From: Acidobacteria bacterium SCN 69-37
Lineage (GTDB): Bacteria > Acidobacteriota > Vicinamibacteria > Vicinamibacterales > SCN-69-37
Reading direction: 5' to 3'
Assembly (NCBI GenBank): GCA_001724025.1
Contig: MEDJ01000011.1
Location: forward strand, 75,851-122,489
DNA length: 46,639 nt
Shown: positions 1-46,639 of the stretch, piece after piece
How the letters are laid out: every line of letters begins with the position of its first letter
Position numbering within the stretch: position 1 is the stretch's first letter
Made by a program: the position numbers and the translations under genes
Notes under the pieces: model-generated
The model's input: the letters and a program-made list of their open reading frames with translations, nothing else
Database searches by the model: none
Told to the model about the DNA's origin: nothing

Positions 1-42
1 GGCGGGCACGTGCTCCCTGCGCGTGTCTCGGCGGAGCCCCAT

Positions 43-74
43 GCCGCCGCGCCGCGCAGCCTTGTAGCCTTGCC
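43..74. repeat. GCC-octamer array upstream of sugar ABC operon
   Basis: Four consecutive 8-mers begin with GCC in exact 8-bp register: GCCGCCGC, GCCGCGCA, GCCTTGTA, GCCTTGCC. The rest of the stretch to 161 is a pyrimidine-rich leader with no recognisable gene. The same array type lies upstream of three other genes in the window (4611, 9758, 11760). Function unknown. Confidence 0.5.
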
Positions 75-161
75 GTGTCCGCGTCCGCCCCCCGGCCTCG
101 CGCCTCCCCCGTCTTCCGGCCTCCTTCCCGCCTGTCGCCTCCCAGCCTTTTGTGTAAAGCT

Positions 162-1229
162 ATGACCCTCCGGAAGGTGGCGCGAACGGGTATGTCGATT
201 CTCAAGCGTGCGATCGGCACGCAACAGGCCGGGCTCGTGTTCGTGATCGTGCTGCTGGGTGTCCTGCTGGCGCTCACGGCCGGCAGTCACCTCGATCCGC
301 GAACAGGGCAGTCGGTCCACAATTTCTACAATCTGCACACCCTGCTGCAGACGGCCACCGACGCGAGCTTCTTCGCGATCATGGCCGTCGGCGCGACGGT
401 CGTCATCATCTCGGGCGGTATCGACCTGTCGGTAGGCTCGATTTACGCGCTGGCGGGCGTGACCACGGCCATGGTGCTGCGGTCCGTGGCGCCGGACAGC
501 GCCGTGACCGTGGTGCTGCTGGCGACGACCGTCTCGCTCGGCATCGGCCTGATCTGCGGCGTGCTCAACGGCGTGATGGTTACCGGGCTCGGCGTCCACC
601 CGTTCATCATCACGCTCGGCACCATGTGGGTGGTGCGGGGGATTGCCTTCGTCAGCAGCCACGCCGAAAGCATCCTCGTGCCGTCGTCGCTCACCGCCGT
701 GGCGAAGGCGTCGTTCGGCATGGCCTCGTCGGTCTATCCGGTGCCGTTATTGGTCATGCTGGCGGTGATGGCGATCGGCAGCGTGTACCTGACGCGCACG
801 GTGATGGGGCGGCACGTGTTCGCCGTGGGCGGCAACCCCGAGGCCAGCCGCTTCTCGGGCCTGAGGCTCAACCGCATCACCATCGGCGTGTTCGCCATCT
901 CGGGCCTGACCGCGGGCCTGGCCGCGCTGCTCGGCGCGGCCTTCTACGGGTCGGCGTCGTGCGCGGATGCGACCGGCTACGAACTGTACGTCATCGCCGC
1001 GGCCGTCGTCGGCGGGGCGAGCCTGTCGGGCGGCCGGGGCAGCGCGGTCAGCGCGACGCTCGGCGCGCTGCTCATCGTCCTGATTCGCCAGTCGATCCGG
1101 ACGATGCGCTTCGATCAGAACTACGAGTGGATCATCATCGGCTGCGCGATCATCCTGGCTGTCGTGCTCGATCAGGCCAGCAGCCGCGCGGCCCTGCGAC
1201 GTCTGTCTGCCGACGCGGTCCGGCGATGA
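162..1229 (+). CDS. Sugar ABC transporter permease (RbsC type)
   Basis: Inner-membrane channel subunit of a carbohydrate importer of the ribose/xylose/rhamnose class (BPD_transp_2 family). The protein has about ten hydrophobic segments. It contains the family signature GGIDLSVGS early on and VVGGASLSGGRGS near the C-terminus, where the cytoplasmic coupling region lies. The frame is open back to GTG 75, but the residues before ATG 162 are Pro/Ser/Arg-rich and non-homologous in style, so 162 (or ATG 192, MSILKR) is the likely start; length about 355 aa. Its stop overlaps the first ATG of the binding protein by 3 bp. The substrate cannot be read from the sequence; the nearby IMPase-family gene makes inositol or a pentose a guess only. 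Confidence 0.9.
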   Translation: MTLRKVARTGMSILKRAIGTQQAGLVFVIVLLGVLLALTAGSHLDPRTGQSVHNFYNLHTLLQTATDASFFAIMAVGATVVIISGGIDLSVGSIYALAGVTTAMVLRSVAPDSAVTVVLLATTVSLGIGLICGVLNGVMVTGLGVHPFIITLGTMWVVRGIAFVSSHAESILVPSSLTAVAKASFGMASSVYPVPLLVMLAVMAIGSVYLTRTVMGRHVFAVGGNPEASRFSGLRLNRITIGVFAISGLTAGLAALLGAAFYGSASCADATGYELYVIAAAVVGGASLSGGRGSAVSATLGALLIVLIRQSIRTMRFDQNYEWIIIGCAIILAVVLDQASSRAALRRLSADAVRR

Positions 1230-1258
1230 GCCGAGGCGCGTTTTCCTGGAGTCTGCCC

Positions 1259-2284
1259 ATGACACGCTTTCCGTTCCGCACCGCCTCGACGCTGATGGCG
1301 GCCGCCGTGGTTTCGATCGTCGCCGCCGCGTGCGGCGGGTCGAGCCCGGCGCCCGCCGATGGGATCCGCCCGCTGAAGATCGCGCTGATTGCCAAGAGCT
1401 CGACCAACCCCGTATTCCTCTCGGCGCGCACCGGCGCCGAGGCGGCCGCGAAGGAGATCACGGCGCGGACGAACGTCCCTGTCGAGATCGCGTGGCTCAC
1501 GCCGCCGGCCGAGGATGGTCAGGTGCAGGCCCAGCGCATCGCGCAGGCGGTCAACGAGGGTGCCGCCGCCATCCTGATTTCCTCGTCGGATGCCGGCAAG
1601 GTCACCGGGGCCATCAACGATGCCGTGGATCGCGGCGTCGAGGTGATGACCTTCGACAGCGACGTCCCCGAGTCGCGCCGGTTCGCCTTCTATGGCGTCG
1701 ATGACATGAAGACCGGCGAGGCCGTGATGGACGAACTGGCCGCGCAGATGGATGGCAAGGGCGCCATCGCGATCCTGGCGGGCAACCAGAATGCTCCGAA
1801 CCTGCGCAAGCGCGTCGACGGCGTGAAGCAGGCGGCCGCGAAGTATCCGGGCATCCGCGTCGTCGACACCTTCTACCACATCGAAACGCCGCAGGACGCG
1901 GCGGCCGAGGTCCTGCGCGTGCAGGGCGCGTATCCCGAAATTCAGGGCTGGGCGATGATTGGCGGCTGGCCGCTCTTCACGCGCACGCTGCTGACGGACC
2001 TCGATCCGGGCCGCGTGAAGATCGTCGCCGTCGATGGCCTGCCGGCCGAGCTGCCGTACGTCGAGAAGGGGCTCGCGCCCGTGCTGCTCGCTCAGCCGAC
2101 GTATCTCTGGGGCTACGAGTCGGTGCAGATCATCTTCCGCAAGGTGCACGACAAGGAAGAGGTGCCCGTGCACAACCAGATGGAACTCGTCCGCGTCTCG
2201 AAGGAGAACCTCGGCACGTGGGCGCGCCAGCTCCAGGAGTGGGGCTTCTCGGACGTGCCGGCGGAGTACCTGTCCCTGCCGTAG
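1259..2284 (+). CDS. Sugar ABC transporter substrate-binding lipoprotein
   Basis: Periplasmic ligand-capture subunit of the same importer (Peripla_BP_4/RbsB-like), 341 aa. The N-terminus is a lipoprotein signal: MTRFPFR, a hydrophobic stretch, then VAAAC as lipobox, with the Cys at about residue 25. The core starts LKIALIAKSSTNPVF and has the family's alternating fold, with NEGAAAILISSSDA and MTFDSDVPESRR in the first lobe and hinge. ATG 1226 lies in frame upstream, but 1259 is preferred because a GGAG lies 8 nt before it and the signal peptide then starts properly. The permease - binding protein - ATPase order is unusual, since RbsB homologues are more often last. A perfect hairpin follows the stop. 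Confidence 0.9.
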   Translation: MTRFPFRTASTLMAAAVVSIVAAACGGSSPAPADGIRPLKIALIAKSSTNPVFLSARTGAEAAAKEITARTNVPVEIAWLTPPAEDGQVQAQRIAQAVNEGAAAILISSSDAGKVTGAINDAVDRGVEVMTFDSDVPESRRFAFYGVDDMKTGEAVMDELAAQMDGKGAIAILAGNQNAPNLRKRVDGVKQAAAKYPGIRVVDTFYHIETPQDAAAEVLRVQGAYPEIQGWAMIGGWPLFTRTLLTDLDPGRVKIVAVDGLPAELPYVEKGLAPVLLAQPTYLWGYESVQIIFRKVHDKEEVPVHNQMELVRVSKENLGTWARQLQEWGFSDVPAEYLSLP

Positions 2285-2312
2285 GTGCGCGCGTGACGAT
2301 GCGTGAAGGGAG

Positions 2313-2334
2313 CGCGGGGACGTTAGTCCCCGCG
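2313..2334 (+). promoter_or_regulatory. Perfect 9-bp hairpin between binding protein and ATPase
   Basis: Arms CGCGGGGAC and GTCCCCGCG flank a GTTA loop, 29 nt after the stop of the binding-protein gene and 9 nt before ATG 2344. There is no U tract, so it is not a classic terminator. Position and shape match intercistronic mRNA-stabilising hairpins that raise the yield of binding proteins in ABC operons. That role is inferred. Confidence 0.5.
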
Positions 2335-2343
2335 AACGCGGAC

Positions 2344-3834
2344 ATGCCGGACGTTGCCGTTGCGTTCAGGGGGATCACGAAGCGCTTCCCGGGCGTCCTT
2401 GCGCTCGAGGACGTGAGCTTCGAGATTGCCGCGGGCTCGATGCACGCGCTCTGTGGCGAGAATGGCGCGGGCAAGAGCACGCTCGGCAAGATCCTCGCGG
2501 GCGTCCACACCGCCGATGCCGGCGAGGTGCGGCTGTTCGGTCAGCCCTTCGCCGCCACGCGGCCCGAGCACGCGCTGGCTGCGGGCGTGGGGATGGTGCA
2601 CCAGGAACTCGCGTTCTGCGAGAACCTGTCGGTGGCCGAGAACCTGTGCCTGCGCGCGCTGCCGGCCACGGGGCCGTTCCTCTCACGCGCGGCGATGTAC
2701 CGCGAGGCCGAGTCGCTGTTGGCCGCGATCGACGCGCGCCTGGACGTACGCCGGCGAGTGGGGGAACTGACGATTGGCCAGCAGCAGATGCTGCAGATCG
2801 CGGCCGCCGTCGGCCACGGCGCGCGCGTCATCGTCTTCGACGAGCCGACGAGCAGCCTGTCGCAGCACGAGGCCGAGAAGCTGTACGAGCTCATGGCCCG
2901 GCTGCGCGAGCGGGGCGTGACCGGCATCTACGTCAGCCATCGCATGGAGGAGATCTTCCGGCTGTGCGACACCGTCACCGTGCTCCGCGACGGCCGGCAC
3001 GTGGCGACCGAACCCATCGCCGCGCTCGACACCGGCCGCATCGTCGAGCTGATGATCGGGCGGAAGCTCGAACAGTACTTTCCGACTGACCACGGCGCGA
3101 CGACGGGAGAGGAGCGGCTGCGCGTGGAGGGGCTGTCGAGTCCGGCGGGCTTCCGCGACATCTCGTTCTCGGTCCGGGCCGGCGAAGTGGTGGGGATGGC
3201 CGGGCTCGTCGGCGCCGGACGATCGGAAACCGCGGCCGCCATCTTCGGGCTCGACGGACGAGCCACGGGGCGGATCGTCGTCGATGGCCGCCCTGTCGTG
3301 ATCCGATCGCCGCGCCAGGCGATGCGGCTCGGCATCGGCCTCGTGCCCGAGGATCGCAAGCGCCAGGGCCTGGTCCTCTCGATGTCATCCCTCGCCAATA
3401 CGACGATGGCGATTCTGCCGTCGCTGGCACGGCTGACGTTCGTGCGATCGGCGGAGGAACGCGCGATCGGACGACGCTTCTTCGAGCGGCTGCGCGTGCG
3501 TGCGCACAGCCTCGATGCCACGGCTGCCGGTCTGTCGGGCGGGAACCAGCAGAAGCTCGTGCTGGCCAAGTGGCTGGCGGCCCGCTGCCAGGTACTGATC
3601 CTCGACGAGCCGACGCGCGGCGTGGACGTGGGCGCCAAGGCGCAGATTCACGCGCTGATCGCGGAGCTGGCCGCTGAAGGCGTGGCCGTACTGCTCATCT
3701 CGAGCGAGTTACCGGAACTGCTGCACCTGGCCACGCGCGTGATCGTACTGCGCGACGGCCGCATCGTCGGCGAGGTCCCGCGGGTCGAGGCCACGCAGGA
3801 CGGGCTCATGCGCCTGATGGCCGGCGTGGCGTGA
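2344..3834 (+). CDS. Sugar ABC transporter ATP-binding protein, double domain (RbsA/MglA type)
   Basis: Energises the sugar importer; two fused nucleotide-binding domains, about 496 aa. Domain 1 has Walker A GENGAGKST, signature LTIGQQQM and Walker B VIVFDEPTS. Domain 2 has the degenerate P-loop GLVGAGRSE, signature LSGGNQQK and LILDEPTRGVDVG. An asymmetric second P-loop is normal for this family. The start is uncertain. ATG 2344 gives the usual N-terminus (a short lead, then FRGITKRFPGV) and leaves the 2313-2334 hairpin non-coding. In-frame GTG 2293 and ATG 2299 would add 15-17 residues, partly encoded by the hairpin. None of the three has a convincing ribosome-binding site. Confidence 0.92.
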   Translation: MPDVAVAFRGITKRFPGVLALEDVSFEIAAGSMHALCGENGAGKSTLGKILAGVHTADAGEVRLFGQPFAATRPEHALAAGVGMVHQELAFCENLSVAENLCLRALPATGPFLSRAAMYREAESLLAAIDARLDVRRRVGELTIGQQQMLQIAAAVGHGARVIVFDEPTSSLSQHEAEKLYELMARLRERGVTGIYVSHRMEEIFRLCDTVTVLRDGRHVATEPIAALDTGRIVELMIGRKLEQYFPTDHGATTGEERLRVEGLSSPAGFRDISFSVRAGEVVGMAGLVGAGRSETAAAIFGLDGRATGRIVVDGRPVVIRSPRQAMRLGIGLVPEDRKRQGLVLSMSSLANTTMAILPSLARLTFVRSAEERAIGRRFFERLRVRAHSLDATAAGLSGGNQQKLVLAKWLAARCQVLILDEPTRGVDVGAKAQIHALIAELAAEGVAVLLISSELPELLHLATRVIVLRDGRIVGEVPRVEATQDGLMRLMAGVA

Positions 3835-3870
3835 ACCGGCCATCCTCTCGTCGGGGCCCCAATCTCGTCA

Positions 3871-3948
3871 GAGCGCCGAGACTTCAACCTCGGGGCGCAC
3901 GCCCGGAGCGTGTGCGTTCTGTCCCTGGGGCTGAAGCCTCAGGACTCC
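3871..3948 (-). repeat. Inverted, degenerate copy of composite REP-like element
   Basis: Two imperfect palindromes (about 3871-3898 and 3921-3948) match, in reverse order and orientation, the two palindromes of the elements at 9513 and 9641. The first arm reads CCGAGACTTCAACCTCGG; the second contains CCCTGGGGCTGAAGCCTCAG. The element overlaps the last ~22 codons of the mug-type gene on the opposite strand and lies just after the stop of the ABC ATPase gene. Confidence 0.7.
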
Positions 3949-4528
3949 GGCTGCGGCCTCGCACGCGGCCTGCCGCCAATTCCTCCTGGTCCCGCTTCCC
4001 CCGCGCGATCGCCTGGCGAAGGTCCGCGAAGTGCCGGACGAAGTCCGCCAGCTGATAGTGCGCGTTGAGGCCGCTCGGGTTCGGCAGCAGCCATACGCGT
4101 GTCGTGCCGATCGTGCGCGCCTGGCGTCCGAGCACCGCGTGCCTGTCGCCGAACGCCGCGCGATACGCGCCGATCCCGAGCACGGCCAGCCAGGTCGGGG
4201 CGAACCGGCGCAGTTTGGCTTCGAGCGCGCGACGTCCCGCTTCCAGTTCGGCTCTGGTGAGTTCGTCGGCGCGCGCGGTCGTGCGTGTCACGAGGTTCGT
4301 GATCCCGCACCCGTAGGCCGGCAGCTGCCCGATGTCGGCCGGACGCAGCAGGTGGTCGGTGAACCCGGCCCCGTACAGCGAGGGCCAGAACCGGTTGCCG
4401 GCCCCGGCAAAGTGGAAGCCGGCGACAGCGGATCGCCTCCCGGGATTGATCCCGCAGAAGACGACGTCGAGCCCGCGTGTGAGGACGTCGGGCACGGCAT
4501 GATCGAGGGGCACGTGGCGGGTAGTCAT
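3884..4528 (-). CDS. mug: Mismatch-specific G/U(T) DNA glycosylase, Mug/TDG family
   Basis: Removes uracil or thymine from G mismatches and starts base-excision repair. The motif FCGINPG (catalytic region, Asn in GINPG) lies near residue 22, followed by GNRFW; LPNPSGL lies near residue 155. All three are diagnostic for the Mug branch. E. coli Mug is 168 aa; this product is 214 aa. The surplus is a basic, low-complexity C-terminal tail (RGRSRSPEASAP and onward) encoded by the REP-like element at 3871-3948, so the natural end was probably near the RGKRDQEELAAG segment. ATG 4528 is preferred to GTG 4558. It converges with the sugar ABC operon and no clear promoter was seen. Confidence 0.88.
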   Translation of the reverse strand: MTTRHVPLDHAVPDVLTRGLDVVFCGINPGRRSAVAGFHFAGAGNRFWPSLYGAGFTDHLLRPADIGQLPAYGCGITNLVTRTTARADELTRAELEAGRRALEAKLRRFAPTWLAVLGIGAYRAAFGDRHAVLGRQARTIGTTRVWLLPNPSGLNAHYQLADFVRHFADLRQAIARGKRDQEELAAGRVRGRSRSPEASAPGTERTRSGRAPRG

Positions 4529-4610
4529 GGTGTGGCGCGACTGGCGGTCGATGGGCACGCATCCCGGTGCCCCGTCCGTTGGACCGCCATCAGGCCCTGC
4601 ATCCTACACC

Positions 4611-4649
4611 GCCGTGCTGCCGTGCTGCCGTGCCGCCCGCAGCCGTGCA
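4611..4649. repeat. GCC-octamer array upstream of symporter gene
   Basis: GCCGTGCT, GCCGTGCT and GCCGTGCC in register (4611-4634), a 7-bp unit, then GCCGTGCA (4642-4649). It ends 12 bp before the putative -10 TATGAT at 4662-4667, which lies 14 nt before the symporter ATG. Confidence 0.55.
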
Positions 4650-4661
4650 GCCCTCTTCGGA

Positions 4662-4667
4662 TATGAT
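4662..4667 (+). promoter_or_regulatory. Putative -10 box of the symporter gene
   Basis: TATGAT, 14 nt before ATG 4682. A start about 7 nt downstream would leave a leader of only a few bases. No convincing -35 hexamer at 16-18 bp. Confidence 0.4.
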
Positions 4668-4681
4668 GCCGCCACGAAATC

Positions 4682-6436
4682 ATGACTCCACTCGACTGGC
4701 TCATCGTTGCCGGCTACTTCGTCGCGTTGTTCGCCCTCAACTGGTGGGTCGTGTCCAAGAACCGCGGCACGTCGACCGACTATTTCCTGGCGGGCCGTAA
4801 CCTGGGGTGGTTCCTGGTCGGCACGTCGATTTTCGCCTCGAACATCGGGTCGGAGCACATCGTCGGCCTGGCCGGTGCCGGGGCGACGAGCGGCGTGGCG
4901 CTGGCCCACTACGAACTACACGCGTGGTGCGTGCTGGTACTGGGCTGGGTACTCATTCCGTTCTACATGCGGTCGCGCGTGTTCACGATGCCCGAGTTCC
5001 TCGAGCGCCGGTTCTCGCCGGCCTCCCGGTGGGTGCTGTCGTTGATCTCGCTGGTGGCATACGTCCTCACGAAGATTGCCGTCGGCATCTTCGCCGGCGG
5101 TGTGGTGTTCGCGGCGCTGCTGCCGGAACTGCACATGGAGGTCGGCGGGGCGGTCTTCAATAGCTTCTGGATCGGATCGGTCTCCGTCGTCCTGCTGACC
5201 GGGCTCTACACGGTCCTCGGCGGCATGCGGGCGGTGGCCTATGCCGATGCATTCCAGGCTGGCATCCTCGTCTTCGGCGCGGCCCTCGTCACATTCTTCG
5301 GGCTCCAGGCCGTGGGCGGTTGGGGCGAACTGCGGGCGGTCCTCGGCAGCGAGATGTTCAACCTGTGGCGGCCGATGGTTCCCGCGGGCGTCGAGTCGAC
5401 ATGGGTGCCGGTGAAGGAAGCCGGCCGCATGGCCTGGTATTTCAACGCGGACTATCCGTGGATCGGCATGCTGTTCTGCGCGCCGATCATCGGCCTCTGG
5501 TACTGGTGCACGGACCAGTACATCGTCCAGCGCGCGCTCGGCGCCCCTGACGTGCGCGAGGCCCGGCGCGGCACCATCCTCGCCGGCTTCCTGAAGCTGC
5601 TGCCGGTATTTATCTTCATCGTGCCGGGCATGGTCACGCTGGCGCTCGCGCGCAAGGGCGCCGCGGGACTGGCGGCGTTCGTGGATGCGTCGGGCAACGC
5701 GGCCCCCGAGCTGTCCCAGGCCGCCTTCCCGCTGCTGGTGCAGCACATCATGCCGGCCGGCGTGCGCGGCGTGGTCGTGGCCGGCCTGCTGGCCGCGTTG
5801 ATGAGCTCGCTGGCCGGCGTCTTCAACGCCAGCTCGACGCTGTTCACCATGGACTTCTACAAGAAGTTCCGACCGCTCGCCAGCGAGCGCCAGCTCGTGT
5901 GGGTGGGGCGTGTGGCCACGATCGCCCTGATCATCGTCGGGCTGCTCTGGATTCCCGTGATTCAGGGCGCGCGCGGTCTGTACGACTATCTCCAGGGGGT
6001 GCAGGGCTACCTGGCGCCACCGATCGCCGCGGTCTTCTTCCTGGGCGTGTTCATGAAGCGGCTCAACGCGAAGGGCTGCCTGTCGGCGCTCATCGTCGGC
6101 TTCGCGCTCGGGGTGTTCCGGTTGATGGTCGATACGCCCGTGACGCTCGGGATGCTGGCCGGTGGCTACACCGAGGGCTCGTTCCTCTGGATCATCAACA
6201 ACACGTACTTCCAGTACTACAGCCTGCTCATCTTCGTCGTGTCGTGCGCCGTGCTGGTGGGCGTGAGCTACGCGACCGAGGCGCCTTCCGAAGCGCAGCT
6301 GGCGGGTCTGACGTACGGCACGGTGAGCGACGCGGACCGGGCCGAAACGCGCGCGAGCTGGAACCAGTGGGACGTGGCCGGGACGGCCGTCGTGGTCGCG
6401 CTGATTCTGGCGGCGTATCTCTACTTCAATGGATGA
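4682..6436 (+). CDS. Sodium:solute symporter, SSS (SGLT) family
   Basis: Na+-coupled uptake of a sugar or related organic solute across the inner membrane. The 584-aa product has about 14 hydrophobic segments. It starts with the typical first helix (DWLIVAGYFVALFALNWW), then the SSS motif TDYFLAGRNLGWF and the conserved GSEHIVGLAGAGA, which lines the substrate site in SGLT-type carriers. The GLLAALMSSLAGVFNASSTLF segment (about residue 365) is the Na+-site region of the family. The gene sits between the sugar ABC operon and an IMPase-family gene, so the three may serve the same sugar or polyol. The ligand itself cannot be identified. Confidence 0.9.
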   Translation: MTPLDWLIVAGYFVALFALNWWVVSKNRGTSTDYFLAGRNLGWFLVGTSIFASNIGSEHIVGLAGAGATSGVALAHYELHAWCVLVLGWVLIPFYMRSRVFTMPEFLERRFSPASRWVLSLISLVAYVLTKIAVGIFAGGVVFAALLPELHMEVGGAVFNSFWIGSVSVVLLTGLYTVLGGMRAVAYADAFQAGILVFGAALVTFFGLQAVGGWGELRAVLGSEMFNLWRPMVPAGVESTWVPVKEAGRMAWYFNADYPWIGMLFCAPIIGLWYWCTDQYIVQRALGAPDVREARRGTILAGFLKLLPVFIFIVPGMVTLALARKGAAGLAAFVDASGNAAPELSQAAFPLLVQHIMPAGVRGVVVAGLLAALMSSLAGVFNASSTLFTMDFYKKFRPLASERQLVWVGRVATIALIIVGLLWIPVIQGARGLYDYLQGVQGYLAPPIAAVFFLGVFMKRLNAKGCLSALIVGFALGVFRLMVDTPVTLGMLAGGYTEGSFLWIINNTYFQYYSLLIFVVSCAVLVGVSYATEAPSEAQLAGLTYGTVSDADRAETRASWNQWDVAGTAVVVALILAAYLYFNG

Positions 6437-6478
6437 TCCCGGCGCGGGTGATGATGGCGTCGAGATGAGGGAGGTGCG

Positions 6479-7300
6479 GTGAGCGACGGCGTGGATATCG
6501 AGGCGGTCTCGCGCCTCATTGCAGAAGCGGCCGCAACGATTGTCATGCCGCGGTTCCGCCACCTCGGTCGCGGGGACGTCGAAGACAAGAGCCCGTCGTC
6601 GGACCGCGCGGACCTGGTGACGATTGCCGATCGCGAAGCCGAAGCGTGGCTGACGGCCGCGCTCGTCCGTCTCGATCCCGGCTCGACGGTCATCGGCGAG
6701 GAGGCCGTCTACGCCACGCCCGGTCTGCTCGATCGCCTGAAGGACGACGCGCCTGTCTGGCTGATCGATCCGATCGACGGCACGCGGAACTTCGTGCACG
6801 GCGACGATGGGTTCGGCGTGATGGTGGCGCGTGTCGTGGGCGGGCGTGCGCAGGCCGCCTGGGTGCTGCTGCCGGCGCGCGGCCAGGCGTTCGCGGCGGA
6901 GACGGGCAGTGGCGCGTGGCTCAACGGCGCGCGCATCCGCGTCCCGGCGATCGATGCGACCGGACCGCTGCGCGGGTCGCTCTTCACGCGCTACATGCCG
7001 GCCGATGTGCGGGCACGCGTCACGACGGGCACGACAGACGGCATCGAGCTGTTTGCCGACTCCTCGTGTGCCGCGGTCGAGTACACCGACACCGTGCGGG
7101 GGGCCAAGGATTTCCTCGTCTACTACCGGCTGCTGCCGTGGGATCACGCCGCGCCGGCGCTGATCCTGACGGAGGCCGGCGGTCGCGTCGAGCACGTCGA
7201 CGGTCAGCCCTACACGGCACGGTCGAGCAGTCAGATCACGATCGTCGCGGGCAGCCAGTCGATCGCCGACGAGATCGGCGCGCGGCTCGGGCGAAATTAA
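6479..7300 (+). CDS. Inositol monophosphatase family protein
   Basis: Mg2+-dependent phosphomonoesterase of the IMPase/HisN/CysQ superfamily, 273 aa. The metal-binding motifs are intact: VIGEEAVY (Glu ligands), WLIDPIDGTRNF (Asp ligands plus the catalytic Thr region) and WDHAAPALILTEAGG near the C-terminus. GTG 6479 is chosen because a strong GGGAGGTG ribosome-binding site sits 2-9 nt upstream. It follows the symporter by 42 bp and is probably cotranscribed with it. Substrate could be inositol phosphate, histidinol phosphate or 3'-phosphoadenosine phosphate; the neighbourhood favours a sugar or polyol phosphate. Its stop nearly abuts the convergent rarA stop. Confidence 0.87.
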   Translation: MSDGVDIEAVSRLIAEAAATIVMPRFRHLGRGDVEDKSPSSDRADLVTIADREAEAWLTAALVRLDPGSTVIGEEAVYATPGLLDRLKDDAPVWLIDPIDGTRNFVHGDDGFGVMVARVVGGRAQAAWVLLPARGQAFAAETGSGAWLNGARIRVPAIDATGPLRGSLFTRYMPADVRARVTTGTTDGIELFADSSCAAVEYTDTVRGAKDFLVYYRLLPWDHAAPALILTEAGGRVEHVDGQPYTARSSSQITIVAGSQSIADEIGARLGRN

Positions 7301-7303
7301 AGA

Positions 7304-8629
7304 TCAACCCCGTATCTTCCTCGCCCGTTCCAGGGCGTCCTTGATGCGCGCCTCGATGCCGCGGTCGGTGGGCTGATAGTAGCGACGATCTTCCAGGTGC
7401 GGGGGCAGGCACGACATGGCCGCAACGCCCTCGGCCTCGTCGTGCGCGTATTTGTAGTCGCGACCGTAGCCCAGGCCTTTCATCAACGACGTCGGCGCGT
7501 TGCGCAGGTGCAGCGGGACGGGCGACGCCTCGTCGCGGAGGGCGTCGCGCGCGGCCGCGTTGTAGGCCATGTATACCGCGTTGCTCTTCGGCGCGGCCGA
7601 GAGATAGATGGTGCACTGTGCGAGCGCCGCGTTGGCCTCCGGCAGGCCGAGGAAGTGCACGGCCTCCTTTGCGGCGAGGGCGACCTCGAGCGCGCGCGGA
7701 TCCGCATTGCCGATGTCCTCCGAGGCCATGCGGACGAGCCGGCGCGCGAGGTACATCGGATCCTCGCCGGATTCGATCATGCGCGCCAGCCAGTACACCG
7801 CGGCATTGGCGTCGCTGTTGCGCACGGACTTGTGCAGCGCCGAGATCAGGTTGTAGTGCTCCTCGCCATCCTTGTCGTAGCGCAGCGCGCGGCGGGCGAT
7901 CAGGCCCTGGAGCGACGCGAGGTCGAGGTGACGCCGGCCGTCCCGCACCGGCAGCAGGCCCACGGCGTGCTCGAGCTGGTTCAGGGCGATCCGCGCATCG
8001 CCGTTGGCGTGGATGGCGAGCGCGGCCAGCGCCTGGTCGTCGGCCTCGACGTGCAGATCGCCGAGTCCGCGTGCGCTGTCGGTCAGCGCGCGCCGCAGGA
8101 TGACGATCAGATTGTCGGGCGTCAGCGGCTCGAGCACGTAGACCCGGGCGCGTGAGAGCAGGGCGGAGTTGACCTCGAACGACGGGTTCTCGGTGGTCGC
8201 GCCGATCAGCACGATCGTGCCGGCTTCGACGTGCGGCAGGAACGCGTCCTGCTGCGCCTTGTTGAACCTGTGGATCTCGTCGATGAAGAGGACTGTCCGG
8301 CGTCCGGTCATCTGGCGCCGGCGTTCGGCCGCGGCGATGACCTCCTTGATTTCCTTGATCCCGGACGTGACGGCGCTGAAGGCGACGAAGTCGACGCCGG
8401 CCACCGTGGCCATCAGCCGTGCCAGCGTCGTCTTGCCCGTGCCCGGCGGGCCCCAGAGAATCAGCGAGTGGAGCAGGCCGCGGTCGAGCGCCTGGCGCAG
8501 CGCGCCCCCGGGGCCCAGCAGCATCTCCTGCCCGACGACGTCGTCGAGCTGGCGGGGGCGCATCCGTTCCGACAGGGGCGTGCCGACGATGGCGGGCGAC
8601 GGGTCGTCGTCGTCGAAGAGCGAGCTCAT
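7304..8629 (-). CDS. rarA: Replication-associated recombination protein A (AAA+ ATPase)
   Basis: MgsA/WRNIP1-family ATPase that acts at stalled replication forks, 441 aa. Walker A GPPGTGKT lies at residues 60-67 and Walker [12 protein letters not shown] near 117. Sensor 1 is [10 protein letters not shown]. The C-terminal tetramerisation domain includes [18 protein letters not shown] and [17 protein letters not shown]. Its start overlaps the stop of the upstream SpoU-family methylase by 4 bp (ATGA), so the two are translated as a pair. Confidence 0.95.
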
Positions 8630-9405
8630 GAGGGTCTCCTGTCACGCAGCGGCCGGGTCATCTCCCACAGGAGGATGGCGGCGCTCGTGGCAACGTTCAG
8701 CGAATTCACGCGCGCGCGCATCGGAAGCGTCACGCGCTGGTCGCAGGCGTCCACGAGATCGGGGGGCAGGCCGGCACCCTCGTTGCCGACGAGCACCAGC
8801 AGCGGTACGTCGAGGAGGCCCGCGTCAGGGGCTGCGCCGCTCGTCGCCACGCTGGCCACGGTCCTGACCTGACGACGGCGTGCCTCGGCCAGCACGTCGG
8901 CGGCTGGCCCGACACCGACGGGCAGGCGGAACGTGCTGCCCACGGCGCTGCGCAGGGCCTTCCAGCCACCGGGGGCGGCCGAGTCGTCGAGAACCAGGAC
9001 GCCCGTGGCGCCGAGCGCGTCGGCGCTGCGGATGATCGTGCCGACGTTGCCGGGATCCTGTACGCCCACGAGCCCGACGAGCCGCGGGTGGGACTGCGCC
9101 AGCAGCGTGACGGCCTCGGCAGGGGCCCAGCGCGCGATCGCGACGATCCCGCTGGGCGAGCGCACGGGCGATGCGGCCTCGGTCGCGGCCGCGCTGGCGT
9201 GCAGCACCGCAATCCCGCGCGCCTGCCAGGCTTCGGCCAGTCGGTCGTGGCGATCGTCGACCAGCACGCCTTCGAGCCGGACGCCGGCCTCGATCGCATC
9301 GGCGACGACGTGGGCGCCGTCGAGCAGGACGTCGTCGGCCTCGCCCCGTCCCGCGGCTACGGCGCGGCAGCGCTGCACGAACGGGTGCTGACGACTGGTG
9401 ATCAC
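8626..9405 (-). CDS. TrmH/SpoU-family RNA 2'-O-methyltransferase
   Basis: S-adenosylmethionine-dependent ribose methylase of rRNA or tRNA, 259 aa. An N-terminal substrate-binding subdomain ([11 protein letters not shown]...) precedes a SPOUT knot with the three SpoU motifs: [35 protein letters not shown] and [20 protein letters not shown]. The target base cannot be told. GTG 9405 is the start; TAACCT sits 7 nt upstream (9418-9413 on this strand), so the mRNA may be leaderless. First gene of a two-gene unit with rarA. Confidence 0.92.
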
Positions 9406-9412
9406 AGCGAAC

Positions 9413-9418
9413 AGGTTA
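9413..9418 (-). promoter_or_regulatory. -10 box, leaderless-type, for the SpoU-family gene
   Basis: TAACCT on the minus strand with 7 nt to GTG 9405. Fits the TAnnnT plus 6-8 nt pattern seen at seven other genes here. No clear -35. Confidence 0.4.
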
Positions 9419-9512
9419 CACGGGCGGCGGGCCGCGGGCTACGCGGCCACTGGGGGGCGCTGCCGGCGACCGGGCGCGGACCGTTGACGACCGACGACCG
9501 GCACTGGTTGTT

Positions 9513-9593
9513 GGAGCCCTGGGGCTTCAGCCCCAGGGGAGAGGGGGGATCGACGCTGCGCGTGTTCCCCCGAGGCTGAAGCCTCGGGGCTCC
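9513..9593 (+). repeat. Composite REP-like element, copy 1
   Basis: An 81-bp unit. It consists of palindrome A (CCCTGGGGCTTCAGCCCCAG core), a spacer containing GCTGCGCGTGT, and palindrome B (CCGAGGCTGAAGCCTCGG). The outer ends GGAGCC and GGCTCC are also complementary, so the whole unit can fold as one long arm. It lies in the 410-bp gene-free stretch 9406-9815, which otherwise holds copy 2 and an octamer array. Confidence 0.8.
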
Positions 9594-9640
9594 GACGAGC
9601 GAGGGTGTGGGACGTGGGGCTCCGCGGGCGCGTGACGGTC

Positions 9641-9720
9641 GGAGCCCTGGGGCTTCAGCCCCAGGGGAGCGAGTGCCGGGCGCTGCGCGTGTCCCCCCGA
9701 GGCTGAAGCCTCGGGGCTCC
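9641..9720 (+). repeat. Composite REP-like element, copy 2
   Basis: Same orientation and architecture as the copy at 9513-9593, with nearly identical palindromes A and B and the shared GCTGCGCGTGT in the spacer; the remainder of the spacer differs. The two copies are 47 bp apart, a BIME-like pair upstream of the greA-type gene. Confidence 0.8.
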
Positions 9721-9757
9721 GAAGAGAGGAGGGCGTTGCCAGAGGAGACTATCCGCC

Positions 9758-9789
9758 GCCGTGCTGCCGCGCCGCCTTGTCGCCTCCAG
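9758..9789. repeat. GCC-octamer array upstream of greA-type gene
   Basis: Four octamers in register: GCCGTGCT, GCCGCGCC, GCCTTGTC, GCCTCCAG. It follows the REP pair directly and precedes a putative -10 TAGCCT at 9800-9805, which lies 10 nt before ATG 9816. Confidence 0.55.
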
Positions 9790-9815
9790 TGGAGCGTGTT
9801 AGCCTCAGCTCACCG

Positions 9816-10283
9816 ATGAAGGCACGGCTGATTAAACGCTTCGAAGATGAAATCGTGGTGCTCGAGCGCGAGTTGACGCAGGAACTGCCCAAGGAGATCC
9901 AGCGCGCGCGCGAGTTGGGCGACCTGCGCGAAAACGCCGAGTACGCGGCTGCCAAGGAGCGGCAGCGGTTCGTCGAGGCGCGCGTCTCCATGTTGCGCAT
10001 GCGGGTGTCGCAGATCCAGTTGATGAACCTCGACCGCATTCCGCGCGACAAGGCCGGCTTCGGCTCGAAGCTGACGTTGCGCGAGGGCGACCGCGAGATC
10101 GTGTACGAACTGGTCATGCCCGAGGACGCCGATCCCGAGCGCGGCCTCGTGTCCGTGGCGTCGCCGATCGGCCGGGCCCTGGTGGGACGGGAGGAGGGCG
10201 ACGAGGTCGTCGCTCCGACGCCGGGCGGCCAGCGTCGGTTCGAGATCCTCCGGCTCACGACGATTCACGACGACGACCAGTAG
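9816..10283 (+). CDS. GreA/GreB-family transcription elongation factor
   Basis: Rescues backtracked RNA polymerase by stimulating transcript cleavage through the secondary channel. The 155-aa product has an N-terminal antiparallel coiled coil with the tip motif ELGDLRENAEY, which keeps the acidic Asp and Glu that coordinate the catalytic Mg2+ in GreA. A C-terminal FKBP-like domain follows (VASPIGRALVGREEGDEV...). An upstream in-frame start at 9777 exists, but 9816 gives the standard family N-terminus. The product could be GreA or GreB. The gene is followed after 6 bp by the patatin-like gene. Confidence 0.9.
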   Translation: MKARLIKRFEDEIVVLERELTQELPKEIQRARELGDLRENAEYAAAKERQRFVEARVSMLRMRVSQIQLMNLDRIPRDKAGFGSKLTLREGDREIVYELVMPEDADPERGLVSVASPIGRALVGREEGDEVVAPTPGGQRRFEILRLTTIHDDDQ

Positions 10284-10289
10284 CGCACC

Positions 10290-11693
10290 GTGGCCGACAC
10301 CGCGTATTCGCCGGGGCTGCGGACGGGGGTCGTCCTCACCGGGGCCGGCACGGCCGGGGCCTACCATGCCGGCGCGCTGCGGGCCATTGCCGAGTCCGGC
10401 ATCCGCGTGGATGTCGTTGCCGCGCACGGCGCCGGCGCGCTGACCGCGCTGGCGTCGGCCGTCGACGGCGGGCCGCGCGTGTGGGATCCGGCCGGTCCGT
10501 GGACCGATGCGCGCCTGCACCACGCGTATCGCTGGCGTCCGGCGCTGCGCGTGGCCTGGGGCGGCCTGCTCGCCTGCTTCCTCCTCCTGTTGTCGCCGCT
10601 GGTCGTGTTGATCCTGGCCGCGGCCATCTATGCGCTGGCCACGCTGGCCGGGCTCGTCAGCCTGACGGGCGTTTCGACTGCACTGGTTGGCTGGTACTCG
10701 GCGGCGCTCGCGTGGCTCTTCGACCCGCCGATGATGCCGACGATCGTCCCGCGCCTGCTCGTCCTCGGCGTGCTGGTGATCGCGGGGGTGCTGGTCGCAG
10801 CGTCCTGGCGCGCCGCGCGCGTGGAGGGATCGCGTCGGCGCCGCGTCGGCGCGTTCTGGTGGCGGCTGCTGTCGTGGCCGCTCGACGCGACCGAGCCGTC
10901 GGCCATCGCGCTCGATCTGCTGTGGCAGCAGGTCCACGGCGCCTCGTCGGACAAGCTGCCGGTGGCGGAGGCGCTCGGGCGACGCTACGTCGACGTCCTC
11001 ACCGACAACTTCGGCGAACCGGGATTTCACGAGGTCCTGATTGGTGTGCACGACATCGATGCCCGTCGCGACGTGGTGGGCGCGGTGCTCTCGGCGTCGG
11101 GCCGGGCCGCGATCGAGACGAGCCGCGGCGGGCTCGACGATCGAGCCGGCGAAATCGTGGACTTCACCGGGCCGCAGCGCGACATGCTGGCCGGGTTCCT
11201 TGCCGGGGCGTTCCGGTTGCCCGTGGTGACGGCCCCGGCCGTGGTCGCGTATGGGGCCGACGACTACTGGCGCGGTGAACGGCACCGGGTCTGCGACAGG
11301 CCAGACCTGGTCAGCCGGCTGGTCGGCGAGATTGCCGCGCTGGGCGTGGAGCAGATCATCCTGATCGGCCCGGCCCCCCGGGCGGCGCGGCCGCACGGGA
11401 TTCGCGCCACGCCGATCGGCCTGCGCGCGCGGATGGGCGAATTGGTCCGTTCGCTCGAATCGGCGGCGTTGACCGATGCGGTCGCGGTCGCGGCCAGCCG
11501 CTGCAGCAGCGTCTTCGTCGTCCGTCCGGATCACAACCCGATCGGGCCGTTCGATTTTGCCGGCGTCTACGACGAATCCTCCGATCGCCTGCGGACCGTG
11601 GCCGAACTGATGCAGCAGGGCTACGCGGATGCGTATCACCGGCTGATCGAGCCGATGGTGGCAGCCGCCGACGCGTCGGAGACGATCGGGTAA
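10290..11693 (+). CDS. Patatin-like membrane protein lacking the catalytic serine
   Basis: Resembles a patatin/RssA phospholipase fold, 467 aa. The glycine-rich oxyanion region reads LTGAGTAGAYHAGAL (residues 16-30), followed by the beta strand IRVDVVAAHGAGAL. In active patatins this position reads GTSAG with Ser as nucleophile; here it is AHGAG, with Gly47 replacing Ser. The usual Asp-Gly-Gly of the dyad was not found either. A hydrophobic insertion with probable membrane helices occupies about residues 90-175. A transport, scaffold or lipid-binding role seems likelier than hydrolysis. GTG start 6 bp after the greA-type stop, so cotranscribed. Confidence 0.65.
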   Translation: MADTAYSPGLRTGVVLTGAGTAGAYHAGALRAIAESGIRVDVVAAHGAGALTALASAVDGGPRVWDPAGPWTDARLHHAYRWRPALRVAWGGLLACFLLLLSPLVVLILAAAIYALATLAGLVSLTGVSTALVGWYSAALAWLFDPPMMPTIVPRLLVLGVLVIAGVLVAASWRAARVEGSRRRRVGAFWWRLLSWPLDATEPSAIALDLLWQQVHGASSDKLPVAEALGRRYVDVLTDNFGEPGFHEVLIGVHDIDARRDVVGAVLSASGRAAIETSRGGLDDRAGEIVDFTGPQRDMLAGFLAGAFRLPVVTAPAVVAYGADDYWRGERHRVCDRPDLVSRLVGEIAALGVEQIILIGPAPRAARPHGIRATPIGLRARMGELVRSLESAALTDAVAVAASRCSSVFVVRPDHNPIGPFDFAGVYDESSDRLRTVAELMQQGYADAYHRLIEPMVAAADASETIG

Positions 11694-11723
11694 CGCGAAC
11701 GGCCACTGGCCGCTGGCAAGATA

Positions 11724-11751
11724 GAGCCCAGGGGCTTCAGCCGCGGGGGAC
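11724..11751 (+). repeat. Half copy of the REP-like element (palindrome A only)
   Basis: Degenerate palindrome A (AGCCCAGGGGCTTCAGCCGC). Palindrome B is absent. It is followed immediately by a GCC-octamer array, the same order as at 9513-9789. Confidence 0.6.
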
Positions 11752-11752
11752 T

Positions 11753-11775
11753 GCCGGCTGCCGTTGTGCCGCGTG
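11753..11775. repeat. GCC-octamer array upstream of PLP-lyase gene
   Basis: GCCGGCT (7 bp), then GCCGTTGT and GCCGCGTG in register. It ends 11 bp before the -10 candidate TAGCGT at 11787. Confidence 0.45.
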
Positions 11776-11786
11776 CCACGACGCGG

Positions 11787-11792
11787 TAGCGT
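11787..11792 (+). promoter_or_regulatory. -10 box, leaderless-type, for PLP-lyase gene
   Basis: TAGCGT with exactly 6 nt to ATG 11799; a transcript start 7 nt downstream would fall on the A of the ATG. Confidence 0.4.
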
Positions 11793-11798
11793 GTGGGC

Positions 11799-12980
11799 AT
11801 GCCTCGACAGGACACGACCGTCATCCACGCCGGCGAGGGCGCGTCGGACCGCGCACGCCCGCTGACCGCCCCGATCTACCAGACCTCGACCTTCGTCTTC
11901 GACAGCACTGCGGATCTCGAGGAGTACGTGGCCGGCGGCAGCGGCCGGTATCTCTACTCGCGCTACGCCAACCCGTCGGTCGAGTCGGCCGAGGCGAAGC
12001 TGGCGGCGCTCGAGGGGGCCGAGGCCGCGATGGTGACGGCATCGGGCATGGCGGCCACGGCCACGGCGCTGTTCGGCCTGCTCGCGGCCGGTGACGAACT
12101 GGTGGCGAGCGCGGCGATCTACGGCGGATCGATCCACCTGATGACCGGCTTCCTGCGGAAGTTCGGCGTGACCGTACGCCTCGTGCCGATGGGCGGGGAT
12201 CTGCTGGCGCACATCGGACCGGCAACGAAGGTCGTCTGGTTCGAGTCCCCGACCAATCCGACGCTGCGGTGTCTCGACATCCGGCACCTGGCCGCGGGCT
12301 GCCGGGAGCGGGGCATCACGTCGGTGTGCGACAACACGTTCGCGAGCCCGATCAACCAGCAGCCGCTCGCGCTCGGCGTCGACCTGGTCATGCACTCGGC
12401 CACGAAGTACCTCAACGGTCACAGCGATGTGGTGGCGGGCGCGCTCGCCGGCCCGGCGGCGCTGATCGATCGCCTGCAGCCGGCGCGCCGGTTTCTGGGC
12501 GGCGTGCTGGACCCGTCGGCGGCCTATGCGCTGGCCCGGGGCATGAAGACGATTGCCGTGCGCGTGGCGCGGCAGAACGAGTCGGCGCAGCGGCTGGCCG
12601 AGTGGCTGGCGGCCGATCCGCGCGTGCGCACCGTCGCGTACCCGGGCCTGCCGTCGCATCCCGATCACGCGATTGCGCGCCGGCAGATGTCGGGGTTCGG
12701 CGGCATGGTGACGTGTGCCGTCCACGGCGGCCTGGCCGCGGCGCGCGACGTCTTCGATCGCGTGCGACTCATCCAGCGGGCGGTGAGCCTGGGCGGCGTC
12801 GAGACGATCTGCAGCCTGCCGGTGCTGACCTCGCACTACGGCGTGTCGGCGGCCGATCTCGCAGCGGCAGGCGTCACCGACGACATGATCCGCATCTCGG
12901 TGGGGCTCGAGGATCCGGCCGACCTGATGGCGGATCTCGATCAGGCCCTCGGACGGGGACCGGCCGGCGCCGCGTCTTGA
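11799..12980 (+). CDS. Cys/Met-metabolism PLP-dependent lyase (trans-sulfuration family)
   Basis: PLP enzyme of the cystathionine gamma-synthase/gamma-lyase, methionine gamma-lyase and O-acylhomoserine sulfhydrylase family, 393 aa. Family marks are APIYQTSTF, YSRYANPSVE (Tyr/Arg touching PLP phosphate of the partner subunit), VVWFESPTNPT, and the Schiff-base lysine in HSATKYLNGHSD (Lys203). The reaction within the family cannot be assigned from motifs. The Tyr in the substrate loop around ASAAIYGGS fits the family generally. ATG 11799 is chosen over GTG 11793; a TAGCGT -10 lies 6 nt upstream. Confidence 0.9.
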   Translation: MPRQDTTVIHAGEGASDRARPLTAPIYQTSTFVFDSTADLEEYVAGGSGRYLYSRYANPSVESAEAKLAALEGAEAAMVTASGMAATATALFGLLAAGDELVASAAIYGGSIHLMTGFLRKFGVTVRLVPMGGDLLAHIGPATKVVWFESPTNPTLRCLDIRHLAAGCRERGITSVCDNTFASPINQQPLALGVDLVMHSATKYLNGHSDVVAGALAGPAALIDRLQPARRFLGGVLDPSAAYALARGMKTIAVRVARQNESAQRLAEWLAADPRVRTVAYPGLPSHPDHAIARRQMSGFGGMVTCAVHGGLAAARDVFDRVRLIQRAVSLGGVETICSLPVLTSHYGVSAADLAAAGVTDDMIRISVGLEDPADLMADLDQALGRGPAGAAS

Positions 12981-13006
12981 CTTGCCTGTGGCGATCGGCC
13001 TAGTTT
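12977..13006 (+). promoter_or_regulatory. Promoter of the DJ-1/PfpI gene
   Basis: TTGACT (12977-12982), 18-bp spacer, TAGTTT (13001-13006). The -35 overlaps the end of the upstream lyase gene. Expected start near 13013, giving a leader of about 37 nt that contains AGAGAGGCGAG ahead of GTG 13050. One of the few sites here with both hexamers recognisable. Confidence 0.55.
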
Positions 13007-13049
13007 GCTCTGTTACCAGCGATCCGAACGGTCGAAAGAGAGGCGAGAC

Positions 13050-13613
13050 GTGAGTCAGAAGATCCTGATCATCGTGGGTGATGGCGGCGAGAGCTACGAA
13101 ACCTGGTATGCCGTGCACCGGTTCCAGGAAGCCGGGTACGAGACGGTGGTGGCCGCGCCGAGCAAGCGGCGGCTGAACCTGGTCATCCACGACTTCGAGC
13201 CGGGATGGGACACCTACATGGAGCGTCCCGGCTACATCATGGAGGCGGACACGACGTTCGACGACGTCTCGCCGAAGGATTATGTGGCGGTCATGTGCAT
13301 CGGCGGCCGGGCCCCCGAGTACCTGCGCAACAACAAGCGCGTCCTCGAGATCATCCGCGAGTGCGATCAGCTCGGGAAGTGGCTGTTCGCCATCTGTCAC
13401 GGCGTCCAGCTCGTGGCCGCGGCCGACCTGGTGCGCGGCAAGAAGCTGACCTGCTACGAGCACGTCCGGCTCGAGGCCGAGGCCGTGGGTGCGACCTGGA
13501 TCCGGACCGACGTCGTACGCGACGGTCGACTGGTGACATCGCCCACTTGGCGCGAGCATCCCGCGTTCTACCGCGAGGCGATGGCCTGCCTGGCCGGACA
13601 GGCGGGCAAGTAG
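13050..13613 (+). CDS. DJ-1/PfpI family protein
   Basis: Class-I-glutamine-amidotransferase-like fold of the PfpI/YhbO/DJ-1 group, 187 aa, cytosolic. The nucleophile elbow is LFAICHGVQL with Cys116, preceded by CIGGRAPEYLR. A Glu near the N-terminus (GDGGESYE) fits the conserved acid next to the cysteine in DJ-1 proteins. Known members are called proteases, deglycases or glyoxalase III; which applies is not readable. GTG 13050 is preferred because a purine-rich site precedes it and the beta-strand QKILIIVGD then starts as usual; the frame extends back to 13005. Confidence 0.88.
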   Translation: MSQKILIIVGDGGESYETWYAVHRFQEAGYETVVAAPSKRRLNLVIHDFEPGWDTYMERPGYIMEADTTFDDVSPKDYVAVMCIGGRAPEYLRNNKRVLEIIRECDQLGKWLFAICHGVQLVAAADLVRGKKLTCYEHVRLEAEAVGATWIRTDVVRDGRLVTSPTWREHPAFYREAMACLAGQAGK

Positions 13614-13619
13614 CCGGCG

Positions 13620-14429
13620 GTGCCTGCCGATCGGTTCACATCCGCCCGCGGGGCCGTCTGGCCGATCGAGACGGCCGGTGACGGGCCGCCGGTGCTCGCG
13701 CTCCACGGCGTGGGCGGCGGCGCCTATTTCTTCCGCGGGCTGGCCGGTCGGCTCGATGACCGGTATCGCGTGATCGCGACGGACCTGCCGTCGGGCCTGG
13801 CGCCCGACGGCAGCGTCGCGCCCGCTGACATGGCGACGTGGGCCGACGATCTCGTCGAGTACCTCGCGGCGCGGGAACGTGAGCCGGTCGTGGTCGTCGG
13901 CCACTCGCTCGGAACCATCCTCGCGCTCGAACTATGGCGTCGCGCCCCGCGTGCCGTCCGGGCGCTGGTCTTCGTCGGGGGCGTGCCGCGCGTGCGCGAT
14001 CAGGTGCGTCCGCGCCTGGCCGATCGCGCCGACGCCATCGAGGCCAGCCACAGGATGGACGGATGGGGCGCGCGCATCGCGCCGGGCGTCTTCGGACCTA
14101 GGGCCCTGCGCGAGCGGCCCGAACTCGTGGGGCTCTTCGAGCGGCTGCTCGAGGCGCACCCGCCGGCCACCTACGTCCGCAACATGCGTGCGCTCCTCGC
14201 GGCCTCGGCCGTCGACGTCGTGTCGACCGTGACGGTGCCCTGTCTCTCGATCAGCGGCACGGACGACGCGTACGCGCCGCCCGAGTCCGTCGAAGCGTTT
14301 CTGGATCAGCTGCCGCAGCCGTGTGCGCGGGTGATGATGGACGGCGTGGGGCACATGCCGTTCTTCGAGGCGCCCGCCGAGTTCGCGCGCGCGGTGGGGA
14401 CGTTCCTGGCGATGCTGTCCCGCGACTGA
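13620..14429 (+). CDS. Alpha/beta hydrolase
   Basis: Serine hydrolase of the general alpha/beta fold (esterase/lactonase-like), 269 aa, no signal peptide. Oxyanion motif ALHGVGGG, nucleophile elbow VVVGHSLGT with Ser96, acid SGTDDAYAP, and His in GVGHMPFFEAP form a complete triad in the right order. The substrate is unknown. GTG start 6 bp after the DJ-1-type stop suggests an operon. It is followed by a 53-bp convergent gap to the DHH gene. Confidence 0.87.
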   Translation: MPADRFTSARGAVWPIETAGDGPPVLALHGVGGGAYFFRGLAGRLDDRYRVIATDLPSGLAPDGSVAPADMATWADDLVEYLAAREREPVVVVGHSLGTILALELWRRAPRAVRALVFVGGVPRVRDQVRPRLADRADAIEASHRMDGWGARIAPGVFGPRALRERPELVGLFERLLEAHPPATYVRNMRALLAASAVDVVSTVTVPCLSISGTDDAYAPPESVEAFLDQLPQPCARVMMDGVGHMPFFEAPAEFARAVGTFLAMLSRD

Positions 14430-14482
14430 GGTCGAGCGTCCGGGCCGAGTGACGCCTGCAGGACGTCAGCCTCGATCGCTCG

Positions 14483-15922
14483 CTATTTGGTGGCCTTGGC
14501 TTCGACGCGCGGCGTCCTGGGCTCGCTCGCGTCGCTGAGGAAGGCTTCGGCCATCTCGCCGATGCGGGCTGCGATGCCGACACCCGACATGTCGCCGAAC
14601 TTCGCGCGGAAGCGTTCCATGGGCACGACGGCCTTCGCCATCGCGCGGTGGCCGCCGGCGTTCCCGATGTCGCCGAACGCCGCCTTGACGAATTCGCCCG
14701 CGTTGCGCGCGTAGCCCAGATTCCTCACGCTCAGCACGAACTGGTCGTTGACGATGCCCGACACCATCGTCCACTTCACGTCCTCGACCTGGAGGAGGAA
14801 GTCGGCGGTGTAGGGGATGAAGTCCTCGCGCGAGGTCTGGCCGAGGAACGCGGAGAACACGCGGTTGCGGAGCCGGCTGGTGGCCAGCGCGCGCGTGACG
14901 TGCTCCAGGCGCTCGAGCGTGATCTCGGCGCCTTCCATCTTGCGGATCATCGCCGCGTCGGCCAGCGGATACAGGTACGAGAACGCCTCGAGGTCCACGC
15001 GGTTCGTCTGGCGCGCGAAGAAGAGCGTGTCCGACTTGATCGCGTAGAGCATGGCCGTGGCCGTGCGCTCCGAGATGTTCACGTCGACGGCCCGCAGGTG
15101 TTCCGTGAGGATCGTGCAGGTCGAGCCGTAGTCGGCGCGGATGTCCTTGAACACCGACGTGTAGCCGGGCTGTTCGGGGTGGTGATCGATCACCAGGTCC
15201 ACGCGCGGCAGCAGGCCGCCGAAGTAGTGCGGCTGCACGTCGACGGTGGCGATGCGATCGAACCCGGCGAATTCCGCGGGGGTGATCGTCTCGATCTGGA
15301 TGTCGAGCATGTCGACCATCCGCAGGTTCTCGGGGCGCGTCACCCCCTGCACGGCGCCGATGATGGCGGTGGCCTTGGTGCGGCGCAGCACGTTGCGCAG
15401 CGCCAGGCCGGCGGCAATCGCGTCGGGGTCCGGCTCGTTGTGCAGCAGGATCAGGACGCGGTCCGCGTCGGCGAAGTAGCGCTGGTACTGCTGCACGCGC
15501 GCCCGCGTCAGCGATCGACCGAGCTCGGTGGTGAGCGGGCCGGCCAGCAGTTCCGCGAAGTCGAGGTGCGTCAGTTCCGGACAGACGGCCTTGAGCTCGT
15601 CGACGTTGCGCCGCTGGGGCGTGTGGCCGACGTGCAGGATGTAGACGAGGCTGCCGCCCGCGTCGCGAATCGCGCTGACGACGCGCTTCAGGCCGCGACG
15701 GCCGTTGTCTTCGACGATCACACAGGTATTGGGCGTGAGATCGACCCGGAGATACGAGTCGACCCGCCTGGGATCCGCGACGGTTGCTGCTACACCGTCA
15801 TCGACGAGACGCCGAGCCAGTGGGCGGCTCTCGATCAGGAACTCGATCTCGAACACGCCCGACAGGACCCGGTGAAGGGTCCTGATAACCAGCTCGTCCT
15901 GACAGACGGCCAGCGCACGCAC
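14483..15922 (-). CDS. DHH-family phosphoesterase with N-terminal RCK/TrkA-like domain
   Basis: Mn2+-dependent phosphodiesterase of the NrnA/GdpP/RecJ superfamily, 479 aa. Residues 1-120 look like a Rossmann regulatory domain of the TrkA-N/RCK kind ([29 protein letters not shown]). The DHH domain follows, with [13 protein letters not shown] (metal Asp pair), the DVQPHYF strand and [10 protein letters not shown] (the DHH motif). The DHHA1 domain has [12 protein letters not shown]. Members cleave nanoRNA or cyclic dinucleotides such as c-di-AMP; fusion to an RCK-like domain suggests nucleotide or ion sensing, which is inference. The start is GTG 15922, 8 nt after a perfect TATAAT. Confidence 0.88.
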
Positions 15923-15930
15923 AGCTCCGC

Positions 15931-15936
15931 ATTATA
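15931..15936 (-). promoter_or_regulatory. -10 box, near-leaderless, for the DHH gene
   Basis: Consensus TATAAT on the minus strand, 8 nt from GTG 15922. A weak -35 (TGGCCG) sits 17 bp upstream. Confidence 0.5.
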
Positions 15937-16180
15937 CGGAAAGTGGATCGGGCCGGCCACCCGGACCGGCGGGGGCCGGCGACGAGACGATAGAATCGAC
16001 GGTGCGGGACGTCCCGGTGCCCCTTCGCCCCCTGCGGTCGGTCTGGCTGGCCGGGGGCGCCAGGCGCCGGCGGCCTGCGCCGGACGCGCGGCCCGGATGG
16101 CGCGGTCCCGCATCATAATGAGGGGACGGCCGGCATCGTCACCTGCCTCCCCACGGCCTTTTCCGACCCGTCACACCCTG

Positions 16181-18192
<2,012 letters not shown>

Positions 18193-18196
<4 letters not shown>

Positions 18197-18963
18197 AGAC
18201 ATTCGTGGAGTGGATCAAGAACGCCCTGCTCGAAGTGCAGGAATACCTGCGCCTGGTGAGCCAGGTGGGCCGCGCGCTGGTGTCCAGGCCCTTCTACGGC
18301 CGCGACGTCGTGCAGCAGCTCGACCTCATCGGGGTCGGCTCGCTCACCGTCGTGCTGCTGACCGGCCTGTTCACGGGCATGGTGCTCGCGCTGCAGTCCG
18401 GCATGACGCTGGACCAGTTCGGCGCCCGGTCGATCGTCGGCCGGCTCGTCAGCGCGACGATGGTCAAGGAACTCGGGCCCGTGCTCACGGCGCTGATGGT
18501 GACCGGCCGTGTCGGGTCGGGCATTGCGGCCGAGCTCGGCTCGATGGTGGTGACCGACCAGATCGCCGCGCTGCGCGCGCTCGGGACCGATCCCATCCGC
18601 AAGCTGGTCCTGCCGCGCGTGATTGCCGGCACGGTCATGGTCCCCGTGCTCACCGTCGTCTCCAACGGCGTCGGGATGCTCGGCGGGATGATCATCTCGG
18701 TCACGCAGCTGCGCGTGGCCGCGAGCATCTACTGGTCGAACGTGGTCGACGGCCTGTACATGGCCGACATCTGGATGGGACTCATCAAGCCGGTCGTGCT
18801 CGGATTCGCGCTGGTGTCGATCGGCTGTCATGTCGGGCTGCGCACGAAGGGCGGCACGCAGGGCGTGGGGCGGGCCACGACCAATGCGGTCGTGACCGGA
18901 TCGGTGGCGGTGCTGGTGCTCGACTTCCTGATCACGAAGCTGCTGATTTCGGTGTTGTACTGA
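18193..18963 (+). CDS. mlaE: Phospholipid ABC transporter permease MlaE
   Basis: Inner-membrane permease of the Mla system that moves phospholipids between the outer and inner membranes, 256 aa with five or six hydrophobic segments. The MlaE/YrbE core is clear: [60 protein letters not shown] and the C-terminal [22 protein letters not shown] 18193 overlaps the uvrB stop, and the stop shares one base with the mlaF ATG (TGATG), so translation is probably coupled along the chain. Confidence 0.95.
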
Positions 18964-19859
18964 TGACGGTGCCGATCGACACGCCGCGTGCGAGTGAGGC
19001 CCCGGGGCCGACGGCCCCGCGGGAGGACACGTCTCCCGACGGCCCGCCGCTCGTCGACGGCGAGGTGCCGGTCATCGCGTTCGATCGCGTGACGCTGGCC
19101 TTCGACGACAACGTCGTCCTGCAGGACATCAGCTTCACGCTGCTGCCGGGCCGGATGAAGGTGTTCCTCGGGGCGAGTGGATCGGGGAAGTCGACGATTC
19201 TGCGGCTCGTGCTCGGCCTGTTGCGTCCCGATGCCGGGCGGATCTGGGTGCTCGGCGAGCGCGTGGACGTGATGCCCGAGGCTGACCTGATGGCCGTGCG
19301 GTCGCAGGTCGGGATGATCTTCCAGGACGGGGCGCTGTTCGACTCGCTGACGGTCCGGGAGAACGTGGGGTACCGGCTCTTCCAGGAGGGCGACGTCCCG
19401 GAAGACGAGGCCGACGCGCGTGTCGACGAGGTGCTCGGATTCGTCGGCCTGAGCGCGTTCGCCGATCGCATGCCGTCGGCGTTGTCGGGCGGCCAGCGGC
19501 GGCGCGTGGCGATTGCGCGCGCCATGGCCGCGCGGCCGCGCATGCTGTTGTACGACGAGCCGACCACGGGGCTCGATCCGATCACGGCGATGACCGTCGA
19601 TCAGGAGATCGTCAAGGTGCGCGATCTCGAGGGGGCCAGCGGGCTGCTCGTCACGCACCAGCTGCGCGACGCGTTCTTTGTCGCGACCCACGAGGCCGTC
19701 CGGGGCCCGGATCAGGCGGTGCAGTTCGTCCCGGCCTCGGCCGAGCGGCTGGCGCGCACCGAGTTTGTCATGTTGAAGCAGGGGGGGATCGCCTTCGAGG
19801 GGACGGTGGACGCCCTGCGCCGGACCGAAGACGCCTACCTGCGGGCGTTCCTGTCGTAA
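18963..19859 (+). CDS. mlaF: Phospholipid ABC transporter ATP-binding protein MlaF
   Basis: ATPase partner of MlaE, 298 aa. Walker A LGASGSGKST, Q-loop MIFQDGALFDSLTV (the Mla-type GALFDSLTVREN), signature LSGGQRRR, Walker B MLLYDEPTTGLDP, H-loop LVTHQL. An N-terminal tail of about 35 residues, rich in Pro and acidic residues, is longer than in E. coli. A variable insert after the H-loop (VRGPDQAVQFVPASAERLART) is also unlike the enterobacterial protein. No mlaB-like STAS gene is adjacent. Confidence 0.95.
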   Translation: MTVPIDTPRASEAPGPTAPREDTSPDGPPLVDGEVPVIAFDRVTLAFDDNVVLQDISFTLLPGRMKVFLGASGSGKSTILRLVLGLLRPDAGRIWVLGERVDVMPEADLMAVRSQVGMIFQDGALFDSLTVRENVGYRLFQEGDVPEDEADARVDEVLGFVGLSAFADRMPSALSGGQRRRVAIARAMAARPRMLLYDEPTTGLDPITAMTVDQEIVKVRDLEGASGLLVTHQLRDAFFVATHEAVRGPDQAVQFVPASAERLARTEFVMLKQGGIAFEGTVDALRRTEDAYLRAFLS

Positions 19860-19865
19860 TTGCAC

Positions 19866-19892
19866 GCGGCCGCTCCCGGGGGGCCGCCTTTT
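19866..19892 (+). terminator. Possible intrinsic terminator after mlaF
   Basis: GCGGCC arm, loop GCTCCCGGGG, GGCCGC arm, then CTTTT. A 6-bp stem with short T run. If used it would cut mlaD expression, which has its own -10 downstream; partial read-through is plausible. Confidence 0.45.
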
Positions 19893-19894
19893 CC

Positions 19895-19920
19895 GACGCA
19901 GCATCGCGCTGCGTCATAAT
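19895..19920 (+). promoter_or_regulatory. Inverted repeat plus -10 box ahead of mlaD
   Basis: Perfect 8-bp arms GACGCAGC and GCTGCGTC around ATCGC (19895-19915), directly followed by CATAAT (19915-19920), which is 8 nt before ATG 19929. The palindrome would lie across the -35/-10 spacer, a position for an operator; it could also be a second hairpin in a read-through transcript. Confidence 0.4.
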
Positions 19921-19928
19921 CGAAACTC

Positions 19929-20969
19929 ATGCCGCGTACTCGTTCACTTGCCTGGTCGGAACTGAAGATTGGCATTGCCGGCGTGGCGGCGCTGGCGCTG
20001 CTCACCCTCCTGGTCGTGGCCGTTGGCGGCGACGGCGGCTACTTCTGGCAGCGCTATCCGCTCAAGGCCCGGTTCGCCAATGCCCAGGGCCTGAAGGAAG
20101 GGGCCGTCGTCCGCCTCAGCGGAAAGGAGATCGGCATGGTCACCGCGGTCGAGTTCGCCGGCGCCGAGATCGAGGTCCAGTTCGAGGTCCTCAAGTCGCT
20201 GCGGCCGGCCATCACGACCGAGTCGGTGGCCGTCGTCGGGGCGTTGAGCCTGCTCGGCGAGCCGATTCTCGACATCACCACCGCGCCGGGCGGGACGCCG
20301 CTCGAGGACGACGGGGTCGTGCGGACGCGGGAGTCGGCCGGCGCCATCGGCGACATCTCGACCGCCGCGACCACGACCCTCGACGAGATCGACCAGGTGC
20401 TCAGGCAGATCCGGTCGGGCGAGGGGACGCTCGGGCGCATCCTCACGGACGACGCGCTTTACACCGAGATGCAGGCGTTCATGGCGTCGGCGGCGTCGGT
20501 GACGCAGTCGGTGCAGGCCGGGCAGGGGACGCTCGGCGGACTGTTGAAGGATCCGGCGGCGTACGCGTCGCTGAAGACCTCGCTCGAGAATCTCCAGGTG
20601 ATGACCGATCGCATCAACAAGGGCGAAGGGGCGCTGGGCCGGCTGCTGAACGATGACGCGGTGGGGCAGTCGCTCGCCTCCACGGCCGGCAACATGGCGG
20701 ACGTGACGGGCAGGCTGTCGCGCGGCGAGGGCACGATCGGCAAGCTGCTGACCGACTCGCAACTGCACGATCGGCTCGACGGCATGGTGGGCAGCGTGAA
20801 TGCTTTGACGTCGGGCCTGAACGCGGGAGAAGGCACGGCCGGGCAGTTGCTGCGCGACCGGGAGCTTTATGAGAACATGAACCGGGCGGCGGCTGAACTG
20901 CGGGAACTGCTCGCGGACATCCGGAAGGATCCGCGGAAGTACCTGCGGGTCAACGTCAGCATCTTCTGA
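19929..20969 (+). CDS. mlaD: MCE-domain protein MlaD with C-terminal repeats
   Basis: Membrane-anchored lipid-binding subunit of the Mla complex, 346 aa. One N-terminal helix (about residues 12-32) is followed by the MCE domain (YPLKARFANAQGLKEGAVVRL; KEIGMVTAVEF). The C-terminal half, unlike E. coli MlaD, contains five tandem units at roughly 30-45-residue spacing: GEGTLGRILTDD, GQGTLGGLLKDP, GEGALGRLLNDD, GEGTIGKLLTDS, GEGTAGQLLRDR. They alternate with helical linkers, a build known from MCE proteins of GC-rich environmental bacteria that may form a longer periplasmic tunnel. No mlaC gene is present here. Confidence 0.9.
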   Translation: MPRTRSLAWSELKIGIAGVAALALLTLLVVAVGGDGGYFWQRYPLKARFANAQGLKEGAVVRLSGKEIGMVTAVEFAGAEIEVQFEVLKSLRPAITTESVAVVGALSLLGEPILDITTAPGGTPLEDDGVVRTRESAGAIGDISTAATTTLDEIDQVLRQIRSGEGTLGRILTDDALYTEMQAFMASAASVTQSVQAGQGTLGGLLKDPAAYASLKTSLENLQVMTDRINKGEGALGRLLNDDAVGQSLASTAGNMADVTGRLSRGEGTIGKLLTDSQLHDRLDGMVGSVNALTSGLNAGEGTAGQLLRDRELYENMNRAAAELRELLADIRKDPRKYLRVNVSIF

Positions 20970-20981
20970 GGAGAACGCATC

Positions 20982-21281
20982 ATGGCACAGCAGGGAAACT
21001 CGGGCAGCGTGTTCATGGCCTTCGTGATCGGGGCGGCGGCCGGGGCAGCTGTGGCACTCCTCTATGCGCCGGCGGCGGGTGAGGAGACACGGCGGAAGCT
21101 GGCGGATCGTGCCCGCGAGGGACGCGATCGGGCCGACGATCTGCGGCGCGAGGGGCGCGACTTCGTCAATCGCCAGCGCGAGAACGTGACGGCCGTCGTC
21201 GACGAGGCTGTCGATCGCGGGCGTGAGGCCTTCGAGCGGGGACGCGAGGCGTTCGACAGGGCGCGGAAGGAGAACCTGTGA
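20982..21281 (+). CDS. YtxH-domain small membrane protein
   Basis: 99 aa. An N-terminal glycine/alanine-rich membrane helix with YtxH hallmarks (FVIGAAAGAAVALLYAPAAGEETRRKLADRA) is followed by a strongly charged helical tail (DRADDLRREGRDFVNRQRENVT...). YtxH proteins are linked with envelope or stress responses but have no defined biochemistry. GAGGAG lies at a good distance before ATG 20982, 12 bp after mlaD. Being in line with mlaEFD suggests an envelope role. Confidence 0.85.
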   Translation: MAQQGNSGSVFMAFVIGAAAGAAVALLYAPAAGEETRRKLADRAREGRDRADDLRREGRDFVNRQRENVTAVVDEAVDRGREAFERGREAFDRARKENL

Positions 21282-21703
21282 CCGAGTGGGCGAGCGTCTT
21301 CCTGGCCGTGATGGCAGTGTCGCTCGCCATCATGGCCGCCGTGCAGATCGGGCTGATCGTCGTCGGCATCCGCGTCGCGAAGCAGGTGACGGCAGCCACG
21401 ACCCAGTTGCACCAGGAACTGCGCCCGCTGATCCAGAAGGCCCACGCGATTGCCGATGACGCCGCGCGGGCCACGACGCTGGCCACGCTGCAGGTCGAGC
21501 GCGTCGATCAGTTCCTGGCGAGCACGGCCTCCCGGCTCGATACGACGATGGGATTGATCCAGAGCGCGGCGTCGGGGCCGATCGGCCAGGGCGCGGCAGC
21601 CATCAGTGCGGTCAAGGCCGTGGTGGGCGTCCTTCGTGACTGGAAGTCCCGGCGTCGTCGTGCGAATTACCACGACGAGGACGACGCCCTGTTCGTGGGA
21701 TAA
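21278..21703 (+). CDS. DUF948-like membrane protein
   Basis: 141 aa. One N-terminal transmembrane helix (VFLAVMAVSLAIMAAVQIGLIV), then a helical region with HQELRPLIQKAHAIADDAARAT and a further helix around TASRLDTTMGLIQSAASGP, and a basic-acidic tail. The layout matches DUF948/YtxG-type proteins, which often pair with YtxH proteins, as here: GTG 21278 overlaps the YtxH stop by 4 bp. No catalytic residues are recognisable. A scaffold role at the membrane is inference. Confidence 0.75.
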   Translation: MTEWASVFLAVMAVSLAIMAAVQIGLIVVGIRVAKQVTAATTQLHQELRPLIQKAHAIADDAARATTLATLQVERVDQFLASTASRLDTTMGLIQSAASGPIGQGAAAISAVKAVVGVLRDWKSRRRRANYHDEDDALFVG

Positions 21704-21890
21704 GAGCGTCAGGTACGACCGGTACGACGGGCGAGTGGTGGGCCCGGCGCACTTCTGGGGCCACTTCAAAATACCTTCGGGTGATGCCGGTACGGCTCCA
21801 GGACGGTCTTCGGGCTGGAACGGATGTGGATGCCGGTTGCGACGGGTGAGCGCCTCACCAGAGCGCTGGCATCCCATCGCCGAGATGCGG

Positions 21891-21896
21891 TAGACT
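21891..21896 (+). promoter_or_regulatory. Putative -10 box of tRNA-Val
   Basis: TAGACT, 19 nt before the mature tRNA 5' end. A weak CTGGCA lies 19 bp upstream as a possible -35. Confidence 0.4.
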
Positions 21897-21915
21897 CATC
21901 CGGTTCCGAACGGTT

Positions 21916-21991
21916 GGGCGCTTGGCTCAGTTGGTAGAGCATCGCCTTCACACGGCGGGGGTCAGTGGTTCGAGTCCACTAGCGCCCACCA
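21916..21991 (+). tRNA. tRNA-Val (anticodon CAC)
   Basis: Complete cloverleaf: acceptor GGGCGCT/AGCGCCC, D arm GCTCAGTTGGTAGAGC, anticodon stem TCGCC/GGCGG with loop TTCACAC, T arm with TTCGAGT, and encoded ACCA at the 3' end. The 76-nt length is normal. Decodes GUG. Confidence 0.97.
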
Positions 21992-22089
21992 ACCTTCGCT
22001 CACCAGCAACAAGCACTTGCAGGAAATGCCGCGGGCCCGTTGCCGCGGCGTTCGTGTCTCTGGGGGGCAGTCGGGGCAGACGGGACGCG

Positions 22090-22743
22090 TCAGCGGTCCT
22101 CGTCTGACGAGCCACGACGGGCGGCGTACTCGAGCATGGCGTCGGCAATGGCGTTCGGACCCTTCGCGCGAAGCCCTGCTGCGGCACCGTGGACGTCCCG
22201 CAACTCACGGTTCTGTCCCAGTTTGGCTTTCCCGATCAGGCGCGTCACCTCGACGTCGATCCCGACAATGGCCTTGAGTTCCTCGTCGATGAATGCCTGG
22301 GGACTGTCGGCCATCTTCCAGGGCACCGGCTGCGAGGCCTCCTGGGTCTTGACCAGGTGGCCGACGAGTCCGCGCAGGTAGCGCACGTCATCGCGAATCT
22401 GCGCCCGCCCGTGGGCGTGCACGACCACGTAGTTCCACGTCGGCACTTCCTTGTGCGTCTCGTACTTTGTGGGATACCAGTTCGGCGAGATATACGCGTC
22501 GGCCGCGCGGAACACGACGAGCACCTCGTCGCCCGAGGCGATCTGCTGCCACACCGGATTCGCGCGGGCGACGTGCGTGCGCAGGACGCCGTGCGCGCCC
22601 TGGCGCGGATCCAGTTCGAAGACGAGGTGATTGGCGTCCAGCCCGCCCGCACCGTTCGTGACGAGCACACCAAGCGGGTGCCTGGCGATCACGGCGTGCA
22701 GCACGTCGGGACGGGTCTCTTCGAAGGGCGGCGGGATATACAT
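22090..22743 (-). CDS. PaiB-family FMN-binding negative transcriptional regulator
   Basis: Split-barrel flavin-binding protein of the Bacillus PaiB family, 217 aa, cytosolic. Recognised by MYIPPPFEETRPDVLHAVI at the N-terminus, LRTHVARANPVWQQI, the strongly conserved AYISPNWYPTKYETHKEVPTWNY and the later DEELKAIVGIDVEVTRLIGKAKLGQN. The partner acetyltransferase gene paiA is not next to it. ATG 22743 has GGAG 7-10 nt upstream, and a TATCAT -10 candidate sits at 22784-22779 on this strand. Confidence 0.92.
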   Translation of the reverse strand: MYIPPPFEETRPDVLHAVIARHPLGVLVTNGAGGLDANHLVFELDPRQGAHGVLRTHVARANPVWQQIASGDEVLVVFRAADAYISPNWYPTKYETHKEVPTWNYVVVHAHGRAQIRDDVRYLRGLVGHLVKTQEASQPVPWKMADSPQAFIDEELKAIVGIDVEVTRLIGKAKLGQNRELRDVHGAAAGLRAKGPNAIADAMLEYAARRGSSDEDR

Positions 22744-22845
22744 GGCGCAACTCCAGTGGCGGGCGATGGTCTCCCGCGATGATAGCCCGCCGCCGGCTCT
22801 CTCCAGGACCTTCTGGCTTGGGAGCCTGCGTCTTTCGGCAGGCTC

Positions 22846-23766
22846 TTATCTGCCGCCCGTCGTCCCTGTCGTGCCAGAAACAATCTCGACCCGCATGACA
22901 TGCCGTTCGCCTGGCGCGAGCGATATGGCCATTGGCGACACATTACAGGTTTCGACGCACACGAAGTCGCGCCACTCGTCGTCACCGAGATCGGCAAGCG
23001 CCCGGGCCTTGCGGATCCACGGATTCCAGACCACCGTCGTCCGCGAATCCTGCGCGCGAATGGCCAGGGTGCGGTTCAGCGCCCGATCTTCGATCCGGAT
23101 CGGATCGGCGCTGCCGAGGTAGATGCGATCCACCTCCCCGGCGAACGTCAGGTCGCCGCGATCGACGCCCTGGCGCCGGCCATCGAGCGAATCGAGATAG
23201 GGGATGCCGGCCAGGCCGGTGATACCGACCTCGTGGATGTCGCCGACGCGATAGTAGGTGTGCAGGGCCTCGGCGAACGTGAACGGCGTCGTGCCGGTGT
23301 TGACCGTCGTGAGCGTCATCGCCAGCGACGTCCCGAACGTGACCGCGTGCTCGAGGCGGAAGTCGCCCGGCCAGTCGTGCCGCGTGTGGTCATCGCTCGT
23401 CGTCGACATCGTCACGCGTACGGCGTCACCGTCGCGATCGATCGCGTCGAGCTGCCAGGCCTTCGTGCGCACGCAACCGTGCGCCGGCGCATCGGGACGG
23501 TCCGCGAGCGCACCGAACCAGGGAAAGCAGACCGGGACGCCACCGCGAATGGCGTGGCCGTCTTCGTACCGCGCGTGGTCGCTGACGAACAGGACTTGGC
23601 GGCCACCGGCCGGCGCCCAGCCGGTGACGTGCCCGCCGTGCAGGTACATCTCGCCGGCGGCCGTCGGCGACGCAATTCGTACGACGGGCAGACCGCCCCG
23701 GCCCGCTTCCACACCGGCCATGCCGGGCATGTTGAATTGCTGCTGAAGCTGCGCGAGGGATGTCAT
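22846..23766 (-). CDS. D-hexose-6-phosphate mutarotase (aldose 1-epimerase family, YeaD type)
   Basis: Interconverts anomers of glucose 6-phosphate-like sugars, 306 aa. The YeaD branch is marked by GGHVTGWAPAGGRQVLFVS, AIRGGVPVCFPWFG, PAHGCVR (catalytic His), ALHTYYRVGDI (second His), VDRIYLG and the C-terminal FVCVETCN (catalytic Glu). No signal peptide. ATG 23766 and ATG 23796 are both possible, and neither has a good ribosome-binding site. It lies 44-74 bp after upp on the same strand, so it is probably cotranscribed with it. Confidence 0.92.
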   Translation of the reverse strand: MTSLAQLQQQFNMPGMAGVEAGRGGLPVVRIASPTAAGEMYLHGGHVTGWAPAGGRQVLFVSDHARYEDGHAIRGGVPVCFPWFGALADRPDAPAHGCVRTKAWQLDAIDRDGDAVRVTMSTTSDDHTRHDWPGDFRLEHAVTFGTSLAMTLTTVNTGTTPFTFAEALHTYYRVGDIHEVGITGLAGIPYLDSLDGRRQGVDRGDLTFAGEVDRIYLGSADPIRIEDRALNRTLAIRAQDSRTTVVWNPWIRKARALADLGDDEWRDFVCVETCNVSPMAISLAPGERHVMRVEIVSGTTGTTGGR

Positions 23767-23840
23767 CGTCGTCCGATCCGGCTGTACGTTGCCCATGAGA
23801 CCCGCGGCACCGGACGATTGGCGCGCACGAGGTCGGGGGA

Positions 23841-24461
23841 TTACGTGCCGTACAGGCGATCCCCGAAGTCGCCCAGGCCGGGGAGGATGTACTTCTGCTC
23901 GTTGAGTTGCCTGTCCACGGCCGCCGTGTAGATCGGGACGTCCGGATAGGCGGCTTCGATGGTGGCGACACCTTCCGGGGCCGCGACGATCGACAACAGC
24001 CTGACGCGCGATGCCCCGGCGCCATGAACGAGGTCGAGCGCCATGCACGCGCTGCCGCCGGTGGCGAGCATCGGATCGACGACGAGCACGGTGGTCGTCG
24101 CCGACATCGGTGGCAGCTTCAGGTAATAGCGCGACGCGATGGCCGTTTCCTCGTTACGCTGCAGGCCGACGTGCCCCATGCGCGCATCGGGAATGAGATC
24201 CAGCACCGCCTCGGCCATCACCAGCCCGGCGCGCAGGACCGGCACGACGACGATGTCGCCGCTGAGCGCCTGGCCGACGGTAGCCTCGAGCGGCGTCTGG
24301 ACGGTCCTGTCGATCGTCGGCAGATCGCGCGTCGCGTCGATCGTGACGATCAGGCTCAGCCGCTCGGCCAGCCGCCGGAAGCGGCTGGGATACGACGCGG
24401 TACTGCGGAGCAGGAGCAGGGCGTTCTGGGCGATGGGATGGGAAACCAGGTGCACTGGCAC
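23841..24461 (-). CDS. upp: Uracil phosphoribosyltransferase
   Basis: Makes UMP from uracil and PRPP in pyrimidine salvage, 206 aa. Marks are VPVLRAGLVM, the PRPP loop VLVVDPMLATGGSA, and the C-terminal uracil-binding YTAAVDRQLNEQKYILPGLGDFGDRLYGT region. GTG 24461 is chosen: it gives the usual short N-terminus (HLVSHPIAQ) and stands exactly 6 nt after TATAGT, suggesting a leaderless mRNA. Divergent from the hpt-rpiB-deoC operon across 114 bp, so uracil and purine/deoxynucleoside salvage face each other. Confidence 0.95.
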   Translation of the reverse strand: MPVHLVSHPIAQNALLLLRSTASYPSRFRRLAERLSLIVTIDATRDLPTIDRTVQTPLEATVGQALSGDIVVVPVLRAGLVMAEAVLDLIPDARMGHVGLQRNEETAIASRYYLKLPPMSATTTVLVVDPMLATGGSACMALDLVHGAGASRVRLLSIVAAPEGVATIEAAYPDVPIYTAAVDRQLNEQKYILPGLGDFGDRLYGT

Positions 24462-24467
24462 GTCAGC

Positions 24468-24473
24468 ACTATA
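24468..24473 (-). promoter_or_regulatory. -10 box, leaderless-type, for upp
   Basis: TATAGT on the minus strand with 6 nt to GTG 24461. No recognisable -35. Confidence 0.45.
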
Positions 24474-24500
24474 CACAAGGCCTCCGCCGGATCGCGATGC

Positions 24501-24506
24501 TAGAAT
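24501..24506 (+). promoter_or_regulatory. Putative -10 box of hpt-rpiB-deoC
   Basis: TAGAAT on the plus strand; predicts a leader of about 65 nt before ATG 24576. The site lies back to back with the upp -10. Confidence 0.4.
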
Positions 24507-24556
24507 CCCGTCCGTGCGTCCCTCGACTTTCGACAGTCCTGCCGGCCGGCCGGCGT

Positions 24557-24574
24557 GCACGCGCGGGGGCGTGC
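24557..24574 (+). promoter_or_regulatory. Hairpin holding the hpt ribosome-binding site
   Basis: Arms GCACGC and GCGTGC around GCGGGG, ending one base before ATG 24576. The only purine-rich stretch upstream lies in the loop, so the fold could limit ribosome access. The preceding GCCGGCCGGCCGGC (24541-24554) is self-complementary as well. Confidence 0.35.
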
Positions 24575-24575
24575 G

Positions 24576-25097
24576 ATGATCCCGGTGCTCATCGGCGCGG
24601 ACGATCTGCACGGCCGCATCGCGGAACTGGCGGCCGACATCCGGAGCGATGCCGGCCCCGGGACGCTCGTGCACTTCGTGTGCGTCCTGAAAGGGGCGTT
24701 CGTGTTCCTGGCCGATCTGCTCCGTGTGGTCGAGGGCCCGGTCAGCTGCGATTTCCTCGGCGTGGCGAGTTATGGGGCGGGCACGATGTCGTCGGGCCAG
24801 GTCAAGCTGACGAAGGATCTCGATCACCCGCTCAAGGGGCGCTACGTCGTCGTCGTGGAGGACATCCTGGATACGGGGCACACGCTGATGTACCTCCAGG
24901 AGATCCTGGCCGCGCGCGAGCCGGCCGCGCTGCGGACCGTGTGCCTGTTGAGCAAGCCGTCGAGGCGGCAGATCGACGTGCCCGTCGACTACATCGGCTT
25001 CGAGATCGCCGATCGCTTCGTGGTCGGGTACGGGCTCGATTACGACGAGGCCTATCGCAACCTGCCGTACATCGGCGTGATCGACGAGGAGGGGTGA
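24576..25097 (+). CDS. hpt: Hypoxanthine(-guanine) phosphoribosyltransferase
   Basis: Converts hypoxanthine or guanine to IMP or GMP with PRPP, 173 aa. Marks are CVLKGAFVFLADL, the flexible-loop region VASYGAGTMSSGQVK, the PRPP motif VVVVEDILDTGHTL and the C-terminal VVGYGLDYDEAYRNLPYIG. ATG 24576 fits the family N-terminus (MIPVLIGADDL); GTG 24555 is an alternative. First gene of a tight three-gene unit with rpiB and deoC, together covering base salvage and pentose-phosphate recovery from nucleosides. Confidence 0.94.
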   Translation: MIPVLIGADDLHGRIAELAADIRSDAGPGTLVHFVCVLKGAFVFLADLLRVVEGPVSCDFLGVASYGAGTMSSGQVKLTKDLDHPLKGRYVVVVEDILDTGHTLMYLQEILAAREPAALRTVCLLSKPSRRQIDVPVDYIGFEIADRFVVGYGLDYDEAYRNLPYIGVIDEEG

Positions 25098-25098
25098 C

Positions 25099-25740
25099 GT
25101 GGCGGCGTTCCGTTTCCGCCTGATCGCCGAGTCCGACGCCCTGCGGATTCCCGAGGGCGCCACCGTCGAACTCGAGGCCGGCGGGCACATCACGCCGCTC
25201 GCCAGCGACACGATCGCGGCGCGGCGCATCCGCGTGGTGCGCGCCGGCACGCTCGATGCCACGTTGCCGGCCGACCTGGCGCCGGTCTTTCCGATTGCCC
25301 GGATCGCGATCGGCGGCGATCACGGCAGCCTCGTCCTGAAGGCCGCCATCACGACCCATCTGCGGGCGGCCGGCCTGGCGGTCGACGACCTCGGTACGCA
25401 TTCGACCGACCCCGTGGATTACCCCAACATCGCGCAGATCGTGGCCCGCGCCGTCGTCAGGCGCGAGGCCGACGCCGGCATCGTCATCGATGGGGCCGGG
25501 CTCGGCTCGGCGATGGCCGCGAACAAGGTGCACGGGATTCGCGCGGCCATGTGCAACAGCCTGACGCTGGCGCGGTACGCGCGCGAGCACAACGGCGCGA
25601 ATGTCCTGGCACTCGGTGCGACGCTCGTGACGCCGGCCGACGCGATCGCCATTGTCGATGCGTGGCGGTCGACGCCGATGACCGAGGCGCGGTACCTGCG
25701 ACGGCTGCTCGAACTGCGCCGCGTCGAGGGGGCGGGATGA
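25099..25740 (+). CDS. RpiB/LacAB-family sugar-phosphate isomerase with N-terminal extension
   Basis: Ribose-5-phosphate isomerase B-like, 213 aa against about 150 for E. coli RpiB. Residues 1-65 are an extra domain ([21 protein letters not shown]) of a type I associate with microcompartment-related enzymes. The RpiB core follows: [37 protein letters not shown] and [13 protein letters not shown]. The usual catalytic-cysteine motif ICGTG reads IDGAG, with Asp131 in place of Cys, and the usual SDHAG reads GDHGS. Activity is therefore plausible but the base must differ. GTG 25099 follows a strong GAGGAGGGG site; the stop overlaps the deoC ATG by 3 bp. Confidence 0.85.
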
Positions 25741-26606
25741 CCGAGCGGTATCCCGTCGATCTGGCGCGCCTGGTGGCCACGCTCGCGCAGGAGGTCATTG
25801 CGCAGACCGGCGCGCTGGCGCCCGACCGGCGGTGCGGGTGTCATGCCGTGCGCGAGGATTGCTGTCCGACGCGCATGGCGCCGATCGTCGAGGCCGGCGC
25901 CGTGCGGCTTGGCGTGCACGCGTCGGGCGGTGCGCCGAATCCCGTGGCAGGCCTGATCGATCACACCCTGCTGAAGGCCGACGCGACGCGCGCCGAAATC
26001 GAGCAGGTGTGCCGCGAGGCCGCCGAGTACCACTTCGCCACCGTGTGCGTGAATCCGACGTGGGTGCGGCTGTGCGCGTCGCTCCTGCGAGGCAGCGGTG
26101 TCGACGTCTGCACGGTCGTCGGGTTCCCGCTGGGCGCGACCACCGCCGACGTCAAGGCGTACGAAGCCCGTCGCGCCATCTTCGACGGCGCGGCCGAAAT
26201 CGACATGGTGATCAACGTCGGGGCGCTCAAGTCGGGCGATGTGCGCCTGGTCGAGCAGGACATCGACGCCGTGGCGTCCGTGTGCCGGAGTGCCGGCGCG
26301 ACGAGCAAGGTGATCATCGAGGCCGCGCTGCTGACCGCCGACGAGAAGATCACGGCGTGCACGCTGGCCAAGGCGGCCGGTGCGGACTACGTGAAGACGT
26401 CGACCGGCTTCGGGCCTGGTGGAGCCACGGTCGAAGACGTCGCGCTCATGCGCCGCGTCGTCGGCCCCGAGATGGGCGTGAAGGCCGCCGGCGGCGTGCG
26501 CGATCTCGAAGGGCTCCAGGCGATGGTCGAGGCCGGGGCCACACGCGTCGGCGCCAGCGCGGGCGTGAAGATCGTGACGGGCCAGCGCGCCGCCGCCACG
26601 TATTGA
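25737..26606 (+). CDS. deoC: Deoxyribose-phosphate aldolase with N-terminal extension
   Basis: Cleaves 2-deoxyribose 5-phosphate to glyceraldehyde 3-phosphate and acetaldehyde, 289 aa. The aldolase core has [39 protein letters not shown] (Asp156), the Schiff-base lysine in [14 protein letters not shown] (Lys220) and the second lysine in [11 protein letters not shown] (Lys249). About 70 extra N-terminal residues precede it. They include an amphipathic helix ([19 protein letters not shown]), then a Cys-rich segment CGCH...DCC, reminiscent of encapsulation peptides and small metal sites. No shell-protein gene lies in the window. Confidence 0.92.
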
Positions 26607-26632
26607 CGCCGCCGCGGTCGCGGCCGCGACTG

Positions 26633-27895
26633 CTACCGCAGCAGGCCGATCAGTTCCGATCCACTGACAACGATGAAGAGCACCGCGGCAATGGTGAGGC
26701 CGATGTTGCTTGTCCAGCCGTTGCGCCATTCGGGCGGCGTGTGGCGGCTGTTGAGCAGCCAGATCAGCGTCGTGGCCAGGAATGGCATGAACAGCGCGCC
26801 GAGCGCACCGTAGACGAGCACGAGCTGGAACGGCCGTCCCAGCGTGAGCAACAGCATGGGCGGGAACGTCAGCCAGAGCAGGTACGCGCGGAACGCCGGG
26901 CTCGTGGCGCGTGCGGCGAGTGACGCCCCGGGACGACCGCGGACGTGATCGACGAAGTCCGCGAACAGCAGGCTGACGCCGTGCCACACGCCGAGGATCG
27001 ACGAGAAGGCCGCGGCGAAGAAGCCGACGAGGAAGAGCACGGCGACGCCGTGGCCGAACCGGGCCTCGAGCACGCCCGCCAGATCGATCAGCCCGCGATC
27101 GCCGGCAGTCAGCGCGACCTGGCTGTCGTGCAGGAGCTCGGCGCCCACCACGAGCATTGCGACGACGAAGATCCCGGTGATCGCGTACGCCGTCCCGTTG
27201 TCCCAGCGCATGACGCGCATCCACGACGCATCGCGCCAGCCCTTGGCGTGCATCCAGTATCCGTACGAGGCCATCGTAATCGTGCCGCCAACGCCCCCGA
27301 TCAGGCCGAGCGTGTAGAAGGTCGAGCCGTCAGGCAGCACGGGGACCAGGCCCGCGAGCGTCGCGGGCAGCGAAGGGGTGAGCAGGACGGCCAGCGTGAC
27401 GACCGTCACGAACATCACGCCCACGAGCAGGGCCATGGCGGCTTCGAAGACGGCGTAGCGGTTGAACCACACGAAGAGCAGGCCGGTCACGCCGGCGATC
27501 ATCGCCCACGCCTCGAGCGGGACGGCTGGAACGAGTGCGGCCAGCGGCAGGGCCGTGGCCGACATCGCCGTGGCGCCGTAGACGAATCCCCAGATGACGA
27601 TGTAGGGGGCGAAGTAGAGGGAGGTCCAGCGGCCGAGCCGTGTCCAGCCGTCGAAGATCGTGTGTCCGGTGGCCAGGTGCCATCGGCCGACGGCTTCGGC
27701 CAGGGCGATTTTCACCAGGCACCCGGCCACCGCGGCCCAGAGCAGGCTGTACGCGAAACGGTCGCCGGCAATGAGCGTGGCCACCAGGTCGCCGGCGCCC
27801 ACACCCGTCGCGGCGACGACCAGACCGGGGCCGACGTGACGCCAACGCGGGGCTCGCACGGACGGCTTCACCGCGATTTCATCCTGCCGGGGCAT
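26633..27895 (-). CDS. Divergent NRAMP-family transporter without canonical metal motifs
   Basis: Polytopic inner-membrane protein, 420 aa, about 11 hydrophobic segments, clearly related to NRAMP/MntH carriers (HVGPGLVVAATGVGAGDL; GHTIFDGWTRLG; GGVGGTITMASYGYWMHAKGW). In true Mn2+/Fe2+ carriers helix 1 has DPGN; here it is GAGD (residues 33-36). Helix 6 has MPH; here it is MAS. The protein therefore belongs to a side branch, and the cargo (another ion, or none) is unknown. ATG 27895 lies 8 nt after TAAGCT. Convergent with deoC across 26 bp holding the palindrome TCGCGGCCGCGA. Confidence 0.85.
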   Translation of the reverse strand: MPRQDEIAVKPSVRAPRWRHVGPGLVVAATGVGAGDLVATLIAGDRFAYSLLWAAVAGCLVKIALAEAVGRWHLATGHTIFDGWTRLGRWTSLYFAPYIVIWGFVYGATAMSATALPLAALVPAVPLEAWAMIAGVTGLLFVWFNRYAVFEAAMALLVGVMFVTVVTLAVLLTPSLPATLAGLVPVLPDGSTFYTLGLIGGVGGTITMASYGYWMHAKGWRDASWMRVMRWDNGTAYAITGIFVVAMLVVGAELLHDSQVALTAGDRGLIDLAGVLEARFGHGVAVLFLVGFFAAAFSSILGVWHGVSLLFADFVDHVRGRPGASLAARATSPAFRAYLLWLTFPPMLLLTLGRPFQLVLVYGALGALFMPFLATTLIWLLNSRHTPPEWRNGWTSNIGLTIAAVLFIVVSGSELIGLLR

Positions 27896-27903
27896 CGTGT
27901 CGA

Positions 27904-27909
27904 AGCTTA
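27904..27909 (-). promoter_or_regulatory. -10 box, near-leaderless, for NRAMP-like gene
   Basis: TAAGCT on the minus strand, 8 nt from ATG 27895. Confidence 0.35.
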
Positions 27910-27966
27910 CCGGAGTTCGACGCGGCCGGCAGCCGAATCCGCTGAACGGCCGGGTGGACTGGACTA

Positions 27967-27984
27967 TATAGTGTGAAGCGCTTC
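27967..27984 (+). promoter_or_regulatory. -10 box with LacI-type operator, lectin-like gene
   Basis: TATAGT (27967-27972; TATATA overlaps at 27965) is followed two bases later by the perfect palindrome GAAGCGCTTC (27975-27984). Its central CG and AAG/CTT half-sites are typical of LacI/GalR-family operators. It covers the expected transcription start, a repressor position. Leader to GTG 28064 is about 85 nt and holds AAAGGA. Confidence 0.45.
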
Positions 27985-28063
27985 CAATGACTGGCCATCG
28001 TGACGGTCGGGTGCCGGGCACCCGTCGTGGGACGCGGCTGGCCGTATCAGAAAGGACGACACA

Positions 28064-28744
28064 GTGAAGAAGACTCTCCTGGCCCTGACCGCGACCGGGA
28101 TCGTGGCAGGTGCCGTGACAACGAGCGGAGTGTTGGCGCAGCGGCAGGGTGGACCACCGGCACCCATGACGTTCTTCGTGACGAGCGTCGGCGTCGGAGA
28201 CGGCGGCAACCTCGGCGGACTGGCCGGCGCGGACAAGCACTGCCAGACGCTTGCGGCCGCAGCCGGGGCTGGCGATCGGACGTGGCACGCGTACCTCAGC
28301 GCGGCGGCCGGTAACGGCCAGTCCGCAGTGAACGCGCGCGATCGCATCGGCAGCGGTCCGTGGCACAACGCGAAGGGACAGCTGATCGCGCAGAACGTGG
28401 CGGACCTGCACGGTGACGTCGAACGTGACCGCAACAACATCCGCAAGCCCTCGGCGTTGACGGAGAAGGGGGCCGAGGTCAAGGGCGCCGGCGATCAGCC
28501 GAACGAGCACGACATCCTGACCGGATCGAACTCGCTCGGCCGCCTGGCCGAGGGCGCGACGGCCGCCGATACGTGCAGCAACTGGACGAGCAACAGCGAA
28601 GGCCGGGCGATGGTCGGACACCACGATCGTCTCGGCGGAGCGAACACCTCGTGGAACGCCGTGCACTACTCGCAGGGCTGCAGCCAGCAGCAGCTGATCA
28701 ACACGGGCGGCGCGGGTCTGCTGTACTGCTTCGCCGCGAACTGA
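28064..28744 (+). CDS. Secreted lectin-like protein
   Basis: 226 aa with a Sec signal peptide (MKKTLLALTATGIVAGAVTT..., cleavage after GVLA near residue 25). The mature part has the signature MTFFVTSVGVGDGGNLGGLAGADKHC, then TWHAYLS, ARDRIGSGPWHNAKG, NEHDILTGS, CSNWTS, GHHDR and a C-terminal GAGLLYCFA with paired cysteines. Such proteins are usually labelled lectin, with a C-type-lectin-like fold; the ligand is unknown. GTG 28064 has AAAGGA upstream. The gene stands alone with its own operator-bearing promoter and a terminator, so it looks individually regulated. Confidence 0.75.
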   Translation: MKKTLLALTATGIVAGAVTTSGVLAQRQGGPPAPMTFFVTSVGVGDGGNLGGLAGADKHCQTLAAAAGAGDRTWHAYLSAAAGNGQSAVNARDRIGSGPWHNAKGQLIAQNVADLHGDVERDRNNIRKPSALTEKGAEVKGAGDQPNEHDILTGSNSLGRLAEGATAADTCSNWTSNSEGRAMVGHHDRLGGANTSWNAVHYSQGCSQQQLINTGGAGLLYCFAAN

Positions 28745-28765
28745 TCGCCTCGGGACGATCGATAC

Positions 28766-28793
28766 CGGCGCCGCGTCGATCGCGGCGCCGTTT
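28766..28793 (+). terminator. Intrinsic terminator of the lectin-like gene
   Basis: 10-bp perfect stem CGGCGCCGCG / CGCGGCGCCG with loop TCGAT followed by TTT, 22 nt after the stop codon. Confidence 0.7.
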
Positions 28794-28849
28794 CGCTGTC
28801 CGCCGGCGCGAGGGACAGAGGCGCGCGGCACGGCGGCCGCGTCCTCGAC

Positions 28850-28855
28850 TAACAT
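28850..28855 (+). promoter_or_regulatory. -10 box, leaderless-type, for rsgA
   Basis: TAACAT with exactly 6 nt to GTG 28862. No recognisable -35. Confidence 0.45.
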
Positions 28856-28861
28856 CGTGCG

Positions 28862-29950
28862 GTGCGTCCGCCCCCGTCGATCGCCGAACTCGGATGGTCA
28901 GCCGCGCGTCAATCGGCGTTCGCGCCGCTGGCCGCGTCCGGCCTCGTGCCCGGGCGCGTCGTGCTCGAGCACAACCACGTCTTCCGCGTGTGGACGACCG
29001 GCGGCGAGGTGCTGGCCGAGGTGGCCGGGACGCTGAAGCACCGGGCGTCGGCCAGGCACGAACTGCCCGTGGTGGGCGACTGGGTCGGTGTCAGGCTCGA
29101 TCCGGCCGGCGCCCGCAGCCAGATTCGCGAGGTGCTGCCGCGCCAGACGCGCTTTTCCCGCAAGGCTGCCGGCCGCGACACCGTCGAGCAGGTCGTGGCC
29201 GCCAACATCGACACGCTCTTCATCGTCTTCGGGCTGGATTCGCCGGTGAACACGCGCGCGATCGAGCGGTATCTGGTCGTGGGCCGGCACGGCGGCACCG
29301 ATCCGGTCATCCTCCTGAACAAGGCCGACCTGGCCACGCGCCCCGAGGCCGTGCGCGCGGAGGCCGCGGCCGTGGCCGGCAGTGCGCCGGTGCTGCTGGT
29401 CAGCACGAAGGGCGGCGTTGGCCTCACGGAACTCGAGGGGCGCATGGAGCGGGGCCGCACCGTGGCCCTGATTGGCCCGTCCGGCGTCGGCAAGTCGTCG
29501 ATCGTCAACGAACTCGTCGGACGCGACATGCTGGCCATCGGCGCCGTGCGCGAGTGGGATCAGCGCGGCCGTCACACGAGCGTGCACCGGCAGCTCGTCG
29601 TGCGTGACGCGGGCGGACTCGTGATCGATACGCCGGGCATGCGCGAACTCCAGCTGTGGGACGTCGGGAACGTGGGTGAGGCGTTCGACGACATTGCCGC
29701 CCTGGCGTCGGCGTGCCGCTTCCGGGACTGCCGGCACGATACGGAACCTGATTGCGCGGTGAAGATGGCTGTCGATGCGGGCGGCGTCGATCGCGCACGA
29801 TACGCGAGCTATCTGAAGCTGCAGCACGAGCAGGCCGATCTGGCGCGCAAGCGCGAGGCGCGCGAGCTGAACGACGCCAGGCGCCAGGCCCGGACGCCGC
29901 AGAAGGGGCCGCGAACCCCTGACAAGGAACGGACGCGCGAACGACGATGA
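28862..29950 (+). CDS. rsgA: Ribosome small-subunit-dependent GTPase A
   Basis: Circularly permuted GTPase for 30S maturation, 362 aa. An N-terminal OB fold (ARHELPVVGDWVGV) precedes the permuted motifs: G4 LLNKADL, then G1 GPSGVGKSS, then G3 DTPGM. A zinc-binding domain follows (CRFRDCRHDTEPDC), and the tail is strongly basic (QARTPQKGPRTPDKERTRERR). The GTG start at 28862 lies 6 nt from TAACAT. The ATGA overlap with the following lipoprotein gene shows an operon. Confidence 0.95.
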   Translation: MRPPPSIAELGWSAARQSAFAPLAASGLVPGRVVLEHNHVFRVWTTGGEVLAEVAGTLKHRASARHELPVVGDWVGVRLDPAGARSQIREVLPRQTRFSRKAAGRDTVEQVVAANIDTLFIVFGLDSPVNTRAIERYLVVGRHGGTDPVILLNKADLATRPEAVRAEAAAVAGSAPVLLVSTKGGVGLTELEGRMERGRTVALIGPSGVGKSSIVNELVGRDMLAIGAVREWDQRGRHTSVHRQLVVRDAGGLVIDTPGMRELQLWDVGNVGEAFDDIAALASACRFRDCRHDTEPDCAVKMAVDAGGVDRARYASYLKLQHEQADLARKREARELNDARRQARTPQKGPRTPDKERTRERR

Positions 29951-30927
29951 GGCAACGATGGATCGGGTGGGGACTCGGAGGCCTGCTCCTGCTGGCTGGT
30001 GCGGGATGTCAACGCGTACCCGTGCCGACGGTGGGAACGGTCGAGCGTCTCGAGGTGCACCTGCGCGTCCGTCCGACAGGCGATCTCGAGGTGCGCGAGA
30101 CGGCGACGCTCGCACCGTCAGGCACCACCCTCCGCTTCGCGCACGTCATCCAGAGCCCGACCACCGATCGTCTCGACTGGACGACGGCGTCGATCGATGA
30201 CGTCCCTGTCGAGCCGGGCCGGGAGGGCCTGCGCGTCGCCGGCGGCGGGACGGATCCGCTCGACGTGGTCCTGGAGCGCGAGGGGACCGCGCCCACGACG
30301 TTCGGTCTGACGTACGTGGCGACATCGGCCGTTGCCGTGCGCCGGCTGCGCGGCGAACTGAGTTGGCCGATCCTCCCGGCCGGGCGTGGTTTCGATGTCG
30401 GCCAGGTGCTCGTCACCCTCGATGTGCCGGACGGCGTGGCCATCTACGGCGGCACGGGCATGGCCGAGGCCGGATGGGACGTCGAGGTTTCCACGGGACG
30501 CGTGATCGCGCGGCGCGATCGCGTCGGTGCTGACGAAGCCGCCACGCTGCTGGCGGTATTCGATATCGATCGAACGCAGGTGCGTCAGGGGGAGTGGGAG
30601 TGGAACCGGGATCGCCAGGCCGAGTATGGGCTGGCGTTGATTGCCGCCGGGATCTTTCTCCTCGTCGTGGCCGCGGGCATCCTGATTCAGTTGCGCGTGC
30701 AGTATCCGCCGCCCCTCGATGCGGCCACCCGGCAGATGTTGTCGCGTGGGCTCTGGCTGTCGGCCGTCGTCACGCTCCTGGTGGCCGTGGGGCTCGAGGT
30801 CGTCGCGGTGCGCTGGCTGTCGGGTCTCGGGCGCGCCCTCGAATTCATCCCGTTGTGCTTTGCCGTGGCTGCGGCGATGTTCGCTGTCGCAGGCTGGCGG
30901 TACGGGCGGGGCGGGCGGCAGGCGTGA
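29947..30927 (+). CDS. Membrane lipoprotein, DUF2207-like
   Basis: 326 aa. The N-terminus is a lipoprotein signal (MRQRWIGWGLGGLLLLAGAGC, lipobox AGAGC with Cys21). The middle is a beta-rich extracytoplasmic domain (VERLEVHLRVRPTGDLEVRETATL ... LSWPILPAGRGF). It is followed by three hydrophobic helices: about residues 227-248, 268-288 and 295-315. A beta domain followed by helices recalls DUF2207 membrane proteins, though I am not certain of the family. Overlaps rsgA by 4 bp and shares one base with the next gene. Function unknown. Confidence 0.7.
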   Translation: MRQRWIGWGLGGLLLLAGAGCQRVPVPTVGTVERLEVHLRVRPTGDLEVRETATLAPSGTTLRFAHVIQSPTTDRLDWTTASIDDVPVEPGREGLRVAGGGTDPLDVVLEREGTAPTTFGLTYVATSAVAVRRLRGELSWPILPAGRGFDVGQVLVTLDVPDGVAIYGGTGMAEAGWDVEVSTGRVIARRDRVGADEAATLLAVFDIDRTQVRQGEWEWNRDRQAEYGLALIAAGIFLLVVAAGILIQLRVQYPPPLDAATRQMLSRGLWLSAVVTLLVAVGLEVVAVRWLSGLGRALEFIPLCFAVAAAMFAVAGWRYGRGGRQA

Positions 30928-31283
30928 TGTTCGAACCGCGGCCGCGCGTCGCGCATTTCGTGGTGCACGCCGTCGATGGCCAGGCCGTCGACTATCGCGA
31001 AATCTGGCAGCGCACCCAGTTGCTGCTGTTATGTTTCGACGAACGGGACGCGCAGGCGCGCACGGCTGTCGTGGCTGCGGCGTTGACGACGCGCGGCGAT
31101 GCGCTGGCTGCTGTGGAAACACGCCTGGTCGTGACACACGACGTGGTCCCGGGCGCGCCGCGGCCCGGGGCGCTCGTGGCCGATCGCTGGGGCGAGATCT
31201 ACGCGACGCTCGACGACGAGGCCGTGACCGACGCCGACGATCTCATCGACTGGATGCGCGTCGTGCAGAGCCGATGCGGCTGA
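30927..31283 (+). CDS. Small thioredoxin-fold-like protein without CxxC
   Basis: 118 aa, no signal peptide. The pattern VAHFVVHAVDGQAVDYREIWQRTQLLLLCF, then LVADRWGEIYATL and DADDLIDWMRVVQSRCG is that of redoxin-like proteins: beta strand, nucleophile position, late DRWGEIY strand and final helix. A lone Cys follows the LLLL strand; no CxxC is present, so disulfide chemistry is doubtful. Its ATG shares one base with the stop of the lipoprotein gene. Third gene of the rsgA unit. Family assignment is tentative. Confidence 0.6.
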   Translation: MFEPRPRVAHFVVHAVDGQAVDYREIWQRTQLLLLCFDERDAQARTAVVAAALTTRGDALAAVETRLVVTHDVVPGAPRPGALVADRWGEIYATLDDEAVTDADDLIDWMRVVQSRCG

Positions 31284-31338
31284 CGATCAGCGCCGAAGCC
31301 ACGCCACCTTTCGCCAGTCGTCCCTGTCGTACCTGAAA

Positions 31339-32472
31339 TCAGTAAACGTCACGCTTGTACCGCTTCCCGAGTCTGAGTTGCTCGAGGTACTCACGCGCCT
31401 GATCGGGCGTGCGTCCGCCTGCCGTCTCGATCACCTGCAGCAGTTCGCGTTCGACGTCGGCGGCCATGCGGTCCTTGTCGCCGCAGACGAAGACCTCGGC
31501 GCCGTCTTCGAGCCAGGCCCAGACGTCGGCCGCCTGTTCGCGCAGGCGATCCTGGACGTAGATCTTGTGCGCCTGATCGCGCGAGAAGGCGAGATCGAGC
31601 CGCAGGAACCCGTCACGCGCGTAACCAGTCAGTTCGTCCCCGTAGAAGAAGTCCGAGGCGCGGCGCTGTTCCCCGAAGAACAGCCAGTTGCGGCCAGTCG
31701 CGCCAGTCGCGCGTCGTTCCTGGAGAAATGCGCGGAACGGTGCGAGTCCGGTGCCGGGGCCCACCATGATCATCGGCGTCGCCGGATCGGCAGGCATCGC
31801 GAAGTGTCGCTGCTGGTTCTGCAGGTACATCTCCACGTCTTCGCCAATGGGCCATCGGTCCGCAGTCCACGTCGAGCAGACGCCCCGACGCAGGCGGTCG
31901 CGGATCGTGTACTGCACCGAGACGATCAGCACGTGGATGTGATCCGGGTGCATTTTCTGGCTCGACGCGACCGAATAGAGCCTGGGCAGGTTGCGTCGGA
32001 GCGCGCCCACGAGTTCGGTGGGAGTCACAGCGATTGAAGGATACGCGTCGAGGACGTCCAGCACATCGTGCGCGTCGTCCATCGCGCCGAGATAGTGCTT
32101 CAGCGCCTGCGCATTCGACTTCTCGAGCAGGCACGCCAGATCGGTCGCCCCGCGATCCGCGTAGATCTCGAGGAGTCGACGTGTCGGCTGCGTGAGGTTC
32201 AGCCGCAGCAGGGCATCGCGCAGCGTCGACGTCTGATCGTCGGCCATCGTGACGATCTCGTCGCCCGCGACACCAAGCGCACGGATGACGCAATCGACGA
32301 GCACGGGATCGTTCACCGGGTGCAGACCCAGCGCGTCGCCCGGCAGGTACGGCACGGGCGCATCCTCGAAGGCGATCTCGTGGTGACGCGTGATCTTGTT
32401 CGAGCCGTGTCCGGTCAGGAGGCGGTTGGTGACGTGCCGACCCCGGAACACCTGCTTGTGATCGATTGACAT
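31339..32472 (-). CDS. CysJ-like FAD/NADPH reductase lacking the flavodoxin domain
   Basis: Diflavin-reductase-type electron-transfer module, 377 aa. Residues 1-190 correspond to the FAD-binding and connecting domains (YLPGDALGLHPVND; RLYSVASS as the FAD site). The C-terminal half is the NADP-binding domain (MVGPGTGLAPFRAFLQER; FGEQRRASDFFY; YVQDRLREQ; VFVCGDKDRMAADVE; final aromatic Tyr). The N-terminal flavodoxin domain of CysJ or cytochrome P450 reductase is absent, so a separate FMN or other carrier must take the electrons. ATG 32472 is chosen; TATCCT lies 10 nt upstream. No sulfite reductase hemoprotein gene is nearby. Confidence 0.88.
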   Translation of the reverse strand: MSIDHKQVFRGRHVTNRLLTGHGSNKITRHHEIAFEDAPVPYLPGDALGLHPVNDPVLVDCVIRALGVAGDEIVTMADDQTSTLRDALLRLNLTQPTRRLLEIYADRGATDLACLLEKSNAQALKHYLGAMDDAHDVLDVLDAYPSIAVTPTELVGALRRNLPRLYSVASSQKMHPDHIHVLIVSVQYTIRDRLRRGVCSTWTADRWPIGEDVEMYLQNQQRHFAMPADPATPMIMVGPGTGLAPFRAFLQERRATGATGRNWLFFGEQRRASDFFYGDELTGYARDGFLRLDLAFSRDQAHKIYVQDRLREQAADVWAWLEDGAEVFVCGDKDRMAADVERELLQVIETAGGRTPDQAREYLEQLRLGKRYKRDVY

Positions 32473-32524
32473 GCGTCCGAGGAGGATAGCCCAATCACGG
32501 CAGCACGGACACCCGTTTTCGGCC

Positions 32525-33979
32525 TCAGCGTCGGCGCACGAAGTGATAAATGACGATCTGCTGCTCCAGGTATTCGTCGACGAGATCGAAATGCTCCCGG
32601 AGCGGTTCAATGGCGACCTCGACAGTCGGATCTGCGCGCAGCGCCACGAACCAGATCCGATCGCGATTGGCCGTTGCGCGACTGTAGGTCACGGACCACC
32701 CGTCGGCCGGTGGCGGTGCCGTGAACAGCGGGAAGGCCCGCACCTGCAGATCGGTCCGCTGCCGATACAGATCGTACGCGAGGGTATTGAAGTACGGATA
32801 CACCACCACGGCATCGTCCGGCCCGGCCAGGCGCTCGACGATCGGAACGGCCTGGCGCCAGCCATCTTTCGTCTGGACGTCATACAGGCGTGGCAGCGAC
32901 GTCGTGCTGACGATCACGGTGACGGTCAACACCGCCAGGCGCAGCCACGCGCCGGGCAGCGCCGCGATGCCGGCGGCCGCGAGGAGGGCAAAGGGCACCG
33001 ACGCGGCAATCGTGTACTTCGGCAGGAAGATCGGCGATCCGACGAAGGAGAGTGCGAAGGGGATGGCAATGGGCGCCGCGAGCCACGGGAGCAGGAAGAG
33101 CCACGCCGGACGCGGTGACGACGCCTCGGCACGTGGACGACTCACGCGCCAGAGCCCCAGCGCGGCGAGCCCGAGGAGGATCCGCAGCAGGGCCGGCGAT
33201 CCGGCGTACGTGCGGAACGCCGTCAGGAACCCGAACGGGGGCGGTTCGGCAATCCAGAAGCGCGTCTGGACGAGCGACACCTGCCAGGTGAAGACCGGCA
33301 GCCACCACAGGAACGCGGCGAACACCAGGCTTTGCGCAGCGATCCAGCAGCCGGTCGTCTCGAGCGCGCCGCGTCGTCGCCACAGCAGGTCGATGCCGAC
33401 GACGAGCGCCTGCGCCGCGATGATGAACGCGGCATAGACGTGCGTCCATGTCATCAATGATGTTGCAACAGTATATGTAATGAACCAGCCGGGATGCGGT
33501 CGATCGAAGAGCCGGATGAACCCGTACATCGAGAGCGTGGCCAGCAGCGTCAACTGGGCGTACATCCGCGCTTCCTGCGCGAACTCGATCTGGAAGACCG
33601 ACACGGCCAGCAGCGACGCGGCCGCGAGGCCTGCGGTGCGTCCGGCCAGGCGCGTACCGACGACGTGCGTCGCCACGAGCGTCATGAGGCTGAAGACGAC
33701 CGAGAGCAGGCGCGCACTCCACACCGATCCGCCCGTGAGCGCGAGCCAGCCGCTGAGCACGATGTAATAGAGCGGCGGATGAACGTCGAGACGCGTCTCG
33801 AGGAAGATCTCGTCGAGTCCGCCGCGCGCGATGCGGATCGCGAAGGCCTCGTCGAGCCAGGCGCTCTCGCTGTCGAGCGCGTGCAGGCGCAGGAACGCGC
33901 CGACGAGCAGGATGCCCGTGAGCGCCGCGACGGTGCGCGGCGTGAACGGGGTGTGCCGAGCGGGTGAGTGGATGGTCAC
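32525..33979 (-). CDS. GT39/ArnT-like membrane glycosyltransferase
   Basis: Polyprenyl-phosphate-sugar-dependent glycosyltransferase of the PMT_2/GT39/GT83 type, 484 aa, with about 10-12 hydrophobic helices. The first periplasmic loop holds the catalytic SAWLDEAFA (Asp-Glu) and the later HPPLYYIVLSGWL. QEARMYAQL is the third conserved loop motif. A soluble C-terminal domain of about 120 residues ends FVRRR. The acceptor (lipid A, protein or polysaccharide) cannot be told. GTG start; a TAACAT lies 12 nt upstream. Divergent from the DHS-like gene. Confidence 0.88.
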   Translation of the reverse strand: MTIHSPARHTPFTPRTVAALTGILLVGAFLRLHALDSESAWLDEAFAIRIARGGLDEIFLETRLDVHPPLYYIVLSGWLALTGGSVWSARLLSVVFSLMTLVATHVVGTRLAGRTAGLAAASLLAVSVFQIEFAQEARMYAQLTLLATLSMYGFIRLFDRPHPGWFITYTVATSLMTWTHVYAAFIIAAQALVVGIDLLWRRRGALETTGCWIAAQSLVFAAFLWWLPVFTWQVSLVQTRFWIAEPPPFGFLTAFRTYAGSPALLRILLGLAALGLWRVSRPRAEASSPRPAWLFLLPWLAAPIAIPFALSFVGSPIFLPKYTIAASVPFALLAAAGIAALPGAWLRLAVLTVTVIVSTTSLPRLYDVQTKDGWRQAVPIVERLAGPDDAVVVYPYFNTLAYDLYRQRTDLQVRAFPLFTAPPPADGWSVTYSRATANRDRIWFVALRADPTVEVAIEPLREHFDLVDEYLEQQIVIYHFVRRR

Positions 33980-34001
33980 GACCGGCGGCCGATGTTACAC
34001 T
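33973..34001 (+). promoter_or_regulatory. Promoter of DHS-like gene, overlapping divergent promoter
   Basis: Plus strand: TGGTCA (33973-33978), 17 bp, TACACT (33996-34001); leader of about 140 nt to ATG 34148. Minus strand: TAACAT (33997-33992) serves the glycosyltransferase gene. The two -10 boxes share bases, so the two directions should compete. Confidence 0.45.
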
Positions 34002-34147
34002 CTCCGGGCCACCCTTGCGTCACCGATGGCGGTTCGTCGAATCGAGCCGTAGGTGCGCGCGTCCGGTCGGCGCCCCCTCAGGCGATCCCGCGTCGACCGT
34101 TTTCCAGCCTTCACGAACGATTCGAGGGCAAGAGAGGAGGCGGCCTC

Positions 34148-35125
34148 ATGCCGGGTCCCGTTTCACAGTTCATCGATCGACACTTTCTGCACTTCAATGC
34201 GGCGTCGCTGAAGGATGCGGCCGATGCCTACACCGCGCACCTCGCGGGCGGCGGAAAGATGCTGGTGACGCTTGGGGGCGCGATGAGCACGGCCGAGCTC
34301 GGCATTTCGCTGGCCGAAATGATCCGGGCGGACAAGGTCCACGCCATCAGCTGCACGGGCGCGAACCTCGAAGAGGATCTCTTCAACCTCGTGGCGCACG
34401 AGCATTACGTGCGGATCCCGAGGTATCGCGATCTCACGCCGGCCGACGAGCAGGCGCTGCTCGAACGCCACCTGAACCGCGTGACCGACACGTGCATCCC
34501 GGAGTTCGAGGCGATGCGTCGGATCGAGCACGTCATCATCGAGCGCTGGATGGTTGCCGCGCGCGAGGGACGCAGGCAGTTCCCGCACGAATACATGTAC
34601 GACATCCTGCTCGACGGCAGCCTGGCGTCGTCGTACCAAATCGATCCGAAGCACAGCTGGATGCTGGCGGCCGCCGAGCGACGGCTGCCGATCTTCGTCC
34701 CGGGCTGGGAGGACTCCACGCTCGGGAACGTCTTTGCTGCGCGGTGCCTCGAAGGCCGTGTGGCACAGCCGTCGGCAATGAAGACCGGCATCGAATACAT
34801 GATGGAGTTGACCCGCTGGTACACGGCCACGGCGACCGAGGCGTCGACCATCGGGTTCTTCCAGATCGCGGGCGGCATCGCCGGCGACTTCCCGATCTGC
34901 GTGGTGCCGCTGCTGCACCAGGATCTGCGGCGGGAGGACGTGCCGCTCTGGGGCTACTTCTGCCAGATCAGCGACTCCACCACGAGCTACGGATCGTACT
35001 CGGGGGCCACGCCCAGCGAGAAGATCACGTGGGGCAAGCTCGCGGTCGATACGCCGTCGTTCATCATCGAGTCGGACGCGACGATCGTCGCCCCGCTGAT
35101 CTTCGCCAAGATCCTCGGCTGGTAA
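34148..35125 (+). CDS. Deoxyhypusine synthase-like protein
   Basis: NAD+-dependent aminobutyl-transfer enzyme of the DHS family, 325 aa. Family marks are GGGKMLVTLGGAMSTAELG, DKVHAISCTGANLEED, TEASTIGFFQIAGGIAGDFP and TTSYGSYSGATPSEKITWGKL, with the DHS active-site lysine in TWGKL (Lys297). Bacteria lack eIF5A, so the product is unlikely to be hypusine; bacterial relatives have been connected with polyamine products such as homospermidine. ATG 34148 is set by AGAGGAGG 7-14 nt upstream, although the frame is open back to 33968. No other polyamine gene adjoins it. Confidence 0.9.
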   Translation: MPGPVSQFIDRHFLHFNAASLKDAADAYTAHLAGGGKMLVTLGGAMSTAELGISLAEMIRADKVHAISCTGANLEEDLFNLVAHEHYVRIPRYRDLTPADEQALLERHLNRVTDTCIPEFEAMRRIEHVIIERWMVAAREGRRQFPHEYMYDILLDGSLASSYQIDPKHSWMLAAAERRLPIFVPGWEDSTLGNVFAARCLEGRVAQPSAMKTGIEYMMELTRWYTATATEASTIGFFQIAGGIAGDFPICVVPLLHQDLRREDVPLWGYFCQISDSTTSYGSYSGATPSEKITWGKLAVDTPSFIIESDATIVAPLIFAKILGW

Positions 35126-35139
35126 GCCGGTGATCGCCG

Positions 35140-35168
35140 GGCCGGCGGCCGTCGAACGGTCGCCGGCC
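35140..35168 (+). terminator. 13-bp hairpin after DHS-like gene
   Basis: Fully paired stem (one G-U) with a CGA loop, from GGCCGGCGGCCGT to ACGGTCGCCGGCC, 15 nt after the stop. No U tract follows, so it is either a terminator of the non-U type or an intercistronic stabiliser before the oxidoreductase gene. Confidence 0.45.
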
Positions 35169-35209
35169 ATCCGTTGTCGTCCGTCAGCCTGACGAGAGGA
35201 GTCACACCC

Positions 35210-36181
35210 ATGAAGCGCATCGTCGTGCATACACCGGGCGGCCCCGGACAGATGGTCCTCGAGGACGGGCCGGCGCCCGTGCCCGGTCCAGCCGACGTGG
35301 TCATCGACGTCGTCGCGGCCGGCGTCAATTTCATCGACGTCTATTTCCGGAGCGGTCAATACAAGGCCGAGGTGCCGCTGACGCTGGGAAGCGAGGCGGC
35401 CGGGACCGTCTCGGCCGTGGGCGCCGATGTCCGTGATCTGAAGCCGGGCGACCGCGTGGCCTACGCCATGGTGCGTGGCGCGTACGCCGAGCAGGTCGTG
35501 GTGCCGGCCGCGATGGTGGTACGCGTGCCGGACGCCGTGCCGCTCGAAACCGCGGCGGCCGCCATGCTGCAGGGCATGACGGCGCACTACCTCACGCGAT
35601 CGACGTTTCCGCTGGAGGCCGGTCAGACCTGCCTGGTGCACGCCGCCGCAGGCGGGGCGGGCGGCCTGATCGTGCAGATGGCGCGTCGGCTGGGCGTTCG
35701 GACGATCGGCACCGTCTCGACTGACGCCAAAGCACAGGAGGCGCGTGCGCTCGGGTGCGACGAGGTCATCAAGTACACCGAGCAGGATTTCGAGGTCGAG
35801 GTGAAGGCGCTGACCGGCGGCCGCGGCGTCGATGTCGTGTACGACTCGGTGGGACGGACGACCTTCGAGAAAGGGCTCGCCGTACTCCGGCCGCGCGGCG
35901 TGATGGCGCTCTTCGGCCAGTCGAGCGGCGCGGTTGCACCGATCGATCCGCAGATCCTCAACACGCGCGGGTCGGTCTACCTGACCCGTCCATCGCTCGC
36001 GCACTACGTCGCGACGACGGACGAACTGCGGTGGCGCGCCGCGGAGATCTTCGACGCCATCATCGGTGGTGATCTGACCATCCGCGTGTCGGCCACGTAT
36101 CCGCTGGCCGAGGCGGCCCGGGCACACGAGGCGCTCGAAGGGCGGAAGACCGTCGGGAAGCTGCTGCTCGGCGTGCGGTAG
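35210..36181 (+). CDS. NADPH:quinone oxidoreductase (zinc-free MDR family)
   Basis: Medium-chain reductase of the QOR/Qor1 type, 323 aa. GroES-like N-domain with AAGVNFIDVYFRSGQY (the quinone-reductase signature), GSEAAGTVSAVG, then the Rossmann domain: CLVHAAAGGAGGLIVQMARRLG (NADPH site), VVYDSVGRTTFEKGL and LAEAARAHEALEGRKTVGKLLL at the end. No zinc ligands. ATG 35210 follows GAGAGGAG. It lies 84 bp after the DHS-like gene with a strong hairpin between. Confidence 0.93.
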   Translation: MKRIVVHTPGGPGQMVLEDGPAPVPGPADVVIDVVAAGVNFIDVYFRSGQYKAEVPLTLGSEAAGTVSAVGADVRDLKPGDRVAYAMVRGAYAEQVVVPAAMVVRVPDAVPLETAAAAMLQGMTAHYLTRSTFPLEAGQTCLVHAAAGGAGGLIVQMARRLGVRTIGTVSTDAKAQEARALGCDEVIKYTEQDFEVEVKALTGGRGVDVVYDSVGRTTFEKGLAVLRPRGVMALFGQSSGAVAPIDPQILNTRGSVYLTRPSLAHYVATTDELRWRAAEIFDAIIGGDLTIRVSATYPLAEAARAHEALEGRKTVGKLLLGVR

Positions 36182-36205
36182 GTGCGGCGGGCGGGGAAGG
36201 TGCGA

Positions 36206-36211
36206 TACCCT
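36206..36211 (+). promoter_or_regulatory. Putative -10 box of leuB
   Basis: TACCCT; leader of about 27 nt includes AGGAGAG before ATG 36245. No clear -35. Confidence 0.3.
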
Positions 36212-36238
36212 ATGTCGTTTCTTTCTCCAGGAGAGTGA

Positions 36239-37333
<1,095 letters not shown>

Positions 37334-37340
37334 TCCCGCC

Positions 37341-38630
37341 GTGACAACGTCGACGACGGCCGTGCGTGGAGGGAACTCGCCGAGGCAGGTGCTCTTTGCC
37401 AGCCTCGTCGGGACGACGATCGAGTTCTTCGATTTCTACATCTACGCGACAGCGGCCGTCCTCGTCTTTCCATTCCTCTTCTTTCCCGACTCCGATCCCG
37501 TCGCCGCGCGCCTGGCCTCGCTCGCCACGTTCGCGATCGCGTTTCTGGCGCGTCCGATTGGGTCGGCGCTGTTCGGGCACTATGGTGATCGCATCGGTCG
37601 CAAGGCGACGCTCGTGGCGGCGCTCCTGACGATGGGTCTGTCGACCGTGGCCATCGGGCTGCTGCCCACCTACGCCACGATCGGCGTGGCCGCACCCATC
37701 CTGCTCGCGCTGTGCCGGTTCGGGCAGGGGCTGGGCCTGGGGGGCGAGTGGGGCGGGGCGGTCCTGCTGGCCGTCGAGAACGCACCGCCGGGCCGCCGCG
37801 CCTGGTACGGCATGTTCCCGCAACTGGGCGCGCCGCTCGGGTTCATCTGTTCGGCGACCGTGTTCCTGCTCCTCTCGGAGCTGTTCACGGATGAGCAGTT
37901 TTTCGCGTTCGGGTGGCGGATTCCGTTCATCGCGAGTGCGGCGCTCGTGGGCATCGGCCTGTATGTGCGCCTGACGATTTCCGAGACGCCGGCGTTCCAG
38001 GCCTCGATTGCGCGGCAGGAGCGCGTCAAGGTCCCGATGCTCACGGTCATGAGCGAGCAGCCGAGAACGCTGGTCGCGGGCACGGTGGCGGCGATCACGA
38101 CGTTCGTCCTGTTCTACCTGATGACCGTGTTCCTGCTCTCGTGGGGCACGACGGCGCTCGGCTACAGTCGCGAGCAGTTCCTGCTGATGCAGCTTGGCGG
38201 CATCCTGTGTTTCGGCGCGACGATTCCGCTCGCGGCCGTGGCGGCCGAGCGGTACGGCAGGCGGCGCACGCTCGTCTGGGTGACGGTGGCGATCGGGCTC
38301 TTCGGCTTCGTCATGGCGCCGCTGCTCGAGGCCGGGCCCGTTGGTGCGATGGCCACGCTGGCGATCGGGCTGGCGCTCATGGGGCTGACCTACGGCCCGC
38401 TCGGCACGGTGCTGTCCGAGCTGTTCCCGACGACCGTGCGGTACACCGGGAGCTCACTGACCTTCAACCTCGCCGGCATTTTCGGCGCCTCGCTGGCCCC
38501 GTATGCCGCCACGTGGCTGGCCGGGCGCTACGGCTTGGCGTCGGTCGGCCTCTACCTGGCCGGAGCGGCCGTGCTCTCGCTGGCCGGTTTCCTGGCCATG
38601 CACGAGACACGCGACACCGGCCTGACATGA
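37341..38630 (+). CDS. MFS transporter, metabolite:H+ symporter (MHS) type
   Basis: 12-helix major facilitator carrier, 429 aa, like ProP/KgtP/ShiA. Marks are SLVGTTIEFFDFYIYATAA at helix 1, ARPIGSALFGHYGDRIGRK (the MHS/MFS loop 2-3 motif), RFGQGLGLGGEWGGAVLL at helix 4-5, and AAERYGRRRTLVW in the second half. Substrate unknown; family members carry small acids or betaines. GTG 37341 is 7 bp from leuB, so the pair is probably cotranscribed. A branched-chain keto-acid or related anion would fit, but that is speculation. Confidence 0.9.
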   Translation: MTTSTTAVRGGNSPRQVLFASLVGTTIEFFDFYIYATAAVLVFPFLFFPDSDPVAARLASLATFAIAFLARPIGSALFGHYGDRIGRKATLVAALLTMGLSTVAIGLLPTYATIGVAAPILLALCRFGQGLGLGGEWGGAVLLAVENAPPGRRAWYGMFPQLGAPLGFICSATVFLLLSELFTDEQFFAFGWRIPFIASAALVGIGLYVRLTISETPAFQASIARQERVKVPMLTVMSEQPRTLVAGTVAAITTFVLFYLMTVFLLSWGTTALGYSREQFLLMQLGGILCFGATIPLAAVAAERYGRRRTLVWVTVAIGLFGFVMAPLLEAGPVGAMATLAIGLALMGLTYGPLGTVLSELFPTTVRYTGSSLTFNLAGIFGASLAPYAATWLAGRYGLASVGLYLAGAAVLSLAGFLAMHETRDTGLT

Positions 38631-38645
38631 AGCTGCGCTGAAGAT

Positions 38646-38663
38646 GGCACCGCCATCGGTGCC
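38646..38663 (+). terminator. Hairpin after MFS gene
   Basis: GGCACCG / CGGTGCC arms around CCAT, 15 nt after the stop; no U tract. Confidence 0.35.
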
Positions 38664-38743
38664 GGGTCTGCGCCGAATGCGCGCGCAGCCGGGAAACAGC
38701 GGTGTGGGAGGCGTCGGGCTCGTGGCATGATCGGATCGTGCCC

Positions 38744-39982
38744 ATGTCATCGACGCCGTTCCCGCCTGCCGTGTCGTCCTCCCGTTCGTCTTCTTCGTCG
38801 ATCGCGCCTCTGACGCTGCTGGCCGGTGCACTGATCGCCGGCGTGGCATGCGGCGCGTCCCGGCCGCCTGTCCCGTTCGATCCCGATCAGGTACACGAGT
38901 CCGGCGGGCATCGCTTTCGTCTGGTCACCGTTGCCGATGGGTTGGATCACCCGTGGTCGCTCGCGTTCCTGCCCGATGGCGGCATGCTCGTGACGGAGCG
39001 CTCGGGGCAACTGCGCCTGATCCAGGATGGCCGTCTGGCGGATGCGCCCGTCAGCGGCGTGCCGGCCGTGCGCGTGGGCGATCAGGGGGGACTGCTCGAT
39101 GTCGTGCTGCACCCGGATTTCACGACGAACCAGCTCGTCTATCTCAGTTATTCGAAGCCGAGTGCCGACGAGGCGAGCGGGACGACCGCCGTTGTGCGCG
39201 GCAGGCTCGACGGCCGGGCGCTGACGGACGTCGAAGAGATTTTCGAGGCCGACGCCTGGGCGGAGAGCATGGCGCACTACGGATCACGGCTTGCGTTCGA
39301 TGCCGACGGGTTCCTGTTCGTCACGGTCGGCGATCGTCAGGTGCCGCCGGCCGGCGACCTGGAGGCGCATCCTGCGCAGCGACTCTCGAACCATCAGGGC
39401 ACGGTGCTCCGCCTGCACGCCGATGGCACGGTGCCCGCCGACAATCCGTTCGTGCAGCGTCCCGGGGCGAAGCCCGAGATCTGGAGCTACGGACACCGCA
39501 GTCTCCAGGGATTGCTCGTCGATCCGGTGACCGGGGACGTCTGGGAGAGCGAGCACGGTCCGCAGGGCGGCGACGAATTGAACCTGATCCGCCCCGGCGC
39601 CAACTACGGCTGGCCGGTGATTGGCTACGGCGTCAACTACGGGCCCGAACGCCGGCCCATCCACGAGTCGTCATCGCGGCCCGGCATGGAGCAGCCGGTG
39701 CGGCACTGGGTGCCGTCGATCGCGACGTCGGGCCTGATGCGCTATGCGGGCGACAGGTTCCCGAACTGGCAGGGCAACCTTTTCCTCGGCGGCATGAACG
39801 GGACGACGTCGCTGACGCGGCTGGTGATGGACGGGACGGCGGTGGCCAGCGAACACGCGATGCTCGGTACCGATCTGCGTGTGCGCGACGTGCGCGCCAA
39901 CGCGGCGGGCGACATCTTCCTGGTGCTCGACGATCGGGCCGGTGCGAAGGGCCTGGTCGTCCGGTTCGCACCGGTGGAGTAG
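38744..39982 (+). CDS. PQQ-type soluble aldose sugar dehydrogenase, lipoprotein
   Basis: Periplasmic glucose/sorbosone-dehydrogenase-family beta-propeller (Asd/YliI type), 412 aa. An N-terminal Ser-rich stretch plus a hydrophobic helix ends LIAGVAC, a lipobox. The propeller begins GLDHPWSLAFLPDGGMLVTERSG and has GGLLDVVLHPDF, YGSRLAFDADGFLFVTVGDR, YGHRSLQGL (with the His and Arg that contact PQQ), WESEHGPQGGDELNLI and NYGWPVI. It oxidises aldoses with PQQ; no PQQ-synthesis genes are seen, so the cofactor may be scavenged or made elsewhere. ATG 38744 is chosen because it gives the signal peptide. Confidence 0.93.
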   Translation: MSSTPFPPAVSSSRSSSSSIAPLTLLAGALIAGVACGASRPPVPFDPDQVHESGGHRFRLVTVADGLDHPWSLAFLPDGGMLVTERSGQLRLIQDGRLADAPVSGVPAVRVGDQGGLLDVVLHPDFTTNQLVYLSYSKPSADEASGTTAVVRGRLDGRALTDVEEIFEADAWAESMAHYGSRLAFDADGFLFVTVGDRQVPPAGDLEAHPAQRLSNHQGTVLRLHADGTVPADNPFVQRPGAKPEIWSYGHRSLQGLLVDPVTGDVWESEHGPQGGDELNLIRPGANYGWPVIGYGVNYGPERRPIHESSSRPGMEQPVRHWVPSIATSGLMRYAGDRFPNWQGNLFLGGMNGTTSLTRLVMDGTAVASEHAMLGTDLRVRDVRANAAGDIFLVLDDRAGAKGLVVRFAPVE

Positions 39983-39992
39983 GGGAGTCGCG

Positions 39993-40026
39993 GGCGGGAA
40001 CACACGGCTGGATTCCCGCCTGTTTT
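39993..40026 (+). terminator. Intrinsic terminator of the PQQ-dehydrogenase gene
   Basis: GGCGGGAA / TTCCCGCC, perfect 8-bp stem, 12-nt loop, then TGTTTT; 10 nt after the stop. Confidence 0.75.
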
Positions 40027-40030
40027 GCTG

Positions 40031-40036
40031 TATACT
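40031..40036 (+). promoter_or_regulatory. -10 box of tRNA-Phe
   Basis: TATACT, 36 nt before the mature tRNA, directly after the terminator of the previous gene. Confidence 0.45.
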
Positions 40037-40071
40037 TCCTCAGTTCCGGACGTCCCGTCCGCGCCTCGTGT

Positions 40072-40147
40072 GCCGAGGTAGCTCAGTTGGTAGAGCATAC
40101 GACTGAAAATCGTAGTGTCGCCAGTTCGATTCTGGCCCTCGGCACCA
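40072..40147 (+). tRNA. tRNA-Phe (anticodon GAA)
   Basis: Cloverleaf: acceptor GCCGAGG/CCTCGGC, D arm GCTCAGTTGGTAGAGC, anticodon stem TACGA/TCGTA with loop CTGAAAA, T arm with TTCGATT, encoded ACCA; 76 nt. Confidence 0.97.
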
Positions 40148-40172
40148 TTTCGTTGCGATAGCCCACGGACCG

Positions 40173-40202
40173 CCGGCACGCTCGACCTCGCGTGCCGGTT
40201 TT
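40173..40202 (+). terminator. Intrinsic terminator of tRNA-Phe
   Basis: CCGGCACG / CGTGCCGG perfect 8-bp stem, loop CTCGACCTCG, then TTTT; 25 nt after the tRNA. Confidence 0.8.
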
Positions 40203-40223
40203 CGGCACGTGTCAGCCACCCCC

Positions 40224-40251
40224 TTGGCTTTCCTGGAATTTCTGTTACACT
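40224..40251 (+). promoter_or_regulatory. Promoter of leader ORF and 92-aa gene
   Basis: TTGGCT (40224-40229), 16 bp, TACACT (40246-40251). Expected start near 40258, four bases before the ATG of the 20-codon ORF. Confidence 0.55.
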
Positions 40252-40261
40252 CGATCTCGTG

Positions 40262-40324
40262 ATGACCCCGCTCATCCATCGTCGCATCGCTCCCATTCAG
40301 ACCTCGCCGCGCACCATTCGCTGA
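40262..40324 (+). CDS. 20-codon leader ORF
   Basis: ATG 40262 to TGA 40322-40324 encodes MTPLIHRRIAPIQTSPRTIR, basic, with consecutive Arg codons and several Pro and Ile. It begins at the predicted transcript start of a good promoter and ends 4 bp before a GC-rich hairpin, followed 92 bp later by a 92-aa gene. That is the layout of an attenuation leader peptide, but no matching amino-acid biosynthetic gene follows. Whether it is translated cannot be told from sequence. Confidence 0.4.
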   Translation: MTPLIHRRIAPIQTSPRTIR

Positions 40325-40327
40325 GCT

Positions 40328-40344
40328 GCGCGCCGAGGGCGCGC
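40328..40344 (+). promoter_or_regulatory. Hairpin between leader ORF and 92-aa gene
   Basis: GCGCGCC / GGCGCGC around GAG, followed by a pyrimidine-rich tract (CCATTCTTCTGC, later TTCGTTTTCTTCTT). Possible attenuator. Confidence 0.4.
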
Positions 40345-40416
40345 TCCATTCTTCTGCTCAGCCGTTCGTTTTCTTCTTACAACAGAGCTTCGCTCACTTG
40401 ACCTGGGAGGGTCACG

Positions 40417-40695
40417 ATGTTGGACGTCTATCGCCTGCTCGCGGGCCGTGCCGGTACGCCGGATGCACTGGAACTGGCCCAGGAACTCACTGATTGGCAC
40501 GACACGATGGTGCGGCATGAGCGCGTGCAGACCGCGCTCGGGACCGTGTGTGTGTCCGATGACTGCCCGCACGCCGAAGCCCGGGATCTCTGGCGTCGCG
40601 CCCTGAGCATTCTGGGGCCGGCCGCCGAGGAATTGAAGTTCCTCCGGGGATCGGCGGGCGGCGCCCAGGTGGCGGCATCGGGGGGCGCACGATGA
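40417..40695 (+). CDS. Uncharacterised 92-aa protein
   Basis: Not recognised. The product is mostly helical and soluble (MLDVYRLLAGRAGTPDALEL; ELTDWHDTMVRHERV) with a CVSDDCPHAEARDLW segment in which two Cys and a His could bind a metal or form a disulfide. The C-terminus is Gly/Ala-rich. No signal peptide or membrane helix. Coding status is supported by TGGGAGGG upstream of ATG 40417 and by its own promoter and leader. It precedes the lipid operon by 131 bp, but a separate promoter candidate lies between. Confidence 0.6.
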   Translation: MLDVYRLLAGRAGTPDALELAQELTDWHDTMVRHERVQTALGTVCVSDDCPHAEARDLWRRALSILGPAAEELKFLRGSAGGAQVAASGGAR

Positions 40696-40741
40696 TGCCG
40701 ACTCGTGCAATACTGCGGAACTGTCACCCCAGCACTCGACA

Positions 40742-40770
40742 CGGACAGCGTTCGGGAACATCGGTATCCT
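40742..40770 (+). promoter_or_regulatory. Promoter candidate of the cfa operon
   Basis: CGGACA (40742-40747), 17 bp, TATCCT (40765-40770); leader of about 50 nt with GAAGGGGGG before GTG 40827. Confidence 0.4.
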
Positions 40771-40826
40771 GATGGCGGTCGTGGCAGCAGGCGCGGCCCC
40801 ATCGGTTCAGCGAAGGGGGGCCCAGC

Positions 40827-42065
40827 GTGCGTGCCAGAACCGGCAGTGTCACCCCGGGAGCCGCGTGGACGGCTGTCGGGACCTTCGAGGAATGGTGCCT
40901 GGCGCGCATCCGCCAGGCCCTCGCGGGCGCCAGCCTGCGCGTGCAGTTATGGGACGGACGCAGTATCCGGCTCTCGGATCACCTGCCCGTGGCGACGGTG
41001 GTGGTCCGCGATCGCTGGACGCTCGTCCGTCTGCTCGTCGACAGCGACGTGGCGTTCGGCGAGGCGTACGCCAGGGGACGGATCGAGGTGCAGGGCGACC
41101 TGGTCGCCGCACTCGAGACGATCGATCGCGCGTGCGCCGGCCGGCCGTTCCAGCGTCGCCGGCCGCGCGCGCGTCCCATCGCGCCGGGCGCTTCGCGACA
41201 CAACGTCCACACCCACTACGATCTCGGTAATCAGTTCTACCGCCTCTGGCTCGACGATCAGCTGCTCTACACGTGTGCCTATTTCGCGCACCCGGGCATG
41301 ACGCTCGAGGAGGCGCAGCGCGCGAAGATGGAACACGTCTGTCGCAAGCTCCGCCTGCGGCCCGGCGATCGCGTGGTCGAGGCCGGGTGCGGGTGGGGCG
41401 CGCTGGCCCTGCACATGGCCCGGCAGTACGGCGTCATCGTCCGCGCGTACAACATCTCCGCAAACCAGCTTGCCTATGCGCGCGACAGGGCCGCGCGCGA
41501 GGGGCTCGATGACCGGGTGACGTTCATCGACGGGGACTACCGCTCGATCGAGGGCCCGGCCGATGCGTTCGTCTCGGTCGGGATGCTCGAGCACGTGGGC
41601 CGGCACAACTACGCGGATCTGGGCCGGGCGATTGCCCGCGTGATCGATCCTGCGCGCGGCCGCGGCCTGCTGCACTTCATCGGCCGCAACGCCCCGCTCG
41701 AATTGAGCGCCTGGATCGACAAGCACGTGTTCCCCGGAGCCTATCCACCAGCCCTGAGCGAGGTCCTGCCCGACGTCCTCGAGGCATCGCGGCTGTCGCT
41801 CATCGACGTCGAGAACCTGCGCCTGCACTACGCCCGCACGCTCGCGTGCTGGCACGCGCGCTTCGAGGATCACGTCGACGAGGTCCGCGCGATGTTCGAC
41901 GACGCCTTCGTGCGCACGTGGCGGCTGTATCTTGCCGGATCCGAAGCGGCGTTCCTGGCCGGCGACATGCAGCTGTTCCAGGTGGTCTTCGGCCGGCCGC
42001 TCGACAACGACCAGCCGTGGACGCGGCAGGACTGGTACGAGCCGCACGCCGATGCCGTCCTGTGA
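40827..42065 (+). CDS. cfa: Cyclopropane-fatty-acyl-phospholipid synthase family protein
   Basis: SAM-dependent methylene transfer to unsaturated acyl chains in membrane phospholipids, 412 aa. The N-terminal lipid-binding domain (about 1-125) is followed by HYDLGNQFYRLWLD, YTCAYF, the SAM site VVEAGCGWGALALHMA, VGMLEHVG and the late LHYARTLACWHARF. All match CFA and mycolic-acid cyclopropane synthases. GTG 40827 has GAAGGGGGG upstream. It overlaps the next gene by 14 bp, a strong operon sign. The exact chemistry (cyclopropanation, methylation) is open. Confidence 0.93.
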   Translation: MRARTGSVTPGAAWTAVGTFEEWCLARIRQALAGASLRVQLWDGRSIRLSDHLPVATVVVRDRWTLVRLLVDSDVAFGEAYARGRIEVQGDLVAALETIDRACAGRPFQRRRPRARPIAPGASRHNVHTHYDLGNQFYRLWLDDQLLYTCAYFAHPGMTLEEAQRAKMEHVCRKLRLRPGDRVVEAGCGWGALALHMARQYGVIVRAYNISANQLAYARDRAAREGLDDRVTFIDGDYRSIEGPADAFVSVGMLEHVGRHNYADLGRAIARVIDPARGRGLLHFIGRNAPLELSAWIDKHVFPGAYPPALSEVLPDVLEASRLSLIDVENLRLHYARTLACWHARFEDHVDEVRAMFDDAFVRTWRLYLAGSEAAFLAGDMQLFQVVFGRPLDNDQPWTRQDWYEPHADAVL

Positions 42066-43194
42066 CGTCCTGATCGTTGGCGGCGGACCGGCGGGATCGA
42101 CGTGCGCCCGTGAACTGGTGCGCGCCGGGGCCGATGTCCTGCTGATCGATCGGGCCCGGTTCCCGCGCGACAAGGTCTGCGCCGGCTGGATCACCCCGGC
42201 CGTCGTCGACGCGCTGGATCTCGATCTCGTCGACTACGCCGCAGGTCAGACGCTCCAGCCGTTCCGCGGGTTCCGGACCGGATCGATCGACGGCGGGAGG
42301 CGGGCGACCGACTTCGGTCGCGTGGTGAGCTACGGCATCCGCCGCCGCGAGTTCGATGCGTACCTGCTGGCCCGGTCCGGCGTGCGCGTGCTGGCGGGAG
42401 AACCGGTGCGCGAACTGCGGCGGGACGGTCGGGGCTGGCGGGTGAACGGCGAGATCCACGCGTCGATGATCGTCGGTGCCGGCGGGCACTTCTGTCCCGT
42501 CGCGCGTCACCTGAATCAGGCGGCCGACGGTACGACGCACCACGAGCAGGTCATCGCCGCACAGGAGATCGAGTTTCGTCTCGACGCGGCCTCGTCATGT
42601 CGTGTCGACGGCGAGTGGCCGGAACTCTTCTTCTGGCCCGATCTGCGCGGGTACGGCTGGTGCGTGAGGAAGGGCGATGTGCTGAACGTCGGCGTGGGGC
42701 GCCTGGATCCCGAGGCGTTTCCCGCCACCGTCAGAGAGTTCGCCGCGCTCGTCGCACGCCTGGGAATCGTGCCGGGCGGCGTGCCCTCGCCCTGGAAGGG
42801 GCACGCGTACCTGGTACACGCCACCTCGCAGCGGCGCGTCGTCGATGACGGCGTGGTGCTGGCGGGGGATGCCGCCGGCCTGGCGTTGGCACCGAGCGGC
42901 GAGGGGATCCTGACCGCCATCGAGTCGGGCCTGATGGCCGCGGCCATCGTGATCGCCGCAGGCGGCTGCTATACGCACGAGACCCTGGCCGCGTACGACG
43001 CCGCCCTCACGCACCGGATCGGTCCACGCGGCCGTCCGGGGCCCCTGGCGCACCTGCCGGGCTGGATCACCCGACTGGCCTCACGCGCGGTCTTCGGATC
43101 GACCTGGCTCACGCGCCGGATCCTGATCGAGGACGGCTTCCTGCACACGAGACGGCCGCCGATGAACCGGGGCGGGACGGCGCGTTCCGTCTGA
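42052..43194 (+). CDS. Geranylgeranyl reductase-like FAD oxidoreductase
   Basis: FAD-dependent oxidoreductase, 380 aa. N-terminal dinucleotide fold DVLIVGGGPAGSTCARELVRAGADVLLID; FPRDKVCAGWI, a form typical of the geranylgeranyl-reductase/UbiH-like group; VGAGGHFCPVARHL; WPDLRGYGWCVRKGDVLNVGVG; and the FAD-binding VLAGDAAGLALAPSGEGI. These enzymes saturate isoprenoid or lipid double bonds. Start ATG 42052 lies inside the cfa gene, so the two are coupled; both act on lipid double bonds, which suggests one lipid-modifying pathway. Confidence 0.85.
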   Translation: MPSCDVLIVGGGPAGSTCARELVRAGADVLLIDRARFPRDKVCAGWITPAVVDALDLDLVDYAAGQTLQPFRGFRTGSIDGGRRATDFGRVVSYGIRRREFDAYLLARSGVRVLAGEPVRELRRDGRGWRVNGEIHASMIVGAGGHFCPVARHLNQAADGTTHHEQVIAAQEIEFRLDAASSCRVDGEWPELFFWPDLRGYGWCVRKGDVLNVGVGRLDPEAFPATVREFAALVARLGIVPGGVPSPWKGHAYLVHATSQRRVVDDGVVLAGDAAGLALAPSGEGILTAIESGLMAAAIVIAAGGCYTHETLAAYDAALTHRIGPRGRPGPLAHLPGWITRLASRAVFGSTWLTRRILIEDGFLHTRRPPMNRGGTARSV

Positions 43195-43227
43195 CGATAT
43201 GCTCTGAGCCTACCGAAGGAGCCATCC

Positions 43228-44115
43228 ATGGAACGCAGGCAGGCACACGAGTTTCCGCAGGAGTTACTGGATCTGTTCGACCTGTATCAGCACGGGGACA
43301 TCGACCGGCGGACGTTCCTCGACAGGGCGAAGGTCTTTGCCATCGGCGGCATGAGCACGGCCGTGTTGTTCGAGGCGCTGCGACCGCACTACGCCTGGGC
43401 GCAGCAGGTGGCGCCCGACGACGCGCGCATCAGGACCGAGCGGGCGACGGTGCCGTCGCCGCAGGGCAACGGGACGATCGCGGGACTGCTGGCGCGTCCC
43501 GCGTCGGGCGGGCCATTCCCGGCCGTGCTCGTCGTGCACGAGAACCGCGGGCTCAACCCCTATATCGAGGACGTGGCGCGGCGGTTCGCCGTCGAGGGGT
43601 TCCTGGCGTTCGCGCCCGATGGGCTGACGTCCGTCGGCGGCTATCCGGGGAACGACGAGGAAGGCGGACGGCTGTTCCAGACGGTCGATCGGATGAAGAT
43701 GCTCGAGGACTTCGTCGCGTCGGTCCGCTGGTTGCAGGCGCGGCCCGACAGCACGGGGCGGGTCGGGGCCGTCGGGTTCTGCTTCGGCGGCGGTGTGGCG
43801 AGCAGCCTCGCGGTGCGGCTGCCCGATCTCGGGGCGGCCGTGTCGTTCTACGGCGCCGCGCCGTCGGCAGAGGACGCGGCGAAGATCAAGGCGCCGGTGC
43901 TCGTGCACCACGGCGAGATGGACACGCGGCTGGTGGGATCGTGGCCGGCGTACGAGGCGGCGTTGAAGGCGGCGGGCGCGACCCACGAGGGCTACGTGTA
44001 TCCGGGCGCGCAGCACGGCTTCCACAACGACACCACCCCGCGGTACGACGAGGCGGCGGCGACGCTCGCCTGGCAGCGGACGATCGCCTGGTTCTCGCGG
44101 TACCTGCGCGGCTGA
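43228..44115 (+). CDS. Dienelactone hydrolase family protein with Tat-like N-terminus
   Basis: Alpha/beta hydrolase of the DLH family, 295 aa. The N-terminal 65 residues contain DRRTFLDRAKVFAIGG, a twin-arginine-type motif followed by a hydrophobic stretch ending near AWAQQ, so export by Tat is possible. The triad is complete: Cys185 in GFCFGGG, Asp in HHGEMDTR and His in AQHGFHND. ENRGLNPYIEDVARR is the conserved substrate-pocket region. ATG 43228 follows AAGGAG. The stop shares one base with the ABC exporter ATG. Substrate unknown. Confidence 0.88.
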   Translation: MERRQAHEFPQELLDLFDLYQHGDIDRRTFLDRAKVFAIGGMSTAVLFEALRPHYAWAQQVAPDDARIRTERATVPSPQGNGTIAGLLARPASGGPFPAVLVVHENRGLNPYIEDVARRFAVEGFLAFAPDGLTSVGGYPGNDEEGGRLFQTVDRMKMLEDFVASVRWLQARPDSTGRVGAVGFCFGGGVASSLAVRLPDLGAAVSFYGAAPSAEDAAKIKAPVLVHHGEMDTRLVGSWPAYEAALKAAGATHEGYVYPGAQHGFHNDTTPRYDEAAATLAWQRTIAWFSRYLRG

Positions 44116-45866
44116 TGCTGAGGTTCGCGGTCCGGCTCGTCCGGCCCTACTGGAAGTGGCTGACGTGCGTGCTCGTGGCGATGGTGATCGAGACCGTCAT
44201 GAGCCTGCTGTCGCCCTGGCCCCTGAAGATCGTCCTCGACTCCGTCCTCGGTGACGTCCCGGCGCCGGCCCTGTTCGAGCGCTGGCTCGGCCCGTCACCG
44301 GGGACCGCGGTGCTCCTCAACGTCGCGGTGATCGGCACGGTGGTGATCGCGCTGCTGCAGGCGGTCTCGGCCTATGCCACGGCCTACTACACGGTCAGCA
44401 TCGGCCAGTGGATTGCGCACGATCTCCGGCAGAGCGTGTACGGGCATCTGCAGCGGCTGTCGATGGCGTACTACGACCGCCAGCAGGTCGGTCCGATCGT
44501 CAGCACCATCACCGACGACATCAACGCCGTGCAGGACTTCGCCTCGACGTCCCTGCTCGATCTGCTGATCGACACCCTGACCGTGGTCGGCATGCTGGCG
44601 ATCATGCTGACGCTCAACTGGCGATTCACGCTGGTGGCGATGGCCGTGATGCCGGTGCTCTTCGTGTTCGTCGCGCGCCTGCGCGGTGAGATTCGCGAGG
44701 CTACGCACGCGGTGCGGCGACGGCAGAGCGAGATTGTCTCGATCGTGCAGGAGGGCCTCGGCGCGATCCGCGTGGTCAAGGCGTTCGCGCAGGGTGCGTT
44801 CGAGCGGCAGCGGCTCGAGGCAAAGAGTCGCGAGAGCGTGCAGGCGGCGCTGCACGCGCGACGCGTGCGGTCGCTCCTCGGTCCGGTGGCCACGACCCTC
44901 GTGGCGCTCGGCACGGCAGGGGTGCTCTGGTTCGGCACGCAGGAAGTGATGCGCGGCGCGATGACCGCCGGTGCGCTCGTCGTGTTCCTCAACTACCTCG
45001 GCCGGCTGTTCCGGCCCGTGCAGGCGCTGGCGCGGGCCAGTGCGAACGTGGCGCAGGCGACCGTGGGGCTCGAGCGCGTGCGATCGGTCCTCGATGCCGA
45101 CCTGCGTCTGCCGCGCCATGCCGAGGCGACGGCGGTCGCGTTGGTGGAGGGCGCCGTCGAGTTCCGGCACGTGACGTTCGGGTACGACCCGGCGCGGCCG
45201 GTGCTGCGCGACGTGTCGTTCCGGGTGGCGCCCGGATCGCTGGTCGGTTTAGTCGGCCCGAGCGGCAGCGGCAAGTCCACGCTCGTGGCGCTGCTGCCGC
45301 GGTTCTACGACGTCGGCGACGGCGCGGTGCTGATCGACGGTCGGGACGTGCGGCACTTCACGATTCGATCGCTGCGCCGGCAGATCGGGTTCGTGCTGCA
45401 GGAGACGCAATTGTTCCACGCGCCCGTGTGGCAGAACATCGCGTATGGCAGGCCCGAGGCCAGTCGCGACGAGATCGAGACGGCGGCCCGGGCCGCCCTC
45501 GCGCACGATTTCATCATGGCGTTACCCGATGGGTACGACACGGTGATCGGACAGGGCGGCCAGGCGCTCTCGGGCGGCCAGCGGCAGCGCATCGGGATCG
45601 CACGGACGATGGTGCGGGATTCGCGGATCCTGGTACTCGACGAGCCGACGTCGGGCCTCGACGGCGAGTCGGAACGGCAGGTGTTCGAGGGGCTCGCGCG
45701 CCTGCGGCAGGGCCGGACCACGTTCGTGATTGCGCACAACCTGGCCACCGTCCGCGATGCCGACTGCATCCTCGTGCTCGACGCCGGGCGCATCGTCGAG
45801 CGCGGCACGCACGACGAACTGATGGCGCTGAACGGTCTGTACGCGACGCTGCTGCGGCAGGACTGA
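44115..45866 (+). CDS. ABC exporter, MsbA-type half transporter
   Basis: Fused membrane and ATPase domains, 583 aa, working as a homodimer for lipid or drug export. Six helices in the first ~310 residues start LVRPYWKWLTCVLVAMVIE; the coupling region is YYDRQQVGPIVSTITDDINAV. The ATPase has Walker A GPSGSGKST, Q-loop FVLQETQLF, signature LSGGQRQR, Walker B ILVLDEPTSGLDGES and the H-loop VIAHNL. Last gene of the cfa - reductase - DLH unit, so a lipid product of these enzymes is a reasonable cargo. Essential MsbA or a paralogue cannot be told apart. Confidence 0.9.
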   Translation: MLRFAVRLVRPYWKWLTCVLVAMVIETVMSLLSPWPLKIVLDSVLGDVPAPALFERWLGPSPGTAVLLNVAVIGTVVIALLQAVSAYATAYYTVSIGQWIAHDLRQSVYGHLQRLSMAYYDRQQVGPIVSTITDDINAVQDFASTSLLDLLIDTLTVVGMLAIMLTLNWRFTLVAMAVMPVLFVFVARLRGEIREATHAVRRRQSEIVSIVQEGLGAIRVVKAFAQGAFERQRLEAKSRESVQAALHARRVRSLLGPVATTLVALGTAGVLWFGTQEVMRGAMTAGALVVFLNYLGRLFRPVQALARASANVAQATVGLERVRSVLDADLRLPRHAEATAVALVEGAVEFRHVTFGYDPARPVLRDVSFRVAPGSLVGLVGPSGSGKSTLVALLPRFYDVGDGAVLIDGRDVRHFTIRSLRRQIGFVLQETQLFHAPVWQNIAYGRPEASRDEIETAARAALAHDFIMALPDGYDTVIGQGGQALSGGQRQRIGIARTMVRDSRILVLDEPTSGLDGESERQVFEGLARLRQGRTTFVIAHNLATVRDADCILVLDAGRIVERGTHDELMALNGLYATLLRQD

Positions 45867-45978
45867 TCACCTCGGCCGGCGAACTGACGTGTGCGCCGCT
45901 CGCGCTGTCACACGCACGTCACCGTAACTGTCTGTATGGAAAGTTGAATTGGACGATCGGCGATCACTACGCTGATCG

Positions 45979-46065
45979 GCCTCGAACATCGAGATCATCC
46001 ACAACTCGTCGGCGCGGTTTGATGCGGCCGGCATGGCCGGCATCATCAACATCATCTACAACACC
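45979..46065 (+). pseudogene. Fragment of a TonB-dependent receptor plug domain
   Basis: In the frame opened after the TGA at 45973, the sequence reads ASNIEIIHNSSARF then DAAGMAGIINIIYNT. This closely follows the plug-domain pattern NIERIEII-NPSARYDA-G-AGIINIIYK of outer-membrane receptors. Three residues of the usual motif seem missing and Pro has become Ser. No open frame continues the homology on either side. It is a remnant of about 29 codons in the gene-poor stretch 45867-46222, which shows nothing else I can identify. Confidence 0.65.
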
Positions 46066-46186
46066 CGCCGTCGCCCAAAGGATCGCCGCGTTGACGTTAT
46101 AGGCCTCACGCCGGCCGCGAAACCCGCACGTCATCGGCTGCTCCCCGACAACCTCACCCCACGGCGCAGGTATCAATGTCGCCGGC

Positions 46187-46216
46187 TTGCATCGATACAC
46201 GGGTAGCGTGTATCGT
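46187..46216 (+). promoter_or_regulatory. Promoter and palindromic operator of truncated higB
   Basis: TTGCAT (46187-46192), 18 bp, TATCGT (46211-46216), then 6 nt to GTG 46223. A perfect inverted repeat, CGATACAC-N7-GTGTATCG (46193-46215), fills the spacer and overlaps the -10, the expected place for an HigA-type (XRE) antitoxin autorepressor. Confidence 0.6.
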
Positions 46217-46222
46217 CCCTGT

Positions 46223-46300
46223 GTGATTCGGTCCTTCGCGGACGAGACGACGCGCGACCTGTTCGGCAACGTCAACAGTAAGGCTGTTGCCGCTCGTTGA
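46223..46300 (+). pseudogene. higB: HigB-like toxin gene, truncated by IS insertion
   Basis: The GTG frame encodes MIRSFADETTRDLFGNVNSKA, the standard N-terminus of HigB/RelE-superfamily killer proteins, and then runs into the IS21-type left end after base 46284 and stops at TGA 46298. An intact toxin is about 90-95 aa; only 21 native codons remain. The rest and the antitoxin higA, if still present, should lie beyond the insertion outside the window. Confidence 0.65.
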
Positions 46301-46639
46301 AAACTGACCAGGAAGTCGCGGTTCTGCTCGCTGAAAATTGACCAGGGTGTTCTGAGCGTTCCGACAGGGGTGAGGCCTGTTGGGATGCCGAGGTGCACAC
46401 CATGGCGATGTACGCGAAGGTCCGCAGGATGCGCCTGCGGGAGGGGCTGTCGATCACCGAGATCGCGCGACGGACAAGTCTGTCGAGAAACACCATCAAA
46501 GCGTGGCTCCGCGGGCCGGTCCGGAGCGAGATGCAGTACCGGCGGCGCCCCGGGCCCCGGAAAATCGGCCCGTTCGCCGCGGCGCTGCGCCAGGCGTTGG
46601 AGGCCGATGCGCGCCGGCCGCGCCGCGAGCGCCGCACGG
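46285..46639 (+). mobile_element. IS21-family insertion sequence, left end (continues past window)
   Basis: Begins TGTTGCCGCTC and carries two internal direct repeats typical of IS21 ends: GTTGAAAACTGACCAGG (46296-46312) and GCTGAAAATTGACCAGG (46330-46346), 15 of 17 bases identical and 34 bp apart. The istA-type gene starts at 46402. The exact left boundary (46285) is inferred from where the higB reading is broken. Confidence 0.75.
46402..46639 (+). CDS. istA: IS21-family transposase IstA, N-terminal part
   Basis: Open to the window edge with no stop; 79 residues visible. The N-terminus MAMYAKVRRMRLREGLSITE followed by IARRTSLSRNTIKAWLR is the helix-turn-helix of IstA proteins. YRRRPGPRKIGPFAAALRQ and ALEADARRPRRERRT continue the family pattern into the region before the catalytic DDE domain, which would lie outside the window with the istB helper gene. 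It uses ATG 46402. Confidence 0.85.
   Translation, partial: MAMYAKVRRMRLREGLSITEIARRTSLSRNTIKAWLRGPVRSEMQYRRRPGPRKIGPFAAALRQALEADARRPRRERRT

Follow-up and report, generated by a model that had tools for sequence, protein, structure and literature searches.

The window, by which we mean the whole 46,639-nucleotide stretch of Acidobacteria bacterium SCN 69-37 DNA that was analysed, contains on its forward (+) strand a putative promoter, a short leader ORF, a region of predicted RNA structure with a pyrimidine-rich linker, and a gene for a 92-aa protein. A tRNA-Phe(GAA) gene (40072-40147) is the upstream neighbour and lies outside this unit, its 3' end about 76 nt ahead of the promoter. The promoter (40224-40251) is of sigma-70 type, with TTGGCT as -35 (40224-40229), a 16-nt spacer and TACACT as -10 (40246-40251), the latter extended by a TG at 40243-40244 to give TGnTACACT. 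It agrees with 8/12 consensus positions and so falls under the 9/12 cut-off of the promoter tool, which is why it is missing from the tool's list. The original prediction had called it strong; TTGGCT-16-TACACT is present and plausible, but the adjective is overstated and the promoter is an ordinary one. The pattern TGnTAnnnT also occurs shortly 5' of the leader ATG in two relatives (loci L070 and L090), and the L090 leader is preceded by a TTGGCA-17-TAGAAT promoter.

The leader ORF (40262-40324) has 20 codons, reads MTPLIHRRIAPIQTSPRTIR up to its stop, and is basic with no acidic residue, as had been predicted. Its ATG lies 10 nt past the -10 element, which would make the transcript leaderless or almost leaderless. 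Beyond the structures around the leader stop comes a pyrimidine-rich linker (40345-40400). C exceeds G in the linker at 9/9 leader loci, and the predicted leader of about 70 nt agrees with a hairpin-to-ATG distance of 72 nt. The Shine-Dalgarno sequence GGGAGGGT (40405-40412) sits in a possible small hairpin GACC/GGTC (40396-40416), and a similar GAC-TGGAGG-GTC arrangement is found in L070 and L090. Pairing between linker and Shine-Dalgarno site is within chance save for one linker (p 0.04). The 92-aa gene follows at 40417-40695. At 40827-43194 a cyclopropane-fatty-acid-synthase-like gene overlaps an FAD-dependent oxidoreductase frame; in L070 relatives of both adjoin each other about 2 kb from the 92-aa gene. 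As it is not adjacent to the 92-aa gene there, the cyclopropane-fatty-acid-synthase-like gene (40827-42065) was rejected as a member of the unit.

An undescribed protein family

The 92-aa protein was unrecognised in the original prediction and remains so, with no Pfam, NCBIfam or PDB-sequence match, and its frame is conserved in relatives; we conclude that the predicted protein is real. It carries W27, H28, D29, M31, V32, H34, R36, C46, C50, P51, H52, W59, F75 and L76. The family alignment has 14 invariant columns, including W27, H28, H34, R36, C50, W59 and F75, and C46 and P51 or its neighbours are nearly invariant. Searching genome contigs with the single 92-aa query found nothing and searching them with a profile gave 13 loci. 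Among 162 genomes from the order, profile searches placed the family at 23 loci in 22. When 396 genomes sampled across the phylum were searched, there were nine matches, all in the same order, and every named family match belongs to the Acidobacteria, including Vicinamibacterales and Vicinamibacteraceae. Judged by these searches, the family is confined here to one acidobacterial order.

AlphaFold2 predicts a confident helical fold (pLDDT 86.8) with helices at residues 15-41 and 51-72. Fold searches against solved and viral structures gave no reliable relative, the best hit, RelH (Z 4.7), being within the tool's noise, and no viral relatives of the family were found. Matches of the family to tify and GspJ were discarded as sub-threshold noise, and comparison with localization factors gave no match in Pfam/NCBIfam. 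The absence of any Pfam/NCBIfam enzyme match also agrees with the prediction that the downstream gene is no amino-acid enzyme. A regulatory or stress role for the protein is a guess.

The gene neighbourhoods vary. By sequence reading, the genes near the family in some other genomes seem to encode universal-stress proteins and, in one case, a glutamate dehydrogenase, and a neighbour in another genome resembles a ribosome hibernation factor through a sub-threshold S30AE match. The glutamate dehydrogenase gene is whole in L082 and apparently a remnant in L075, where the sequence upstream resembles glutamate dehydrogenase gene ends and the apparent remnant is joined to the 92-aa homologue. In the genus g8 (L084-L087) a gene of 191-235 aa with the motif P[VLI]GYWQRR lies directly 3' of the 92-aa homologue, overlapping or close to it; the one such protein scanned had no Pfam or NCBIfam match.

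Leader peptides are conserved up to the stop codon

L070, from the congener G003, has a 39-codon ORF that retains HRRI....TSPRTI, with its stop one codon further on, in upstream DNA that has otherwise diverged from the window. The aligned leaders of this pair are HRRIAPIQTSPRTIR and HRRISLDATSPRTICC. Their score of 46 as the best short-ORF pair compares with a null maximum of 29 from 60 dinucleotide shuffles of the upstream regions. The conserved blocks are in frame and run to a stop in both leaders, and they include the synonymous differences CAT/CAC and ATT/ATC. At L090 (genome G160) a 35-codon ORF ends in QRRIFLAHASASRT and matches more weakly (RRI.....S.RT), differing from the other two leaders by whole codons; its score was reached in 4/60 shuffles against L070 and 29/60 against the window, so that, taken alone, its likeness to these leaders is suggestive only.

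The four species of g8 all have a 29-30-codon upstream ORF ending RRSFDM.[VL]R[IV][FY]PI.GRR, with the ATG 29-30 codons 5' of the leader stop kept in 4/4. Nucleotide identity over the C-terminal 51 nt, which encode the common 17-residue C-terminus RRSFDMRVRIFPIAGRR, is 84-96%, against 21-64% in the 33 nt before and 32-54% in the 50 nt past the stop. This short segment is thus better conserved than the downstream 92-aa homologue gene itself (71-77%). Of the codon differences, 12/28 are synonymous in the reading frame, whereas the two shifted frames give 4/28 and 6/31, and the remaining changes are conservative (I/V, F/Y, V/L, A/V) except for one R/S. Strong matches to the g8 leader peptide occur once per genome, exclusively ahead of a 92-aa-family gene.

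Lengths of the leaders differ (20, 39, 35 and 29-30 codons in the window, L070, L090 and g8) and the N-terminus varies freely, a combination with C-terminal conservation up to the stop that, on sequence, would be typical of cis-acting leader peptides. Conservation of the leader peptide and of the reading frame of the 92-aa gene, on which the original prediction had staked itself, was found in relatives for both, albeit for the peptide in a small sample of three genomes in the window's group and four in g8. A short ORF with peptide-level conservation in relatives therefore lies between promoter and gene, as is looked for in a uORF attenuator, and it is this conservation that raises the arrangement above chance.

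A core R-[IV]-[FYAS]-[PL] is visible by eye in all nine leaders. Cross-group similarity scores among the nine were not significant, and for this reason we do not claim a single leader family; the leaders of L073 and L074 are only candidates, that of L074 doubtful. No second use of the leader sequence was found in a search across the family and the order, and none of the nine carries a RAPP/RGPP-like C-terminal motif as in Sec/YidC arrest peptides. The window's leader has no Rfam match, the tRNA alone reaching threshold there.

A predicted stem spans the leader stop

The last leader codons of the window can form the 5' arm of a stem (40302-40338) in which CCTCG-C-CGCGCA (40302-40313) pairs with TGCGCG-C-CGAGG (40327-40338), leaving the leader stop in the loop; the stem is seen in the centroid fold. 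The corresponding arms are ACCTCG-C-CGCGC with GCGCG-T-CGAGGT in L070 and CCTCGGCC with GGCCGAGG in L090, and CGAGG begins at +10, +11 and +10 past the leader stop in the window, L070 and L090 respectively. The inner pairs of L090 are unlike those of the other two, yet pairing is kept. In g8, GGTCGCCGG (or GGTCGTCGG) at the leader end pairs with CCGGCGAC(C/G) at +25 to +27, and this stem encloses a hairpin GGCTC/GAGCC that in L086 is GGTTC/GAACC. The two groups, in unlike sequences, thus appear to show the same plan, a post-stop arm complementary to the leader's last codons, and a ribosome sitting at the stop would therefore keep the stem from forming.

Shuffle tests of the stem gave p 0.27 for the window, 0.003 for L070 and 0.05 for L090 (combined 0.003). 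The window stem is no more stable than its shuffles (z 0.12), and duplex energy by itself does not set the g8 stems apart from chance (combined p 0.19). Energy tests alone being weak, support for the stem comes from conserved position and complementarity.

The 7-bp GC hairpin of the original prediction, GCGCGCC-GAG-GGCGCGC, is indeed present at 40328-40344, beginning 3 nt past the leader stop and followed by a C/U-rich stretch. It overlaps the stop-spanning stem, and the two are mutually exclusive. As drawn it is not conserved, with a GAG-loop analogue in L090 and nothing in the nearest relative, L070, so that of the conservation proposed for leader peptide and hairpin the peptide held and the overlapping stop-spanning stem took the hairpin's place. 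An optional outer stem GCTGAGC/GCTCAGC around this hairpin (40320-40362) appears in the MFE structure and is unseen in relatives. The post-stop fold with the hairpin (z 0.37) and the whole-leader fold (z -0.45) are no better than chance for DNA of 65-70% GC. No intrinsic terminator (GC stem then U run) was detected in 39000-42000. With the window's hairpin and leader fold within chance and its promoter at 8/12, the case rests on the relatives.

Most homologues lacking the leader lie near a sigma-54 activator gene

A sigma-54 activator gene is present within the fetched stretch at 14/23 loci, and the one adjacent activator that was scanned has XylR_N, V4R and sigma-54 domains. Eight loci (L071, L072, L076, L077, L081, L083, L088 and L089) have an upstream inverted repeat resembling TTTCA-N3-TGAAA, in some cases, such as L081, together with a -24/-12-like TGGCCCGCAACTTGC; the repeat is found at 0/9 leader loci. 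Activators accompany 1/9 leader loci versus 13/14 loci that lack a leader (p 0.00016 by Fisher's test, with no correction for relatedness and limited by short contigs such as L073), and the one exception is L074, the doubtful leader, whose activator is GAF-like by sequence reading. Leader and activator therefore look nearly mutually exclusive, and the activator with TTTCA-N3-TGAAA may represent a second, non-leader mode of control in the family. G160 holds two copies of the gene, L090 with a leader and a sigma-70-like promoter and L089 beside a sigma-54 activator. That a ligand-binding XylR_N/V4R activator with TTTCA-N3-TGAAA sites in some lineages of the order and a nascent-peptide ribosome sensor in others are interchangeable and report the same stress or metabolite is an idea we consider unlikely.

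Discussion

Leader peptide, stem complementarity and 92-aa gene are conserved together among the relatives compared. We think that the unit is probably a cis-acting leader-peptide attenuator or switch acting on the 92-aa gene. The idea of such a switch was already part of the original prediction; the leader peptide, a stop-adjacent stem and the gene have stood up to comparison, and the hairpin as drawn and a terminator have not. In the mechanism we propose, the sigma-70 promoter would drive a leaderless or nearly leaderless 20-codon ORF with conserved C-terminal residues, and the last leader codons with the first ~15 nt past the stop would form a GC-rich stem whose loop contains the stop codon. 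A ribosome at the leader end would cover the stem's 5' arm and the first nucleotides past the stop. Were some signal, together with the nascent chain, to make it linger there, the stem would be prevented; were it to terminate and leave, or never to arrive, the stem could form. Expression of the 92-aa gene would in turn depend on the state of the stem, by way of access to the Shine-Dalgarno site or of early termination, possibly Rho-dependent, in the C/U-rich linker. Here leader translation, ribosome dwelling, a signal, the direction of the effect and action of the peptide in cis are what we infer.

Foremost among the rival explanations is an RNA-only element, a structured 5'-UTR serving as thermosensor or protein-binding site, in which the ORF is incidental or a passenger that keeps the structure. 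High nucleotide identity in g8, stems built from the last leader codons and an internal hairpin GTCGA-TCCT-TCGAC within the RRSFD codons of the g8 leader all fit such an element, as does the modest third-position excess (just 6/10 variable sites, p 0.08), and RNA structure could be the source of part of the g8 peptide conservation. What makes this reading the less likely one, at perhaps one chance in five, is the coding character of the changes: in-frame blocks with synonymous differences between the window and L070, whole-codon differences in L090, near-exclusively synonymous or conservative changes below a retained ATG in g8, and an encoded motif that ends exactly at the stop codon.

It is also conceivable, if improbable, that the leader's own promoter and start codon serve a small protein of 20-39 aa with a conserved C-terminus that acts in trans, its linkage to the 92-aa gene being operonic; a Sinorhizobium trp leader peptide has been reported to act in trans (PMC7298713). 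Variation of length and N-terminus with only the residues near the stop kept would be more typical of action in cis, and the post-stop RNA is conserved as well. We hold just as improbable an ordinary 5'-UTR with a chance short ORF and a pyrimidine-rich ribosome standby or S1 site, free of regulation: the window's structure alone is nowhere beyond chance and upstream DNA that is rich in GC often contains short ORFs, but the conservation of the L070 leader peptide is far outside the null and four g8 species conserve theirs. Amino-acid attenuation of the trp, his or leu type was rejected, with no codon run in the leader and no such enzyme downstream.

The leader-peptide switch we favour is a known kind of control in a new example from some soil Acidobacteria, attached to a new protein family. 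Arrest leaders such as SpeFL/OrgP (ornithine) and TnaC (tryptophan) are conserved near their ends, where stalling is tied to Rho-dependent termination. Conserved residues near the leader end are a shared feature; no sequence homology was shown, however, and the gene downstream here is no polyamine or tryptophan enzyme. Mycobacteria have cysteine-responsive leaderless leader ORFs ahead of regulated genes. Ours is likewise a short ORF, predicted to be leaderless or nearly so, and the L070 leader ends in CC, but cysteine sensing is no shared property, since a Cys run is absent from the window, L090 and g8. In MsrDL, the leader of msrD in Streptococcus, a ribosome held at the leader stop controls the following gene by standing in the way of a hairpin immediately downstream (PMC10314930), which shows the stop-codon mechanism proposed here to be feasible. 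Both have a short leader ORF, and here too a ribosome at the stop is proposed to block an adjacent stem; MsrDL is MYLIFM, senses macrolides and works with an intrinsic terminator, whereas our peptide is longer and basic, with neither terminator nor resistance gene. The ToiL uORF of topAI-yjhQ in E. coli acts on a downstream small-protein gene by itself pairing with the Shine-Dalgarno sequence, and its first seven residues are conserved (PMC12121999). Here too a uORF precedes a gene for a small protein, and masking of that gene's ribosome-binding site may occur, but leader-Shine-Dalgarno pairing is within chance, for which reason a ToiL-like switch was rejected, and it is the C-terminus that is conserved.

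The literature searched contained no account of a leader-peptide switch from this acidobacterial group. The C-termini TSPRTI and RIFPIAGRR are new candidate sequences for holding ribosomes near a stop codon. The family also offers a natural contrast, in that a sigma-54 activator takes the place of the leader at some homologous genes, and experiments that exploit it could get at what the protein does and at the signal involved.
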